DNA of 42,718 nt. Origin: a virus. The DNA is taken from positions 1-42,718 of IMG/VR virus record IMGVR_UViG_3300046656_000396. The stretch is one strand, 5' to 3'. The notes beneath the pieces were generated by a model, which saw only the letters and a program-made list of their open reading frames with translations, was not told the origin of the DNA and made no database searches. Positions within the stretch are counted from its first letter, which is position 1. Every line of letters starts with the position of its first letter. Position numbers and translations under genes: made by a program. Of this stretch, positions 1-42,718 are shown piece after piece.

Positions 1-186
1 ACCACGACCAACAACAGCAACACGTTCCGCGACCAGGGCATCCTGAACGCCGGCAACCAGTTGGTGAACGACACCAGCAACAGGTCCACGGGCGCCGTCG
101 ACAAGAACGTCGGAATCACGCAAACGCAGCTCGGCAACACCGGCTCGTCTGTCGGTCTGAACATCGGCACGAACGGCACGAACAAC
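1..186. repeat. Terminal direct repeat, left copy
   Basis: The first 186 bases are identical to bases 42533-42718. The shared stretch is coding and one reading frame passes through the join without a stop. This is what a circular assembly, or a circularly permuted and terminally redundant phage genome, looks like when written linearly. The unit genome is 42,532 bp. A real short packaged terminal repeat would give the same pattern and cannot be excluded from the sequence. Confidence 0.95.
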
Positions 187-450
187 GCGCGATACCAGAC
201 CGGCTTGAACCAGGGCGACCTGAACGCCGGCAGCAAGCTCACGGCGAACAACCTCGCGCCGATCACGCGCGTAGCCAACCTCGGAAACGAGGCCTCGACG
301 GCGCAGGGTGCCGCGCAGGTGGCGCAGAACGGCGCTTCAACCAACGCGCAGATCCAAAGCGGAATCAGCGCTGACAAGATCACGGGTTTCTACAGAGCGC
401 TCGGGCTGAGCGATGCAGACATCCAGAAGAAAGTCGCGGGGCTCGGCTGA
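1..450 (+). CDS. Q/N-rich virion protein, C-terminal part (continues from 42532)
   Basis: This is the 3' end of the gene that starts at 40622. Base 1 corresponds to base 42533 and the frame is open from base 1 with no start codon needed, so the TTG at 61 is internal. On the circle the protein is 786 residues; this piece encodes the last 149. It is rich in Asn, Gln, Thr and Gly, with no cysteines. The start of this piece holds the last copies of a roughly 18-residue repeat (NAG-x-Q-T-V-x-D-N-type). The C-terminus (FYRALGLSDADIQKKVAGLG) looks helical. The stop overlaps the next start as TGATG. Position after the nozzle gene suggests an internal or ejected virion protein; this is inference from gene order only. 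Confidence 0.85.
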   Translation, partial: TTTNNSNTFRDQGILNAGNQLVNDTSNRSTGAVDKNVGITQTQLGNTGSSVGLNIGTNGTNNARYQTGLNQGDLNAGSKLTANNLAPITRVANLGNEASTAQGAAQVAQNGASTNAQIQSGISADKITGFYRALGLSDADIQKKVAGLG

Positions 451-1964
451 TGGCATACCGCTACTCACTGCGCGATGACAACGACCCGCTGCTCTCGCTG
501 CTCGATCAGCCTGGCAGCGACAACGCCCCGAGCCTTTCGCAGCCGGTAGCTGCAGCGCCGCCGCCACCCGATGACAGCGGCAGCCTGTACGGCAAGCCGA
601 TCAACGATGACGCGTTGACGTCGCTGCTCGAGACGCACCACGTGCAGCCTAACCCGCAGCAACAGCAAAAGAAGCAGCTCGACGACGCGTGGACCGCGCG
701 CGAGCAGCAGGCGCTGGCCGACTCGCAGCCGAAGTCATACGGCCTCGGCGAGGGCTTGCGCGACAACGCAGGCGCCGTAATCGCGAGCATCCTCGACATC
801 GGATTCAACAAGGGTCGCGGGCTCGGAAACATCGTGCAGGCGAGCGCGGGTGAAGTTGGCCGGCAGCAGGCGGAGCGCGACCTGAAGCAGAAGCAGGCGG
901 GCGACTTCGCGCTGGCGATCCGCGGCAAGAAAGGCGATGAGCTCGCGCAACAGCGTCTGCAGTACGCGTACGACTCGCTGCGCGCTCGCGAAGGTGCTGC
1001 AGGCGGCGTGCAGAGCCGTCATGACGAAGACGTAAAGCGTAAGGACGATCCCAACAGCCAACACAACGCGACCGCCGAAGAGATGCGTTTCAAGCTCGGC
1101 AAGGCCGGCAAGCAGGGTAGCGAGGAAGCGGCGCACGAGTACGCCCCGACCGAGGCGGGCGACAAGGCGCTCGCGACCACGGCGACCACGAACGCGGCAA
1201 CGGCTGCGCTCGCTGGCAACCCGCGCGCGATCACGGCGCAGGAAGCGACGAACAACGCGCGCGCCGACAAACAGCTGGCGATCAGCGAGGACTTGCGCAC
1301 GCAAGGGATGAACAACGCCGAACGCTCGAAGTTCGAGAACAGCATGAAGGACGTGCTGGATGTGGCTTCGAAGGCGCGCGAGCTGAAGGACATCTTTGCG
1401 AAGACGAACGGCGAAGACCTTCCAGGCCTCGGCCCGCTCGACGCGAACACGCCCAGCTGGCTGCCGCAAGGCCTCGGCGGCCCGACTGACGAAGACTTGA
1501 ACGTTCGCAACTTGGTCGCCCAGTTCAAGAACCCCGGCGTGCACGCGCGTTCTGGCGCTGCAGTGAACCCAAGCGAGCGCCCGTCTCTCGATGCCGAGTT
1601 CGGCCGGATCGGCGATGAGCGGACAACCAAGACCGCGATCGACAACGTCTACAACACGATGATTTCGAAGATCCGCGCCGCTGCCGTCGGCAAGGAAGAC
1701 CTCGTGCGCGACATCCTGACCGCGCGCGGCCTTGGCGATGTTCTTCCGGCGCAGGACCCCGCAGCAGCCGCGATGCCGCAGCCGCAGCCCGGCGCAGTCG
1801 ATCCGCTCGCAGGCGCACAAGACTTCGTGCCGCTGGGCGTACCACAGCGCAAGCCGGCAGCGCTGGCGCCGTCCGCTCCAGGCGCTCTCGGGCCTCCGCA
1901 AGCGGTCAACGCTGATGACTGGAAGGCTCGCTACGAGAAGTTCAAGATCGGAGCGCCTCAATGA
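450..1964 (+). CDS. Internal virion-type protein, 504 aa
   Basis: Hydrophilic protein with no transmembrane segment. It starts with a Pro/Gln-rich, probably disordered region (residues 1-90). A short Gly/Ile stretch follows near 105-125, then long charged, Ala/Gln/Glu-rich helical or coiled-coil segments to about residue 310, and a Pro-rich tail with several PQP-type motifs. Start ATG overlaps the preceding stop (TGATG) and its stop overlaps the next ATG (ATGA), so it is translationally coupled to two other large proteins. Its place after the adaptor and nozzle genes is where podoviruses encode their ejected internal core proteins. No lysozyme or transglycosylase motif is visible. Family not recognised. 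Confidence 0.8.
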   Translation: MAYRYSLRDDNDPLLSLLDQPGSDNAPSLSQPVAAAPPPPDDSGSLYGKPINDDALTSLLETHHVQPNPQQQQKKQLDDAWTAREQQALADSQPKSYGLGEGLRDNAGAVIASILDIGFNKGRGLGNIVQASAGEVGRQQAERDLKQKQAGDFALAIRGKKGDELAQQRLQYAYDSLRAREGAAGGVQSRHDEDVKRKDDPNSQHNATAEEMRFKLGKAGKQGSEEAAHEYAPTEAGDKALATTATTNAATAALAGNPRAITAQEATNNARADKQLAISEDLRTQGMNNAERSKFENSMKDVLDVASKARELKDIFAKTNGEDLPGLGPLDANTPSWLPQGLGGPTDEDLNVRNLVAQFKNPGVHARSGAAVNPSERPSLDAEFGRIGDERTTKTAIDNVYNTMISKIRAAAVGKEDLVRDILTARGLGDVLPAQDPAAAAMPQPQPGAVDPLAGAQDFVPLGVPQRKPAALAPSAPGALGPPQAVNADDWKARYEKFKIGAPQ

Positions 1965-3676
1965 GCGGAGGCGCGCTACGCATCAAACTTCTCGACTCGG
2001 GCGAAGAGTACGAGATGCCGGAGAGCGACGCGTTCCCGGCCATGCTCGAGCTGGAGAAGTCTGGGACGCGGTTCGATGCGACGCCGAGCGGCGGGCAGCG
2101 CGGCGAGCCGCAAGCGGAGATGACCGTTGGCGAGCCCACGATCATCAAGAACAACCAGTTCTCCTACCCGCCCTGGGACCCCGGCAAAGACTGGAAGCGC
2201 GACGCGCTCAACACGCCCGAGGCGACCGAGAACAGCAAGCGCCTCGACGCGATCCTCGACGACCCGTGGGGCATTCCCAAACAGCTCGCAGCCACCGGCG
2301 CCAACTACCTCGGCGGCGCGATCGGCCTCGGCGGAGGCGGAGGCGGAATCCTTGCCAACGGCGCGCGTCAGGCGGTCGCAGGAGGCGTGAGCGGCGCGGC
2401 CCAGACCTACGCTCAGAACCCCGACGCAGACCTGACAGACGTGCTGCTGCAGGGCGGCAAGGGCGCGCTCGTAGGCGGGCTTGCCGGCGCAGGACTCTCG
2501 TCACTGGCAAAGGGATTTGGTGGCACGGCGAACACCCTGAACGCAGCCGCTGACGAAAACCGATTGCTAGCCACGGGTCGCGGCGCTGGCGACGTGGAGC
2601 GCATGGGGCCTGCCGCGCGCGCTGACCTCGCCGGGAAGATCGAAGCCTCCGGCATGCACGAAGGGCCGGGAATGCTCGGCTTCCTGCCGCAGGGAATCAA
2701 GCAGTACGCGCGCAACGGCGGCGCGGCGATGGAAGCCGGACAGGCCGGCATGTCGACGGCCGAAGACGCGATCACAAACCTCCCCGGTGGTCAGCCGAGC
2801 GTTCCGATTCGAGACATCGTGCGTACCCAGCGCGACGCCAGCGCTCGCGAGCTCGGCCTCGCGGACCCGGCGGGCGAAGGCAGCTCGGCGTTTCGCAGCA
2901 AGATTGCCAGCAACCTAGAAGCCGACGCGCGGAACAATCCCGGCGCCGCCCGCGGGGAGCTGCCGTGGTCGCGCGCGCTCGAACAGCGCCGAAACTTCGA
3001 CAGCAACGCGAGCTGGGGCGCGAACCCAGGCGCAGAGAGCGCACAGAACGCGATTCGCAAAGACGTCGCGAACGACATGCGCGGTGCGATCGACACGTCG
3101 CTGAACTCGCCGAACGTTCCGCCAAACCTCGCTCAGGATTGGCGCGGCGCTCGCGATCAGTACAGCCTCGGGTCCAAGGTTCAGGAGCCGGCGCTCGCAG
3201 CGCTCGATGCACAAAGCGGGCGCGTGCCGACCAGCGCTGCGGAGCTCCCGAGCATGTTTGCGCGCGCGCGCGGCAACGCGGCCCTGTCTGGCGCAGAACG
3301 CGGCATAGCCAGCGGCTTCGATGCCGGAGCGCAAGGCTCTGCGGTCGCAGCTCGAGGCGCAGGCTTCGTTGCTGGACAGCAGCCCGAGAACCACGAGCAG
3401 AACGCAGCCGTGACCTCGTGGCTCGGGCAGAAGGGCGTGCGCGTCGACACCGTCACGCAGCAGTCGCGCGGCAACATGCTCGGGCCCGCAGCTGCCGACC
3501 TGCTCAAGACCGAGCCGCAAGCGCTCGGCCAGTGGCAAGGCCAGTTCGCGCAAGCCGCGAACGAAGGCCCCGAAGCGCTCAACGCGCTGATCATCAAACT
3601 CGAGAGTGACCCGCAGTTCCGCGCGGGCCCGCTCGCAAGGCTCCAGCAAATGACAGGTGCTCAGAATGGCCAGTAA
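1961..3676 (+). CDS. Internal virion / ejection-type protein, 571 aa
   Basis: Begins with a compact domain (residues 1-70, LLDSGEEYEMPESDAF), followed by a Pro/Trp linker. A strongly Gly/Ala-rich stretch at about residues 112-190 includes a GLGGGGGGI run and a LVGGLAGAGLSSL segment that could insert into membranes. The rest is hydrophilic and Ala/Arg/Asn-rich. Gly-rich membrane-active segments next to long soluble helices are typical of phage DNA-ejection proteins, but no named family is recognised. ATGA overlap with the upstream gene; the next gene starts inside its last codons. No peptidoglycan hydrolase signature seen. Confidence 0.8.
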   Translation: MSGGALRIKLLDSGEEYEMPESDAFPAMLELEKSGTRFDATPSGGQRGEPQAEMTVGEPTIIKNNQFSYPPWDPGKDWKRDALNTPEATENSKRLDAILDDPWGIPKQLAATGANYLGGAIGLGGGGGGILANGARQAVAGGVSGAAQTYAQNPDADLTDVLLQGGKGALVGGLAGAGLSSLAKGFGGTANTLNAAADENRLLATGRGAGDVERMGPAARADLAGKIEASGMHEGPGMLGFLPQGIKQYARNGGAAMEAGQAGMSTAEDAITNLPGGQPSVPIRDIVRTQRDASARELGLADPAGEGSSAFRSKIASNLEADARNNPGAARGELPWSRALEQRRNFDSNASWGANPGAESAQNAIRKDVANDMRGAIDTSLNSPNVPPNLAQDWRGARDQYSLGSKVQEPALAALDAQSGRVPTSAAELPSMFARARGNAALSGAERGIASGFDAGAQGSAVAARGAGFVAGQQPENHEQNAAVTSWLGQKGVRVDTVTQQSRGNMLGPAAADLLKTEPQALGQWQGQFAQAANEGPEALNALIIKLESDPQFRAGPLARLQQMTGAQNGQ

Positions 3677-3995
3677 CCCGCCGCTTCGAATGGCGCCCGG
3701 TGCGCCCGGCTCAAGCCCCGCAGCATTCGCGTTCGTGACCGGTGCAAACAACGCTGTTCAGCTGCGCGCGAGCGGCGGCGCGCAGCGCACGTACTCGGTG
3801 AAGATCATCACCGCTAGCGCGACCTGCAACGTTGCAACCGGACCGTCCGACGTCGCAGTTCCGACCGCGACTGACCCGCTGCTCGCAGCGTCTGACGGCT
3901 GGCAAGACATGACGCTTGCCTCTGGGTCGACGCACATCCGCCTATTCGGCGGCGCTACAGGCGGGACGCTATCCGTCTGGGACTGGGGCTGCTGA
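3666..3995 (+). CDS. Small virion-associated protein, 109 aa
   Basis: ATG at 3666 is chosen because an AGGTG ribosome binding site lies 6 bases upstream (3655-3659); the GTG at 3657 lies inside that site. The coding sequence overlaps the end of the upstream gene by 11 bases. The protein is small, Ala/Thr/Gly/Ser-rich and looks all-beta (alternating TYSVKIITA, SVWDWG strands). It is the first of a run of small beta-rich genes before the fibre proteins, so a minor tail or fibre-chaperone role is likely. Family not recognised. Confidence 0.75.
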   Translation: MASNPPLRMAPGAPGSSPAAFAFVTGANNAVQLRASGGAQRTYSVKIITASATCNVATGPSDVAVPTATDPLLAASDGWQDMTLASGSTHIRLFGGATGGTLSVWDWGC

Positions 3996-4357
3996 TGGCT
4001 TTCAACACAGAGGCGATCCTCAAGTGCCCGCCATACGGCAGTGGCTCGACCGCGCTGTCGGGTGCGTTGCACCGCGTTTTCATCAGCGCGATCGGAGCCG
4101 TTTCACAGTCGTATCAGGTCATGACGAGCGGAACGTTCCCGCCAACCGGCGGTTACTTCACGTGGATCAGTGACACTGACTGCTACGTGAACTGGGGCCC
4201 GTTCACGAACATCAACTCAGCGTCCGCGTCGACCTCTCTGTTTCTTCCGGCCGGCGTGTTCGTGGACTTTTGGCACAGGCCGCTGCTCGAAGATGGGTTC
4301 TCGGTCATCCAGAGGACGGCCGGCGGCAACATCACTCGCTGGATGTCGGTCCTATGA
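3995..4357 (+). CDS. Small beta-rich tail-region protein, 120 aa
   Basis: Start overlaps the previous stop (TGATG at 3993-3997) and its own stop overlaps the next start (ATGA at 4354). The protein has aromatic/hydroxyl beta-strand patterns (YFTWISDTDCYVNWGPF, VFVDFWHRP) and ends RWMSVL. It resembles small phage particle proteins that decorate tails or heads, but no specific family is identified. It is about the same length as its two neighbours and was probably inherited with them as a module. Confidence 0.75.
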   Translation: MAFNTEAILKCPPYGSGSTALSGALHRVFISAIGAVSQSYQVMTSGTFPPTGGYFTWISDTDCYVNWGPFTNINSASASTSLFLPAGVFVDFWHRPLLEDGFSVIQRTAGGNITRWMSVL

Positions 4358-4752
4358 GCAAGCAGCACGTCTCGCTGTACGACAACCAGCATTACATCGA
4401 CAGCCAGTGGGGCGGCAGCCCCGAGGGCGAGCCGATCGACTGCACGTATCTTCGCGAGCTCACGGTCACAGTGAAGTGGAAGACCGCGGGCGGAAAAGGA
4501 GCCGTGCGCGTGCTCGTGCGTGGCAGCGGACTCGATCAGGACGCGCATCAGCTCGCGATCGTGCTGCAGCCACCGGCGGCAACGTCGTACGGAACAACGG
4601 TCGAATACTCGGCTGTGCAGCAACACGGGCTGAATGGTCAGCTCGTGGCGACGTGGCGCGACCTGCCCAAGTGGTGCGGTGTTCGCGTCGAATGCGTCGA
4701 AGGCACGCAAGGTGAAGGTTCAGCGCTGCGTGTTGCAGTGCTGGGAAGGTAA
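4354..4752 (+). CDS. Small beta-rich tail-region protein, 132 aa
   Basis: The ATG at 4354 forms an ATGA overlap with the preceding stop. An earlier in-frame start at 4270 would lie within the previous gene and is not needed. The protein has alternating polar/hydrophobic strands (LTVTVKWKT, AVRVLVRGSGL, GVRVECVEG, ALRVAVLG), consistent with a compact beta-sandwich. No signal peptide or membrane segment. Likely a minor virion protein by position; function not known. Confidence 0.75.
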   Translation: MSKQHVSLYDNQHYIDSQWGGSPEGEPIDCTYLRELTVTVKWKTAGGKGAVRVLVRGSGLDQDAHQLAIVLQPPAATSYGTTVEYSAVQQHGLNGQLVATWRDLPKWCGVRVECVEGTQGEGSALRVAVLGR

Positions 4753-4758
4753 GGAACG

Positions 4759-5220
4759 ATGGCAACCGGATGGGGCCGACAGGTCCGTGTGGATTTCCAG
4801 AAGCTGGCGACTCAGGTTGCCACGACCAAGACGTACACGACGCCCTTCGCGGGCTTGTGCACCACGAACCCGCTCGACGACGGGTCAGGCGTGACAGTGG
4901 GTGGCACGGAGCCAAGCTCCACAGGCTCGTACGCGCGCCAGGCGATCACCTGGAACACGATCAGCTCGCCGAGCTTGGATGCCGCGGCTAACGCGACTAA
5001 CAACGGAGCGATCTCGTGGACGTCGACCGCGGCGTTCAGCACAGGCGCTACCACGTTGACGCACGTGAGCATCTGGAACACGTCGACGCTAGCCACGGTC
5101 ACCGAGACCGCATTCCTCGGGCGCGCTGCCATCAGCGTTCCGCAAGCAGTCAACGCCGCGGGCATCACGCTCACCATGGCGACCACCACCGGCCTCGTGA
5201 TGGGCTGCATCAGCGCATGA
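4759..5220 (+). CDS. Phage tail-fibre-type beta protein, 153 aa
   Basis: Contains a layout widespread in small phage tail-fibre or particle proteins: TNPLDDGSG near residue 38, then a GSYARQAITW strand near residue 57, a central ISWTSTAAF strand, THVSIWNTST near residue 95, and a hydrophobic C-terminal strand. I recognise the GSYARQ / TH-x-x-IW layout as that family; this is from memory of the family, not a search. Start ATG follows a GGAACG site six bases after the previous stop. Stop overlaps the next gene (ATGA). Confidence 0.75.
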   Translation: MATGWGRQVRVDFQKLATQVATTKTYTTPFAGLCTTNPLDDGSGVTVGGTEPSSTGSYARQAITWNTISSPSLDAAANATNNGAISWTSTAAFSTGATTLTHVSIWNTSTLATVTETAFLGRAAISVPQAVNAAGITLTMATTTGLVMGCISA

Positions 5221-5465
5221 GCCACGCGCGTTTCACAGAGAACGAGACCGGCATCGAGGTCGATGTCGAGACTGTGTTCTCGTGGCTCGGGGAAGAGCAG
5301 CGCCACTCGGTCGTTACGTACCCGAGTGGCCGGCGCTACTTCGTCCCCGAGCCTGACCTCGCTCGACACTTCTCGATCGTCACGCCTCAGGAAATCTTCA
5401 TCACGGGTTTCGGCGGCGTCGATGACCGGCCCACGAAGAAACAGAAGGAAGCGCCATGTCCGTAG
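5217..5465 (+). CDS. Hypothetical tail-module protein, 82 aa
   Basis: ATG at 5217 overlaps the previous stop (ATGA). It is acidic and soluble, with an ETVFSWLGEEQRHSVVTYPSGRRYFVP core and a lysine-rich end. No cysteines, no membrane segment. The last 10 bases overlap the next start. Function unknown; its place suggests a tail-assembly or fibre-associated role. Confidence 0.65.
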   Translation: MSHARFTENETGIEVDVETVFSWLGEEQRHSVVTYPSGRRYFVPEPDLARHFSIVTPQEIFITGFGGVDDRPTKKQKEAPCP

Positions 5466-5683
5466 ACGAGCTCACCGCGCAACTCGTGTGGCTTCTCGAC
5501 CAGCTTGCCGGCGTGTACGAGGCCTACTCGTCCGACGGAAAGGAGCGCCCATACAAGGACCCGTTCGACGGCGCGATCAGCCAGGGCGACTACATCTGGC
5601 GGCTGAACGACCGCATCAACAGCACGCGCATCGCGCTCTCGTGCCGCACCGAGATCGCGAAGATCAACGCACCGAAGGTTTGA
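5456..5683 (+). CDS. Hypothetical small helical protein, 75 aa
   Basis: ATG at 5456 is preceded by a GGAAG site (5446-5450) and overlaps the upstream gene by 10 bases. The protein is helical and amphipathic (VWLLDQLAGVYEAY, IWRLNDRINSTRIAL). It contains no Cys-pair motif. It could be a small chaperone or structural accessory; nothing in the sequence decides. Confidence 0.65.
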   Translation: MSVDELTAQLVWLLDQLAGVYEAYSSDGKERPYKDPFDGAISQGDYIWRLNDRINSTRIALSCRTEIAKINAPKV

Positions 5684-5695
5684 AAGGCGTAGTCC

Positions 5696-6199
5696 ATGGC
5701 AACCGTTTACGTAGCGCTCGACCCCAAGAGCGCGATCGTGTCGTCGAGCGCGATTCCCGAGCTCGTGCTGATCGTCGGCACGAACGGCCCCGTCATGGGT
5801 TACGCGTTCGACGCTGCGGCGCGCGAGGATATCTACTTCTCCCTTCCGCTGCTGGTATACGGCTCGGGCAGCATCACGGCTGTGGGCCACTGGTACTCAC
5901 GCAGCGGCAGCACGACGGGCGCCGTGGTGTGGGGCTTCCGCATCGCGTGCGTGACTCCAGGTGACGCGCAGTCGATGGAGTCGAAGAACTGGGCGACCAC
6001 GCAGACCAACACGCCGACAGTGAACGGCACCGCCAAGGGCCTGACGTCGTTCACCGTGGTCGACAGCTCGAACCTAGACAGCGCTGCTGCGCTCGACACC
6101 ATCTGGGTGAACATCTACCGCGATGCAGCTGCGGGCGGCGACACCATGAGCGGCGACGCAATCCTGACCGGGCTCTACCTGTCATACAGCGATACTTGA
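5696..6199 (+). CDS. Particle-surface beta protein, 167 aa
   Basis: Shows the pattern of small phage head/tail decoration or fibre proteins: an N-terminal strand pair, an EDIYFSLPLLVYGSGSITAVG segment (residues about 43-63) and a W-x-x-R-I-A-like strand (WGFRIACVTPGDAQ). A C-terminal DTIWVNIYRDAAAGGDTMSGDA-type ending follows. Similar ending motifs occur in many environmental phage structural proteins. An in-frame start with an AGGCG upstream region begins the gene 12 bases after the previous stop. No membrane segment. Confidence 0.7.
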   Translation: MATVYVALDPKSAIVSSSAIPELVLIVGTNGPVMGYAFDAAAREDIYFSLPLLVYGSGSITAVGHWYSRSGSTTGAVVWGFRIACVTPGDAQSMESKNWATTQTNTPTVNGTAKGLTSFTVVDSSNLDSAAALDTIWVNIYRDAAAGGDTMSGDAILTGLYLSYSDT

Positions 6200-6210
6200 G
6201 ATTGAGATGA

Positions 6211-8091
6211 ATGAGCCGCAGGTTCTCAGCGAACTTCGTCACGGCCACCACGAACTTGGTGGCCAGCGCGTTCACGTATTCGGCGTGGGTCTACCTCGAA
6301 TCCGGATCGAGTGACATTGACGTGCTCTCGGGTGAGGCGTCTGGGCCTCACTACAACGAGATTTACGTCAGCAACGGCAACGCCACATTCTCGCTGAATG
6401 ACGGCGCATCGAAATACACGCAAGCCATCTCGACGAACACGTGGACGCACCTAGCGCTCACGTTCGATTCGTCGAATCTGCGCTCGTACGTCAACGGCGC
6501 GCTTGTCGACACGCGCGCCTATACGACGGTCCTCGGGAACCTCACGACGTTTTACGTCGGCTACTTTGGAGCGACAGCGACGCTCCAAGACCTGATGACG
6601 TTCTCGGCCGTGCTGAGCGATGTAGAGATCGCGAATCTCTACCGCATGCGCGTGCCGCTCGTGCGCCGTGGAAACCTCCACTCATGGTGGCCACTGCACG
6701 CGGACTGCGGAACGATCGACTTCAGCGGGAACGCGCGCACGCTTTCCGGCGCAGGCGATAGCGCAGGCACCGTAGTTGCGCCGGCGCAGTGGGGCCCGCC
6801 GATCGCGATCCAGGCGCTGCGGGTCACCTCGAGCGCCACGAACATCGTCGGCACGGGTAGCTCGCAGACCACCGGCGCAGCGGTCGTTACGAGCTCGTCC
6901 GGCCTCGTAGCCACGGGCACGACGAACGTCACCGGGTCGGCGGTCATCACCTCGAGCGCGGCGCTTGTCGCGACCGGAACGACCAACGCGACCGGCGCAG
7001 CTGCGGCAACTGAGAGCGCTGCTCTGGTCGCGACTGGGTCGACGCAGACGACAGGCTCCGCGGTCTGGGGCACGGCCACCTTCCCCGTGATCGCCACTGG
7101 CGCCACGAATGTCACCGGCGCAGCTGCGGGCACTGAGTCTGCCGCCCTAGTCGCCACTGGCACCACGAACACAACCGGCGCGGCGAGCACCACAGAGAGC
7201 GCTGCGCTCGTGGCCAGCGGTGTGACCAACGTCACAGGCGCTGCGGCCGTCGACGCGACAGCCGGCCTCGTGGCGACAGGCGCCACGAACGTCACCGGCG
7301 TCGCTCTGTTCGACAGCGGGCTTTCGGCGTCTGGCAGCACCCAGGTAAGCGGCACTGCCGCCGTAACGTCCTCTGCTGCCCTCGTAGCGCTAGGCCAGGT
7401 CACCACGACCGGCAGCGCGGCCACGACCGGCAGCGCCGCTCTGGTGGCGTCAGGCTCGGTCACGACGTCGGGAACGGCCGCGCTCGACAGCTCGGCGAAC
7501 CTCACCGCGACCGGCAGCGTCCAGACCACCGGCACAGCCGCCGGCACAAGCGCGGCTGCGCTCGTAGCCACCGGCACAACGAACGTCACGGGCGCAGCCG
7601 TTGTCAGCTCGGGCGGCGCCACGAACATCGACGCCGCGGGCACGACGCAGACCACCGGCACGGCCAACACCGCGATCACGTACTCGCAAACGGCTGCGGG
7701 CAGCACGCAGAGCTCGGGAGCTGCAGCACTCAGCTCGAGCGCAGCACTCGTAGCGAGCGGCACGACGCAGACCACTGGTGCAGCGGTCATCAGCCTCGCG
7801 CAGACGTTCGCGATCGCTGGCAGCGGCACGACGAACACCACCGGCGCAGCGGTCGTCACGCTGGCGCAAGTGTTCCAGATCACAGCTGCAGGCCTCACGA
7901 GCTGCACTGGCGCTGCCGCGCTCAGCCTCGCGCAAGTGTTCCAGATCACAGCTGCGGGACTCACGGTCACATATGGCAGCGCGGCAGTCTCGGGCGGCAC
8001 CCCAGCGGGCGGCAGCGGCGACGGCGCGCAAACTGGCAGCCAGCGCCGTTGGGCTGAGGCGGGCGGCATGCGGCGCAGGCTGCGCCGATGA
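6211..8091 (+). CDS. LamG-like receptor-binding fibre protein A with 19-residue repeats
   Basis: 626 residues. Residues about 1-160 form a laminin-G/concanavalin-A-like jelly-roll: FTYSAWVYLES, WTHLALTFDSSNLRSYVNG, then a FSAVLSDVEIANLYRMR helix, the typical end of such domains. After a WWPL/DFSGN linker, residues about 205-600 hold 19 imperfect copies of a 19-residue unit (consensus SAALVATGTTNVTGAAVVT). The C-terminus is short and very basic after GDGAQTGSQRRW. LamG folds bind glycans, so this is probably a host-surface-binding tail protein. The next gene is a diverged tandem paralogue, overlapping by 4 bases (ATGA). Confidence 0.75.
   Translation: MSRRFSANFVTATTNLVASAFTYSAWVYLESGSSDIDVLSGEASGPHYNEIYVSNGNATFSLNDGASKYTQAISTNTWTHLALTFDSSNLRSYVNGALVDTRAYTTVLGNLTTFYVGYFGATATLQDLMTFSAVLSDVEIANLYRMRVPLVRRGNLHSWWPLHADCGTIDFSGNARTLSGAGDSAGTVVAPAQWGPPIAIQALRVTSSATNIVGTGSSQTTGAAVVTSSSGLVATGTTNVTGSAVITSSAALVATGTTNATGAAAATESAALVATGSTQTTGSAVWGTATFPVIATGATNVTGAAAGTESAALVATGTTNTTGAASTTESAALVASGVTNVTGAAAVDATAGLVATGATNVTGVALFDSGLSASGSTQVSGTAAVTSSAALVALGQVTTTGSAATTGSAALVASGSVTTSGTAALDSSANLTATGSVQTTGTAAGTSAAALVATGTTNVTGAAVVSSGGATNIDAAGTTQTTGTANTAITYSQTAAGSTQSSGAAALSSSAALVASGTTQTTGAAVISLAQTFAIAGSGTTNTTGAAVVTLAQVFQITAAGLTSCTGAAALSLAQVFQITAAGLTVTYGSAAVSGGTPAGGSGDGAQTGSQRRWAEAGGMRRRLRR
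6835..7990 (+). repeat. Tandem 57-bp coding repeats, about 19 copies (fibre A)
   Basis: The DNA repeats with a period of about 57 bp, encoding a 19-residue unit of Gly-Thr-Thr-Asn-Val-Thr-Gly-Ala-Ala type. Spacing varies by a few codons near the end, where a LAQ(V/T)F(Q/A)I spacer appears in the last copies; two of these are nearly identical over about 40 bp at 7867 and 7930. Copies are diverged at synonymous and non-synonymous sites, so the array is old and not a sequencing artefact. Confidence 0.85.
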
Positions 8092-10286
8092 GCGTCAACA
8101 ACAACTCCACTGCGGGCGTCGGCGGCCCGCAATTCCGCTTCAGCGGCACCGCGGCGGGCGCTCCCAACCTCCGGTCGGGCACGTACACGCTCGCCACGCG
8201 CGTCCGCTGGAACAGCTCGTCCACGACGGTCGACATGTTCGCGAGCGGGCTCGCGGTCAGCGGGGCAGACGCAAGCGGCGCGTACATCCAGCGCGTCAAC
8301 GGCGACCCGTCGACCACGATCAACTTCTACCGCACGAACACCGCGGGCTCGACGCTTCAGACCGCGACCTCGACCGGCGCATTCGGCAGCACCACGGCGT
8401 GGGTCCACCTCGCCATGACGTACGACGGCACGACCATCCGCTCGTACGTGAACGGTGTTGCGGGCGGCACGATCGCGAGCGGCACCACGACATGTACGAA
8501 CGCGGCGGCTGGCCTTCTGATCGGCTGCGGTCCGGGCGTGTCAGACACGGTCGACACGGTGTTCTTCGCGCGCGCGCTGTCGGCGGTTGAGATCGCTCAG
8601 CTCGCTGCGATGCGCATGCCGATCATTCGGCAAGGCGACTGCTTCGGATGGTATCCGATGTTCGGCGGCGCGAATCTCACCGAAGCCGGCATCGACTACA
8701 GCGGAAACGGCAACGCGCTGTCGGCGAGCGCAGCAGGCCCAAGCGTCACGAACGTGGCTCCGCCGACACCATGGGGCGGACCACAAGCGCTGCGCTTCCT
8801 GAGCCAGAGCTACGCAGTCACGACAGCGGGCACGACGAACAGCACGGGCGCGGCCGCGCTTACGAGCGCTGCGAGCTTGGCGGCGAGCGGCAGCACGCAG
8901 TGCACCGGCGCAGCCTCGATGACCTCGAGCTCGGCGATCGTGGCTACGGGCACGACGCAGACGACCGGCGCGGCCGTGATCGAAGACGGCTACTCGTGCT
9001 GGGATTCCAACGATCTCAGCCTGTCGCACACGATTTCCGCGTGGATATTTCCGACTGCTTCGCAGGAGAGCGCGCTTTTCAGGAGCGGCGCGATCGGGAT
9101 TTCGTCGGGCGCAGGCGGCATCAAGCTCAGCGGGACCACGCTCAACTTCTACGGGAACAACGGCGCCACCGGAGCAACGTACTCGTACTCGACCGCGGTC
9201 TCGCTGAACACGTGGACGTACGTTTCGCTGGTCTACGACGCGACCGCCAAGACGTACACGAGCTACATCAACGCAGCCTCGGTCGACTCTGCATCGTTCG
9301 ACGGCACGGGCCGATCAGCTAGCCAGGTTTGGCAGTTCTACGTGAACTTCGTGGGCGCCATGCGCTCGCTGCTCATTTCCTCGGGTTACGCGATGAGCGC
9401 TGCGCAGCTCTCGCAAACGATGCTGCTGAGGAGTGCTGGCGCGTACTTCGCCGGACTGGGTGACGAGCTCGGCATCTTTCTCCCGTTCTGGAGCTCGCTA
9501 AACTCGCGGTACATGTTCGGCTGCCCGACTCGGTTCGGGCTGAGCTTCGTCAACGTATTCGGTTCGGGGACGCTGGACTTCGTGGCTGCGGCTCCGCCGT
9601 CTGTCTGGGGCGGACCGAACACGCTCCAGTATCTCCGCGTTGGCTCGACGCTCGCGCTCGATGCCGCGGGCAGCTCACAAACGACTGGCGCGGCCACCGT
9701 TACCAGCTCCGCAGGCCTGACAGCCACGGGCGCGACCAACGTCACCGGCGCGGCCACTGTCACGCTCACCCAGGCGTTTCAGCTCGTGGCCACGGGCGCC
9801 ACAAACACCACGGGCGCAGCAGCGAGCAGCGAAAGCGCGTCACTCACGGCAGCTGGCAGCGTCCAGACGACCGGCACGGCGAGCGCGAGCTCAGCAGCCT
9901 CTCTGACGGCATCGGGCAGCACGCAGGCCACAGGCGCCGCCGCGGCCACATCCGCGGCGCAGCTCACGGCGGCTGGACTCACCCAGGTTTCCGGCCTCGC
10001 GCAGCCGTCCGGCGCGCTCGTCACGTCCGGCCTGACGAACGTCACCGGTTCGGCAGTGGTGACGCTCACGCAGACGTTCAGCATCACCGCGTCCGGCGTG
10101 AGCAACTGCTCTGGCGCAGCGGCAATCACCATCACCTACACGCTCGTAGCTGCCGGAACCACCCAGGTGACAGGTGTGGCAGCGCTGTCGATCCCGACGC
10201 CCGGAGGCGGCGGCGATGGACAGCAAACAGGCTCGGAACGTCGATGGCTAGGATCGACAGGAGCGAGGCGCAGAACGAGGCGCTGA
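8088..10286 (+). CDS. LamG-like receptor-binding fibre protein B, two LamG-type domains plus repeats
   Basis: 732 residues. Paralogue of the upstream fibre. The first jelly-roll covers residues about 25-180 (WVHLAMTYDGTTIRSYVNG, FFARALSAVEIAQLAAMR). A YSGNGN linker and three 19-residue repeats (about 245-300) follow. A second LamG-like domain covers about 300-450 (ISAWIFPT, WTYVSLVYDATAKTYTSYIN). After a linker come about nine more repeats (about 520-700). It ends GDGQQTGSERRW plus a basic tail, matching the C-terminus of protein A. Probable tail-tip adhesin; the glycan-binding role is inferred from the fold. Confidence 0.75.
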   Translation: MSVNNNSTAGVGGPQFRFSGTAAGAPNLRSGTYTLATRVRWNSSSTTVDMFASGLAVSGADASGAYIQRVNGDPSTTINFYRTNTAGSTLQTATSTGAFGSTTAWVHLAMTYDGTTIRSYVNGVAGGTIASGTTTCTNAAAGLLIGCGPGVSDTVDTVFFARALSAVEIAQLAAMRMPIIRQGDCFGWYPMFGGANLTEAGIDYSGNGNALSASAAGPSVTNVAPPTPWGGPQALRFLSQSYAVTTAGTTNSTGAAALTSAASLAASGSTQCTGAASMTSSSAIVATGTTQTTGAAVIEDGYSCWDSNDLSLSHTISAWIFPTASQESALFRSGAIGISSGAGGIKLSGTTLNFYGNNGATGATYSYSTAVSLNTWTYVSLVYDATAKTYTSYINAASVDSASFDGTGRSASQVWQFYVNFVGAMRSLLISSGYAMSAAQLSQTMLLRSAGAYFAGLGDELGIFLPFWSSLNSRYMFGCPTRFGLSFVNVFGSGTLDFVAAAPPSVWGGPNTLQYLRVGSTLALDAAGSSQTTGAATVTSSAGLTATGATNVTGAATVTLTQAFQLVATGATNTTGAAASSESASLTAAGSVQTTGTASASSAASLTASGSTQATGAAAATSAAQLTAAGLTQVSGLAQPSGALVTSGLTNVTGSAVVTLTQTFSITASGVSNCSGAAAITITYTLVAAGTTQVTGVAALSIPTPGGGGDGQQTGSERRWLGSTGARRRTRR
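9652..10191 (+). repeat. Tandem 57-bp coding repeats, about 9 copies (fibre B)
   Basis: Same 19-residue unit as in the upstream fibre (G-S-S-Q-T-T-G-A-A-T, G-A-T-N-V-T-G-A-A-T and so on). A separate block of three units sits at 8821-8988, ahead of the second LamG-like domain. The arrays in the two genes share the unit and LTQ(A/T)F spacers, pointing to duplication of a whole fibre gene followed by domain insertion or loss. Confidence 0.8.
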
Positions 10287-10351
10287 CCATATGCGAATCC
10301 GCTCGTACGCAGCTGGGAGCGGCCACACAATCTAACAGTCAGGTGTTAGTT

Positions 10352-10567
10352 ATGAATCCAGACGTCGTAAACTTCGCTCTTCGCTTTGTCGGCATGGCGC
10401 TGATCGCGCTGGGCCACTCAACCGTCATTCCGCAGCCGTGGGCTCAGATCGTGGGCGAGCTCGGCGCGGGCATGGTGCTGCTCTCTCAGCGAAAGCCGGG
10501 TGACGTGGCCATCGCCGATTTACCCGCAGAAATCCAAGAGAGCATCAGGCCGAGCAAATCGCCGTGA
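10352..10567 (+). CDS. Holin-like small membrane protein, 71 aa
   Basis: ATG at 10352 is preferred because AGGTG lies six bases upstream (10341-10345); the longer frame from 10244 starts inside the fibre gene and lacks a ribosome binding site. The peptide has one clear hydrophobic segment (VVNFALRFVGMALIALG), then a second moderate one (IVGELGAGMVLLSQ) and a short charged tail. That layout, at the end of the late operon next to another small gene, fits a holin. No endolysin is found beside it, so the assignment rests on topology and place alone. Confidence 0.5.
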   Translation: MNPDVVNFALRFVGMALIALGHSTVIPQPWAQIVGELGAGMVLLSQRKPGDVAIADLPAEIQESIRPSKSP

Positions 10568-10824
10568 CCAGCGTGCGCAAGCGACTCGCGCGTCTCACCG
10601 ATGGCCTCCTGTTCGAGGTGACGTCGGCGCTCGCGCTCGCGCACAAGATTCGCCCGCTCCCGAGCATCATCCAGCGCTGGCGCGACAAGATGGAATCGGC
10701 GCTGATCGAGGCCATGCTCATCGGCCAGCATGAGGCGCGACTCGCCGAGGACGAGCAGGCCGAGGTCGAGCTCGCCGACACGCGACCGCTCAAGACTCAG
10801 CCGCCGCCAAAGCCTAAAGCTTGA
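10564..10824 (+). CDS. Hypothetical helical protein, last gene of the late operon, 86 aa
   Basis: GTG at 10564 overlaps the previous stop (GTGA). The protein is charged and helical (RLARLTDGLLFEVTSALALAHKIR, HEARLAEDEQAEVELAD) with a Pro/Lys-rich end. It is the last rightward gene before a convergent junction. Function unknown. An accessory lysis or spanin-like role is possible by position, but there is no transmembrane anchor or lipobox. Confidence 0.6.
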   Translation: MTSVRKRLARLTDGLLFEVTSALALAHKIRPLPSIIQRWRDKMESALIEAMLIGQHEARLAEDEQAEVELADTRPLKTQPPPKPKA

Positions 10825-10981
10825 AGTCTCGAACGGCGTGAACCGATGCCAGCGGATCGCTTGTGATTCTAATTGGTTGACGTCCGACCGCGAGATCGGC
10901 ACTGTCCGGGTGTCTGGGCGAGCGCCTGTGCCTTGAGGACCTTCCCGGTTCACCTTGGCGCGATGCATCTCGCCCAGACGT
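10825..10981. other. Convergent intergenic junction (possible terminator or attP zone)
   Basis: 157 bases between the rightward late operon and the leftward integrase operon, with no convincing gene. It holds a near-palindrome at 10957-10974 (GGCG-C-GATGCATC-T-CGCC) that could fold as a short hairpin, without a T-tract. A minus-strand GAACCGGGAAGG (10941-10952) resembles the leader seen before five other genes but has no start codon behind it. In lambda-like phages attP lies at such a place beside the integrase operon; no tRNA-like core is seen here. Confidence 0.4.
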
Positions 10982-11497
10982 TCAATCCTTGAGGGCGTCT
11001 TCGAGGTCGCGCAGACAGGCGAGGTGATCGGAGCTGTAGGACGCTTCGCTCCACTTCGCCGGCAACACCCCGACGCGCGCGAGCTTGGCGCTCTGCTGAG
11101 CCATGTGCTCTTCATCGCGCCGCAGGATTTCCTTGCGAGCATCCAGATCGGCGCGCAGCCGGGACAGCTCAGCCTTTTCGATGACGGTCCAGTCAGGGTC
11201 GAACGTGAGCGACGCCCGCGGTGGCTCGCTGGAGAGCTCGCGCAGCCGGCGCACCTCGGCGATCAGCACATCCGCGGAATCCCGGGTGTCTCCTCCCGGC
11301 GGTTCGTAGTCGGGCCACGCGTTGTCCGACTCGAGGTAATCCATGGCCCGGTCCACCTCCCCGCGGGGCTCGACCAGCCCGCACCGCTTGCACTGTCGCC
11401 CTGTGACCGCACGCATCGGCGGCTCGCTGTACGAAATCCATTCGTGGCCGCACTGCTGCTGCATCTCTTCGGGCTTCTCAGAACCTCTTGATTCCAT
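10982..11497 (-). CDS. Cys-pair protein at the end of the integrase operon, 171 aa
   Basis: Start chosen at the ATG at 11497 because GGAGGG lies seven bases upstream; an ATG at 11527 in the same frame has no such site. The N-terminus has CGHEW then CKRCG about 20 residues later, a zinc-ribbon layout. After it come an acidic region and a C-terminal coiled coil (AELSRLRADLDARKEILRRDEEH). Function unknown. It is the promoter-distal gene of the leftward operon. Confidence 0.65.
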   Translation of the reverse strand: MESRGSEKPEEMQQQCGHEWISYSEPPMRAVTGRQCKRCGLVEPRGEVDRAMDYLESDNAWPDYEPPGGDTRDSADVLIAEVRRLRELSSEPPRASLTFDPDWTVIEKAELSRLRADLDARKEILRRDEEHMAQQSAKLARVGVLPAKWSEASYSSDHLACLRDLEDALKD

Positions 11498-11546
11498 TAC
11501 ACTTCCCTCCATGGTCGCGTATTCCAAGGGTATTCGCGGCTGCCCG

Positions 11547-11577
11547 CTGGTTCAGTGATTGATGGCTGAAACACCAG
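11547..11577 (-). terminator. Hairpin directly after the stop codon of the leftward gene
   Basis: CTGG-TTCAG pairs with CTGAA-ACA-CCAG, giving nine pairs with a three-base bulge and a 10-base loop. It begins one base after the stop of the 11578-11886 gene and lies before the ribosome binding site of the next gene. There is no T-tract, so it may be an attenuator or RNA-stability element rather than a full terminator. Confidence 0.4.
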
Positions 11578-11886
11578 TCATTTCGTGGGCGAGCTCGGCT
11601 CCGCGTGTGCCGCATCAGCCTTCACAGCCTCGGCAGCTGACGCACTGCTGACGCAGAAGCTTTGAACCTTGCGTGCGTGATCATCCAGTCCGGCCACGAA
11701 TCCGCGCCAAAACTTCGGCAACTCATCCTGCCCGTGCGTCTCGGGGTCGCCCGGTCCAATCCAGCCAATCAGCTCCTTCACCAACGGCTCGCGCTCGCGG
11801 AAGCGCTTCAGTTCATCGCGCATCGCCTCGATCTCGTCTCTGAAGCACTGAAAACAGCTCGCTATGAATCCGTGTGGACAGGTCAC
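11578..11886 (-). CDS. Small CxHx5CxxC protein downstream of integrase, 102 aa
   Basis: GTG at 11886 overlaps the integrase stop (GTGA) and has GAGGG about five bases upstream. Frames further upstream are shadows of the integrase. Residues 3-14 contain C-PH-x5-C-x2-C, probably zinc-binding, followed by a coiled coil (RDEIEAMRDELKRFREREPL). A middle segment has Trp/Gly (ELIGWIGPGD). Function unknown; its coupling to int suggests a regulatory accessory, but that is inference. Confidence 0.6.
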   Translation of the reverse strand: MTCPHGFIASCFQCFRDEIEAMRDELKRFREREPLVKELIGWIGPGDPETHGQDELPKFWRGFVAGLDDHARKVQSFCVSSASAAEAVKADAAHAEPSSPTK

Positions 11887-12917
11887 GCTTCCCTCGCAAT
11901 CGGTTTTGGCTGTGTCAGTCGCGGCAGCTTGCTCGCGGCTTGCTGCAAGTGATCGCCGCGCTTTCCAACCTGCGCGTAGACCTGCTCGAGCATCGCCACG
12001 CTGTTGCCCATGATTTTCGCCAGCGTGAGTATCGGCACGCCAGCGCGCGCCATGTGCGTCGCGTACGTTCCCCGCAGGTCGTTCACGCTGACAGCTTCGC
12101 CGATCGCGCGCAGCGACGTGCGCCGCAACACGAAGTCGGCACATCGCTTCTCCCAGTGCGGAATCACGTCAGCGCATCCACGCCGCGGAAGCATGTGCTC
12201 GTAGAGCTCATCTGGTATCGGCACGTCGCGCACGGAGCCGCGCGTCTTGGTTCCAGCCACGTGCACGTAGCGCGCGCTCCAGTCGACCTCTGTGATCTTC
12301 GCTGGCTCGCTCAGGCGTAACCCGAGCTGCAGGTAGGCCATGATGTTGAGGCGCCTCTCGGGCGGCGTGGCGAGCAGCAATGACCGTTGCTCGTCCAGCT
12401 CGAGCACGCGCTGAGGCTTGTGCTCGATGGCTCCGAGCTCGGGGAACTCGGGAGGCTTCACGCCAGCGATCGCGAAGGCCTGCAGCAGCGTTTGAAACTC
12501 GCGCTGCACCGTCCACGGGCCTCGGCCCTGCCCGCGCGACCAGACTGCGTAGGCGCGCAGTCTGTCAGCGTCGAGCGTCGAGAGTGGGGTGCGCTCGTCG
12601 AGACCTTCCACGAGCCGCTGACCCCTGTACATGATGTTGTCGAGCGTGGGCCGCGAGCGCCCCGCTAGCTCCGCGGCTTCGGTGAGCGCGGCGAGCGCTT
12701 GCTTGAGCGTTTTGCTTGGGCGCGTGAGAGCTTCTCCTCCAAGCGCTGCATCGCGCTCGATTTGGTCTGCGATGATTTGCGCTCTCTCTCGGGATTTGCT
12801 TGTTCCATCGTTTCGGATGCCGGTTGATTTCGCGATCCGTCGCCGGGTGCCTCGTGCGTAGTACCAGCAGTAGGCTTGCCACTTGTCGGAGCCTGGGCGT
12901 TCAAAGAGATCGGCCAT
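11883..12917 (-). CDS. int: Tyrosine-recombinase integrase, 344 aa
   Basis: Phage-size tyrosine recombinase that would integrate and excise the prophage. The N-terminal domain is of the Trp-Arg-rich arm-binding kind (WQAYCWYYARGTRRRIAKSTG); the core-binding domain covers about 70-165. The catalytic domain shows R201 (RLSE), K224 (TKTRGS), R282 in NDLRGTYATHM, H288 and the nucleophile Y314 (LEQVYAQV). Two positions usually His are Asn here: N279 in the HxxR motif and N305 in the LGH-like motif. ATG at 12917 has GGGGA ten bases upstream. It overlaps an excisionase-like gene by 253 bases in another frame. Confidence 0.88.
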   Translation of the reverse strand: MADLFERPGSDKWQAYCWYYARGTRRRIAKSTGIRNDGTSKSRERAQIIADQIERDAALGGEALTRPSKTLKQALAALTEAAELAGRSRPTLDNIMYRGQRLVEGLDERTPLSTLDADRLRAYAVWSRGQGRGPWTVQREFQTLLQAFAIAGVKPPEFPELGAIEHKPQRVLELDEQRSLLLATPPERRLNIMAYLQLGLRLSEPAKITEVDWSARYVHVAGTKTRGSVRDVPIPDELYEHMLPRRGCADVIPHWEKRCADFVLRRTSLRAIGEAVSVNDLRGTYATHMARAGVPILTLAKIMGNSVAMLEQVYAQVGKRGDHLQQAASKLPRLTQPKPIAREA

Positions 12918-13099
12918 GGTGTCTGTCCCCTTTCGAGCTTCCGCAAATACTCGATCAGACGGCGCTCCGAAACCCTCCAGCCCAGCCCAGGCTCGTTACG
13001 GCCGCCCAGCCGCGCCATGATGGCGTAGGCGGCCGTCCTGCCGCAGCTGCACGCGCGCCGAACCACGGCCGGACCGACCATGCGCAGCTCGGCGGTCAT
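12665..13099 (-). CDS. xis: Excisionase-like HTH protein overlapping int, up to 144 aa
   Basis: ATG at 13099 has GGGAG six to seven bases upstream and overlaps the stop of the preceding micro-gene. Residues about 8-55 form a small winged/HTH-like domain (AVVRRACSCGRTAAYAIMARLGG, GWRVSERRLIEYLRKLERG) typical of excisionase-type DNA-binding proteins. Position directly before int supports this. From residue about 60 the frame runs inside int for 253 bases, giving a charged low-complexity tail (Ser/Arg/Lys/Gln). The tail may be a by-product of the overlap or a real extension. The family call is by size, motif and context. Confidence 0.6.
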   Translation of the reverse strand: MTAELRMVGPAVVRRACSCGRTAAYAIMARLGGRNEPGLGWRVSERRLIEYLRKLERGQTPWPISLNAQAPTSGKPTAGTTHEAPGDGSRNQPASETMEQANPERERKSSQTKSSAMQRLEEKLSRAQAKRSSKRSPRSPKPRS

Positions 13100-13197
13100 C
13101 TGCGACTCCCAATACCGCTGACTCCAGCGGCCACGACAGTCAGGTAGACCAATGTCCACCACGGATGGGACTCGGCGAATGCCAGGAGCGCGATCAC
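13096..13197 (-). CDS. 33-aa membrane micro-protein before xis
   Basis: GTG at 13197 overlaps the stop of the 13194-13358 gene (GTGA) and its TGA overlaps the ATG of the excisionase-like gene (ATGA). The product has a short hydrophobic segment (WTLVYLTVVAAGVSGIG) flanked by a short N-terminus and an SRR end, so a single-pass membrane peptide. Coupling on both sides supports it being translated. Function unknown. Confidence 0.5.
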   Translation of the reverse strand: MIALLAFAESHPWWTLVYLTVVAAGVSGIGSRR

Positions 13198-13358
13198 TGC
13201 ATCCTCCTCGGCTTACGAATCGCCTTCTCCTGCGACTCCGCGACAGCCTCCAAGAACTCGCGCTTGATGTCCTCGTAGCTCACCGCAAGCATTTGCTGCT
13301 TGGTCTCCTCGAGCTCGGCATCGGTGAACTGCTTGCCGACTTTTGGGCGCTTGGTCAT
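13194..13358 (-). CDS. Small basic helical protein, 54 aa
   Basis: ATG at 13358 overlaps the stop of the upstream Cys-rich gene (ATGA) and the stop overlaps the next GTG. The product is charged: MTKRPKVGKQF, then an amphipathic helix (DAELEETKQQMLAVSYEDIKR) and a KAIRKPRRMQ end. It looks like a small regulator or protein-binding peptide. No known family recognised. Confidence 0.6.
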   Translation of the reverse strand: MTKRPKVGKQFTDAELEETKQQMLAVSYEDIKREFLEAVAESQEKAIRKPRRMQ

Positions 13359-13732
13359 GGCTTGCGCTCCAGCTCGGTGCGCAGGTGATCGGCGCGCTCA
13401 CGGAAGTACGAGTGTCCGGGCCAGTAGGCGGTTCCCGCCGTATTGAACGCCGTGCGTAGGTCCTTCTCCGCACGCTCTGCAGCTGCCTTGAGTAGCGTGT
13501 ACTGCACGCGCAATGCCTCGGCCTCTGCATGCTCTACATCAGCCTCGAGTTCCGCCCGCTTGCGCTCCAGCCTCAACGTCAGTTCGCCAGTGCGCAGCGG
13601 ACAGAACTCGTGCGGCGTGTCGCTGTCGGTCTCGTCTACGTCCTCTGCGTTCGGGTGCTTGCAGCGGATGCCGTCGTATCTCAGCGGGCACTCGCTGCAG
13701 CCTTTCACGTGCATGGTGACGTCCATCTTCAC
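13355..13732 (-). CDS. CxxCPL Cys-rich protein with coiled coil, 125 aa
   Basis: GTG at 13732 overlaps the preceding stop and has GGAGG just upstream. The N-terminus contains GCSECPLRYDGIRCKHP and, about 20 residues on, EFCPLR. The same C-x2-CPL...C-x-HP...CPLR pattern occurs in the 65-aa protein at 26748-26945, so the two are paralogues in different operons. Four cysteines suggest zinc (or Fe-S) binding. The remaining 80 residues are a coiled coil. Function unknown. Confidence 0.65.
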   Translation of the reverse strand: MKMDVTMHVKGCSECPLRYDGIRCKHPNAEDVDETDSDTPHEFCPLRTGELTLRLERKRAELEADVEHAEAEALRVQYTLLKAAAERAEKDLRTAFNTAGTAYWPGHSYFRERADHLRTELERKP

Positions 13733-13968
13733 AGCTCCTCCTTCGCCCGCTCGAAAGCAGCCTCGAGCTCAGCACGTGCCACCTTGGGCTTGCGCGGCTC
13801 AGCGCGCGCGCTGGCCCTGCTATTGCGCTGCTGATAGGCCTTGCGCTCGCAGGAGATGTGCACCGCGTAGAGGTTCGTGGCGCCGTCCATCAGCGCTTCG
13901 TGGTCCATGTCATCGAGCGACGCGCACGGCGCTCCGCACACGCGGCAGTTGTAGACTCGTGAGCTCAC
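13729..13968 (-). CDS. Small zinc-ribbon-like protein, 79 aa
   Basis: GTG at 13968, with GAGGTG five bases upstream, begins MSSRVYNCRVCGAPC. C-x2-C-x3-C is followed by a fourth Cys (HISCERKA) about 25 residues later, a likely zinc site. The C-terminal half is basic and helical. It sits in the leftward operon between two other small genes with tight overlaps. Function unknown. Confidence 0.6.
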   Translation of the reverse strand: MSSRVYNCRVCGAPCASLDDMDHEALMDGATNLYAVHISCERKAYQQRNSRASARAEPRKPKVARAELEAAFERAKEEL

Positions 13969-13977
13969 AGCATCACC

Positions 13978-14205
13978 TCACCACGGCAGTTGGTTTTCGT
14001 CCGCACTCCAGTCGATCGACGGCCCGCCAAGCCATCGATACTTGCCCCACGCGATGTCCTTCGGCGGCGTGGGCCGTGTGTCGACCCACAGCTGCAGAGC
14101 AGCGGCGAGCGGGTCATGACGCGTGGTCTCCAGCTGGGTCGTCGCTTGGGTCTGCGAGAAACGGCGCGCCGACCTCTTGGTCTGGCAGCTCCCCGGTCTC
14201 CGCAT
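13978..14205 (-). CDS. Hypothetical Trp-rich small protein, start uncertain
   Basis: The frame ending at 13978 (product ending WLGGPSIDWSADENQLPW) has codon use with GC at third positions like its neighbours, so it is probably coding. Its start is unclear: the first ATG is at 14205, inside the end of the Sak4-like gene, and no strong ribosome binding site decides. The competing frame from 14117 to 13965 has neat ATGA and GTGA overlaps but gives an Arg-rich peptide and looks less real. Function unknown. Confidence 0.4.
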   Translation of the reverse strand: MRRPGSCQTKRSARRFSQTQATTQLETTRHDPLAAALQLWVDTRPTPPKDIAWGKYRWLGGPSIDWSADENQLPW

Positions 14206-15238
14206 TCGCCCCAGCCATCTCAGCTTCCATCTTGCGGCGCTCCACGAGCTCGGCGCGCGCAGCGTTGAGGTACGGCACAGCATCGATGCTCGCGCGCTTG
14301 GCGTTCGCTGCAGCCTCGGGCGTCTTGCTGCTCGCGGGTCCCTTCACGGTCGCCTCGAGACGGCCGATGTACGCCACCAGCTTCTCAGTGGGCACGCTCG
14401 TAAGCGGCTGGTCGACGACCGAGCTGTTCGCGTAGAGGCCCCACACACGCTCGTGCCGCGGGCCCCACTCGCCTTCTGGCGGCTGCTCGGCGTCGGGGCT
14501 TGGCGGAAGCGCGGCGAGCTTCGGAGCAGCCGGCTGGACGCCGTCCGAAAGCCACGCGAGCAGCGTCTCGCCGAGCTCTTCGCCGGCCTTGCGAATCACT
14601 GCGCCATCGAGTGCGGCGCAGCGCGTCTTGGTCACACACAGGTCGTGGTCGAGCGTGACGTCGCAGACCACGTCAAACTCGTACTCCATGCCTTCGCGCT
14701 GCACGGCGGCGAGGCCTACGCGCTTCGGCTGCTTGATCGTCTTGCCGCCGCGCTGAATCTCCTCGAGCACGTACTCGGTCTTGGTGCGCATGGTCGCGAT
14801 CACGTGGCACTTGCAGCCTACGATCGCGTCGATGAGCCGATTGTGTTGCGGGGTCACGTCGCGCCAAGCGGTGTAGCTGTTGCCGGAGCTCGACTTCTTG
14901 GCGGCCTTGTCGACCTGCTCCAGCGCGCCATCTTTGCCAGACCACGCGTGCGACAAAGAATCGATGATGACCACATCGTAACCGGCCTTCTCGGCCAGCC
15001 TGATCGCTTCGACGTACGTCTCAGGCGAGAAGCTCTCGAGCTCCAGCGCATCGAAGTCGCCAAACTCGCCGGCGTACTTCGATGCGCTCGCGTGCTCGGT
15101 GTCGATCACAGCAACGCGCTTTCCCATGCCTGCAGCCATGCGCAGGGCGGTCACGGTCTTGCCGCTACCCGAAGGCCCCATCAGCGCGATGCGCGCCTTT
15201 GCGGCCTTCTTGGTGGCCTTCTTGAAGGCGAGCGTCAC
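14114..15238 (-). CDS. Sak4-like RecA-fold ATPase (single-strand annealing/recombination), 374 aa
   Basis: ATP-dependent phage recombination protein of the RecA/RAD51-like AAA_24 kind. The Walker A is GPSGSGKT at residues 21-28 and the Walker B-type strand is VVIIDS ending at D93. A polar patch near 145-150 (VIATMRTKTEY) matches the sensor-like segment of this family. The domain covers about 10-235. A 140-residue C-terminal extension is acidic and probably flexible, a possible SSB- or partner-binding tail. GTG at 15238 overlaps the preceding stop. With the RusA-like gene in the rightward operon it suggests phage-encoded recombination. Sak4 versus generic AAA_24 is judged by motif order. Confidence 0.8.
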   Translation of the reverse strand: MTLAFKKATKKAAKARIALMGPSGSGKTVTALRMAAGMGKRVAVIDTEHASASKYAGEFGDFDALELESFSPETYVEAIRLAEKAGYDVVIIDSLSHAWSGKDGALEQVDKAAKKSSSGNSYTAWRDVTPQHNRLIDAIVGCKCHVIATMRTKTEYVLEEIQRGGKTIKQPKRVGLAAVQREGMEYEFDVVCDVTLDHDLCVTKTRCAALDGAVIRKAGEELGETLLAWLSDGVQPAAPKLAALPPSPDAEQPPEGEWGPRHERVWGLYANSSVVDQPLTSVPTEKLVAYIGRLEATVKGPASSKTPEAAANAKRASIDAVPYLNAARAELVERRKMEAEMAGANAETGELPDQEVGAPFLADPSDDPAGDHAS

Positions 15239-15603
15239 GCCGGCACCCCGTTCTCATCGCGCGCAGCCTCGACTTTGGGCGCGCGCGGGCGGCCGGCGTC
15301 GCTGCGAGTCGCGCGGGGCTTGATGCCGTCGAGCGCCATGCGCGCGGCCTTGGCCTCGCGCTCGTGCGTATCGACGCGCTTCTTGAGCTCGGTCTCGATC
15401 TGGTAGCGCAGCGCTACGAGCGCCGTGGTGGGCATGATCTCCACAGCGATCTGCACCTCTTGCTTCTGTACCGGCGTCAACTTGTCAGGGTCCATCATGT
15501 CACTCTCCTCGCCGCCGTCAGCGGCATTGAACTCTTCGTACGCATAGGGGTCTTCACAGCGCATGCTCCAGCTGTCGTAGTCGTCGAAGCCGGTCATGCT
15601 CAC
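15235..15603 (-). CDS. Hypothetical acidic protein before the Sak4-like gene, 122 aa
   Basis: GTG at 15603 overlaps the previous stop (GTGA) and its stop overlaps the next GTG. The N-terminal 45 residues are acidic (DDYDSW, DGGEESDMMDPD). A helical region follows (TPVQKQEVQIAVEIMPTTALVALRYQIETELKKR), then a basic Pro/Arg tail. Coupling to the ATPase suggests a recombination accessory; no SSB or exonuclease fold is recognised. Confidence 0.6.
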   Translation of the reverse strand: MSMTGFDDYDSWSMRCEDPYAYEEFNAADGGEESDMMDPDKLTPVQKQEVQIAVEIMPTTALVALRYQIETELKKRVDTHEREAKAARMALDGIKPRATRSDAGRPRAPKVEAARDENGVPA

Positions 15604-15773
15604 TCCGCAGCCGCTGGCTGCGCCTCCCGTGCAAGCTCGTCTTGCAGCTGTGCGAGCTGCCGGCGCTGCCCGCGCAGCTGTTGCAGGTTGCGGCGCACGT
15701 GCTCGAGGAGGAAACGTTCCCGCTCCTCGGCTCGCTCGATCTCCTGTGCCAGTAGCTGTTGCATGTTGATCAC
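15600..15773 (-). CDS. Small coiled-coil protein, 57 aa
   Basis: The GTG at 15773 is chosen as start because the GAACCGGGAGA leader ends six bases upstream (15779-15789 on the minus strand). The longer frame to 15902 would translate a structured RNA element. The product is nearly all coiled coil (EIERAEERERFLLEHVRRNLQ, Q/R-rich) with an Ala/Pro end. Function unknown. Confidence 0.55.
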   Translation of the reverse strand: MINMQQLLAQEIERAEERERFLLEHVRRNLQQLRGQRRQLAQLQDELAREAQPAAAE

Positions 15774-15795
15774 TGGTGTCTCCCGGTTCGTGGTT

Positions 15796-15888
15796 GGTTG
15801 CGTGACTCGAAGCTGCCGCCGCCGCATGCGATCCCTCTGGGCCCTGCGGGAGTCGAACCCGCGCTCATGCGGAGGCAGCTTCCAATCA
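15796..15888 (-). ncRNA. Structured stem-loop element, copy 1 (leftward early transcript)
   Basis: On the minus strand this 93-base segment starts at the stop codon of the upstream gene with TGATTGGAAGCTGC and ends GCAGCTTCGAGTCACGCAAC. GAAGCTGC pairs with GCAGCTTC and the stem continues with CCGCATG/CATGCGG. The interior contains a tRNA T-arm-like hairpin. The ends match copy 2 at 22712-22800 (14/14 and 18/20 bases), including bases outside the stem, while the interiors differ. Both copies lie in the sense strand of an early operon. Could be an antitermination, processing or attachment element; role unknown. Confidence 0.55.
15838..15862 (-). other. tRNA 3'-end-like fragment (T-arm plus acceptor strand), attP candidate
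   Basis: On the minus strand GCGGG-TTCGACT-CCCGC is a perfect T-arm (5-bp stem, 7-base TTCGA-type loop) followed by AGGGCCC and A, as in the 3' end of a tRNA. No matching 5' acceptor strand (GGGCCCT) lies within the 80 bases upstream, so it is not a whole gene. Phages that integrate in tRNA genes carry just such a 3' fragment as attP. Against this, int is 3 kb away. Confidence 0.45.
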
Positions 15889-16200
15889 GCAGCACTCATC
15901 AAACGCGCGTTCGAAGTACGTCCACGCCAGCCGTGCAGCGCCGGTCAGCGCGACCTCGCCCGCGTGCTCATCGATCGGGCAGCGCCAGCCGTGGCGCGTC
16001 TTCTGCTCGTACGCGCGCGCCCAGCAGCAGAACGCCGTCCACGCGTCGAGCAGGCACTCGCGCTCGCGCTGCGACAGCCAGACCTGCTCGGCGTGCTCGT
16101 AGCCAGCGCCCTCGCACGCCGCATCACGCAGCGCGCGCTTCAGGCCTTCGAAGGGGAACACGTAGGGTGCTGCGACCGGGGTGATTGCGTTGCCGTCCAT
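15886..16200 (-). CDS. First gene of the leftward operon, Trp/Cys-containing protein, 104 aa
   Basis: ATG at 16200 is taken as start because the frame upstream of it runs through three operator sites. There is no Shine-Dalgarno, and the nearest promoter-like pair (TTGACT at 16236, ACAAAT at 16214) would put the RNA start within a few bases of the ATG. The product (FEGLKRALRDAACEGAGYEHAEQ, CCWARAYEQKTRHGWRCPIDEHAGEVAL) resembles small phage proteins of unknown function. In lambda this place is taken by N; no Arg-rich antiterminator motif is obvious here. Confidence 0.65.
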   Translation of the reverse strand: MDGNAITPVAAPYVFPFEGLKRALRDAACEGAGYEHAEQVWLSQRERECLLDAWTAFCCWARAYEQKTRHGWRCPIDEHAGEVALTGAARLAWTYFERAFDECC

Positions 16201-16203
16201 GAG

Positions 16204-16259
16204 TTGACATTTGTCAGGTCTCTGGACCGGAGTCAACGGTGAAAGTTGACAATCGTCAA
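16204..16259. promoter_or_regulatory. Left operator cluster (three repressor/Cro-type sites)
   Basis: Three 14-bp sites fit TTGACA-NN-TGTCAA: 16204-16217 TTGACATTTGTCAG, 16223-16236 TGGACCGGAGTCAA (weaker, 9 of 12) and 16246-16259 TTGACAATCGTCAA. They sit between the leftward operon start (16200) and the rightward lipoprotein gene (16321), so they can control both. The same motif recurs three times between the repressor and cro-like genes. Confidence 0.75.
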
Positions 16260-16320
16260 GATTGGACAAAAAAGACGCACCGCGCGTAGACTCCGCGTGC
16301 GTACGGGAAGGGCTTACACT

Positions 16321-16902
16321 GTGAAGAACACACGCTTATTCGTGATTGCGGCCATGCTTGGCGGTTGTAGCGGCGCCCCGGTTGGCCTGGACGGGCCACG
16401 GGGCCCAGCAGGGCCGATGGGTGAGCGTGGGGCGCCTGGACCGGCTGGCAGCAGCTACAGGCCGGTCTTCTGGGTGAGCTGCGACGCCAAGCTCGATATC
16501 ATCCGGGCCGGCGCTTCAGGCCCTGAGCGTGCTCCTGATGGCATGGCTGAGACCGGGCTCGAGTACACCGTGGTCGTCTACAGCAACGCCGACCTCGAGG
16601 TGCAGTGCGGGGCGAACATCGGTTCGGCGCAGTCAGGCGCTTCGAGCGAGTACTACCCAGCGATCACGAAGGGCGCGTCCACCGGCGTTTGCCTTGTAAA
16701 CGCGGACTTTCCTCCCGGACCGGTGGTCGGGTACTGGTCGTTTGCGATCGAAGCCGCGCTGCCCCATGCGGCCTACGTCGATCCTGACAACCCCCTCGGA
16801 CTCAACGGATACAGCTACTCATTCAGCGAAACGGACTGCCACGCAGACATGCTCGGAGACAACGCCAAGTGGACTCAGGTCACCTTGGCGGACGTTTTCT
16901 AG
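16321..16902 (+). CDS. Collagen-like lipoprotein beside the left operators, 193 aa
   Basis: GTG at 16321 has GAAGGG eight bases upstream. The N-terminus is a lipoprotein signal (MKNTRLFVIAAMLGGC) with cleavage before C16. Residues 22-42 are seven Gly-X-Y triplets (GLD-GPR-GPA-GPM-GER-GAP-GPA). A 145-residue beta-rich domain follows with three further cysteines (VSCDAKLD, VQCGANIG, GVCLVNAD), ending FSETDCHADML. It would be an envelope-anchored surface protein. Between operators and repressor gene it fits a lysogenic-conversion or superinfection-exclusion gene, by position only. A TGGACA-N18-TAGACT promoter (16263-16292) is weak. Overlaps the repressor gene tail to tail by 23 bases. Confidence 0.75.
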   Translation: MKNTRLFVIAAMLGGCSGAPVGLDGPRGPAGPMGERGAPGPAGSSYRPVFWVSCDAKLDIIRAGASGPERAPDGMAETGLEYTVVVYSNADLEVQCGANIGSAQSGASSEYYPAITKGASTGVCLVNADFPPGPVVGYWSFAIEAALPHAAYVDPDNPLGLNGYSYSFSETDCHADMLGDNAKWTQVTLADVF

Positions 16903-17374
16903 GCCCGCCGTTCTGCGCCGCCTGGGCGAGCTCGTGCTTGAGCCGGTTGATCTCGTGATCCTTCATCGCGAGCATGGCCTGCATCTCGAGCCGGAACTGC
17001 GAGAGCTCGTGCAGCTGCTCGTCAACACTCGCCTGCCACTTCTTTTGGCGCTGTTCGTCGAGCGAGTAGACCTTGAGCAAGTCCGCCTCATCGGCGACGT
17101 TTTTGAGCTGTGGGTCGAAGAAGAAGTCCGGCGAAATGTTGAGCCCGATTCTCACCTGGCGGACTATGTCTGCTGAAAGCCCCGTACGGCCAGTCCTTTC
17201 CGGGTTGCAGAGCTTACTTAGGTGAGTCTCGTCAATACCTGTACGGCGCGAAATCTCCGCGCGGTTGATCCCGGCATGCTGCCGCATGAGGCGGACTAGC
17301 AGCTGGAAGCGGCGGAGCTCGACGCTGATTCCCTCGACATCGACCGACTCAGGTTGGCCGCGGCTTTTTGGCAT
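16880..17374 (-). CDS. Lysogeny repressor-type HTH protein without S24 domain, 164 aa
   Basis: ATG at 17374 is used; the frame extends upstream only through operator DNA. Residues about 18-80 carry an XRE-type HTH (INRAEISRRTGIDETHLSKLCNPERTGRTGLSADIVRQV). Residues about 105-154 are a coiled coil (QKKWQASVDEQLHELSQFRLEMQAMLAMKDHEINRLKHEL). There is no LexA/CI-type serine-lysine peptidase domain, so RecA-driven self-cleavage is not expected. It diverges from the cro-like gene across three operators. GACAAT at 17386-17381 would give a transcript starting at the ATG, as for lambda cI from PRM. Confidence 0.75.
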   Translation of the reverse strand: MPKSRGQPESVDVEGISVELRRFQLLVRLMRQHAGINRAEISRRTGIDETHLSKLCNPERTGRTGLSADIVRQVRIGLNISPDFFFDPQLKNVADEADLLKVYSLDEQRQKKWQASVDEQLHELSQFRLEMQAMLAMKDHEINRLKHELAQAAQNGGPRKRPPR

Positions 17375-17398
17375 GCCCTCATTGTCCACGGTTGGGGG

Positions 17399-17448
17399 GT
17401 GACACGTGTCCCCCAGTTCTTGACGATTGGCATCTTGACAGTTGTCAA
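17399..17448. promoter_or_regulatory. Right operator cluster (three sites)
   Basis: Sites: 17399-17412 GTGACACGTGTCCC, 17420-17433 TTGACGATTGGCAT and 17435-17448 TTGACAGTTGTCAA, all versions of TTGACA-NN-TGTCAA. Site starts are 21 and 15 bp apart. They lie between the divergent repressor (start 17374) and cro-like gene (start 17470), the arrangement of lambda OR1-OR3. The strongest site overlaps the -35 box of the rightward promoter. Confidence 0.8.
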
Positions 17449-17463
17449 CTTTCGCCGTATCGA
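17435..17463 (+). promoter_or_regulatory. Rightward early promoter (PR-like)
   Basis: TTGACA (17435-17440), a 17-base spacer, then TATCGA (17458-17463). The -35 box is the left half of the strongest operator, so bound repressor would block it. The predicted start of transcription, about seven bases after the -10, is at or next to the cro-like ATG at 17470, implying a leaderless message. Confidence 0.55.
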
Positions 17464-17469
17464 TGGGGA

Positions 17470-17670
17470 ATGGAGCACCCTGGAAAGCGACTGCGGCGAA
17501 CGCGTGAGAAGCGGCAGCTGACTCAGCTGGATCTTGCCCAGCTGGTGAAGTGTCATGACTCATATATCTCCCAAATCGAGGCAGGTAAGCGCGGCCCTGG
17601 TCTACGCCTAGCCCTGGCCTTCGAAAAACTGCTCGGCATCAAGGCTGCAGATTGGGTCGCAGCGGCATGA
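17470..17670 (+). CDS. Cro-like XRE-family HTH protein, 66 aa
   Basis: ATG at 17470 begins MEHPGKRLRRTREKRQLTQLDLAQL. The HTH covers residues about 17-40 (LTQLDLAQLVKCHDSYISQIEAG), the classic XRE form, followed by the LALAFEKLLGI helix. Size, single domain and position as first rightward gene opposite the repressor match a Cro-type regulator. No good Shine-Dalgarno sits at a normal distance. It presumably binds the six TTGACA-NN-TGTCAA sites; this is inferred from layout. Confidence 0.8.
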   Translation: MEHPGKRLRRTREKRQLTQLDLAQLVKCHDSYISQIEAGKRGPGLRLALAFEKLLGIKAADWVAAA

Positions 17671-17685
17671 CCTGCAAGAGCCATT

Positions 17686-17715
17686 CGGTAACGCAGATAA
17701 CAACCTGCGTTACCG
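17686..17715. terminator. Perfect 11-bp hairpin after the cro-like gene
   Basis: CGGTAACGCAG and CTGCGTTACCG form a perfect 11-bp stem around an 8-base ATAACAAC loop, 15 bases after the cro-like stop. There is no T-tract. It may be an early attenuator or factor-dependent terminator like lambda tR1, or a protein site. A second palindromic patch (GCGATGC-ATA-CGCATGCGC) follows at once. Confidence 0.5.
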
Positions 17716-17858
17716 CGATGCATACGCATGCGCACTGCGCAACTGGCGTTCAGCGCACTCTGGATCGAGCACGTGATTCCTCCCCCGCCCTGAACCGGGG
17801 TTTGGAGCGTGTTCGCTCGAGCGTGTGCGGCGTTCATGGACCGCGCGCGCTCGCGGCT

Positions 17859-17911
17859 CGCCGCCGTCGCTGACAAGGCTTGTCCCCCCTTGCCTGCAGC
17901 TGACGGCGGCG
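17859..17911. promoter_or_regulatory. Strong 14-bp leader hairpin before the 17948 gene
   Basis: CGCCGCCGTC-GCTG pairs with CAGC-(T bulge)-GACGGCGGCG across a 24-base interior that has its own AGGC/GCCT pairing. It ends 36 bases before the next start codon. Between this and the hairpin at 17686 the 277-base gap after the cro-like gene has no gene. A leader with two strong structures suggests control of read-through into the replication genes. Confidence 0.5.
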
Positions 17912-17947
17912 CAGTCGCCCTAAACACCGAACGGATCGGAGGTAGAC

Positions 17948-18304
17948 GTGTCGACGAATACGAGACCTGACGAAGAGCGATCTCTGTACTGCAAGCTGGA
18001 CGAGGAAGCCCTGCTTTTGAAGGGCGTGCGCGTCACCGAGCGCGTGGACCAACTCAAGGCCTTCCATCTGCAAAAGGAGGACCTTGCCACGCAGATCAAA
18101 GCCGTCGCGGCCAAGGAGAAGGCCACTTCCTTGGCGCTCGAGATGTTGTCCGATGAGATCAAGCACAAGCGCGAGCTGCAGCCGGTTACGTGCCGCTGGG
18201 AGCGCGGGCAAGACCAGTGGGTCTGCCATCGCGTCGATACGGGCGAAGTGGTCGACACATCCCCGATCACCATGGCGGACAAGCAGGAGCGCCTGTTCTC
18301 ATGA
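17948..18304 (+). CDS. Hypothetical coiled-coil early protein, 118 aa
   Basis: GTG at 17948 has GGAGG five bases upstream. Residues about 15-75 form a helical/coiled region (RVTERVDQLKAFHLQKEDLATQIKAVAAKEK). The end is VTCRWERGQDQWVCHRVDTGEVVDTSPIT, a C-x-W...W-x-C hairpin followed by a TGEVV strand that I have seen in many small phage early proteins of unknown role. Stop overlaps the initiator start (ATGA). Confidence 0.7.
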   Translation: MSTNTRPDEERSLYCKLDEEALLLKGVRVTERVDQLKAFHLQKEDLATQIKAVAAKEKATSLALEMLSDEIKHKRELQPVTCRWERGQDQWVCHRVDTGEVVDTSPITMADKQERLFS

Positions 18305-19305
18305 GCTCCAAAAACAGGACAGCCGCACCCCCCTTCCACAGATGGCGCGGCCTACCGAAAGAACTACCTCAGTCACTCTACCACGTCTCGCACTATGCGC
18401 GAGCGACGGCACAAGACCTTTACCGCATCGCCGATAGCTACGACGGCAAGATCGAGACGCGCGGCGACCGCTGGGACGTGTCGCTCTGCTGCTCGATGCA
18501 GGTTCCCGGCCCCGACCGCCGCAACGCCTGCAGGGCACTCGGGCAGCTGAAAGAGTCCGGGGCTATTCGGGTGTTCGATGGCTTCGTCGTGGTGTGCTTG
18601 GGGCAATCTTTGGACGGACTCCCCGCGCACACAAAAGCTGATTCACTCGGACTCCACTCGGATTCACTCGGATTCACTCCGGACTCCACTCGGATTCCAC
18701 TCGGATTCGACACTGAGTCAAGTAATTGTAATCAGGCGATTTCTGAACCACAGAACAGAACAGAACAAAGAAGAGAACAGAGTGAGAGTGAGACGCGCAC
18801 ACGCACGCGATCCTCTGACTTCGAAAAACCGCCAGTCGGACTAGCGCCGCCCGAGCTTCCGACCGCATCGCTTCCGACCGCCCGCGTTTGGTTGCTCTAC
18901 ACGCAGGAGATCAACCGGGAGGGAATGCTCGGAACAGGAAGCCAGTTCTATGGCACCCTGCTGGCCGTCAGTGACGCGATCACTATCGAGGTGGGGGCAT
19001 CGGAGGGGGAGGCCTTCGATCGGGCAACACAGAGGCTCCTGCGAGCTTGGCTGAGCGACAAGTTCGTCAAGGAAAAGAACCCGACACTAGCCAACCTAGG
19101 TAAGAATCTACATCGATACACTCGGGCAAAAGCCAAGCCGATTGTGAAACTAGTTGGGGACGTCCAAAAGGCGACCGACTGTCACTCAGACGAGGACCTT
19201 TTGGCGTGGCCAGCGTGGCGCGAGGGTGAGCTCGACATCTGGCAGAAGCAACGGCGCTGGGAGCTGCAGGCGCGCGCTGAGCGAGCGGCTGGGGGTGCGT
19301 CATGA
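18301..19305 (+). CDS. Lambda-O-like replication initiator with internal origin, 334 aa
   Basis: ATG at 18301 overlaps the previous stop. The N-terminal region (about 10-105) has a winged-helix look (LPQSLYHVSHYARATAQDLYRIADSYDGK, RRNACRALGQLKESGAIRVFDGFVVV). Residues about 112-140 (SLGLHSDSLGF, STRIPLGF) are encoded by an iteron array. A Ser/Arg/Glu-rich linker follows, then a C-terminal domain (about 195-330) with many charged and Trp residues. Initiator, iterons inside the gene and an adjacent purine/AT-richer tract are the plan of the lambda O gene. It probably binds the iterons and recruits host replication factors, as no phage helicase or polymerase is encoded. Confidence 0.7.
   Translation: MSSKNRTAAPPFHRWRGLPKELPQSLYHVSHYARATAQDLYRIADSYDGKIETRGDRWDVSLCCSMQVPGPDRRNACRALGQLKESGAIRVFDGFVVVCLGQSLDGLPAHTKADSLGLHSDSLGFTPDSTRIPLGFDTESSNCNQAISEPQNRTEQRREQSESETRTRTRSSDFEKPPVGLAPPELPTASLPTARVWLLYTQEINREGMLGTGSQFYGTLLAVSDAITIEVGASEGEAFDRATQRLLRAWLSDKFVKEKNPTLANLGKNLHRYTRAKAKPIVKLVGDVQKATDCHSDEDLLAWPAWREGELDIWQKQRRWELQARAERAAGGAS
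18640..18713 (+). repeat. Iteron array, probable phage origin of replication
   Basis: Seven head-to-tail units of 10-11 bp: GATTCACTCG, GACTCCACTCG, GATTCACTCG, GATTCACTCCG, GACTCCACTCG, GATTCCACTCG and a partial GATTCGACAC. Starts fall at 18640, 18650, 18661, 18671, 18682, 18693 and 18704, close to one DNA turn each. They lie inside the initiator gene, as lambda iterons do in O. A looser GGACTCC half-unit occurs at 18615. Confidence 0.8.
18714..18790 (+). other. AT/purine-richer tract next to the iterons (unwinding-element candidate)
   Basis: Immediately after the iterons the sequence becomes AT-richer (AAGTAATTGTAATCAGGCG) and then strongly purine-biased with ACAGA-type repeats (ACAGAACAGAACAAAGAAG) to about 18790. 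This is unlike the GC-rich surroundings and mirrors the AT-rich stretch beside lambda iterons. It still encodes part of the initiator linker. Confidence 0.6.
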
Positions 19306-19766
19306 GCGCCGACGGCGGCAGGGCCACTATGCCCACGGTGCTTGCCGAGCTGAAGCGCCGCGACGGAGACAAGATTGCTCGCGGCGTGTTCCAACAGCTC
19401 GATTTACTCGGCCCGGTGCACGTTCCGCCGCCGTTTGCGATCTCTGACCCGGAGATCGTCAAGCAGTGGCGCGCGGGCGGCACGCTGAAAGACGAGCACG
19501 TAGAAGAGTTCGCTCGGTGGCTCACTCACACCACGAATCGCAGCGCGGCGATCGGCGAGAACGAACGCCGGCTGAACACCACGACCTGGGCGCAAGACCG
19601 GTTGCGCGCTGACAGCGACTACTTCGAGCACTTCTCACAGTTTCACCTCGAAAGATGGGGCGTCGAGCAGTGGAGCGATGACGCGAGAGAGCGCGCCGAT
19701 CAAGTGAAGGCGTGTGCGCGTAGAGGCATGCCAAGCGTGAGACCAATGCGAAAGGGAGGAATGTGA
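19302..19766 (+). CDS. Hypothetical protein following the initiator, 154 aa
   Basis: ATG at 19302 overlaps the initiator stop (ATGA). The soluble, charged product contains an LAELKRRDGDKIARGVFQQLDLL helix, a Pro-rich PVHVPPPF segment and several aromatic patches (DYFEHFSQFHLERWGVEQW). In lambda the gene after O encodes the helicase loader P. Place is the same, but I see no sequence feature that proves this, and a helicase-loader call is only a possibility. Confidence 0.65.
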   Translation: MSADGGRATMPTVLAELKRRDGDKIARGVFQQLDLLGPVHVPPPFAISDPEIVKQWRAGGTLKDEHVEEFARWLTHTTNRSAAIGENERRLNTTTWAQDRLRADSDYFEHFSQFHLERWGVEQWSDDARERADQVKACARRGMPSVRPMRKGGM

Positions 19767-20005
19767 TGACCGACGAAGACGAGAAGGTCTATCAGCGCAT
19801 GCACGAGATCAGGGCGCAGATCACAGGGCTGCTTGCTGAGCTACCCGACGACTCGAAAGCAGCGCTCTTGTACACGCTGATGCTCGAGCCTGGGACTGCG
19901 CGAGAGCTTCCAGCTGTGATCGCTACGTCCATGCTTCACCGCGCCGAGGCACTCGCGCAACTGTGTCAGTGCGTCGAGTGCAAGGCCAAGCGGGGCAACG
20001 CGTGA
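19766..20005 (+). CDS. Hypothetical helical protein, 79 aa
   Basis: ATG at 19766 is preferred over the GTG at 19763 because GGGAGG (19754-19759) lies six bases upstream. Mostly helical (EDEKVYQRMHEIRAQITGLLAELPDDSKAALL) with a C-x-C-x2-C end (LCQCVECKAK). Possibly zinc-binding. It is coupled to the RusA-like gene by GTGA. Confidence 0.6.
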   Translation: MTDEDEKVYQRMHEIRAQITGLLAELPDDSKAALLYTLMLEPGTARELPAVIATSMLHRAEALAQLCQCVECKAKRGNA

Positions 20006-20547
20006 CGTTCAACATGTCGTTCGGTGGCAAGCGCAGCGCCAAGCCGAAGGCGTACAAGGCGCCTCCGAAGCTGCTCGAGCAGCTGTGCTTCTTTCACGAT
20101 GGCGCTGAGAAGTTCTGGGTGTTGCAACTGCCGATGGTGCTGCACGCGCAGACCGGATACGCAGACGCCGCGCGCTTCGTGCAGAAGCGCGCGGCCCGTC
20201 AACAGCTCGATGTCGTGCTGCTCGCGCTGCAAACGCAGCTGCGCGGCATCGACCGCGAGCGCATCGACCAGATAACGCTCGTGCGCTTCAGCCCTGGAAA
20301 GCTCGACGCGCACGACAACCTCCGCCAAGCCTTCAAGCACGTGCTCGACGCCACATGCGTTTGGATTTGCGTGGGCTCTGGAGACTTCAACCGCCGAGCA
20401 ATCGGCAAGTACGACGACCAACTACTCGGAACCGGGAGAGTCACATGTCACTACGAGCAGACGACACACGAGAGCGACCGAAGGCTGCAAGGAATCCACA
20501 TCAGGCTGCGGCTGAGATCGCCGCAAGAGAGTGCGCGCGAGGAGTGA
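20002..20547 (+). CDS. RusA-like Holliday-junction endonuclease, 181 aa
   Basis: GTG at 20002 overlaps the preceding stop (GTGA); an ATG four codons later is an alternative. The acidic pattern of the RusA fold is visible: D102 and D105-N106 (KLDAHDNLRQAFKHVLD), D117, then D138-D139 (IGKYDDQ). A beta segment follows (VTCHYEQTTH, LQGIHIRLRL). RusA-type enzymes cut recombination or replication junctions. It is longer than classical RusA (about 120 aa) by an N-terminal extension. The last 103 bases overlap the next gene. Confidence 0.6.
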   Translation: MTFNMSFGGKRSAKPKAYKAPPKLLEQLCFFHDGAEKFWVLQLPMVLHAQTGYADAARFVQKRAARQQLDVVLLALQTQLRGIDRERIDQITLVRFSPGKLDAHDNLRQAFKHVLDATCVWICVGSGDFNRRAIGKYDDQLLGTGRVTCHYEQTTHESDRRLQGIHIRLRLRSPQESAREE

Positions 20548-20717
20548 TCGAGCTGCAGTACCTCGGCAGCAATCTCGACGCGCTGCCAGGCTGCGAGGCG
20601 TTCGCGCTGGCCGTGCGGTCGTACGCCGATGGCCTCGACCGGCTGTGCAAGATGCACCTTGCTGCGCTGGAGACAGTGGGCAGCGCGGCGCCGAGGGGGA
20701 ACGACAATGACCGCTGA
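20445..20717 (+). CDS. Hypothetical small protein with GAACCGGGAGA leader, 90 aa
   Basis: ATG at 20445 follows the recurring leader GAACCGGGAGA (20429-20439). It overlaps the RusA-like gene by 103 bases in a different frame. The product is helical, Ala/Arg/Leu-rich (AAAEIAARECARGVIELQYL, AFALAVRSYADGLDRLCKMHL), with a polar tail. Function unknown. The long overlap suggests the gene was inserted or extended with its own leader. Confidence 0.6.
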   Translation: MSLRADDTRERPKAARNPHQAAAEIAARECARGVIELQYLGSNLDALPGCEAFALAVRSYADGLDRLCKMHLAALETVGSAAPRGNDNDR

Positions 20718-20778
20718 GACGCTCGCATGGTGCGTGGTGCTCACAGCGTTGTGTGCTGCGATTGGAGCGATGACATGA
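20707..20778 (+). CDS. 23-aa membrane micro-peptide
   Basis: ATG at 20707 lies in the end of the previous gene and the TGA overlaps the methyltransferase ATG (ATGA). The product is almost entirely one hydrophobic helix (LAWCVVLTALCAAIGAM). Tight coupling on both sides suggests translation. It could equally serve only to couple translation. Function unknown. Confidence 0.45.
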   Translation: MTAETLAWCVVLTALCAAIGAMT

Positions 20779-21389
20779 CCTGGCTGCCGGGCATGGAAGC
20801 AGAGCAGCGCAAGGTTGAGCTGTCGCAGTGGTACACCGACAGCAAGACCGCGACGCGCATTTGCGAGATGGCCTTCGACGTGAACGACAGCGCAAGCATC
20901 AAGAGCATCCTCGAGCCGTCATGCGGCCGTGGGGCGCTCATCGATGAAGCGCTCATCTTTGCGCCGAACGCAGCCAAGTTCGTGGGTGTGGACATCGACG
21001 CAGAAAACATCGCTTTCTGCCGAGAACGATACGACCATCAAGTCAGTTTGCATCAAGGCGACTTCCTCGAGTGCGTATTTGCTCGTGACGACTTCGACGT
21101 GGCGCTCATGAATCCGCCTTTCGAGAGTGGACAAACCGAGCGACACATACTCCACGCCCTGAAGTGGGCGCACCGCGTGGTGTGTCACTGCCCGCTGACC
21201 ACTCTGGCAGGACAGGAACGCCGTGAAGGACTGTGGAAGCTGGTAGACCTGCGCACGCTGGCAATCTGCAGCACGCGCCCTAAGTACGGCGAGAAAGCCG
21301 GCATGACGGACATGTGCACGATCGACGTGACGCTGCGTCCGGGATGGGCGACGTGTTGCGAACGCACGAAAATAGTGTGGTGGCCGTAG
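20775..21389 (+). CDS. DNA N6-adenine methyltransferase, 204 aa
   Basis: ATG at 20775 has GGAG seven bases upstream. SAM-binding motif I is LEPSCGRGALI (residues 46-56), the next acidic strand is VGVDID (about 70-75), and the catalytic motif IV is NPPF at 113-116, the form used by exocyclic adenine methyltransferases. No target-recognition domain of normal size is present, and no restriction enzyme lies nearby, so it is probably an orphan enzyme that protects phage DNA or marks it. Substrate site unknown. Confidence 0.8.
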   Translation: MTWLPGMEAEQRKVELSQWYTDSKTATRICEMAFDVNDSASIKSILEPSCGRGALIDEALIFAPNAAKFVGVDIDAENIAFCRERYDHQVSLHQGDFLECVFARDDFDVALMNPPFESGQTERHILHALKWAHRVVCHCPLTTLAGQERREGLWKLVDLRTLAICSTRPKYGEKAGMTDMCTIDVTLRPGWATCCERTKIVWWP

Positions 21390-21469
21390 GGATCGCAAAT
21401 GATCCGTAGTTGCGAGCGACGGTAGTTAGTAGTACGTGACACAACGTTACTGAACCGGGAGACACGACA

Positions 21470-21661
21470 ATGCGAAAGCCAACGCGGCACGAACGCCAAG
21501 CGTTGCTGTTGGAACGTGATCGGCTGTACGCCGAGCACATGTACCGCGATGCGCAGGCAAATTTTCGCGACTTCGATCGCGTGCCGAGCGAACGCGATTA
21601 CGAGCGACTGCGCAGCAAGCCGGGATTGTTCGAGAGCTTACTGCTTTGGCTGCTCGGCTGA
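21470..21661 (+). CDS. Small basic/acidic helical protein, 63 aa
   Basis: ATG at 21470 is preceded by GAACCGGGAGA (21452-21462). Charged helix (RHERQALLLERDRLYAEHMYRD) followed by a short hydrophobic end (LFESLLLWLLG) that could touch a membrane or partner. Separated from the methyltransferase by 80 bases with a TCGCAA/TTGCGA inverted repeat (21393-21415). Function unknown. Confidence 0.6.
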   Translation: MRKPTRHERQALLLERDRLYAEHMYRDAQANFRDFDRVPSERDYERLRSKPGLFESLLLWLLG

Positions 21662-21700
21662 CACGACACGACACGAAACATTGAACCGGGAGATACGAAG

Positions 21701-21907
21701 ATGGCAATCGAATGGGATGAGCTTCCACAGAGGGAAGCGTTGGAAGAGCTCGCGCGCGGCATCAAGTGGCGTCGCGAGCTCAAGGCGAAGTTGGATGCGC
21801 TCGACCAGGCCGAGGAGCAACCACGCGGCCGTGGGCGCCCTCGCAGCAATGGTAGCGAGTTCCCCGAACACGCACGCGGTGCGCTCGACACGGCTGGTGA
21901 AGCGTGA
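21701..21907 (+). CDS. Small protein with AT-hook-like motif, 68 aa
   Basis: ATG at 21701 is preceded by the same GAACCGGGAGA leader (21683-21693). N-terminal charged helix (EWDELPQREALEELARGIKWRRELKAKLDAL), then RGRGRPRS, an AT-hook-like DNA-binding motif, then an acidic tail. Possibly a small DNA-binding regulator. GTGA overlap with the next membrane micro-gene. Confidence 0.6.
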   Translation: MAIEWDELPQREALEELARGIKWRRELKAKLDALDQAEEQPRGRGRPRSNGSEFPEHARGALDTAGEA

Positions 21908-22023
21908 AGCTCGCTGTAGCAATGCAGTGGGTACGGGCTGGCTGCCTCGTGCTGTTGGTGCTCGCAGGCGTGGCAACGTGCGGTGCCCTGGGCGGCACGA
22001 TTGCCGATGAGGTGATGCGATGA
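21904..22023 (+). CDS. 39-aa membrane micro-protein
   Basis: GTG at 21904 overlaps the previous stop and its TGA overlaps the next ATG. One hydrophobic segment (CLVLLVLAGVATCGALGG) after a short basic N-terminus. The ATC before the second Cys is not a good lipobox, so a single-pass membrane peptide is more likely than a lipoprotein. First of three adjacent tiny membrane genes. Confidence 0.5.
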   Translation: MKLAVAMQWVRAGCLVLLVLAGVATCGALGGTIADEVMR

Positions 22024-22145
22024 CCCCGCTCAAAGCTCGCAACCTGTCGGTCGTGTTCCTGCTATGGGTCACGATCGGCTTCGCGCTGGTCGCGCGCTTC
22101 GGCTCGCTCAGCAACGCAGACTGCGTAGTCCTGGGGGTGTGCTGA
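22020..22145 (+). CDS. 41-aa membrane micro-protein
   Basis: ATG at 22020 overlaps the previous stop (ATGA) and its stop overlaps the next start (TGATG). N-terminus MTPLKARNLS is basic, followed by one transmembrane helix (VVFLLWVTIGFALVARFG) and a short tail with two cysteines. Function unknown. Confidence 0.5.
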   Translation: MTPLKARNLSVVFLLWVTIGFALVARFGSLSNADCVVLGVC

Positions 22146-22366
22146 TGATGTGGCCACTCATGATTGCCGGCTGTCTCTGCGCGCTGGTGTCCCACGGCAT
22201 CAAGGTGCCAGACGCCCCAAACGACAAGCTCGACGACGCGAACTGGAATACGCGCATGGACGCGCGTATCAACACGCGCCGCACCGCCAACAAATGGCTG
22301 TACACCGCCATCGCGCTGTGCAGCTCGGCGCTCTACATGCTGCTGGTCGAACAGGGGAGGCTGTGA
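22145..22366 (+). CDS. Two-helix membrane protein, 73 aa
   Basis: ATG at 22145 overlaps the previous stop. Hydrophobic segment 1 (MMWPLMIAGCLCALVSHG), then a 30-residue charged loop (DAPNDKLDDANWNTRMDARINTR), then hydrophobic segment 2 (WLYTAIALCSSALYMLLVEQ). Holin-like topology, but it lies in the early operon, so an exclusion or host-takeover role is as likely. Confidence 0.6.
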   Translation: MMWPLMIAGCLCALVSHGIKVPDAPNDKLDDANWNTRMDARINTRRTANKWLYTAIALCSSALYMLLVEQGRL

Positions 22367-22367
22367 C

Positions 22368-22622
22368 ATGGCATTCGAAGCGATGACAACGCCACCACAC
22401 AACCCGCTCTATGGGCGCGCCCAGCAGCTCGTACACACCGCGCTCGAGGAGAGCAGCACGGCGCTCACCATCAAGCAGCTTCAGGTCATCACAGGTCTCA
22501 GCGAGAAGCGCGCTCGCGTCTCTCTCGAAGAGCTGACAGACCTTGGCCTACTCGTGCGAGAGAGGTCAGCGGCACTCGCGCGCATGCCGTACGTGTACAA
22601 GCTGCGAACGAATGGTGCCTGA
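22368..22622 (+). CDS. Winged-helix DNA-binding protein, 84 aa
   Basis: ATG at 22368 has AGGGGAGG eight bases upstream. The centre reads LTIKQLQVITGLSEKRARVSLEELTDLGLLVRERS, a typical winged HTH (MarR/ArsR-like size). Last protein-coding gene of the early operon before the hairpins and tRNAs. A possible activator or repressor of the next operon, by position only. Confidence 0.7.
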   Translation: MAFEAMTTPPHNPLYGRAQQLVHTALEESSTALTIKQLQVITGLSEKRARVSLEELTDLGLLVRERSAALARMPYVYKLRTNGA

Positions 22623-22692
22623 CGCTCTCCGACCAAAGCGCCTGCGAGCGTCAGCGTAGGAGGGTAGGGCGTCTATACAAGGCGCCCTACCC
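22619..22692. terminator. Two tandem GC-rich hairpins ending the early operon
   Basis: Hairpin 1: CTGACGCTC (22619-22627) pairs with GAGCGTCAG (22646-22654). Hairpin 2: GGGTAGGGCG (22662-22671) pairs with CGCCCTACCC (22683-22692), 10 perfect bp around an 11-base loop. The first starts at the stop codon of the winged-helix gene. No T-tract follows either stem, so factor-dependent termination or processing is as likely as intrinsic termination. Confidence 0.55.
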
Positions 22693-22711
22693 GAGGCACA
22701 GTGATGTTACG

Positions 22712-22800
22712 TGATTGGAAGCTGCAGATGCGCTCACTGCAGGGGACTGGCAGCGGTCCAATAAAGGTGAGCCAACTTCTGCAGCTTCGAGTTACGCAGC
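22712..22800 (+). ncRNA. Structured stem-loop element, copy 2 (rightward early transcript)
   Basis: Starts TGATTGGAAGCTGC and ends GCAGCTTCGAGTTACGCAGC, matching the ends of copy 1 (15796-15888, minus). GAAGCTGCAGA pairs perfectly with TCTGCAGCTTC (11 bp). Inside, GCTCAC pairs with GTGAGC and GGAC with GTCC, so a three-tier stem. The interior shares nothing obvious with copy 1. It ends 12 bases before the tRNA-Trp gene. A frame from 22701 across it is probably not a gene. Confidence 0.55.
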
Positions 22801-22811
22801 ACGCGACTCAT

Positions 22812-22884
22812 TGGCCACTGGCTCAACTGGTAGAGCACCGGATTCCAAATCCGGAGGTTGCAGGTTCGAGACCTGCGTGGTCAG
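22812..22884 (+). tRNA. tRNA-Trp (anticodon CCA)
   Basis: Full cloverleaf. The acceptor TGGCCAC pairs with GTGGTCA (one G-U), the D-arm is GCTC/GAGC with a GG-containing loop, and the anticodon stem CCGGA/TCCGG has loop TTCCAAA, so the anticodon is CCA. The T-arm is GCAGG/CCTGC with loop TTCGAGA. The discriminator is G, as in bacterial tRNA-Trp. CCA is not encoded at the 3' end. The coordinates end at the discriminator base. Confidence 0.9.
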
Positions 22885-22886
22885 CC

Positions 22887-22970
22887 CAGGGTGTAGCTCA
22901 CGTGGGAGAGCGCGGGTTGGCCATCTAAAAAGATGCCCGAGAGCTGGGTTCGACTCCCAGCCCCTGACCA
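22887..22970 (+). tRNA. Atypical tRNA-like gene with expanded anticodon loop (possible pseudo-tRNA)
   Basis: Two bases after tRNA-Trp. D-arm GCTC-ACGTGGGA-GAGC and T-arm CTGGG-TTCGACT-CCCAG are normal, and the 3' end is encoded as ACCA. The anticodon stem can be CGGGT/GCCCG, leaving a 17-base loop instead of 7. Within it CATCT-AAAA-AGATG can form a further stem. The acceptor stem is weak (CAGGG/CCCTG only). Length 84. It does not read as any canonical isoacceptor. Either a decayed tRNA or a decoy/modified one. Confidence 0.6.
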
Positions 22971-22988
22971 ACGAACCGGGACATCACC

Positions 22989-23324
22989 ATGCACTCATGG
23001 CTAACAGCATTCTGCGCACAGCTCGCGCTACGCCACCCCGAGAGCGCAGGCGTTTACACCGCAATGCCCTACGCGCTCGAAGCTGTATTTCTCACGTATT
23101 TCATGTTCACGCTGTGGCTGGGCCTGCGTGTGCAACGCGCGTGGTGGCTGCGAATAACAGGCGCAGGCCCCGAGCTGCCGAAGCAACCAGGGGCCGTGGA
23201 TTTCGCAGCGCCTACCACGCTCATTGATGGTCGGCCGCATCGCGCGCGCGCAGCACCCGACTTCAGCATTGCTGCGTGGGAGCCTATTCCTGACGCGCGC
23301 GATGCGAAGGTTGTGCGGTCTTAG
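22989..23324 (+). CDS. Membrane protein after the tRNAs, 111 aa
   Basis: ATG at 22989 follows GAACCGGGAC (22973-22982), the recurring leader. Residues about 28-55 hold a hydrophobic segment (ALEAVFLTYFMFTLWLGLRV), followed by a soluble, Pro-rich C-terminal half. A single-pass inner-membrane protein. The last 41 bases overlap a convergent gene. Function unknown. Confidence 0.6.
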   Translation: MHSWLTAFCAQLALRHPESAGVYTAMPYALEAVFLTYFMFTLWLGLRVQRAWWLRITGAGPELPKQPGAVDFAAPTTLIDGRPHRARAAPDFSIAAWEPIPDARDAKVVRS

Positions 23325-23523
23325 GCTTGTCGAGATAGAAGCATCTGCGCCTGCAGTACCAGCCGTCAGAGCCATAGCCGACATCCTTGCGCCTGAACAC
23401 CCGCCCGCACCCGTTGCACTCGTACAGAGTGTTCGGGCTGCGCGTCGGGATTCGGCGCTTTACGACGGCGCGAGCGCGCACGTACGGGTCGAGCCAATCA
23501 AATCCCCCGGTTGGCTGCGTCAC
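23284..23523 (-). CDS. Zinc-ribbon-like small protein, 79 aa
   Basis: GTG at 23523 overlaps the stop of the upstream gene (GTGA). Contains ECNGCGRVF, then WYCRRRCFYLD about 20 residues later: C-x2-C and C-x3-C, a zinc-ribbon layout. Basic elsewhere. Likely DNA- or RNA-binding. Belongs to a short leftward group (24152 to 23284) embedded between rightward operons. Confidence 0.6.
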   Translation of the reverse strand: MTQPTGGFDWLDPYVRARAVVKRRIPTRSPNTLYECNGCGRVFRRKDVGYGSDGWYCRRRCFYLDKPKTAQPSHRARQE

Positions 23524-23741
23524 GGCGTCACCTGTGGCTCGTGGCCGCTGCCGCCGCAGTGCGTGCACGGTGCTTTGCGGGGCCGGCCGCGCGTGCCGGG
23601 TGGATTGCGCCGCGCGTAGCTGATGAGCGCGCGCATGTTGGCGCGCGACGTCGGGCCGTACTCGCGCTCGAGCTTCTCGGCGATCGTGTGCGTGTCATTG
23701 CCGATCGCCAAGAGCTCGCGGATGCGTTGCGTGCGGGTCAT
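23520..23741 (-). CDS. Small HTH plus CxxC protein, 73 aa
   Basis: ATG at 23741. N-terminal helix-turn-helix-like region (TRTQRIRELLAIGNDTHTIAEKLEREYGPTSRANMRALISYARR), then GRPRK and a C-terminal C-T-H-C-G-G-S-G-H, a DnaJ-type zinc-knuckle fragment. Probably a small DNA-binding regulator. Unknown target. Confidence 0.6.
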   Translation of the reverse strand: MTRTQRIRELLAIGNDTHTIAEKLEREYGPTSRANMRALISYARRNPPGTRGRPRKAPCTHCGGSGHEPQVTP

Positions 23742-23817
23742 CGAACCACCACGATGATTTCTTCGCGCTCGTCATCGGCCCAGCGCGCAGTGCTATGCGC
23801 CTGCTAAACCCACCCGT

Positions 23818-23844
23818 CAAGTCTTTTAGACGAATAAAGACTTG
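23818..23844. terminator. Perfect 9-bp hairpin in the leftward intergenic gap
   Basis: CAAGTCTTT and AAAGACTTG form a perfect inverted repeat around TAGACGAAT. It sits in the 114-base gap between the 23856-24152 and 23520-23741 genes. AT-richer than its surroundings. It may be an attenuator on the leftward transcript or an operator for the downstream pair. Confidence 0.45.
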
Positions 23845-23855
23845 CGAGTGCTCAC

Positions 23856-24152
23856 TCACCACAGGCGCTCACGAATCGCCCGCAGCCTCTTCGCAAGCGC
23901 ATCGCCGCTCAGCGCCTCTCGCCTGCGCTTGCAGGCTCGCCAGTCGCGCACGTAGGCCGCATGGCACGGTCGGCATCGGTTGTTGAGCGGCCAGGTTCTG
24001 GGGGCTCCACAGCGCGCGCAAGTGGTCTTGCGGACCCTGGGCGGCTTGTGCGGCCGCCTGCGCCTGTCCAGCTCAGCGCGGCATGGCACGCAATACTTCC
24101 GCAGAGCGCCACCCTTGCGGGGACCCCCACAGTTACGGCACGAGGTGACCAT
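23856..24152 (-). CDS. Double zinc-finger (4 x CxxC) protein, 98 aa
   Basis: ATG at 24152. Four Cys pairs in order: CRNCG, CVPCR, CARCG, CRPCH, giving two zinc-binding units separated by a basic linker (RRRRPHKPPRVRK). C-terminal basic helix. No catalytic HNH residues are evident, so it is probably a nucleic-acid-binding regulator rather than a nuclease. Divergent from the gene at 24204 across two palindromes. Confidence 0.65.
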   Translation of the reverse strand: MVTSCRNCGGPRKGGALRKYCVPCRAELDRRRRPHKPPRVRKTTCARCGAPRTWPLNNRCRPCHAAYVRDWRACKRRREALSGDALAKRLRAIRERLW

Positions 24153-24203
24153 TGCACGTGCAACATTGACATACGAGCGCGTATGGCGTCACGATAGATA
24201 CAC
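24152..24203. promoter_or_regulatory. Divergent promoter/operator region with two palindromes
   Basis: TTGCACGTGCAA (24152-24163) is a perfect 12-bp palindrome touching the leftward start codon. CATACG-AGCG-CGTATG (24170-24185) is a second inverted repeat. A TTGACA (24166-24171) lies between them; 18 bases on is CACGAT, which would place the rightward RNA start at about the ATG at 24204. Both genes may be controlled by one dimeric regulator. Confidence 0.5.
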
Positions 24204-24524
24204 ATGCCGCGCACCAAGCACCCCCGAGAGCTGGCATACGGCCGGGGCAGGCAGATGATCGAGCGCATGTCCGACAAAAAAACGGTACCGGGGTACGCGG
24301 GCACGCTCGACATGCAGGACCCTGAGAGCATCAGGCGCTACGTGGCGGACGTCATCGCCATGACCGTCGAGCCGTCGATCGCAGCGCTCAAGCGCCTCGA
24401 AATGCTGCTGGAGATGGCCGACGCCCTGCCCCAGGTCGACGCCGGCAAGCCCCGCGGAGAGCTCAGGCTCATCGACGCTGCCAAGGCTGCCGAGCTGTTG
24501 CAGAAGCGACTCGAGCAGAAGTAG
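24204..24524 (+). CDS. Hypothetical helical protein, 106 aa
   Basis: ATG at 24204 with no Shine-Dalgarno. Basic N-terminus (MPRTKHPRELAYGRGRQMIERM), then acidic/hydrophobic helices (IRRYVADVIAMTVEPSIAALKRLEMLLEMADALP) and a charged end. It is 3 kb upstream of the large terminase; a small-terminase role is conceivable from size but no HTH of that family is recognised. Confidence 0.6.
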   Translation: MPRTKHPRELAYGRGRQMIERMSDKKTVPGYAGTLDMQDPESIRRYVADVIAMTVEPSIAALKRLEMLLEMADALPQVDAGKPRGELRLIDAAKAAELLQKRLEQK

Positions 24525-24525
24525 C

Positions 24526-24645
24526 TCAGCGCCAGGTGGTGAACATGAACCACCACGCGAACAGGCCGAGGCAGAATGTGGCGAACACGAAGCCGATGGC
24601 CAGGCCGATCGAAGCACCACGCAAGCACGCCAAAAGCTTCGTCAT
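24526..24645 (-). CDS. 39-aa membrane micro-protein, leftward
   Basis: ATG at 24645 gives MTKLLACLRG followed by a long hydrophobic stretch (ASIGLAIGFVFATFCLGLFAWW) and FMFTTWR. Transcription could come from the leftward half of the divergent promoter region at 24823. No strong ribosome binding site, so support is mainly the clean transmembrane profile. Confidence 0.4.
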   Translation of the reverse strand: MTKLLACLRGASIGLAIGFVFATFCLGLFAWWFMFTTWR

Positions 24646-24822
24646 ATCGTAGAGCCGCCCCGTCGGTTCTTGCTCAAGGCTTTGGTCGTGCGGGGAAGCA
24701 GCAGAAGATTTAGCCCGACAGCGCAACCCGCTGCGCGAGCTTAGTCGTTCCTCCCGCGCCGCTGCGCTCGCCACGCTCACGCCCGTTCCGTCGTCAAGCG
24801 TATTCCTCTTAGCGCCAGAGAC

Positions 24823-24916
24823 GTGTCAAGCTATTTCCGTGGGGAGGCGCCTCAACGCTCACGAGGGGCTGATAACTAATCAGTCAGTTAGTTTTCAGCG
24901 CTCAATAGCTTGACAC
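24823..24916. promoter_or_regulatory. Divergent late-region promoters in a perfect 13-bp inverted repeat
   Basis: GTGTCAAGCTATT (24823-24835) and AATAGCTTGACAC (24904-24916) are exact inverse copies 68 bp apart. Each carries TTGACA as an outward-facing -35. Rightward -10 candidates are TTCGAT/TCGATA (24933-24939); leftward GGAATA lies 17 bases from its -35. Midway lies AACTAATCAGTCAGTTAGTT (24874-24893) with AACTAA/TTAGTT arms. The 300-base gap 24646-24944 holds no other gene. The rightward promoter would serve the virion operon. Confidence 0.55.
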
Positions 24917-24944
24917 TGTCTGGTGTTTCACGTTCGATATCTGC

Positions 24945-25154
24945 GTGACGCCAGAAGAGGTGAAGCGCGCGGTCGCGTCGGTGGAGCTCAACGGGCTCGG
25001 GCCTGGGGCGACTGTCATCGGCTGTGCGTCCAACCTGCTCGCGATCGCTGTCGACGTCGGCGCCGACCAAGAGCTCATCGTGGCTCTGCACCAGCACGGA
25101 GACGCGTTGGTGCGCGTGAACGGATACGTGGTCGAGGTGGTTGATGACCTCTGA
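24945..25154 (+). CDS. First gene of the virion operon, hypothetical, 69 aa
   Basis: GTG at 24945 falls at the predicted RNA start of the TTGACA promoter at 24910, with no Shine-Dalgarno. Small globular protein (TPEEVKRAVASVELNGLGPGATVIG, LIVALHQHGDALVRVNGYVVEVVDD). No membrane segment or Cys pair. Could be a late regulator by position; nothing proves it. Confidence 0.55.
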   Translation: MTPEEVKRAVASVELNGLGPGATVIGCASNLLAIAVDVGADQELIVALHQHGDALVRVNGYVVEVVDDL

Positions 25155-25326
25155 CGAGCTCGACGACTGGTTCGTGACGGCCATCTTCGTCGTGTGCTGG
25201 GTCGTGCTGATCGCCAGCTCGGGCTGCGGCTGCCAGCTCAAGACGAAGTGGTCGCAGTACCAGCACGGGCCGGTGCTCGTGGGGACGAAGCCAGACCCAA
25301 AGACTGCAGCGGATGGCGATGACTGA
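25144..25326 (+). CDS. Small membrane-anchored protein, 60 aa
   Basis: ATG at 25144 overlaps the upstream gene. One hydrophobic segment (FVTAIFVVCWVVLIASSGCGC) followed by a polar tail (KTKWSQYQHGPVLVGTKPDPK). SSGC could act as a weak lipobox. Small envelope protein; a spanin-like subunit is possible but unproven. Confidence 0.5.
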   Translation: MTSDELDDWFVTAIFVVCWVVLIASSGCGCQLKTKWSQYQHGPVLVGTKPDPKTAADGDD

Positions 25327-25519
25327 ACGCCTGGAGCTATTGATTGAGTTCGCATCGGAGCTGCTGCACCGCGCGCTGTGCGGCGTGCTCGGCCATCGGT
25401 ACTCAACGATCCGCTCGTACTTCGACGACAGCGCTGGCGACCGTTACGAGCTGACCAGCAAAACGTATTGCCTGCGTTGTTTGCGTGACAAAGACGATAT
25501 CGAGGACATCTGCGCATGA
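25313..25519 (+). CDS. Small Cys-pair protein, 68 aa
   Basis: ATG at 25313 lies in the end of the preceding gene. N-terminal helix (ERLELLIEFASELLHRALCGVLGHR), then an aromatic middle and a C-terminal YCLRCLRD pair. With the earlier Cys-Gly-x3-Gly-His this could form one zinc site. Function unknown. Stop overlaps the next ATG. Confidence 0.55.
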   Translation: MAMTERLELLIEFASELLHRALCGVLGHRYSTIRSYFDDSAGDRYELTSKTYCLRCLRDKDDIEDICA

Positions 25520-25821
25520 AAGCTCACGTCAAAGCCAAGCTCACCAAGACCACGCTTTGGTTCGCGCTCACCATGGGCGCCGTCTGGGCGTGCGCCCTGT
25601 CGATGGGCGGCTGCGCCATGGTGCCTGCCGACAAGGTCATCGAGGCGGCCAGTAAGTGCATCGCTGACGCCACCAACATCCTCGCATCGCAGGCCGAGTT
25701 GCTCGAGACGCGCAAGGCTGCTGCCGACCTGCAGAGCACGCTGGCCGAGGCGGCGAAGGTCTGCCCGTGCCCGAGGCCACTCGAGCCCAACCCGTACACG
25801 CCCGATGGTGGCGCGCAGTGA
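25516..25821 (+). CDS. Lipoprotein, o-spanin-like candidate, 101 aa
   Basis: ATG at 25516 overlaps the previous stop. Basic N-terminus (MKAHVKAKLTKTT), hydrophobic signal (WFALTMGAVWACALSM) and lipobox M-G-G-C, then a helical periplasmic part (VIEAASKCIADATNILASQAELLETRKAAADLQ) and a Pro-rich end. Outer-membrane lipoprotein of small size; an outer spanin is a reasonable guess, but no inner partner is adjacent. Confidence 0.55.
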   Translation: MKAHVKAKLTKTTLWFALTMGAVWACALSMGGCAMVPADKVIEAASKCIADATNILASQAELLETRKAAADLQSTLAEAAKVCPCPRPLEPNPYTPDGGAQ

Positions 25822-26375
25822 GCTGCTGCGAGGCATACGACCGCGGCGCTCACTGCGACTGCAAGCCATGCGGGCGCTGCGAGGACGACAAGCACAGCGC
25901 CCCTCCGGCGCAAACCGCCTACGACAAAGCGCAGGCCGAGCACGTGCCGATCGTCGACAACCCCGAGGAGTACAAGCGCCAGCGCGATGCTGCGGGCTGG
26001 TGCCATGACTGCAACGCCAGCGGCTTCGCGCACATGTCGAACTGCCCGCGCCTCGCCGCCGCTTTCGCTGCCTTACCGCCTCAGCCGCTCTACCCCAACG
26101 TCCAGCCGCACAAGACCGACACAGATCGCCGCCTCGACGAGCTTCACAAGCTGCTCTATCAGCACAGCACTCGCCTCGACGCAGCCCTTCGCCGCATCGA
26201 GGCGTTGGAACTCGAGGTGGCAAGGTTGAAGGGTGCGAGCGCTGTGTACGGCGTTCCCCCCAACGCATCGTCAGCGTACGCGCAGGCCATCGACCGGAAG
26301 CTCGAGAACATCCGCCAGTCCACCAAGCTCGTGTTCGACGCCAACGGCTCACCGCTGCCAGACGAGGGAACATGA
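25818..26375 (+). CDS. Cys-rich coiled-coil protein, 185 aa
   Basis: GTG at 25818 overlaps the previous stop (GTGA). N-terminus has a dense Cys cluster (CCEAYDRGAHCDCKPCGRCED), a second one near residue 58 (WCHDCNASGF, NCPRL), then a coiled coil (LDELHKLLYQHSTRLDAALRRIEALELEVARLK). It ends KLVFDANGSPLPDEGT, encoded by a 48-base segment that recurs exactly in the next gene. Probably metal-binding; role unknown. Confidence 0.6.
   Translation: MSCCEAYDRGAHCDCKPCGRCEDDKHSAPPAQTAYDKAQAEHVPIVDNPEEYKRQRDAAGWCHDCNASGFAHMSNCPRLAAAFAALPPQPLYPNVQPHKTDTDRRLDELHKLLYQHSTRLDAALRRIEALELEVARLKGASAVYGVPPNASSAYAQAIDRKLENIRQSTKLVFDANGSPLPDEGT
26324..26371 (+). repeat. Exact 48-bp direct repeat, copy 1
   Basis: Identical to 26590-26637. 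Encodes the C-terminus KLVFDANGSPLPDEG and includes the GAGGGAAC ribosome binding site of the following gene. Both copies end just before a start codon, so the duplicated unit is a gene end plus translation signal. A 266-bp spacing separates the copies, and the gene between them may have arisen by this duplication. Confidence 0.9.
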
Positions 26376-26641
26376 CCGCATGGCAGGACAGGCTGAAGGC
26401 GATACTGGGCGAGATGACGCTCGATGAACTCGTGCGGTACGCGGGCTCTGGTGACGACAATGAGTTTGCCGAAGAGATCAACCGACGCCGCGATCGGCTG
26501 TTCGAAGCGAAGGAGCAGGCCGCTTCCAACCTAGGTTATTGGCAAGCACGCCTAGAGTCCGCACGCGAATCCTACCGGAGACGATACGTCAAGCTCGTGT
26601 TCGACGCCAACGGCTCACCGCTGCCAGACGAGGGAACGTGA
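26372..26641 (+). CDS. Hypothetical helical protein with duplicated C-terminus, 89 aa
   Basis: ATG at 26372 overlaps the previous stop (ATGA). Charged helical protein (LKAILGEMTLDELVRYAGSGDDNEFAEEINRRRDRLFEAKEQAA) whose last 16 residues repeat the end of the upstream protein exactly. No Cys cluster. Function unknown. Confidence 0.55.
   Translation: MTAWQDRLKAILGEMTLDELVRYAGSGDDNEFAEEINRRRDRLFEAKEQAASNLGYWQARLESARESYRRRYVKLVFDANGSPLPDEGT
26590..26637 (+). repeat. Exact 48-bp direct repeat, copy 2
   Basis: Second copy of 26324-26371, with no mismatches, again ending at a start codon (GTG at 26638 / ATG at 26644). The absence of divergence at silent sites suggests a recent duplication or ongoing recombination. 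Confidence 0.9.
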
Positions 26642-26643
26642 GA

Positions 26644-26751
26644 ATGAAAGGCTGGAGCCCGCTGGCGATCTGCGCGCTTTTCGTGCTTGGGCCTCTCGCG
26701 TTCGGCGTCGCCACGGTCGCGTTCTTTGCGCTGCTCGGCAGGTGCCTATGA
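26644..26751 (+). CDS. 35-aa membrane micro-protein
   Basis: ATG at 26644 is favoured because GAGGG lies nine bases upstream; a GTG at 26638 is possible. MKGWS followed by a 25-residue hydrophobic helix (PLAICALFVLGPLAFGVATV). Single-pass membrane peptide. Stop overlaps the next ATG. Function unknown. Confidence 0.5.
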   Translation: MKGWSPLAICALFVLGPLAFGVATVAFFALLGRCL

Positions 26752-26945
26752 CCAGCGAAGCCGACGGCTACGTGTTCGTGAAGGGCTGCGACTCGTGCCC
26801 GCTGGCCAACGTCTACTTCTGCGCTCATCCGTCAGCGCCGAATGAAGACGGTGAGCTGGTGATCAACACGTTCAAGGGTGAAGCCCACCCCGACTGCCCG
26901 CTGCGCAGGCACTCGCTGCACATCGCGCTGGAGCCAACAGCGTGA
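26748..26945 (+). CDS. CxxCPL Cys-rich protein, 65 aa (paralogue of the 13355-13732 gene)
   Basis: ATG at 26748 overlaps the previous stop. Reads GCDSCPLANVYFCAHP and later DCPLRRHS, the same C-x2-CPL...C-x-HP...CPLR pattern as the N-terminal part of the protein at 13355-13732 but without the coiled coil. Four conserved cysteines, one His: probably a small metal-binding fold. Function unknown. Confidence 0.6.
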   Translation: MTSEADGYVFVKGCDSCPLANVYFCAHPSAPNEDGELVINTFKGEAHPDCPLRRHSLHIALEPTA

Positions 26946-27232
26946 CCGACCGACCAATCGCCGACGGTTTGCAACATCTCGCAGCGGCGCTCAGCCTGCT
27001 CGACCTTCCCGAGAGCTTTGAGCTCTCGCTGCCGGACAAGGCTTACTTCGCGCTGATGGCGGAGTACGGATGCGCTGGAGAGAAGCACTGTCAGTTCGGC
27101 ACGTTCGTATCGAGCGGACACGTCGGCCTCGGGATGATTCACGTGAAACGCATGTTCAAGTATCCGGTGTTGAGCGCGATCGAGAACGGCCAACGCGGCG
27201 AGCCCGAGCCCAAAGGCTTCGAGTTCCTGTGA
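26942..27232 (+). CDS. Hypothetical protein, 96 aa
   Basis: GTG at 26942 overlaps the previous stop. Soluble, mixed protein (LQHLAAALSLLDLPESFELSLPDKAYFALMAEYG, FGTFVSSGHVGLGMIHVKRM). No recognised motif. Lies in the small-gene run before terminase, coupled on both sides. Confidence 0.55.
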   Translation: MTDRPIADGLQHLAAALSLLDLPESFELSLPDKAYFALMAEYGCAGEKHCQFGTFVSSGHVGLGMIHVKRMFKYPVLSAIENGQRGEPEPKGFEFL

Positions 27233-27507
27233 CCCACCACCTGTCAGCCTCGCAGATCGAGACGCTACGCCGCGCGTGCGAGCTCGACACGTTCGTGCGC
27301 ACGTACCGAGCGATCGGCGTCAGCGAATCGACACTGCGCCTCGCGCTCGACGGCAACAGCGTGGCTCAGCGCACGTTCGAGGCGTGCCGCGACTTCTGCG
27401 CGCGCTGGCAGATGGAACACCCGCCGAAGGTGTGCGCGCGCTGTGGGTGCATGGCGATCGGCAGCTGTGATGCGTGTATGAAGTGGAAGGACGGGCCACC
27501 AGCATGA
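27229..27507 (+). CDS. HTH-like plus Cys-rich tail protein, 92 aa
   Basis: GTG at 27229 overlaps the previous stop. N-terminal helical segment (ASQIETLRRACELDTFVRTYRAIGVSESTLRLALDG) is HTH-like. The end has VCARCGCM and SCDACMKW, two Cys pairs forming a likely zinc ribbon. A late transcription regulator is possible but unproven. Confidence 0.55.
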   Translation: MTHHLSASQIETLRRACELDTFVRTYRAIGVSESTLRLALDGNSVAQRTFEACRDFCARWQMEHPPKVCARCGCMAIGSCDACMKWKDGPPA

Positions 27508-27722
27508 GCACATGGGACGCGGCACGCATCGCGAGCAAGAGACCGCTGCCGAAGCCGCGCAAGATGATGGAGTCGGTCGGGCGACAGATCGACGCCAATC
27601 GCAACTGCATGTCCGACATGGAGATCAACAGGCCAGACGCCCGGCGTGTCTGGTTCGCGCCAGGCGAATGCTCTGCGTGCCAGTGCTGCGGCTACCACGT
27701 CTGCAGCTGCCCGCCGTGGTGA
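27504..27722 (+). CDS. Cys-rich protein before terminase, 72 aa
   Basis: ATG at 27504 overlaps the previous stop. Basic N-terminal half (ASKRPLPKPRKMMESVGRQIDANR), then a dense C-terminal Cys cluster (GECSACQCCGYHVCSCPPW) with six cysteines and one His in 19 residues. GTGA/GTG overlap with terminase. A tiny metal-binding protein of unknown role; not a typical small terminase. Confidence 0.55.
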   Translation: MSTWDAARIASKRPLPKPRKMMESVGRQIDANRNCMSDMEINRPDARRVWFAPGECSACQCCGYHVCSCPPW

Positions 27723-29419
27723 CGATGGAGCAAGGTCGCCTAGTCGCGGATGACGAGGTCAGCACCGAGGAGCTGATTGCCATCCATTACTCGACGGGCA
27801 ACCTCCGATACAAGCTGCAGCCGCACCAACGCGAGGACTACGACGCATTCCGCGCGTGGAACATCGAGCGCCAGCAGCCAGGGTATCGTCTAGAAATCAG
27901 GCGTCTCGACGCGCTGTACGACAACATGTGGGTGGACGAGTGCGGGCGCCGCTTCGGCAAGACTGCGCGCGACCTCGTCCTGGATGTTGAGGAGATGCTG
28001 AGGCGTCCTGGGAGCCGCGGCATGATCGCAACTCCGCTCGCGAAATCGATAGGCGGCATCATCGTGCCGCTCACCAAGATTCTGTTTCGTGACGCGCCCG
28101 AAGGATATTTCCCGCGCTTCGTGCGCTCGCACGGTCCTGACGGTGCGGGCCTGCTCATCGATGCAACCGAGAGCTACTGCAAGCTGATCGGGCTCGACAA
28201 GAACCCTGACGCGACTCGCGGAGAGTTCCTCGACTGGGCTCACTTCAGCGAAGCCGCGTTTATCAAAGGGCTATACGAGCTCGTAACTGGCACCATCAAT
28301 CCACAGTTTCGCTATCGACCATGGGCGTGGCTCGGGGTGGAGAGCAGCACGGCCAAAGTGGCTGACTGCGAGTTCAACGTCGAGTTTCGCGAAGACGCCA
28401 AGCTGCGCGGCGCGTATCGCCTGCACCCGATCACCGACAACACCTCGCTGACCGACGACGACATCGACCAGGAGGAGCGCCGGTCGGGCGGCAAGCACTC
28501 GGCGCAGTGCCGGCGCGAGCTCTACTGCGAGCTGACGCGCGACCCCGACGACATGGTCGTGCCCGAGTTCGACGAAGCCGTGCACGTCGTCGACCCTGCG
28601 CTCATCCAGCGCCCGCCCTACGCGTTCGCCCACGTGGGCTTCGATCCGGGCACCACAGACCCTCACGGGCTCGTGTGGCTCTACTTCGACTGGATGCACC
28701 AGTGCATCGTGGTCGAAGGCGCCTGGGCCCGCTCGAACGCCTCCACGGGCACGATTGCCGCGACCACGCAGCGCATGGAGAACATGCTGTGGGGTGCTGG
28801 TCACCGAGCACCGGGCGAGCGCGTGCGTGAGCTGTCGATCCGCGACGCGACGCTGACCGGCAGCGGCAAGGTGTGGGAAGCGCCGCAGACCGCGCTCACG
28901 TGGTGGGACCCGGCCGAGTACAGCCTCAAGCCCAACCCCTACAGCCGCGTCTCGGACATCGACAACCAGTTCGTGCTCGACATGAACACCGACTTCGGCA
29001 TGAACGTACGCAAGGCCGCGAAGGGGCCGGGCAGCAAGGAAGCGGACACCGAGCACCTTCGCATGCTGTTCGAAGCGCGCCCGCGCAAGATCGTGATTCT
29101 CAAGAACGGGCACACCGAGCCGCTCATCATGCAGCTGCGCTCAGGCGAGTGGAACACGGACGAGACCGGCCATCGCACCGATTGGAAGCGCACCAAGACG
29201 CTGGGCCACCTCGATTGCATCGCGGCGCTCAAGTACGTCGTGCGCGACATTCTCTGGACGAGGAACCCGAACATGCCGGCGTTCGTCGATCCGAACAAAC
29301 TGGACCATCACGTTCCAGACGAGATACGTGATCGCGCGCGCGGCATCAGTGCCGGCAACACCTACGGCGGACGCGGCGGTCAGCACGCATACGCCCGACA
29401 ACCGAGAGCCATCCGATGA
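27719..29419 (+). CDS. terL: Terminase large subunit, 566 aa
   Basis: DNA-packaging motor. GTG at 27719 overlaps the previous stop; ATG at 27725 is an alternative. The ATPase domain has a Walker A-like CGRRFGKT (residues 75-82), a TPLAK segment and a Walker B-like FLDWAHFSEA (about 169-178) in place of a standard Asp-Glu ending. The nuclease domain begins at HVGFDPGTTDPHG (D308) with later acidic residues (FVLDMNTDFGMN, HLDCIAALKY). Length is normal for TerL. No small subunit is recognised upstream. Circular genome ends fit headful packaging, but this is inference. Confidence 0.88.
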   Translation: MTMEQGRLVADDEVSTEELIAIHYSTGNLRYKLQPHQREDYDAFRAWNIERQQPGYRLEIRRLDALYDNMWVDECGRRFGKTARDLVLDVEEMLRRPGSRGMIATPLAKSIGGIIVPLTKILFRDAPEGYFPRFVRSHGPDGAGLLIDATESYCKLIGLDKNPDATRGEFLDWAHFSEAAFIKGLYELVTGTINPQFRYRPWAWLGVESSTAKVADCEFNVEFREDAKLRGAYRLHPITDNTSLTDDDIDQEERRSGGKHSAQCRRELYCELTRDPDDMVVPEFDEAVHVVDPALIQRPPYAFAHVGFDPGTTDPHGLVWLYFDWMHQCIVVEGAWARSNASTGTIAATTQRMENMLWGAGHRAPGERVRELSIRDATLTGSGKVWEAPQTALTWWDPAEYSLKPNPYSRVSDIDNQFVLDMNTDFGMNVRKAAKGPGSKEADTEHLRMLFEARPRKIVILKNGHTEPLIMQLRSGEWNTDETGHRTDWKRTKTLGHLDCIAALKYVVRDILWTRNPNMPAFVDPNKLDHHVPDEIRDRARGISAGNTYGGRGGQHAYARQPRAIR

Positions 29420-29718
29420 CCCTTCTATCCGTCGCGGTAGCGATAGCGATATCACTATCATCAATGCTCGCCTGGGACTTCGGCCGTCGCTGGCTCGAGG
29501 AGAAAGCCAAGCAGCGCCTGAGCGACACCGAGCTCGCGCGCTTCTCCGCGCGTCTCGACATGCACGAGCAGGTGCAGAAGCAGCTCGCCGAGGACTGGCT
29601 CAAGAAGTTCCGCCAGCTCGAGACCGACTGGAAGAAGTTGAAGGAACACGTCGACAGCCAGACCGCGGGCACGCTCGCCCAGCTGACGTCGACCCAGAGC
29701 AGAGGGTTCAACCGATGA
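29416..29718 (+). CDS. Membrane-anchored coiled-coil protein, 100 aa (inner-spanin/holin-like)
   Basis: ATG at 29416 overlaps the TerL stop (ATGA). N-terminal transmembrane helix (LLSVAVAIAISLSSMLAWDFG) followed by a long coiled coil (EEKAKQRLSDTELARFSARLDMHEQVQKQLAEDWLKKFRQLETDWKK). That is the topology of an inner-membrane spanin subunit. A lipoprotein candidate lies 3.6 kb upstream (25516). Assignment is by topology only. Confidence 0.55.
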   Translation: MTLLSVAVAIAISLSSMLAWDFGRRWLEEKAKQRLSDTELARFSARLDMHEQVQKQLAEDWLKKFRQLETDWKKLKEHVDSQTAGTLAQLTSTQSRGFNR

Positions 29719-29972
29719 GCACGATCGACGATTACACGCACCTTCCCACGGCCGTGGAGGCCACGCAGTACGACGGAACAACGGATGGTCTACGCGACTG
29801 GGGCCTGACCTTCACGCTGAGCAACAGCGTGAACCTCGTGGTCAGCAATGACGAGGGCGCGATCCCGGTCGCAGTCGGCGACTACATCGTGAAGCGGGAA
29901 AACGGCACTTTCCGCGTCATGACCGAAGCCGACTTCGAAGACATGTTCGAGATCGTCGTGGTTGGTCCGTGA
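29715..29972 (+). CDS. Small conserved-type phage protein, 85 aa
   Basis: ATG at 29715 overlaps the previous stop. The C-terminal half, VGDYIVKRENGTFRVMTEADFEDMFEIV, fits a pattern common in small phage proteins: a G-D-W/Y-I-V strand, a Gly turn, then F-x-x-x-F/Y. The role of that family is not established. Next gene overlaps by GTGA. Confidence 0.65.
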   Translation: MSTIDDYTHLPTAVEATQYDGTTDGLRDWGLTFTLSNSVNLVVSNDEGAIPVAVGDYIVKRENGTFRVMTEADFEDMFEIVVVGP

Positions 29973-30187
29973 CCACGATCAACCTGTCGTCGCGTCGGGC
30001 CGAGAAAGACGCCGTCAAGCTCGCGCAGGACATCCAAAAGGTGTGCGCCGGTCACGACATGTCGATCGTCGCCTGCGCGCTGATGGGCGTCGTGTCGTCG
30101 CTGCCGGTCGAACTTGCGGCCGGCGTGTGCGCCACCGTCGCCCGCTCAATCAATGGAGACGCACCAGATGGAAACGACCACGCATAA
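29969..30187 (+). CDS. Hypothetical small protein, 72 aa
   Basis: GTG at 29969 overlaps the previous stop. Two helical halves: a charged one (SRRAEKDAVKLAQDIQKVCAGHDM) and an apolar one (SIVACALMGVVSSLPVELAAGVCATVARSI). The second is moderately hydrophobic and may be a buried helical pair rather than a membrane span. Function unknown. Confidence 0.6.
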   Translation: MTTINLSSRRAEKDAVKLAQDIQKVCAGHDMSIVACALMGVVSSLPVELAAGVCATVARSINGDAPDGNDHA

Positions 30188-30905
30188 ATCCAGCATCGCC
30201 GACGCGATCGAGAAAGAAGTGCCGCTGCCCGCGAGAGCATCAGCGCGCGCCAAGCCGATCGAGCCCGAAGACAAGACGCCGCCCAAGCACGTTCACCCGA
30301 CCGGCGTGCGCGAGGAAGTGATCGGATACGACGACCTCGGACGCCGTCAGCTGCGTGCCGTAGCGGACCGTACGCCCACATACATGGTCACCTGCAAGGC
30401 GTGCATCGCCGATGACCGAAAGCGCTCGCTCGAAGCGCCCGCCGCGCTCGACATCGATCACACGCTCTTTCTCGTTCCGGAGCCCGCGTACGACAACTCG
30501 GTGGCCCGAGCCTACGTGCTGTCGCGCTGGCCCGAGGCGGTGAACATCGTGAGCGCGTTCCACGCCGAGAAGCTCTCTTACGTGAAGGGCGCGCAGATCG
30601 TGGTGATCACTCGTCGCGGCCTGAACGGCAAGTTGCCCGGCCCGTCGACCAAGCGCACCAAGGACGAAGAGGGCACGTTTCACGACGAGCCCATCCCGCC
30701 CGACACGTATCTGCGTGAGTGCGTCGAGAGCGCGCCGATCGTGGTCGCCGAGTGCATGGATGTCGTCCCCGCGACGATGTTCAGCGAGCAGAGCGTCGAC
30801 ATGCGCGAGCTGGTGGCCCGGCTTGCCGAGGTCGCGCAGCCGTACCGCATCGCGATTCCAGCGGACCCCAAAGACAGAATGTACGTGATGCGTCTCAACT
30901 CCTGA
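30168..30905 (+). CDS. Hypothetical protein before portal, 245 aa
   Basis: ATG at 30168 has GGAGA nine bases upstream and overlaps the previous gene. Disordered Lys/Pro N-terminus to about 50, then a TYMVTCKACIADDRK Cys pair, then an alpha/beta domain (HTLFLVPEPAYDN, AVNIVSAFHAEKLSYVKGAQIVVITRRG). Family not recognised. Could be a packaging or head-completion accessory by place. Confidence 0.65.
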   Translation: METTTHKSSIADAIEKEVPLPARASARAKPIEPEDKTPPKHVHPTGVREEVIGYDDLGRRQLRAVADRTPTYMVTCKACIADDRKRSLEAPAALDIDHTLFLVPEPAYDNSVARAYVLSRWPEAVNIVSAFHAEKLSYVKGAQIVVITRRGLNGKLPGPSTKRTKDEEGTFHDEPIPPDTYLRECVESAPIVVAECMDVVPATMFSEQSVDMRELVARLAEVAQPYRIAIPADPKDRMYVMRLNS

Positions 30906-30915
30906 GGTGTGACCG

Positions 30916-33135
30916 ATGCCGCAAGTTCAGTCGTTCGCGGGCCCCACAGTGCCGCAGCAGCCCGCGCAGCAGCAAGAGCAGCCGCTTGCCGGGTACTTTG
31001 CCAACCTTCCCGCAGACCAGCTCATAGGCGAGCTACGCACGCGGGCTACCAACAGCTGGAACGCGCTGCAGAACCGCGGCTTGCCCACGCTGTGGCGTCT
31101 CAGCTACGCGCAAGCGTTCGGCATGGACCCGAACACCGCGCGCAACGCGACGCAGCGGCTCGAGTTCTGCGGCACGCAGGCGCAGCAGATTCGCTTTCGC
31201 ATCCAGCTCACTCGCTCGCACGTGAAGATGAGAAGCCAGCTCGCACAGGGCCAGCGCCCGAGCTTCGAGTGCGTGGCTGTGAACGACGACGCGGCATCGC
31301 TCTCGCAGGTGCAGATTGCCGGCAAGGCGATCACGTACGTGTTTCGAGAGGCCAAGGGCGAGTTTGCGCTCGCCGAGGCTGCAGAGGCTGACGCCTATTT
31401 CGGTGAGGGCGGGGTGTGGATTCGCTGGGACGCCGACGCGGGCGACACCGAGAAGACGCAGCAGATGGTCCCCGCAACCGACCAGTTTACGGGCCAGCCG
31501 CTGCTGCAGCCGAACGGGCAGCCCGAGGTGATTCCGCAGACCGTCTCGAAGCGCACGGGCGCACCGACGTACACCGCGCTGTTCCCCTGGAACATCACGC
31601 GCGACCCGAACACGCGCAAACCGTCGTGGATCGAGACGCGCGAGAAGACGTCGAAGTACGAGCTGATCGCGCGCTACCCCGAGTTCGCCGATCAGCTGCA
31701 GCACATGACGCTCACGCGCGACACCGAACCGGGCGCGATGGAGCTGTTCCAGTGGGACATGACCAGCGCGACTGACGACGTGCTCGCGGTCAAGCATTGG
31801 TACCACCGGAACTGCAAGGCCGTGCCTGGCGGTCGCTACATCGGCTACGTGGGCGACGTCGTGCTCTGGGACATGCCCTGCCCTGTCGCTGAGGGCCTGC
31901 CGATCGTCAGCATCTGCAGCGCTCGCTACTTCGACACGCCGTTCGGCTACCCCGAGAGCGCTGACCTGCTGTCGGTGCAAGAGGCGTATGACGAGCTGTA
32001 TTCGCAGGCGATCACGAACGTCCTGAAGCTCGGCAATCAGTCGCTGTGGGGCGAGGACGGCGTCGAGTTCGACCCGCAAGCGTTCGCGAAGGGCGGCGCG
32101 TACTTCACGCTCAAGGCCGGCCAGAAGCCGCCCGCGGCGATTCAGTACGCCGAGCTGCCCGCGGCCTTCCAGTACATGTCGGAAAACCTGCCGCAGCTGA
32201 TGGGTGTGATCAGCGGCATGAACCCCACGCAGATGGGCACGCCAGAGTCGAACATCACGAGCGGCGTGTTCGCGACGCTGATGCAGGCGACGGCCGAGAA
32301 GTTCGCGAGCCCTTCGCAGCAGGCGTACGACTTCGGCGTCAACGAACTTGGCAACGTGACGCTCGAGCTCATCCGCGCGAACAGCGACACGCAGTTCGCA
32401 GCGCAGGTATCTGGCGAAGCCAACCTGCCCTACATGAAATACTTCGCGGCCGAGGACTTCGCGGGCGTGAAGAAGGTGCTTGTTCAGCGCCAGAGCCCCG
32501 TGATGAACAACATCGGCGGGCGCTTCGAGGTGTTCGAGCGCACCGTTCAGCTTCCGCCCGCGCAGCGCAAGGCTGCGGTGCAGATGCTCTCGACGGGAGA
32601 TTCGAGCGCGTGGACCGAGAACGACAACTCGACGCTGATTCTGGTGCGCAAAGAAAACGAGCTCCTGTCGCGCGGACAGCAGTGCGAGGTGAGCAAGAGC
32701 GATGACTTCCGCGATCACATCCCGAGTCATCGTGCGTCGCTCGACCGGCTCCGCACGCAAGAGCAACCGGCGCCAAACACGCCGGAGTTCCAGCAATGGC
32801 AGGCGGCGATCAACGCGCACGTACAGCACATCGCGGAGCACCCGGTAATCTGGGCCCAGACAGACCCGATCTATGCGCTCGTGTGCGGTCTGCCGCCGCC
32901 GCCCCAGTTCGACCCGGCGGCCGGCAAGTTCGTGCCGCATCCCGAGATGGGCAACGCGCCTCCGCCGCAGAGCCAAGGCCAGCCGCCGCCCCCAGGCAAG
33001 CCGGCCAATGGCGCGCCGCCGGGCGCACAAGCACAAGCGGGCCCGAAGCCCGCACCCCAACGCCCCGAGCCACCCCAGGGCAGCAACGCCCCAGGCTCGA
33101 CGCAGGCGAAACCCAGTAACGGAGGTCCATCGTGA
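30916..33135 (+). CDS. Portal protein, 739 aa
   Basis: Forms the dodecameric gate at the capsid vertex. ATG at 30916 has GAGGTG upstream. The order (terminase, this gene, scaffold-like gene, capsid) and size fit the large podoviral-type portals. Visible features: a Gln/Pro N-terminus, a mixed alpha/beta wing (FRIQLTRSHVKMRSQLAQGQRPSFEC), a stem/crown helical region (ADLLSVQEAYDELYSQAITNVLKLGNQ, TSGVFATLMQATAEKFASPSQQ) and a long Pro/Gln-rich tail from about 680. GTG of the next gene overlaps. No search was possible; the call rests on order, length and motif feel. Confidence 0.8.
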   Translation: MPQVQSFAGPTVPQQPAQQQEQPLAGYFANLPADQLIGELRTRATNSWNALQNRGLPTLWRLSYAQAFGMDPNTARNATQRLEFCGTQAQQIRFRIQLTRSHVKMRSQLAQGQRPSFECVAVNDDAASLSQVQIAGKAITYVFREAKGEFALAEAAEADAYFGEGGVWIRWDADAGDTEKTQQMVPATDQFTGQPLLQPNGQPEVIPQTVSKRTGAPTYTALFPWNITRDPNTRKPSWIETREKTSKYELIARYPEFADQLQHMTLTRDTEPGAMELFQWDMTSATDDVLAVKHWYHRNCKAVPGGRYIGYVGDVVLWDMPCPVAEGLPIVSICSARYFDTPFGYPESADLLSVQEAYDELYSQAITNVLKLGNQSLWGEDGVEFDPQAFAKGGAYFTLKAGQKPPAAIQYAELPAAFQYMSENLPQLMGVISGMNPTQMGTPESNITSGVFATLMQATAEKFASPSQQAYDFGVNELGNVTLELIRANSDTQFAAQVSGEANLPYMKYFAAEDFAGVKKVLVQRQSPVMNNIGGRFEVFERTVQLPPAQRKAAVQMLSTGDSSAWTENDNSTLILVRKENELLSRGQQCEVSKSDDFRDHIPSHRASLDRLRTQEQPAPNTPEFQQWQAAINAHVQHIAEHPVIWAQTDPIYALVCGLPPPPQFDPAAGKFVPHPEMGNAPPPQSQGQPPPPGKPANGAPPGAQAQAGPKPAPQRPEPPQGSNAPGSTQAKPSNGGPS

Positions 33136-34511
33136 GCAGCGACGTAGGCGGAGCAGCACCGGTACGAGGCGAGGGAAACGCGCCAGGCCAGAGCGCGGGC
33201 GAGGTCATGCCCGCAGTGAAGACGAACGAGCGCGCGAGCCTCGCCGACTTCAAGCGCGTCCTGGCCGAAAAGAACGAGCAGGCTTCCAAGCCGCAGGCGC
33301 CGGCGCAGCGCCCGCAAGCGAAGCCCACAGCGCGGAGCCACATCGCCGAGTTCAGCGCCAAGCTGGAGGCGTCGCAGCAGGCTCCAGCCAACCCGAACGA
33401 AGCGCGCAACCACCCCGGCCGCGGCGAGGTCGCAGGCGAAAACAGCGGCGATCCGAACCAGCTGAAGGAACCCGCCGAGCTCGAGGGCGAGACGCCACCC
33501 GAAGGTGAGCAGCCGGTCGAGGGCGAGGAACAGGCGCCCGAGCAGACCGCGATGGACGACCTCGCGGCGCTGCAGAAGTACCGCGAGTGGGAGCAGGCCG
33601 ACATGTTCCCCGAAGAGCTCGAAGGCAAGCTGCACGAGCTCAAGACCAATGGCCAGGTGCGCTACGTCGACACCAAGGAACTGCGTCAGGGCTACATCCG
33701 CGGCGTCGACTACCGACGCTTCCACCAGGAGGCCCAACAGGTCAGTCAGCGCGCCGAGCAGTATCAGCAGTCGATGCAGCAGCACTTCGAGGCCATCAAG
33801 GACCCCGATCAGATGCTCGAGATTTTCGAGCGCAACGGCTACTCCGACACGCTCGAGAAGGTCGCCTACAAACTTGCCGAGCGCATCCGAGACGACCGCA
33901 ACATCGTTCACGCAGCCATGCGCGCGACCATGGAGCGCCTCGGCGTGAGCGACCCGAATCACCGCGATGTGGCAGCCGCTGGCGAGCGCACGCAGGCAGC
34001 TCTGAAGCGCACGCGCGCGGTCGAAGCCGAGCAACGCCGGCTGCAATTCGAGCGCGACCAGCTCGAGCGCGGCAAGCAGCAGACCCAGAGCACGCAGCGC
34101 CAAAAGGAATACGCGGCGCAGTACGAAAACCAGCTGAACCAGCTCCGCCCGAACGCCATGCGCGCCTACGGCATCAAGGACACCCCGGCCAACCGCCAGG
34201 CGCTGGCCCGCCACCTCGGTAACGTCATCCAGACCAACGGGTTCAGCGGCAATATCACGCGTGATCTCGTCATGCAGGCTGCGGCCGACCTCCGAGACGA
34301 GCAGGGCGACATCCAAGCCCGCGAACAGGGCCTCAACAGCGGCTCCATGAGTCCCCAGCAGTGGCAGGCGCAGCGCGCGGCTGGCCAAGCCCTACCCCCG
34401 AACCGGCTCGCAGCTGGCGGCGGCAAGCCGATGGGAGTCACCAACGGCGCCAAGCGTGGGAACTTGTCCGACCTCGAGGCCATGGTTCGCAAGGGCCGCA
34501 TGGGCGGCTAG
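33132..34511 (+). CDS. Scaffolding-type protein, 459 aa
   Basis: GTG at 33132 with GGAGG upstream and overlapping the portal stop. Highly charged, low-complexity N-terminal half (Glu, Pro, Gln, Ala), then coiled coils (about 200-260 and 285-340: VEAEQRRLQFERDQLERGKQQTQSTQRQ), then a basic Gly-rich end. No hydrophobic core. Such a protein between portal and capsid is normally the capsid assembly scaffold. No protease domain seen. Confidence 0.75.
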   Translation: MSSDVGGAAPVRGEGNAPGQSAGEVMPAVKTNERASLADFKRVLAEKNEQASKPQAPAQRPQAKPTARSHIAEFSAKLEASQQAPANPNEARNHPGRGEVAGENSGDPNQLKEPAELEGETPPEGEQPVEGEEQAPEQTAMDDLAALQKYREWEQADMFPEELEGKLHELKTNGQVRYVDTKELRQGYIRGVDYRRFHQEAQQVSQRAEQYQQSMQQHFEAIKDPDQMLEIFERNGYSDTLEKVAYKLAERIRDDRNIVHAAMRATMERLGVSDPNHRDVAAAGERTQAALKRTRAVEAEQRRLQFERDQLERGKQQTQSTQRQKEYAAQYENQLNQLRPNAMRAYGIKDTPANRQALARHLGNVIQTNGFSGNITRDLVMQAAADLRDEQGDIQAREQGLNSGSMSPQQWQAQRAAGQALPPNRLAAGGGKPMGVTNGAKRGNLSDLEAMVRKGRMGG

Positions 34512-34736
34512 CCCGTTGACAAGTGATAGATGTATCAGCAACGATGACAGCAGCTCCCAACGGCTCGTCTAGGCCAGCGGAAGCGACTCACGCGATCGGC
34601 ACGCTCGTGATTCGATAGTACGGCCCCCGCAGCCCCGCCCAGGCGGTTAGCAGACGCGGCTTAGCCCGAACCCGGTCGGCGATGACGGTACCCGAGCAGC
34701 GGAAGAGACAGCTCTTTCCCCCTCGCAGGTGCCGCT
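34512..34736. other. Intergenic region before the capsid gene
   Basis: 225 bases with no gene that I can support. It has TTGACA at 34516-34521 but no good -10 at the normal distance. A GATAGT lies at 34613 without a clear -35. An AGGTG ribosome binding site sits five bases before the capsid ATG. A separate promoter or an RNA processing site for the highly expressed capsid gene is likely but not demonstrable here. Confidence 0.4.
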
Positions 34737-36077
34737 ATGTCGGCTATCGATCCACAGTTTGCGTCCGATTTCACGGACCGCTACGGCGCGTTCCTCAATC
34801 CACTTCCGCAGCAAAACACGTTCCGCGAGTTCCTGAAGTTCGCGAAGAGCTCGGACAAGTCGGGCAAGCAGTTCCGTTACCCGATCCAGTCGGCCATCTC
34901 GCACGGCATGACCACGGACCGCACGGGCACAGCGTTCTCGCTGAACGCCGCGCGGCCCGGAACCGAGGTCGAAGCCATCCTCGATGGCACCGACCTGATC
35001 GTCCGCGAGACGTTCCCCTACAGCGCGATGCTGAAGGCGCGCAACGGCACCTCGCTGCAAGGCGACGCCGCTGCGTACTGGGACCCGATGGACAAGGTCA
35101 TGATGACGACCTTGCGCAGCATGGAGCTCTACAACGAGCTCATGCTGATGTACGGGCCCGGTCCGACGACCACGGGTCTGTCGAACATCGGCGTCATCGC
35201 AACGACTCCGGTGTTTGCGGGCACGGGCCCCAACTACGGCAGCGCGACGCACCCGATCGTTCAGCTCACGCAAGCCACGTGGGCAGCCGGCATCTGGAAC
35301 AACATGGGTTCCGGCGGCGGCACGAGCTCGGGCGCGCTGGTCGACATCTACCAGTCTGACCTGACCACGCTCCGCGTGGCCGACGTGCAGATCGAGGGCG
35401 TCGTAGACCCCTCGAAGTGCCAGGTTCAGATGTTCAAGTCTGGCTCTGCCGTGGCAGTCGCCGCGACTGACGTCATCCTGCCCAAAGGCTGGATCAACAC
35501 CACGTCCGTGGGTGTCGGCGGCATCCTCCGAAACACAGGCACGTTCGCCAACGTCAGCGCAGCGACCAATCCGTTCTGGCGCGCGCGCTCGATCGACCTC
35601 GCTTCCAGCGCGATGACCGCAAGCAAGTTCTTGGCGATCACCGCGAAGCTGATGAGCAACGGCGGCGAGAACGGCCTCACCGCGTGGTGCAACCCGATCG
35701 TGTTCAGCGATCTCGTGGACGCCACCATCAACAACACCCGTTGGAACAATTCGATGGGCGACAACAAGGTCAAGATGCAGGGCGCCGAGACCTTGCAGTT
35801 CATGACCGCGGTCGGCGTCTGCGAGTTGAAGCGTCACAGCTACATCAAGCAGGGCGAGATGTGGTTGCTCGAGCCAGAGACGTCGATGCGTATCGGCGCG
35901 AGCGACATCACGTTCCGCGGCGCGAACGGCAACGAGGGCTTCTTCCTCGAGCTGGCCGGCGCGGCTGGTTCGGAAATCCGCGCCATGTCGCAGCAAGCCG
36001 CGCTGCTGACCTGCCCGTACCACAACGCGATCGTGACCGGCATCTTGTCGCCGAACGCCGACACCTCGGGCAGCTGA
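34737..36077 (+). CDS. Major capsid protein, 446 aa
   Basis: Main shell subunit. ATG at 34737 with AGGTG upstream. N-terminal arm (SAIDPQFASDFTDRYGAFLNPLPQQNTFREFLKF), then a mixed domain with many beta segments, an acidic long-helix-like piece (YWDPMDKVMMTTLRSMELYNELMLMYG), and a C-terminal domain with a receptor-like FLELAGAAGSEIRAMSQQAALLTCPYHNAIVTGI end. Order after portal and scaffold plus length support an HK97-fold capsid protein of the podoviral kind. Followed by a strong hairpin. Confidence 0.8.
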   Translation: MSAIDPQFASDFTDRYGAFLNPLPQQNTFREFLKFAKSSDKSGKQFRYPIQSAISHGMTTDRTGTAFSLNAARPGTEVEAILDGTDLIVRETFPYSAMLKARNGTSLQGDAAAYWDPMDKVMMTTLRSMELYNELMLMYGPGPTTTGLSNIGVIATTPVFAGTGPNYGSATHPIVQLTQATWAAGIWNNMGSGGGTSSGALVDIYQSDLTTLRVADVQIEGVVDPSKCQVQMFKSGSAVAVAATDVILPKGWINTTSVGVGGILRNTGTFANVSAATNPFWRARSIDLASSAMTASKFLAITAKLMSNGGENGLTAWCNPIVFSDLVDATINNTRWNNSMGDNKVKMQGAETLQFMTAVGVCELKRHSYIKQGEMWLLEPETSMRIGASDITFRGANGNEGFFLELAGAAGSEIRAMSQQAALLTCPYHNAIVTGILSPNADTSGS

Positions 36078-36087
36078 ACAAACTCCT

Positions 36088-36127
36088 CAGCAGCGCGCGG
36101 GTTTATCCGCTTTCCCGCGCGCTGCTG
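36088..36127 (+). terminator. Strong hairpin after the capsid gene
   Basis: CAGCAGCGCGCGGG and CCCGCGCGCTGCTG form a perfect 14-bp stem with a 12-base TTTATCCGCTTT loop, 10 bases after the capsid stop. No T-run follows. It is likely a partial terminator that keeps capsid mRNA in excess over the tail genes, as in many phages. Confidence 0.7.
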
Positions 36128-36152
36128 GGTGTGTCCTCTCCGGAGCGCATGA

Positions 36153-36737
36153 ATGAGCAGCAAGGGTCGAGCAGGCAGGTACGCAGTGGGCATCGGCTCC
36201 GGGCTCGCTGCGGGCGCTGCGACTGGCGCATCGATCGGCGGACCCTGGGGCGCTCTCGTGGGCGGTGTTGTCGGCGGAGTTGGTGGAGCGATCGGCACGG
36301 GCGTCAACGAGGGTTATCTCTCGGACCAAGACGCGCGGCTAAAGGCTCAGCAGGACCGCGAGAAGAAAGCCGTACTGCTCAACCTGCTTCGCAATGAGGC
36401 CCAGCAGTACGGGGCTCCCACGGGCGCGACTGACACCGCGCTCGAGATGCAAGGTCTAAACCGCGACATAGCCGAGCAGAACCGTCAGGTCGACCTGTCA
36501 CGCAGGCTCGACCCGAACGCGTTCGTGGGCATGGCGACCAACGCCACGCGGGCGGCGGGCGGCATCTACAACGCGGCGAATCAACCGAGTCCGGGCCCGA
36601 ACATCCCGACGCTCGAGAACCCAGGCGCGTATCAGTACCTGGGCCAAGACCAGCAGTTTCAGCTTCAGGGCCCCCGCACGGATGACGAGTACGCGCTCGA
36701 CCCGAGCCGCTTCGGCGTGAATCGAGGCTTCCGGTGA
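36153..36737 (+). CDS. Glycine-zipper virion protein, 194 aa
   Basis: ATG at 36153. Residues about 10-50 are a Gly/Ala-rich amphipathic or membrane-active stretch with GxxxG spacing (VGIGSGLAAGAATGASIGG, GALVGGVVGGVGGAIGTGV). The rest is soluble, Gln/Asn-rich. Glycine-zipper N-termini are seen in ejected internal virion proteins and some holins. Its place between capsid and adaptor favours a virion role. GTGA coupling to the next gene. Confidence 0.7.
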   Translation: MSSKGRAGRYAVGIGSGLAAGAATGASIGGPWGALVGGVVGGVGGAIGTGVNEGYLSDQDARLKAQQDREKKAVLLNLLRNEAQQYGAPTGATDTALEMQGLNRDIAEQNRQVDLSRRLDPNAFVGMATNATRAAGGIYNAANQPSPGPNIPTLENPGAYQYLGQDQQFQLQGPRTDDEYALDPSRFGVNRGFR

Positions 36738-37708
36738 GAAGCGAAGACCTCGAAGCAGCTGCGCGCCAATCGTCGTTCATCGGTGACGCGGTCGCCTATC
36801 CCGAATACACGCAGGCGAAGGTCTTCACCGAGATCAACGACAAGCTGCAGACGGCTTTCGAGGACATCGTGGTGAAGGCGCGCGCGGGCTACTGGCTGCA
36901 TGAGTTCGTGTTCACCACGACCACGGCCGCGCGCTACCGCATCCCTCCGCGTGCAGTCGTGGGCGGACTCGAGAAGGTCGAGATCAGCGCGGGCGGGACG
37001 AACCCGTTCATCAAGCTGTCCGAGATTCCGCAGAGCATCATCCAGGACTACGAGGGCAACGCGCCCAGCTACCCGTACGTGTTCACCGTGCAGGGCGACC
37101 AGGTCGAGATCGTGCCCGCGCCTACGGCCGGCATGGTGCTACGGATGACGTACTACATCCGCCCGTCGCGGCTCGTCATCTCGCAAAGCTCGACGCAGAT
37201 CGGCTCGGGCGTCGACCGCGGACGCGTTACCGGCGTGAACACGAGCACGCGCGTGGTCACCGTGAACGCGCTGCCGTTCGACTACTCGCTGGCGGTGCCC
37301 GCGGCCATCACCACAGCCACGCAGACGGTCGACATCGTGCACCCCGACGGATGGCACGAGCTCTCGCTGGTGGGCGCTACGCAGACGCTGAGCGGACTCA
37401 ACATCACGATCGGCGGCACTGACTCTCTGGGCGACGTGCAGCTGGGCGACTACGTGCGCGTGGCTGATCAGACCGACTGGCCATGCCTCCCGGACGACTT
37501 CCACCGCTGTCTCGCGGATACGGCGGCGATCAAGATTCTGCTGGAGATCCATCTGCTCGAGAAGGCCGAGGCGCTCACCGCGACCAACGGCTTCGACATC
37601 GCCCGGCTTCGCTCGTTGCTCTTGCCGCGCGTGAAGGCTGAGCCGAAGCAGATCGGAATCCTGCGCCGCTCGCGTGGCTGGGGCTACCCAGGCTGGAGGC
37701 TCAGCTAG
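36734..37708 (+). CDS. Tail adaptor, T7 gp11-like (tubular A), 324 aa
   Basis: GTG at 36734 overlaps the previous stop. The N-terminus MRSEDLEAAARQSSFIGDAVAYPEYTQAKVFTEINDKLQTAFEDIV and the beta-rich middle (YRIPPRAVVGGLEKVEI, FTVQGDQVEIVPAPTAGMVLRMTYYIRPSRLV) resemble podoviral head-to-tail adaptors that sit under the portal. C-terminal helix (AAIKILLEIHLLEKAEALTATNG). Followed directly by the nozzle-like gene. Family call by layout and gene order. Confidence 0.7.
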   Translation: MRSEDLEAAARQSSFIGDAVAYPEYTQAKVFTEINDKLQTAFEDIVVKARAGYWLHEFVFTTTTAARYRIPPRAVVGGLEKVEISAGGTNPFIKLSEIPQSIIQDYEGNAPSYPYVFTVQGDQVEIVPAPTAGMVLRMTYYIRPSRLVISQSSTQIGSGVDRGRVTGVNTSTRVVTVNALPFDYSLAVPAAITTATQTVDIVHPDGWHELSLVGATQTLSGLNITIGGTDSLGDVQLGDYVRVADQTDWPCLPDDFHRCLADTAAIKILLEIHLLEKAEALTATNGFDIARLRSLLLPRVKAEPKQIGILRRSRGWGYPGWRLS

Positions 37709-40251
37709 TGGGCGAGGCTTCTCCAAAAGCGGCCTCAGCGCATCGTGGTGCCGTGCGTCAGACGGTGTTGAAGCCACTCGGCCTCATGACCACGCCGAAC
37801 CCTTACGGGCAGTTCCCGGCCGGCGCGCTCTCGGACGCCACGAACTGCGTCATTCGTCGCCCAGGGCAGCTGCAAGCTGCACCGAGCTACACGAACTATA
37901 CGCTGCTCAACACCACGACCGGCACGAACGATCTGCTGCGTCTCATGGTTCCGCTCGACTCAGGGCACGTGTTCTCGTTCTCGAACAGCGCGGCCCTAAA
38001 CTGGGCCATCTCGGAAGGCGTTCCAGGCGGCACGGTATTCACCGGAGCGTTCCCGTCGACCGTGGACGTGAACACGCTCTTTTCCACCTCGCGCGTCACG
38101 AGCACGCGGTCACGCGATCGGATGCTCGTGAACAGCAATCGCGGGGTCATGGTGGGCGACGTCATGGCGCCAGCGAGCTCGGGAGACCGCACGCTGCGCT
38201 GGGCATGTCTTCCGCAGGCACAGATTGCTTGGCAGAGCGTCACGGGGTCGGCCACGTCGCCGATCCCGACCGGCATCATGATCGCCTACACCGCGGTGTA
38301 CACGCGCGAGTTCTCAGACGGATACATCATCAAGAGCATCCCGGCCGCGCCCTACAAAATCCTCAACGACAGCGGCGGCCCGGTCCAGTACACGAACAAA
38401 ATCAACCTGGCTCCGTTTGGCGTTTCGCGGACAGGTGACTTCGTAGAGATCTACCGAACGGACGGCCTCTCGACGGCAAGCATCAACGCCGACCCAGGGG
38501 CGACGTTCAAGCTCGTTCTTCGATACCAGCTCACGGCAACGGACATCACCAACGGCTTCGTGTCGCTCGCCGACACGCAGCCAATGATCGCGCCGTACTA
38601 CACGAGCACGGGGCGGGAGCTTTACACGAACCCCTATCAGGAGGGCTCGACGGGTGGAAATCGGCAGCCGGACATCTGCGGTGCGATGGCCACGTTCAAG
38701 GGCTTCACGTTCTACGGCAACATCACCGAGCGCGCGCAATGGACGCTCGCGGTTCCAGCAGGCGTCGTTGATACGACCACCACCACAGCGAGCCCATACA
38801 AACGCGCAAACGGTGTCGGGGCTAGAGTGTTGTCGTCTGGAACGATCACCAACGGAAGCCCGACTATAACCGCAGTCTCCGCGGCCGACATGGTTGGCAT
38901 CGTTGCTGGTCAGCAGTGGATGAGTGGATCGTTCTTTCCGGTGTTCACACCGATAGCTTCGGTCGGTGCGACCACGATCACGCTGTCCGCGAATGCGTCT
39001 GCTGGTGGATCCGCTATCGGGTTCAGCTTCGATGACGTGCTCGAGGTCGATGGGAATATTTTTCGTATCAGCAGCATGCTTTCGCTGTACGGGGCGCCCG
39101 GATACGAAGTCACAACCAGCCAGACCATTGGCATTTCAAACGGCGCTGACAACAGCGGCGTGACGCTCGTCTTCGAGCACGCCATGGCCTACGGCCAGGC
39201 GCCGAATCTCACGCAAAACTTCACTATCCGAGGCACTCACGGCGCGAACTACTCGCCGCCGATCCCCGAATACAACGCGACCGTACAAACGATTACGCCT
39301 GTCACCACGAAGAACCTGCTTCGCTGGAGCAAGGACAGCGAGCCCGAGCACGTCCCGTCGGTGAATGAGACACAGGTCGGCTCTGCTTCGATCATCGCGA
39401 TGGCGACCACCAAGGATGCGCTGTGGATCGCATGCACGGACGGCGTGTATCGGCTCAGCGGCGACGGCGGCGTCTGGCGCGTCGATCTCGTAGCACCCGG
39501 CCTCGTGCTGTGCGCTCCGCGCTGCATGGTGAACAACCGAGAGACGATCTACGCGTATACAAATCTCGGCTTCGGCGCGATCACAGATTCCGGGTTCATC
39601 CCGATCAGCCACACGCGCGTGCGCGAGTTACTGCCTGGGCCACCGTTCGCCGAAACGGCAAGTCTGATCCTCGGCCACAACGATGGAGATGGCGAAGTAA
39701 TCATCGGCCTCGGCCTCAACGCGACGACATACCTCGTCTACAACACGTTCACCGAGACGTTCACGCGCATCTACGACACCGCGAACCATTTTCAGTTCAC
39801 GACAGCGTTTGCGTGGCAAGAGAACCCGGCATCAGGCTCTCAGGCGTTCCTCTGGGGCGTGTCCGAAGCCGGAGTTCAGCCGGCTTGGTTTCAGTGGAAC
39901 TCGGCGACTGCATACCTGTCGCCCGGCGTGACGTTCACGCCGTTCTACGGTGACGCGCCATTCCAGACGAAGCAGTGGATCGACATCACGTACATGTTCA
40001 TGTCCGAGGCCTCCGGCTACACGCTGACAGCTTCGCTGGCGAACGCTGTGATCGCCACGCCCGTGCCCATCGTTGCAGCTCAGGGCGGCGGCGATGCGGT
40101 GTGCACCGTAGGTGTCCCGCGAAAATACGCCATCGCCCCAAAGATCATCGTTGGCTTCGGCATTGCCAGTTCGATCACAACGAACCGCGTGCTTCTCGAA
40201 GGTGTCTCGGTTCGTTACGCGGCCATTGGCCCACAGCAGGTGACGCGCTGA
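37708..40251 (+). CDS. Tail nozzle, T7 gp12-like (tubular B), 847 aa
   Basis: GTG at 37708 overlaps the previous stop. N-terminus carries the pattern NPYGQFPAGALSDATNCVIRRPGQLQ (about 29-54), the hallmark seen near the start of podoviral nozzle proteins (P-x-G-A-L-x-x-A-x-N-x-x-I-R-R-x-G). The rest is beta-rich with propeller-like repeats (STTKDALWIACTDGVYRLSGDG-type strands, ISHTRVRELLPG). It forms the distal tube through which DNA exits. Stop overlaps the next ATG (TGATG). Confidence 0.78.
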   Translation: MGEASPKAASAHRGAVRQTVLKPLGLMTTPNPYGQFPAGALSDATNCVIRRPGQLQAAPSYTNYTLLNTTTGTNDLLRLMVPLDSGHVFSFSNSAALNWAISEGVPGGTVFTGAFPSTVDVNTLFSTSRVTSTRSRDRMLVNSNRGVMVGDVMAPASSGDRTLRWACLPQAQIAWQSVTGSATSPIPTGIMIAYTAVYTREFSDGYIIKSIPAAPYKILNDSGGPVQYTNKINLAPFGVSRTGDFVEIYRTDGLSTASINADPGATFKLVLRYQLTATDITNGFVSLADTQPMIAPYYTSTGRELYTNPYQEGSTGGNRQPDICGAMATFKGFTFYGNITERAQWTLAVPAGVVDTTTTTASPYKRANGVGARVLSSGTITNGSPTITAVSAADMVGIVAGQQWMSGSFFPVFTPIASVGATTITLSANASAGGSAIGFSFDDVLEVDGNIFRISSMLSLYGAPGYEVTTSQTIGISNGADNSGVTLVFEHAMAYGQAPNLTQNFTIRGTHGANYSPPIPEYNATVQTITPVTTKNLLRWSKDSEPEHVPSVNETQVGSASIIAMATTKDALWIACTDGVYRLSGDGGVWRVDLVAPGLVLCAPRCMVNNRETIYAYTNLGFGAITDSGFIPISHTRVRELLPGPPFAETASLILGHNDGDGEVIIGLGLNATTYLVYNTFTETFTRIYDTANHFQFTTAFAWQENPASGSQAFLWGVSEAGVQPAWFQWNSATAYLSPGVTFTPFYGDAPFQTKQWIDITYMFMSEASGYTLTASLANAVIATPVPIVAAQGGGDAVCTVGVPRKYAIAPKIIVGFGIASSITTNRVLLEGVSVRYAAIGPQQVTR

Positions 40252-40622
40252 TGGCTCTCACACACCAGATCGGGCGGCGCATCTTCAAGCCCGAGCAAGC
40301 CGAGCTCGGAGCGCACGCACGCGACGTGCAAGAGATCTTCAACAAGATGCCAGTCATCGAGCATCGCGTGATCGAAGACTTCTACGCGGAGCCGATGGTG
40401 CTGCGCGCGAACGAAGAGCCCTTCAGCATCGAGCTCGTTCGCATCGCGAACATGTACGCGCTCGAGACGCCCGTAAGCGCGTGCTTCGGCATGGTGCACT
40501 ACGTGTGGAAGCCGACCAACGGCGGCGCGCAAATCACGAAGATCGGCGGCATGGACGTCGCGACCAACGGCGCGACCAAGTACCGGTTCTACTACCGCAT
40601 CACCTACAGGATGGTCAGCTGA
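40251..40622 (+). CDS. Small tail-region protein, 123 aa
   Basis: ATG at 40251 overlaps the nozzle stop. Residues 1-35 look helical and charged (QAELGAHARDVQEIFNKMPVIEH); the rest is beta-rich (EPFSIELVRIANMYALETPVSACFG, YRFYYRITYRMVS). A compact protein between nozzle and internal proteins; a tail-closure or fibre-attachment role is possible. TGATG coupling to the Q/N-rich gene. Confidence 0.7.
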   Translation: MALTHQIGRRIFKPEQAELGAHARDVQEIFNKMPVIEHRVIEDFYAEPMVLRANEEPFSIELVRIANMYALETPVSACFGMVHYVWKPTNGGAQITKIGGMDVATNGATKYRFYYRITYRMVS

Positions 40623-42718
40623 TGGCGACCGGGCCCGTACTGAAAAAGAAGCAGCTCGGCGCGGTTCAGGAGCGCGTACCGCCCGTGGGCTCAGCGAGTC
40701 CCGGCACGATCATCCAGCCAGGTCCGTACACGACTGGTTCGGCTGGTGTTGGCGTGGTGCCTAACCCCGTGACGACTACGCCATCTTCGGCTGTAGGGTC
40801 GAGCCAGTATTCTCAATACGCGCAGGCAGGAACGCCGAACGGTGTTCCGCAGTCTTTCACCGATGGCATCGCAAGCTTGATCGCGGGCGACACGGGCGCG
40901 AACAACCGCAATGCGCACGGCAATCGCACGTTCAGCTACAACGGCCAGGCGTACACCGTTCCAGAGAACGGCTACAGCCAAGACGAGTTCAATGACATCG
41001 TCAATCGCGCCTGGAACTCGACGACGCCTGCACAAAAGCAGGAGTACATCCAGACAGATGCCAAGGCGACTGCGGGCATCAACCAGACGAACCTGACCAA
41101 TGCAGCCTCGCAAGCCGCGCTGCAGGCGCCACAGAACAACGCCAAGGTTGCAAGCAACTACTGGACGAATACGGTTCAGCCGGCGCAGCAGAGGGCAGAC
41201 ACCGCCGCCGCGTCGCAGATCACGGGCGACAGACAGGCCGAAGGCGAGATCGCTGGCAACGCGAAGGCCTACGGCGACACGCTCGACCAGAATCAGGGCC
41301 TGCGGATGGCGGGCATCCAGGCGACCAACGCCTACGACACCGGGCAAGCGCAGCGCTACGAAGACGCGACCAACCAGGCGAACAGCCAGCTGTCCGGCTA
41401 CGGCCAGCAGTACACCAACATCGCCAACCAGGCGAATACGCAGCAGACCGGCTACTTCAACGACTACCGCAATCAGCTGCAGGACATCAACGCGAACCAG
41501 TCTGCGCTTACCTCGCAGAATGCTTCGACGCTGAATGGCATCAGCGCGAATCAGACCGGCCTATACAACAACTTCATGGGCGATGTTGCGTCGTCCAACG
41601 CGCAGCAGAATCAGAACCTGAGTCAGTTTGGCGGAGCCGTAAGCAGCGCCAACAGCACGGCGAACCAGAACCTCGCTGGCTTCGGAACGACCGTAGCGAA
41701 CGCGAACAGCCAACAGAACGCGGTGCTCGGGCAGTATCTAAACGAGCTCTCGCAGATGAACAGCGAGGATCGTGGCGCGTTCCTGAAGTACCTCGGCGAG
41801 ACTGACCCGCTGATGGCGCAGAAGGTCGCGCAGGCGTCGAACCCGCAGTACGTCGCGAATCAAGAAGACGCGGTCCAGCAGTTCAAGAACAACTACAACC
41901 CTGAGACCACGGACCAAGAGCGGTTCCTTGCTGAGCTTGCGCGTCGCAAGTTCGAGAGCGATGACCAGGGCAGCCGCCAGGCTCTCATGCAACAGCTTGC
42001 GGGGCGCGGGCTGAAGTCTGGTGGGCTCGTAATCGCTGGCCAGCAGCAGGCGCAGCAGCAGATCGCGCAGGACAGGCAGGCGAGTGAGCTCGGACTCAAC
42101 GCGAATGCCGTGGCGCGAGCCGAACGCAACCGCGTCGACTTCTCGAACGCGTCGACAGCGCTGCGAAATGCTGACGACGCGATGAAGCAGTTTTCTGACA
42201 CGTACGCCCAGAACGAAGCGGTACGCGTCGGCAATCTCGCGCAGCAGCGCAACCAGCAGAGCCTGAACACGACCGGTCAGATCACCGCGCGCGACACCGC
42301 TGGTTACAACGCCGGCACCCAGACCGTCCGCGACAACTACGGCCGCGACGCCGACTATTACAACGCGAGCCAGACGGTCAACAACCAGAACTACGGCCGT
42401 AATCTCGACTACTACAACGCCGGCACGCAGACGGTGAATGACAACTTTGCGCGCGACCAAGCCGGATTCAACGCAGGCACGGTGACAAACGAGGACAACA
42501 CCGGCCGCGCAAACGACATCTTCAACAACGGCACCACGACCAACAACAGCAACACGTTCCGCGACCAGGGCATCCTGAACGCCGGCAACCAGTTGGTGAA
42601 CGACACCAGCAACAGGTCCACGGGCGCCGTCGACAAGAACGTCGGAATCACGCAAACGCAGCTCGGCAACACCGGCTCGTCTGTCGGTCTGAACATCGGC
42701 ACGAACGGCACGAACAAC
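40622..42718 (+). CDS. Q/N-rich virion protein, N-terminal part (continues at base 1)
   Basis: ATG at 40622 overlaps the previous stop. The frame is open to the end of the window and on the circle continues to 450 (786 residues in total). N-terminus Gly/Pro/Thr-rich, then Gln/Asn/Ala-rich helical stretches. Residues about 405-520 are more regular (LKYLGETDPLMAQKVAQAS, ERFLAELARRKFESDDQGSRQALMQQLAGRGLKSGG). Residues about 560-670 hold six copies of an 18-residue unit of NAGTQTVNDNYGRDxDYY type. Very low hydrophobicity. Likely internal or ejected virion protein. Confidence 0.8.
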   Translation, partial: MATGPVLKKKQLGAVQERVPPVGSASPGTIIQPGPYTTGSAGVGVVPNPVTTTPSSAVGSSQYSQYAQAGTPNGVPQSFTDGIASLIAGDTGANNRNAHGNRTFSYNGQAYTVPENGYSQDEFNDIVNRAWNSTTPAQKQEYIQTDAKATAGINQTNLTNAASQAALQAPQNNAKVASNYWTNTVQPAQQRADTAAASQITGDRQAEGEIAGNAKAYGDTLDQNQGLRMAGIQATNAYDTGQAQRYEDATNQANSQLSGYGQQYTNIANQANTQQTGYFNDYRNQLQDINANQSALTSQNASTLNGISANQTGLYNNFMGDVASSNAQQNQNLSQFGGAVSSANSTANQNLAGFGTTVANANSQQNAVLGQYLNELSQMNSEDRGAFLKYLGETDPLMAQKVAQASNPQYVANQEDAVQQFKNNYNPETTDQERFLAELARRKFESDDQGSRQALMQQLAGRGLKSGGLVIAGQQQAQQQIAQDRQASELGLNANAVARAERNRVDFSNASTALRNADDAMKQFSDTYAQNEAVRVGNLAQQRNQQSLNTTGQITARDTAGYNAGTQTVRDNYGRDADYYNASQTVNNQNYGRNLDYYNAGTQTVNDNFARDQAGFNAGTVTNEDNTGRANDIFNNGTTTNNSNTFRDQGILNAGNQLVNDTSNRSTGAVDKNVGITQTQLGNTGSSVGLNIGTNGTNN
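42533..42718. repeat. Terminal direct repeat, right copy
   Basis: Exact copy of bases 1-186 (see left copy). The duplicated stretch lies inside the Q/N-rich virion gene. In annotation only one copy should be counted. Confidence 0.95.

What the first reader, a model, noticed from the sequence alone, without database searches (positions are those of the whole stretch)
16321..16902. Collagen-like lipoprotein gene inserted between the left operators and the repressor
A lipobox (MLGGC), seven Gly-X-Y triplets and a Cys-containing beta domain define a surface lipoprotein. It lies where accessory lysogeny genes (for example lambda rex or superinfection-exclusion lipoproteins) sit, and its promoter region overlaps operator DNA. 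It could alter the lysogen surface or block re-infection. A collagen-like lipoprotein under direct phage-operator control is unusual.
Basis: partly seen in the sequence, partly recalled or inferred. Interest (0 to 1): 0.62.

Follow-up and report, generated by a model that had tools for sequence, protein, structure and literature searches.

The report
Phage lipoprotein with short collagen stalk
A temperate phage, probably of a myxobacterium-like host, carries in its genetic-switch region a small lipid-anchored, probably surface protein with a short collagen-like stalk; a sister phage keeps the same gene, promoter and repressor sites in the same arrangement, so it is real and probably changes the surface of the infected cell, possibly to keep out other phages.

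Summary
Window 16321-16902 (+, GTG start, RBS GGGAAGGG) encodes a 193-aa protein with a lipobox (LGGC, Cys16), eight G-X-Y triplets counting the final GSS, and a 150-aa domain with four cysteines. It lies between a left operator array (16204, 16223, 16246) and a convergent repressor gene (16880-17374, -), with a right array (17399, 17420, 17435) and a Cro-like gene beyond. I found one sister phage in IMG/VR (42.1 kb; capsid 91% identical). It has the lipoprotein in the same place (65% identical, all four Cys and the lipobox kept), with identical operator spacing (19/23 left, 21/15 right) and a promoter, TSGACA-18-TASACT, starting 17 bp after the start of the innermost left operator in both. 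dN/dS is about 0.38. The domain has no other detectable relative in phages, plasmids, IMG/VR or the sampled Myxococcota genomes, and AlphaFold could not fold it. Best reading: a lysogeny-region lipoprotein (moron) with its own operator-adjacent promoter that displays a domain on the lysogen's envelope, most likely for superinfection exclusion. Gene, anchor and conserved layout are supported; surface function, expression state and trimerisation are inferred. A new variant of a known kind, not a new system.

The parts
16321..16902 (+). Lipoprotein gene, GTG start, 193 aa, stop TAG
   Evidence: ORF; homologue at same place in sister phage, 65% identity; purifying selection
16321..16368 (+). Signal peptide and lipobox, MKNTRLFVIAAMLGG|C
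   Evidence: Sequence; Cys16 and MLxxC kept in the sister phage
16384..16455 (+). Collagen-like stretch, 8 G-X-Y triplets (9 in the sister phage)
   Evidence: weak Pfam Collagen match
16450..16899 (+). C-terminal domain, acidic (pI about 4.1), four conserved Cys (54, 96, 124, 173); no known relatives outside the two phages
   Evidence: negative searches
16305..16312 (+). Probable ribosome-binding site GGGAAGGG
   Evidence: Sequence
16263..16292 (+). Lipoprotein promoter, TGGACA-18-TAGACT
   Evidence: Only sigma-70-like site in 15600-18400; the same geometry is the only site in the sister region
16204..16217 (.). Left operator, outer (TTGACATTTGTCAG)
16223..16236 (.). Left operator, middle (TGGACCGGAGTCAA)
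   Evidence: the sister site at this position is degenerate (3 mismatches)
16246..16259 (.). Left operator, next to the lipoprotein promoter (TTGACAATCGTCAA)
17399..17412 (.). Right operator-like site (GTGACACGTGTCCC, core GACNNNNGTC)
   Evidence: a site with core GACAGGTGTC lies at the same spacing in the sister phage (read by eye)
17420..17433 (.). Right operator-like site (TTGACGATTGGCAT)
   Evidence: spacing of 15 kept in the sister phage
17435..17448 (.). Right operator (TTGACAGTTGTCAA)
16880..17374 (-). Repressor gene in the cI position: weak HTH domain and charged C-terminal part, no peptidase domain found
   Evidence: 59% identical in the sister phage
17470..17670 (+). Cro-like HTH gene
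   Evidence: 52-54% identical in the sister phage
15886..16200 (-). First leftward gene (MDGNAIT...), starting at the outer left operator
   Evidence: its start is conserved in the sister phage

Best explanation
This is an accessory gene of a temperate phage's lysogeny region (a moron). Its promoter points away from the leftward early operon and sits just outside the left operators, so repressor bound there need not block it; the gene would then be transcribed in the lysogen (inferred). The product is exported, lipidated at Cys16 and, having Ser (Val in the sister) at +2, goes to the outer membrane by default (inferred from the known sorting rule). The short collagen-like stretch acts as a spacer, possibly a trimerising stalk, that holds an acidic four-cysteine domain off the membrane. 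There it most likely interferes with a receptor or an incoming phage, giving superinfection exclusion as Ltp, Cor and Lpp021 do, by a domain of its own. Shown: gene, anchor signal, conserved position, operator array and promoter geometry. Inferred: expression in the lysogen, surface display, exclusion.
For: Sister phage keeps gene, lipobox, four Cys and G-X-Y run. Operator spacing is identical in both phages. The same promoter is at the same distance. dN/dS about 0.38 against 0.32 for the repressor and 0.15 for the capsid. The lipoprotein (61-65%) is better kept than the other early genes (about 31-55%), so it is not drifting cargo. It lies about 11 kb from the structural genes. Lipoproteins in lysogeny modules with exclusion activity are documented: Ltp of TP-J34 is transcribed in the prophage, lipid-anchored and has a spacer plus active domain (PMC3952083); Lpp021 and Lpp010 of mEp phages exclude phages (PMC11893012).
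Against: No homology to any known exclusion protein or defence model. No RNA or infection data. The operator lies about 46 bp upstream of the inferred transcription start, not the spacing of about 42 at lambda PRM (general knowledge), so the sign of regulation is unknown. The n-region of the sister signal peptide lacks Lys/Arg. Eight triplets without hydroxyproline are few for a stable triple helix.
Confidence: 0.45

Rival explanations
1. Lysogenic conversion for the host's benefit: the lipoprotein changes adhesion, cell-cell contact or another surface property of the lysogen and does not exclude phages.
For: Same anatomy and position. Collagen-like proteins are very common in the likely host phylum: 316 of 379 genomes match at E<=0.01 and 268 exceed the Pfam cut-off, against 3 of 14 controls, and some of those inspected are lipoproteins, so the stalk fits the habit of the group.
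Against: No host homologue of the domain in the sampled genomes, so no known host function is being copied. The host phylum is itself uncertain.
Confidence: 0.25
2. An early infection gene: repressor bound at the left operators represses the lipoprotein promoter, and the protein is made just after infection to shut out competing phages.
For: The -35 is 3 bp from the inner operator, so a bound repressor could contact or crowd RNA polymerase.
Against: The promoter core lies outside every operator, unlike the presumed leftward promoter. The gene is transcribed toward the repressor gene, not with the leftward early genes.
Confidence: 0.15
3. A virion part such as a tail-fibre or tail accessory protein with a collagen-like shaft.
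For: G-X-Y matches to PHROG tail-fibre families and to tail proteins; prophage collagen-like proteins of E. coli are probably tail fibres (PMC3368898).
Against: All those matches are centred on the repeat (about residues 17-58, with two weak extensions to residues 99-106). The gene has a lipobox, lies in the immunity region, and the phage has separate tail genes with lectin-like domains at 6211-10286.
Confidence: 0.06
4. The gene also acts through its RNA: reading through its stop it runs antisense into the repressor gene, so promoter activity tunes repressor level and lysogeny.
For: Convergent genes overlapping by 23 bp in this phage and also overlapping in the sister; no terminator-like site on the + strand in the region.
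Against: The protein itself is under purifying selection, so an RNA role would be additional. Terminator scans miss many real terminators.
Confidence: 0.09

Closest known systems
Ltp of Streptococcus thermophilus phage TP-J34 (superinfection-exclusion lipoprotein)
   Same: Lipoprotein gene in the lysogeny module; anchor, spacer and C-terminal functional domain (PMC3952083)
   Different: Gram-positive host, Ser-rich spacer and repeat domain; no sequence relation found; regulation differs
Cor of phi80/N15 and Lpp021/Lpp010 of mEpimmI coliphages
   Same: Phage-encoded proteins of Gram-negative lysogens that block phage entry at the envelope (PMC11436027, PMC11893012); the Lpp proteins are lipoproteins
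   Different: No sequence relation found; the mEpimmI genes lie within the structural gene cluster; no collagen stretch described
lambda rexAB and BstA of BTP1 (accessory genes next to cI)
   Same: Accessory genes in the immunity region beside the repressor gene
   Different: Those are transcribed with cI from its promoter (PMC7067206 for bstA; rex from general knowledge); this gene is convergent with the repressor and has its own promoter by the left operators
EPclP prophage collagen-like proteins of E. coli O157:H7
   Same: Phage-encoded G-X-Y protein
   Different: Tail-fibre domains, long collagen part, no lipoprotein mentioned in that paper (PMC3368898)

Membership tests
Bacterial lipoprotein (Lgt/LspA substrate) | N-terminal signal peptide ending in a lipobox Cys | tested here: met
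   MKNTRLFVIAAMLGGC; MNNALLFAVAAMLAAC in the sister phage. Lipidation itself is not testable here.
Pfam Collagen PF01391 | Score above the curated cut-off of 27.2 bits | tested here: not met
   14.9 bits; 17.0 in the sister. Collagen-like by pattern only.
Ltp-type host cell surface-exposed lipoproteins | Sequence homology to the Ltp family domain | tested here: not met
   No Ltp-type Pfam, PHROG or NCBIfam model matched; only repeat or collagen matches
Superinfection-exclusion lipoproteins (functional class) | Expression blocks infection by other phages | not testable with these tools
   Needs infection assays
Superinfection-exclusion lipoproteins (functional class) | Expressed from the repressed prophage | not testable with these tools
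   Needs RNA-seq; promoter geometry permits it
Phage collagen-like tail fibres | Tail-fibre domains and location among structural genes | tested here: not met
   Only the repeat matches; location 16.3 kb, structural genes about 27.7-42.7 and 0-10 kb
cI-operon accessory genes (rex, bstA) | Same strand as the repressor and co-transcribed with it | tested here: not met
   Opposite strand, convergent, own promoter

The most novel reading that the evidence does not exclude
A lysogeny-region lipoprotein whose promoter is set by the left operator array and whose transcript runs antisense into the repressor gene, so that one element couples the cell-surface state of the lysogen to the lysis-lysogeny switch, using a collagen-stalked domain of an undescribed family.
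Probability: 0.12. Interest if true: 0.6.

Novelty: new variant of a known kind. Interest (0 to 1): 0.38.

Why it matters
Exclusion and conversion lipoproteins are hard to recognise because they share no sequence. Here position, operator geometry and conservation in a sister phage mark a candidate with a domain that matches nothing known and a collagen-like spacer, in a phage lineage whose closest cultured relative found is a Silvanigrella phage. It shows that comparing immunity regions can find such genes, and it gives a small, testable pair of proteins.

Tried and rejected
Single-protein scans of IMG/VR, phages, plasmids and genome contigs found no relative; the sister phage came in through the terminase and capsid proteins. 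Two-sequence profile scans of IMG/VR and of 379 and 184 genomes gave the sister phage and otherwise chance-level matches; those inspected were biased or antisense-like frames. A degenerate DNA pattern for DNPLGLNG found only unrelated frames besides the sister. AlphaFold with one and two sequences gave models too poor for a fold search, so none was run. Thirteen IMG/VR loci with a related AAA protein have no collagen-like lipoprotein. A portal search of the phylum failed on the server. The virion-protein reading was rejected because only the repeat matches. The idea that the gene sits in the repressor operon was rejected on strand.

Full report
What is there. The window is a virus record from IMG/VR with a 186-base direct terminal repeat, so it is probably a complete genome of about 42.5 kb. 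It is a temperate phage: integrase at 11883-12917, a repressor/Cro pair, portal (PHROG head and packaging), capsid and other head genes. At 16321-16902 on the + strand a GTG-started gene with a good ribosome-binding site encodes 193 residues: a lipoprotein signal peptide ending in LGGC, eight G-X-Y triplets, then 150 residues with four cysteines. The G-X-Y run is not chance (0 of 100,000 shuffles), although it is too short to pass Pfam's Collagen cut-off.

The regulatory setting. A palindrome TTGACNNNNGTCAA with at most one mismatch occurs only four times in the window, all here: 16204, 16223, 16246 and 17435 (0.75 expected). Weaker sites at 17399 and 17420 complete a right array. The layout is: leftward gene, left array, lipoprotein gene (+), repressor gene (-, convergent, 23-bp overlap of the ends), right array, Cro-like gene (+). 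This is lambda-like in plan. That these are operators of this repressor is an inference from number, symmetry, place and conservation; binding was not tested.

The sister phage. Terminase and capsid searches found one relative, IMGVR_UViG_3300048939_000020, 42,104 bases, with capsid 91% and terminase 76% identical. It carries the lipoprotein at the same place (65% identity), with the lipobox, all four domain cysteines and nine triplets. Its operator spacing is the same, 19 and 23 bases on the left and 15 on the right; the outer right site is recognisable by the core GACNNNNGTC at the same spacing of 21 (read by eye from the sequence). The only sigma-70-like promoter found in either region is the lipoprotein promoter, with an 18-base spacer and the -35 starting 17 bases after the start of the inner left operator in both phages (0.2-0.4 expected per region). 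Nei-Gojobori dN/dS is about 0.38 for the lipoprotein, 0.32 for the repressor, 0.33 for the Cro-like gene and 0.15 for the capsid. The lipoprotein is kept better than most early genes. So the gene is real, under selection, and part of a conserved immunity-region layout.

What the domain is. Unknown. Pfam, PHROGs, NCBIfam, PADLOC and PDB sequences give matches to the collagen part only or none. Phage and plasmid collections, IMG/VR and the genome scans gave no relative except the sister. The genome searches sampled only part of the phylum, and a two-sequence profile is weak, so distant host relatives may exist. AlphaFold gave mean pLDDT 30 and 38, so 'beta domain' stays a guess.

Host. Not settled. 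An AAA-protein relative lies in a Myxococcales MAG. A distant prophage of the same capsid/portal/terminase order sits in a 10.8-Mb chromosome of the same phylum. The nearest cultured phage found infects Silvanigrella. In the sampled phylum collagen-like genes are almost universal (316 of 379 genomes), and several of those inspected are lipoproteins, so a collagen-stalked lipoprotein fits such a host.

How it most likely works. Position outside the virion block, conserved own promoter just outside the operators, lipid anchor, spacer and a small acidic domain resemble Ltp of TP-J34, which is transcribed in the prophage, lipid-anchored with a spacer, and blocks DNA injection (PMC3952083), and the exclusion lipoproteins of mEp coliphages (PMC11893012). 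I therefore favour an envelope-displayed exclusion protein made in the lysogen, at 0.45, with host-benefit surface conversion next at 0.25. It works like those proteins but is not a member of their families by sequence.

Novelty. A new variant of a known kind: a lysogeny-region lipoprotein with an undescribed domain, a collagen-like spacer and a promoter tied to the left operators facing the repressor gene. It would become more interesting if the promoter proves to be switched by the repressor, or if its transcript tunes the repressor.

Noticed in passing
window 1-186 and 42533-42718: 186-base direct terminal repeat: the record looks like a complete genome of about 42.5 kb.
   Followed up: yes
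window 25144-25326 and 25516-25821: Two further small ORFs with lipobox-like motifs (SSGC, MGGC) near the late genes; possibly outer-membrane spanin-like or other small lipoproteins. No Pfam match.
   Followed up: no
window 6211-10286: Two adjacent large genes each with a Laminin_G_3 (concanavalin-like lectin) domain, probable receptor-binding tail proteins; the sister phage appears to have one gene matching both.
   Followed up: partly
window 17370-17390 and L156 4200-4225: The repressor start is preceded by GACAAT six bases before the ATG in both phages, which would fit a leaderless transcript as for lambda cI.
   Followed up: no
L153 3115-3330: The sister phage has a low-complexity (GYGSGYGYGDG) glycine-tyrosine repeat ORF just left of its first leftward genes.
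   Followed up: no
window 22811-22888: A single tRNA-Trp gene (anticodon CCA) in the phage.
   Followed up: no

Follow-up and report, generated by a model that had tools for sequence, protein, structure and literature searches.

The question raised by this locus is what a tRNA-shaped gene with no readable anticodon may be doing in a phage genome. The window, that is the whole stretch of DNA analyzed, is a virus record of 42,718 bases from a tailed phage encoding a portal, a scaffold, a major head protein and an SU10-like adaptor, the portal and adaptor being of the P22/SU10-like type. Just downstream of its canonical tRNA-Trp gene lies a second, tRNA-like element (Table 1), for which the original prediction had offered three readings: a decaying tRNA, a tRNA with a small insertion, or a decoy for host defences that cut tRNAs in the anticodon loop.

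Table 1. Positions in the window of the tRNA-like element, its parts and the neighbouring features
Feature	Position	Strand	Basis
tRNA-like element, whole	22887..22970	+	full-length match to Rfam tRNA model (27.7 bits)
5' acceptor strand CAGGGTG, T22892 (U6) bulged	22887..22893	+	alignment to tRNA model: single gap in 3' strand
D arm GCTC-ACGTGGGA-GAGC (preceded by TA)	22896..22911	+	sequence, tRNA-model alignment
Replaced anticodon domain	22913..22939	+	sequence, fold of arm
Outer stem CGGG/CCCG of anticodon domain	22913-22916 / 22936-22939	+	
5-nt bulge TTGGC in anticodon domain	22917-22921	+	
Hairpin CATCT-AAAA-AGATG in anticodon domain	22922-22935	+	
17-nt anticodon loop in five-pair reading	22918-22934	+	tRNA-model alignment
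T arm CTGGG-TTCGACT-CCCAG	22944..22960	+	sequence, tRNA-model alignment
3' acceptor strand CCCCTG, discriminator A (A73) and encoded CCA	22961..22970 (A+CCA at 22967-22970)	+	
Canonical tRNA-Trp with anticodon CCA and G73; CCA end not encoded in this register	22812..22884	+	Rfam 64.3 bits, ARAGORN
2-nt spacer CC	22885..22886	+	sequence
Strong 10-bp hairpin GGGTAGGGCG/CGCCCTACCC, no T run, upstream of the tRNA genes	22662..22692	+	sequence, alignment with L002
Downstream ORF, 111 aa	22989..23324	+	same place in L002, 38% identity

Alignment of the Rfam tRNA model (RF00005) to positions 22880–22985 alone yields a match over 22887–22967 (E = 2.3e-4) that confirms the 17-base anticodon loop claimed for the element, at a score 1.3 bits below the gathering score of 29, so that the cut-off is not reached. 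At gathering thresholds Rfam calls only the tRNA-Trp, and ARAGORN with default settings likewise calls only this gene, in a shifted register (22811–22888) that overlaps the element. The D arm, the T arm and the ACCA end can be read directly and are intact, as had been stated, whereas the acceptor stem, previously described as having about five pairs, has six (C1-G72, A2-U71, G3-C70, G4-C69, G5-C68 and G7-C66) with U6 bulged out. Two equally good readings exist for the anticodon arm: five pairs CGGGT/GCCCG, the last of them U-G, closing the 17-nt loop, or four pairs CGGG/CCCG followed by the TTGGC bulge and the five-pair hairpin CATCT/AGATG with its AAAA loop. The second is the minimum-energy fold of the isolated arm, of which the hairpin proposed from inspection is thus a part. 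Position 33 is a G; U33 is absent and there is no readable anticodon, and G33 together with a 17-base loop precludes its reading as an elongator tRNA. It possesses the D arm, the T arm with TTCRA and the CCA of a canonical elongator, and lacks the seven-pair acceptor and the 7-base loop with U33 and anticodon; a conserved tRNA body, lost U33 and anticodon, and a replaced arm are instead the traits of a non-decoding tRNA-like RNA. Folded freely, the element adopts a minimum-energy structure other than the cloverleaf, and its folding energy is in the usual range (z -1.23, matched by 26 of 200 shuffles). The joint pattern of widely spaced D and T arms has a single match in the window against none in 100 shuffles, and a relaxed tRNA-body scanner found 0 matches in 1.19 Mb of shuffled sequence (one shuffled copy per strand). 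We conclude that the stretch 22887–22970 is real and tRNA-derived.

The two bases said to separate this element from the tRNA-Trp are indeed found when the latter is taken to end at G73. The two genes are likely co-transcribed, by analogy, since they share a strand and their 2-nt spacer resembles those of the T4 dimeric pre-tRNAs, which are shorter than 5 nt (accessible text of PMC11143913). No terminator-like site was called at the hairpin upstream of the tRNA genes. Searches for relatives, using as queries the terminase-region ORF, the portal, the capsid and two further ORFs, returned a few short or distant records and one close one, L002 (42,104 bases, IMG/VR), which is 69% identical for the query ORF, 76% for the portal and 91% for the capsid. 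At the same locus L002 carries a canonical tRNA-Asn, placed between an equivalent strong hairpin without T run (L002:5278-5313) and the homologue of the 111-aa ORF, and no odd tRNA-like element; the tRNA content of the locus has therefore been exchanged between the relatives. The arm pattern of the element, with loop and closing bases left free, has 0 matches in IMG/VR, no relative was found via the flanking ORF, tblastn searches of phage records with two proteins yielded 0 and 1 distant match, and 24 kb of window DNA has no near match among phages. Elsewhere in the window (20727–21389), a 220-aa ORF is similar to a portion of the DNA methyltransferases of phages (phrog_799, E 2e-13).

If the element itself has no recognizable homologue, its kind does recur, in many phages that are unrelated to one another. 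IMG/VR was scanned with a class I D arm followed 31–48 bases later by a T loop (scan 1, at least 120 stretches; 112 distinct sequences among the matches listed after de-duplication and addition of the window), and with a different D arm (scan 2; 83 distinct sequences among the matches listed). Acceptor pairing was absent from the search criteria of both scans, and among the matches listed the acceptor shows 7/7 pairs in 91 of 112 and 6/7 in 13 of 112 sequences for scan 1, and 7/7 in 69 of 83 and 6/7 in 10 of 83 for scan 2. A normal 7-base loop with a long variable arm is present in 17 of the 112 listed sequences of scan 1; of the 95 that remain, 27, among them the window, combine a 5/5 anticodon stem with an enlarged loop and a variable region of 4–5 bases, against a mean of 1.7 and a maximum of 7 in 1000 shuffles. 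No such stem excess appears among the listed matches of scan 2 (3/83, shuffle mean 0.97, maximum 5), which indicates that the arms frequently differ from a mere enlargement of the loop and that the stem result of scan 1 is not general. Removing the window, the class II-like rows and all rows below six acceptor pairs leaves 85 listed scan 1 sequences, in which position 33 is U in 14, A in 28, C in 27 and G in 16, and of which 15 encode CCA; U33 is found in 13 of the 83 listed sequences of scan 2. As a control, the scan 1 pattern was applied to GTDB genomes, where it returned at least 116 stretches; those listed are mostly archaeal loci whose loops resemble intron-bearing anticodon loops, and with this same pattern U33 occurs, among the matches listed, in 40 of 47 archaeal but only 15 of 91 viral cases. 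An insertion would be expected to spare U33 and portions of the loop, as archaeal introns do, and the small insertion initially envisaged is thus a poor fit both to the window, with its G33, and to the listed viral sequences (U33 in 14/85). Judged by its sequence, the window element belongs to a kind of phage RNA that recurs, and is not a simple insertion; across these RNAs the tRNA body is kept, most strictly in its acceptor/T-arm half, and decoding is lost.

The surroundings of these elements were analyzed on locus pieces with a median of 8–10 kb rather than on whole genomes; L067, which sits at the holin/endolysin genes of Streptomyces phages, was left out. Among the matches listed, our own scanner detected no canonical tRNA at 59 of 78 element loci of scan 1 and 82 of 116 of scan 2, and two or more elements, up to six per locus, are present in 54 of the 116 scan 2 loci. 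A lactobacillus-type prophage, for example, carries a tandem of three non-canonical, tRNA-like elements whose arms are rich in pyrimidines (L275:8713-9129); such arms, e.g. CTCCTTT and CCCTTCTCTCTC, are found in the arrays of Lactobacillus prophages, and an unannotated element of this type is present in Lactobacillus phage Sha1. No common neighbour gene emerged when 67 and 63 neighbouring ORFs were compared with PHROGs (at most two members per family); many of the ORFs are on the wrong strand in GC-rich DNA, and their orientation was accordingly left out of account. Nor does alanine identity provide a common charge: G3:U70 is found in only 9 of 85 sequences among the matches listed, and Kauala has G-C. 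Nine features of the arms were counted in an exploratory manner among the matches listed; palindromes of at least 8 bases occur in 22 of 112 arms (shuffle mean 12.4, maximum 21 of 300) and the motif GTAAC in 11 of 112 (2.8 in shuffles). The arm of L333:9124-9183 contains two CCTCCTTT-like (anti-Shine-Dalgarno-like) stretches, and in L180, L187 and L349 the anticodon regions look like duplicated loops of the tRNA-Asn type (CTGTTAA repeated), unlike the other non-canonical arms. The 17 distinct class II-like sequences with normal loop and long variable arm among the matches listed (L016:5655-5728, L018:12868-12941, L040:1273-1346 and others) have a TAGCTCA D arm, a TTATAC-type anticodon loop and, in our reading, the anticodon UAU; they are present in phages and in several bacteria (GTDB loci L134, L150, L155 and L179).

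One of the scan matches, L109, turned out to be phiC31 itself. Here the element occupies the interval between genes 13 and 14, as it does in the relatives phiBT1, Vash, Lilbooboo and others; it is unannotated in phiC31 and most relatives and called 'tRNA-Gly' in Lilbooboo, while early phiC31 papers are said to mention a tRNA-like feature. Direct counting on the segments of ten sequences (nine phages and L066) reveals changes on both sides of acceptor pairs 2-71 (CG/TA), 3-70 (TA/CG) and 6-67 (GC/CG/AT) and of T pair 51-63 (CG/GC). In our reading of the arms, the outer stem is CCGC/GCGG, CCAC/GTGG or CCCC/GGGG, while GAAA, GCAA, GTAA or TTCG caps the inner hairpin; phiBT1 has a short 9-base loop instead. 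The acceptor, T and arm stems of these elements are under compensatory evolution. At the same place, Shawty and TG1 retain only the acceptor, the T arm and a 19-base hairpin region, a minihelix obtained in 0 of 2000 (Shawty) and 1 of 2000 (TG1) shuffles of those stretches. The elements of the phiC31 (Lomovskayavirus) group and of the window share the tRNA body and the position between co-directional genes; in both, the anticodon arm has given way to an outer stem and an internal loop leading to a hairpin whose loop has four bases, and neither has an anticodon that could be used. On the other hand, the phiC31-group element stands alone, with a perfect seven-pair acceptor and no encoded CCA, whereas that of the window is in tandem with tRNA-Trp, encodes CCA and has an acceptor bulge, and there is no homology beyond the tRNA body.

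A further group is found in the Microbacterium phages of Kojivirus and Schubertvirus, 5' of the DNA polymerase I gene. As in the window, a tRNA body carries an enlarged, non-canonical anticodon domain, but the arms are different (a 15-nt anticodon loop in Koji, a stem and hairpin in Schubert) and the elements are annotated as decoding tRNAs, tRNA-Pro or tRNA-Phe. Between Pherbot and Koji, acceptor pairs 1-72 and 6-67 are changed on both sides. Between PrincePhergus and Pherbot the flanks are 97.1% and 97.3% identical and the element only 64.4%, a disparity that identifies cassette exchange.

These comparisons bear directly on the reading that the element is a second tRNA behind tRNA-Trp, deprived of its anticodon by an insertion or a rearrangement and now drifting. 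Such a history, which we consider unlikely but to be taken seriously, would suit the six-pair bulged acceptor, the ordinary folding energy, a copy seen in one genome only (no homologue by arm pattern in IMG/VR or by flanking ORF) and a locus whose tRNA content turns over, as the tRNA-Asn of L002 illustrates; yet the D and T arms, the CCA and both halves of the arm hairpin are intact, and a single insertion would not be expected to abolish U33 and at the same time put a paired hairpin in place of the arm. The same kind, moreover, recurs with full acceptors among the matches listed (91/112 and 69/83) and with compensatory changes in the phiC31-type phages. Since the listed acceptors are paired although pairing was no search criterion, and changes in the phiC31-type phages compensate each other, the viral tRNA-like kind as a whole, read from these alignments, is not a product of decay; the decaying tRNA originally suggested keeps some probability for the window copy, with its bulge and its want of a homologue, and is contradicted for the kind.

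We regard as more improbable that the tRNA body serves as a processing signal ('tRNA punctuation') guiding the cuts of RNase P and 3'-nuclease in a polycistronic transcript, the anticodon arm being free to vary. A canonical tRNA-Trp two bases upstream already supplies such a site in the window, and a pure cutting signal would not need the structured and covarying arm of the phiC31 relatives, even if the retained part is precisely the acceptor/T-arm half recognized by RNase P (accessible text of PMC11143913), to the extreme in Shawty and TG1, and the elements of the window, the phiC31 relatives and Kojivirus are placed between co-directional genes. Moreover, the strong upstream hairpin expected for protection of the cut mRNA shows only a weak enrichment (n = 86), with p = 0.011 relative to random positions and 0.18 relative to the downstream side. 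Quite improbable, in our view, is a tRNA-scaffolded antisense RNA whose replaced arm pairs with phage or host RNA: the diversity of the arms, their exchange as cassettes and the pyrimidine-rich arms of Lactobacillus prophages would agree with it, but the arm of the window is mostly paired, exposing TTGGC and AAAA only, and SD-like or anti-SD-like motifs in the 112 non-redundant arms among the matches listed are not clearly above shuffles (p 0.05 to 0.61). A tiny intron, whose splicing would restore the anticodon, is scarcely credible, because U33 is not at its proper place in the element, against 40 of the 47 listed archaeal matches, which do look intron-bearing with similar total loop lengths, and because the record is that of a tailed phage, with no evidence here for an archaeal virus.

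The explanation we prefer, and hold with about even confidence as a whole, is that the window encodes a non-decoding tRNA-like RNA, processed from a dimer, that acts as a tRNA mimic occupying a host factor. The element keeps the acceptor/T-arm stack, the D arm and the CCA end, with a hairpin in place of the anticodon arm, and therefore cannot read codons. A dimeric precursor with tRNA-Trp would be cut by RNase P and the host tRNA 3'-end machinery into a stable tRNA-shaped RNA, which might then occupy a tRNA-binding host factor, serving as decoy or sponge towards some tRNA-acting defence or another enzyme. We infer that the window copy is functional and processed in this way; the decoy role calls for the most reserve and, granted a functional window copy, is plausible but tentative. 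We place it first among the possible roles because cassette exchange, the diversity of the arms and the existence of arrays fit a conflict with host factors. The element lacks the very anticodon that anticodon nucleases cut.

Mimicry of tRNA without decoding is familiar from tmRNA, viral tRNA-like structures, mascRNA and YrlA. As candidates for the element, Tymo_tRNA-like (Rfam, 14.2 of 40 bits) and mascRNA (13 of 42.5) score below threshold; YrlA/Y RNA-like (RF02553) reaches 19.7 of 69 bits in a match spanning the tRNA-Trp T arm and the element D arm; and for tmRNA ARAGORN makes no call, the D stem of the element being 4/4 and not reduced. According to the accessible text of PMC11143913, RNase P requires only the acceptor/T-arm domain and also processes the phage M3 and C4 RNAs. 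The C4 antisense RNA and M3 RNA, like the window element, are phage-encoded and non-decoding; the window element is distinguished from them by its complete D arm and T loop, and no Rfam match to such a family was found in the window. Defence-evading phage tRNAs are, as in the window, phage tRNA genes with changes near the anticodon loop, but they decode and the window element cannot (accessible texts of PMC10264068 and PMC11555353). In the accessible text of PMC11555353, phage-tRNA counter-defence operates via the supply of a decoding tRNA, and that by the SP15 phage tRNA-Tyr required the anticodon and the stem-loops. Given this requirement, a decoy action of the element would constitute a different mechanism.

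Within the literature searched, no paper was found that describes this non-decoding phage tRNA-like class. It is not mentioned in the accessible portions of PMC10264068, PMC7609411, PMC6856279, PMC11536984 and PMC13015707, of which that of PMC7609411 does not mention phages, that of PMC10264068 contains nothing on insertions, decoys or pseudogenes, and that of PMC6856279 counts such elements as tRNA genes with anticodon AAA. Annotation misses or misnames such elements, as tRNA-Gly in Lilbooboo, as tRNA-Pro or tRNA-Phe in Kojivirus, and as nothing at all in phiC31. Phage tRNAs are usually counted by their anticodons and explained by codon supply or by replacement of cleaved host tRNAs. Recurring phage tRNA bodies without an anticodon fit neither explanation. 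We advance, as a speculative and rather doubtful generalization, the existence of an undescribed, fast-exchanging class of anticodon-less tRNA mimics, encoded by phages of many hosts and used against host proteins that recognize the tRNA body, with the window element and the RNA of phiC31 genes 13-14 among its members. Such mimics may occur alone, beside true tRNAs or in arrays, and their targets may be tRNA-acting defences or tRNA-handling enzymes; elements of this kind can be tested directly in well-studied laboratory phages such as phiC31.
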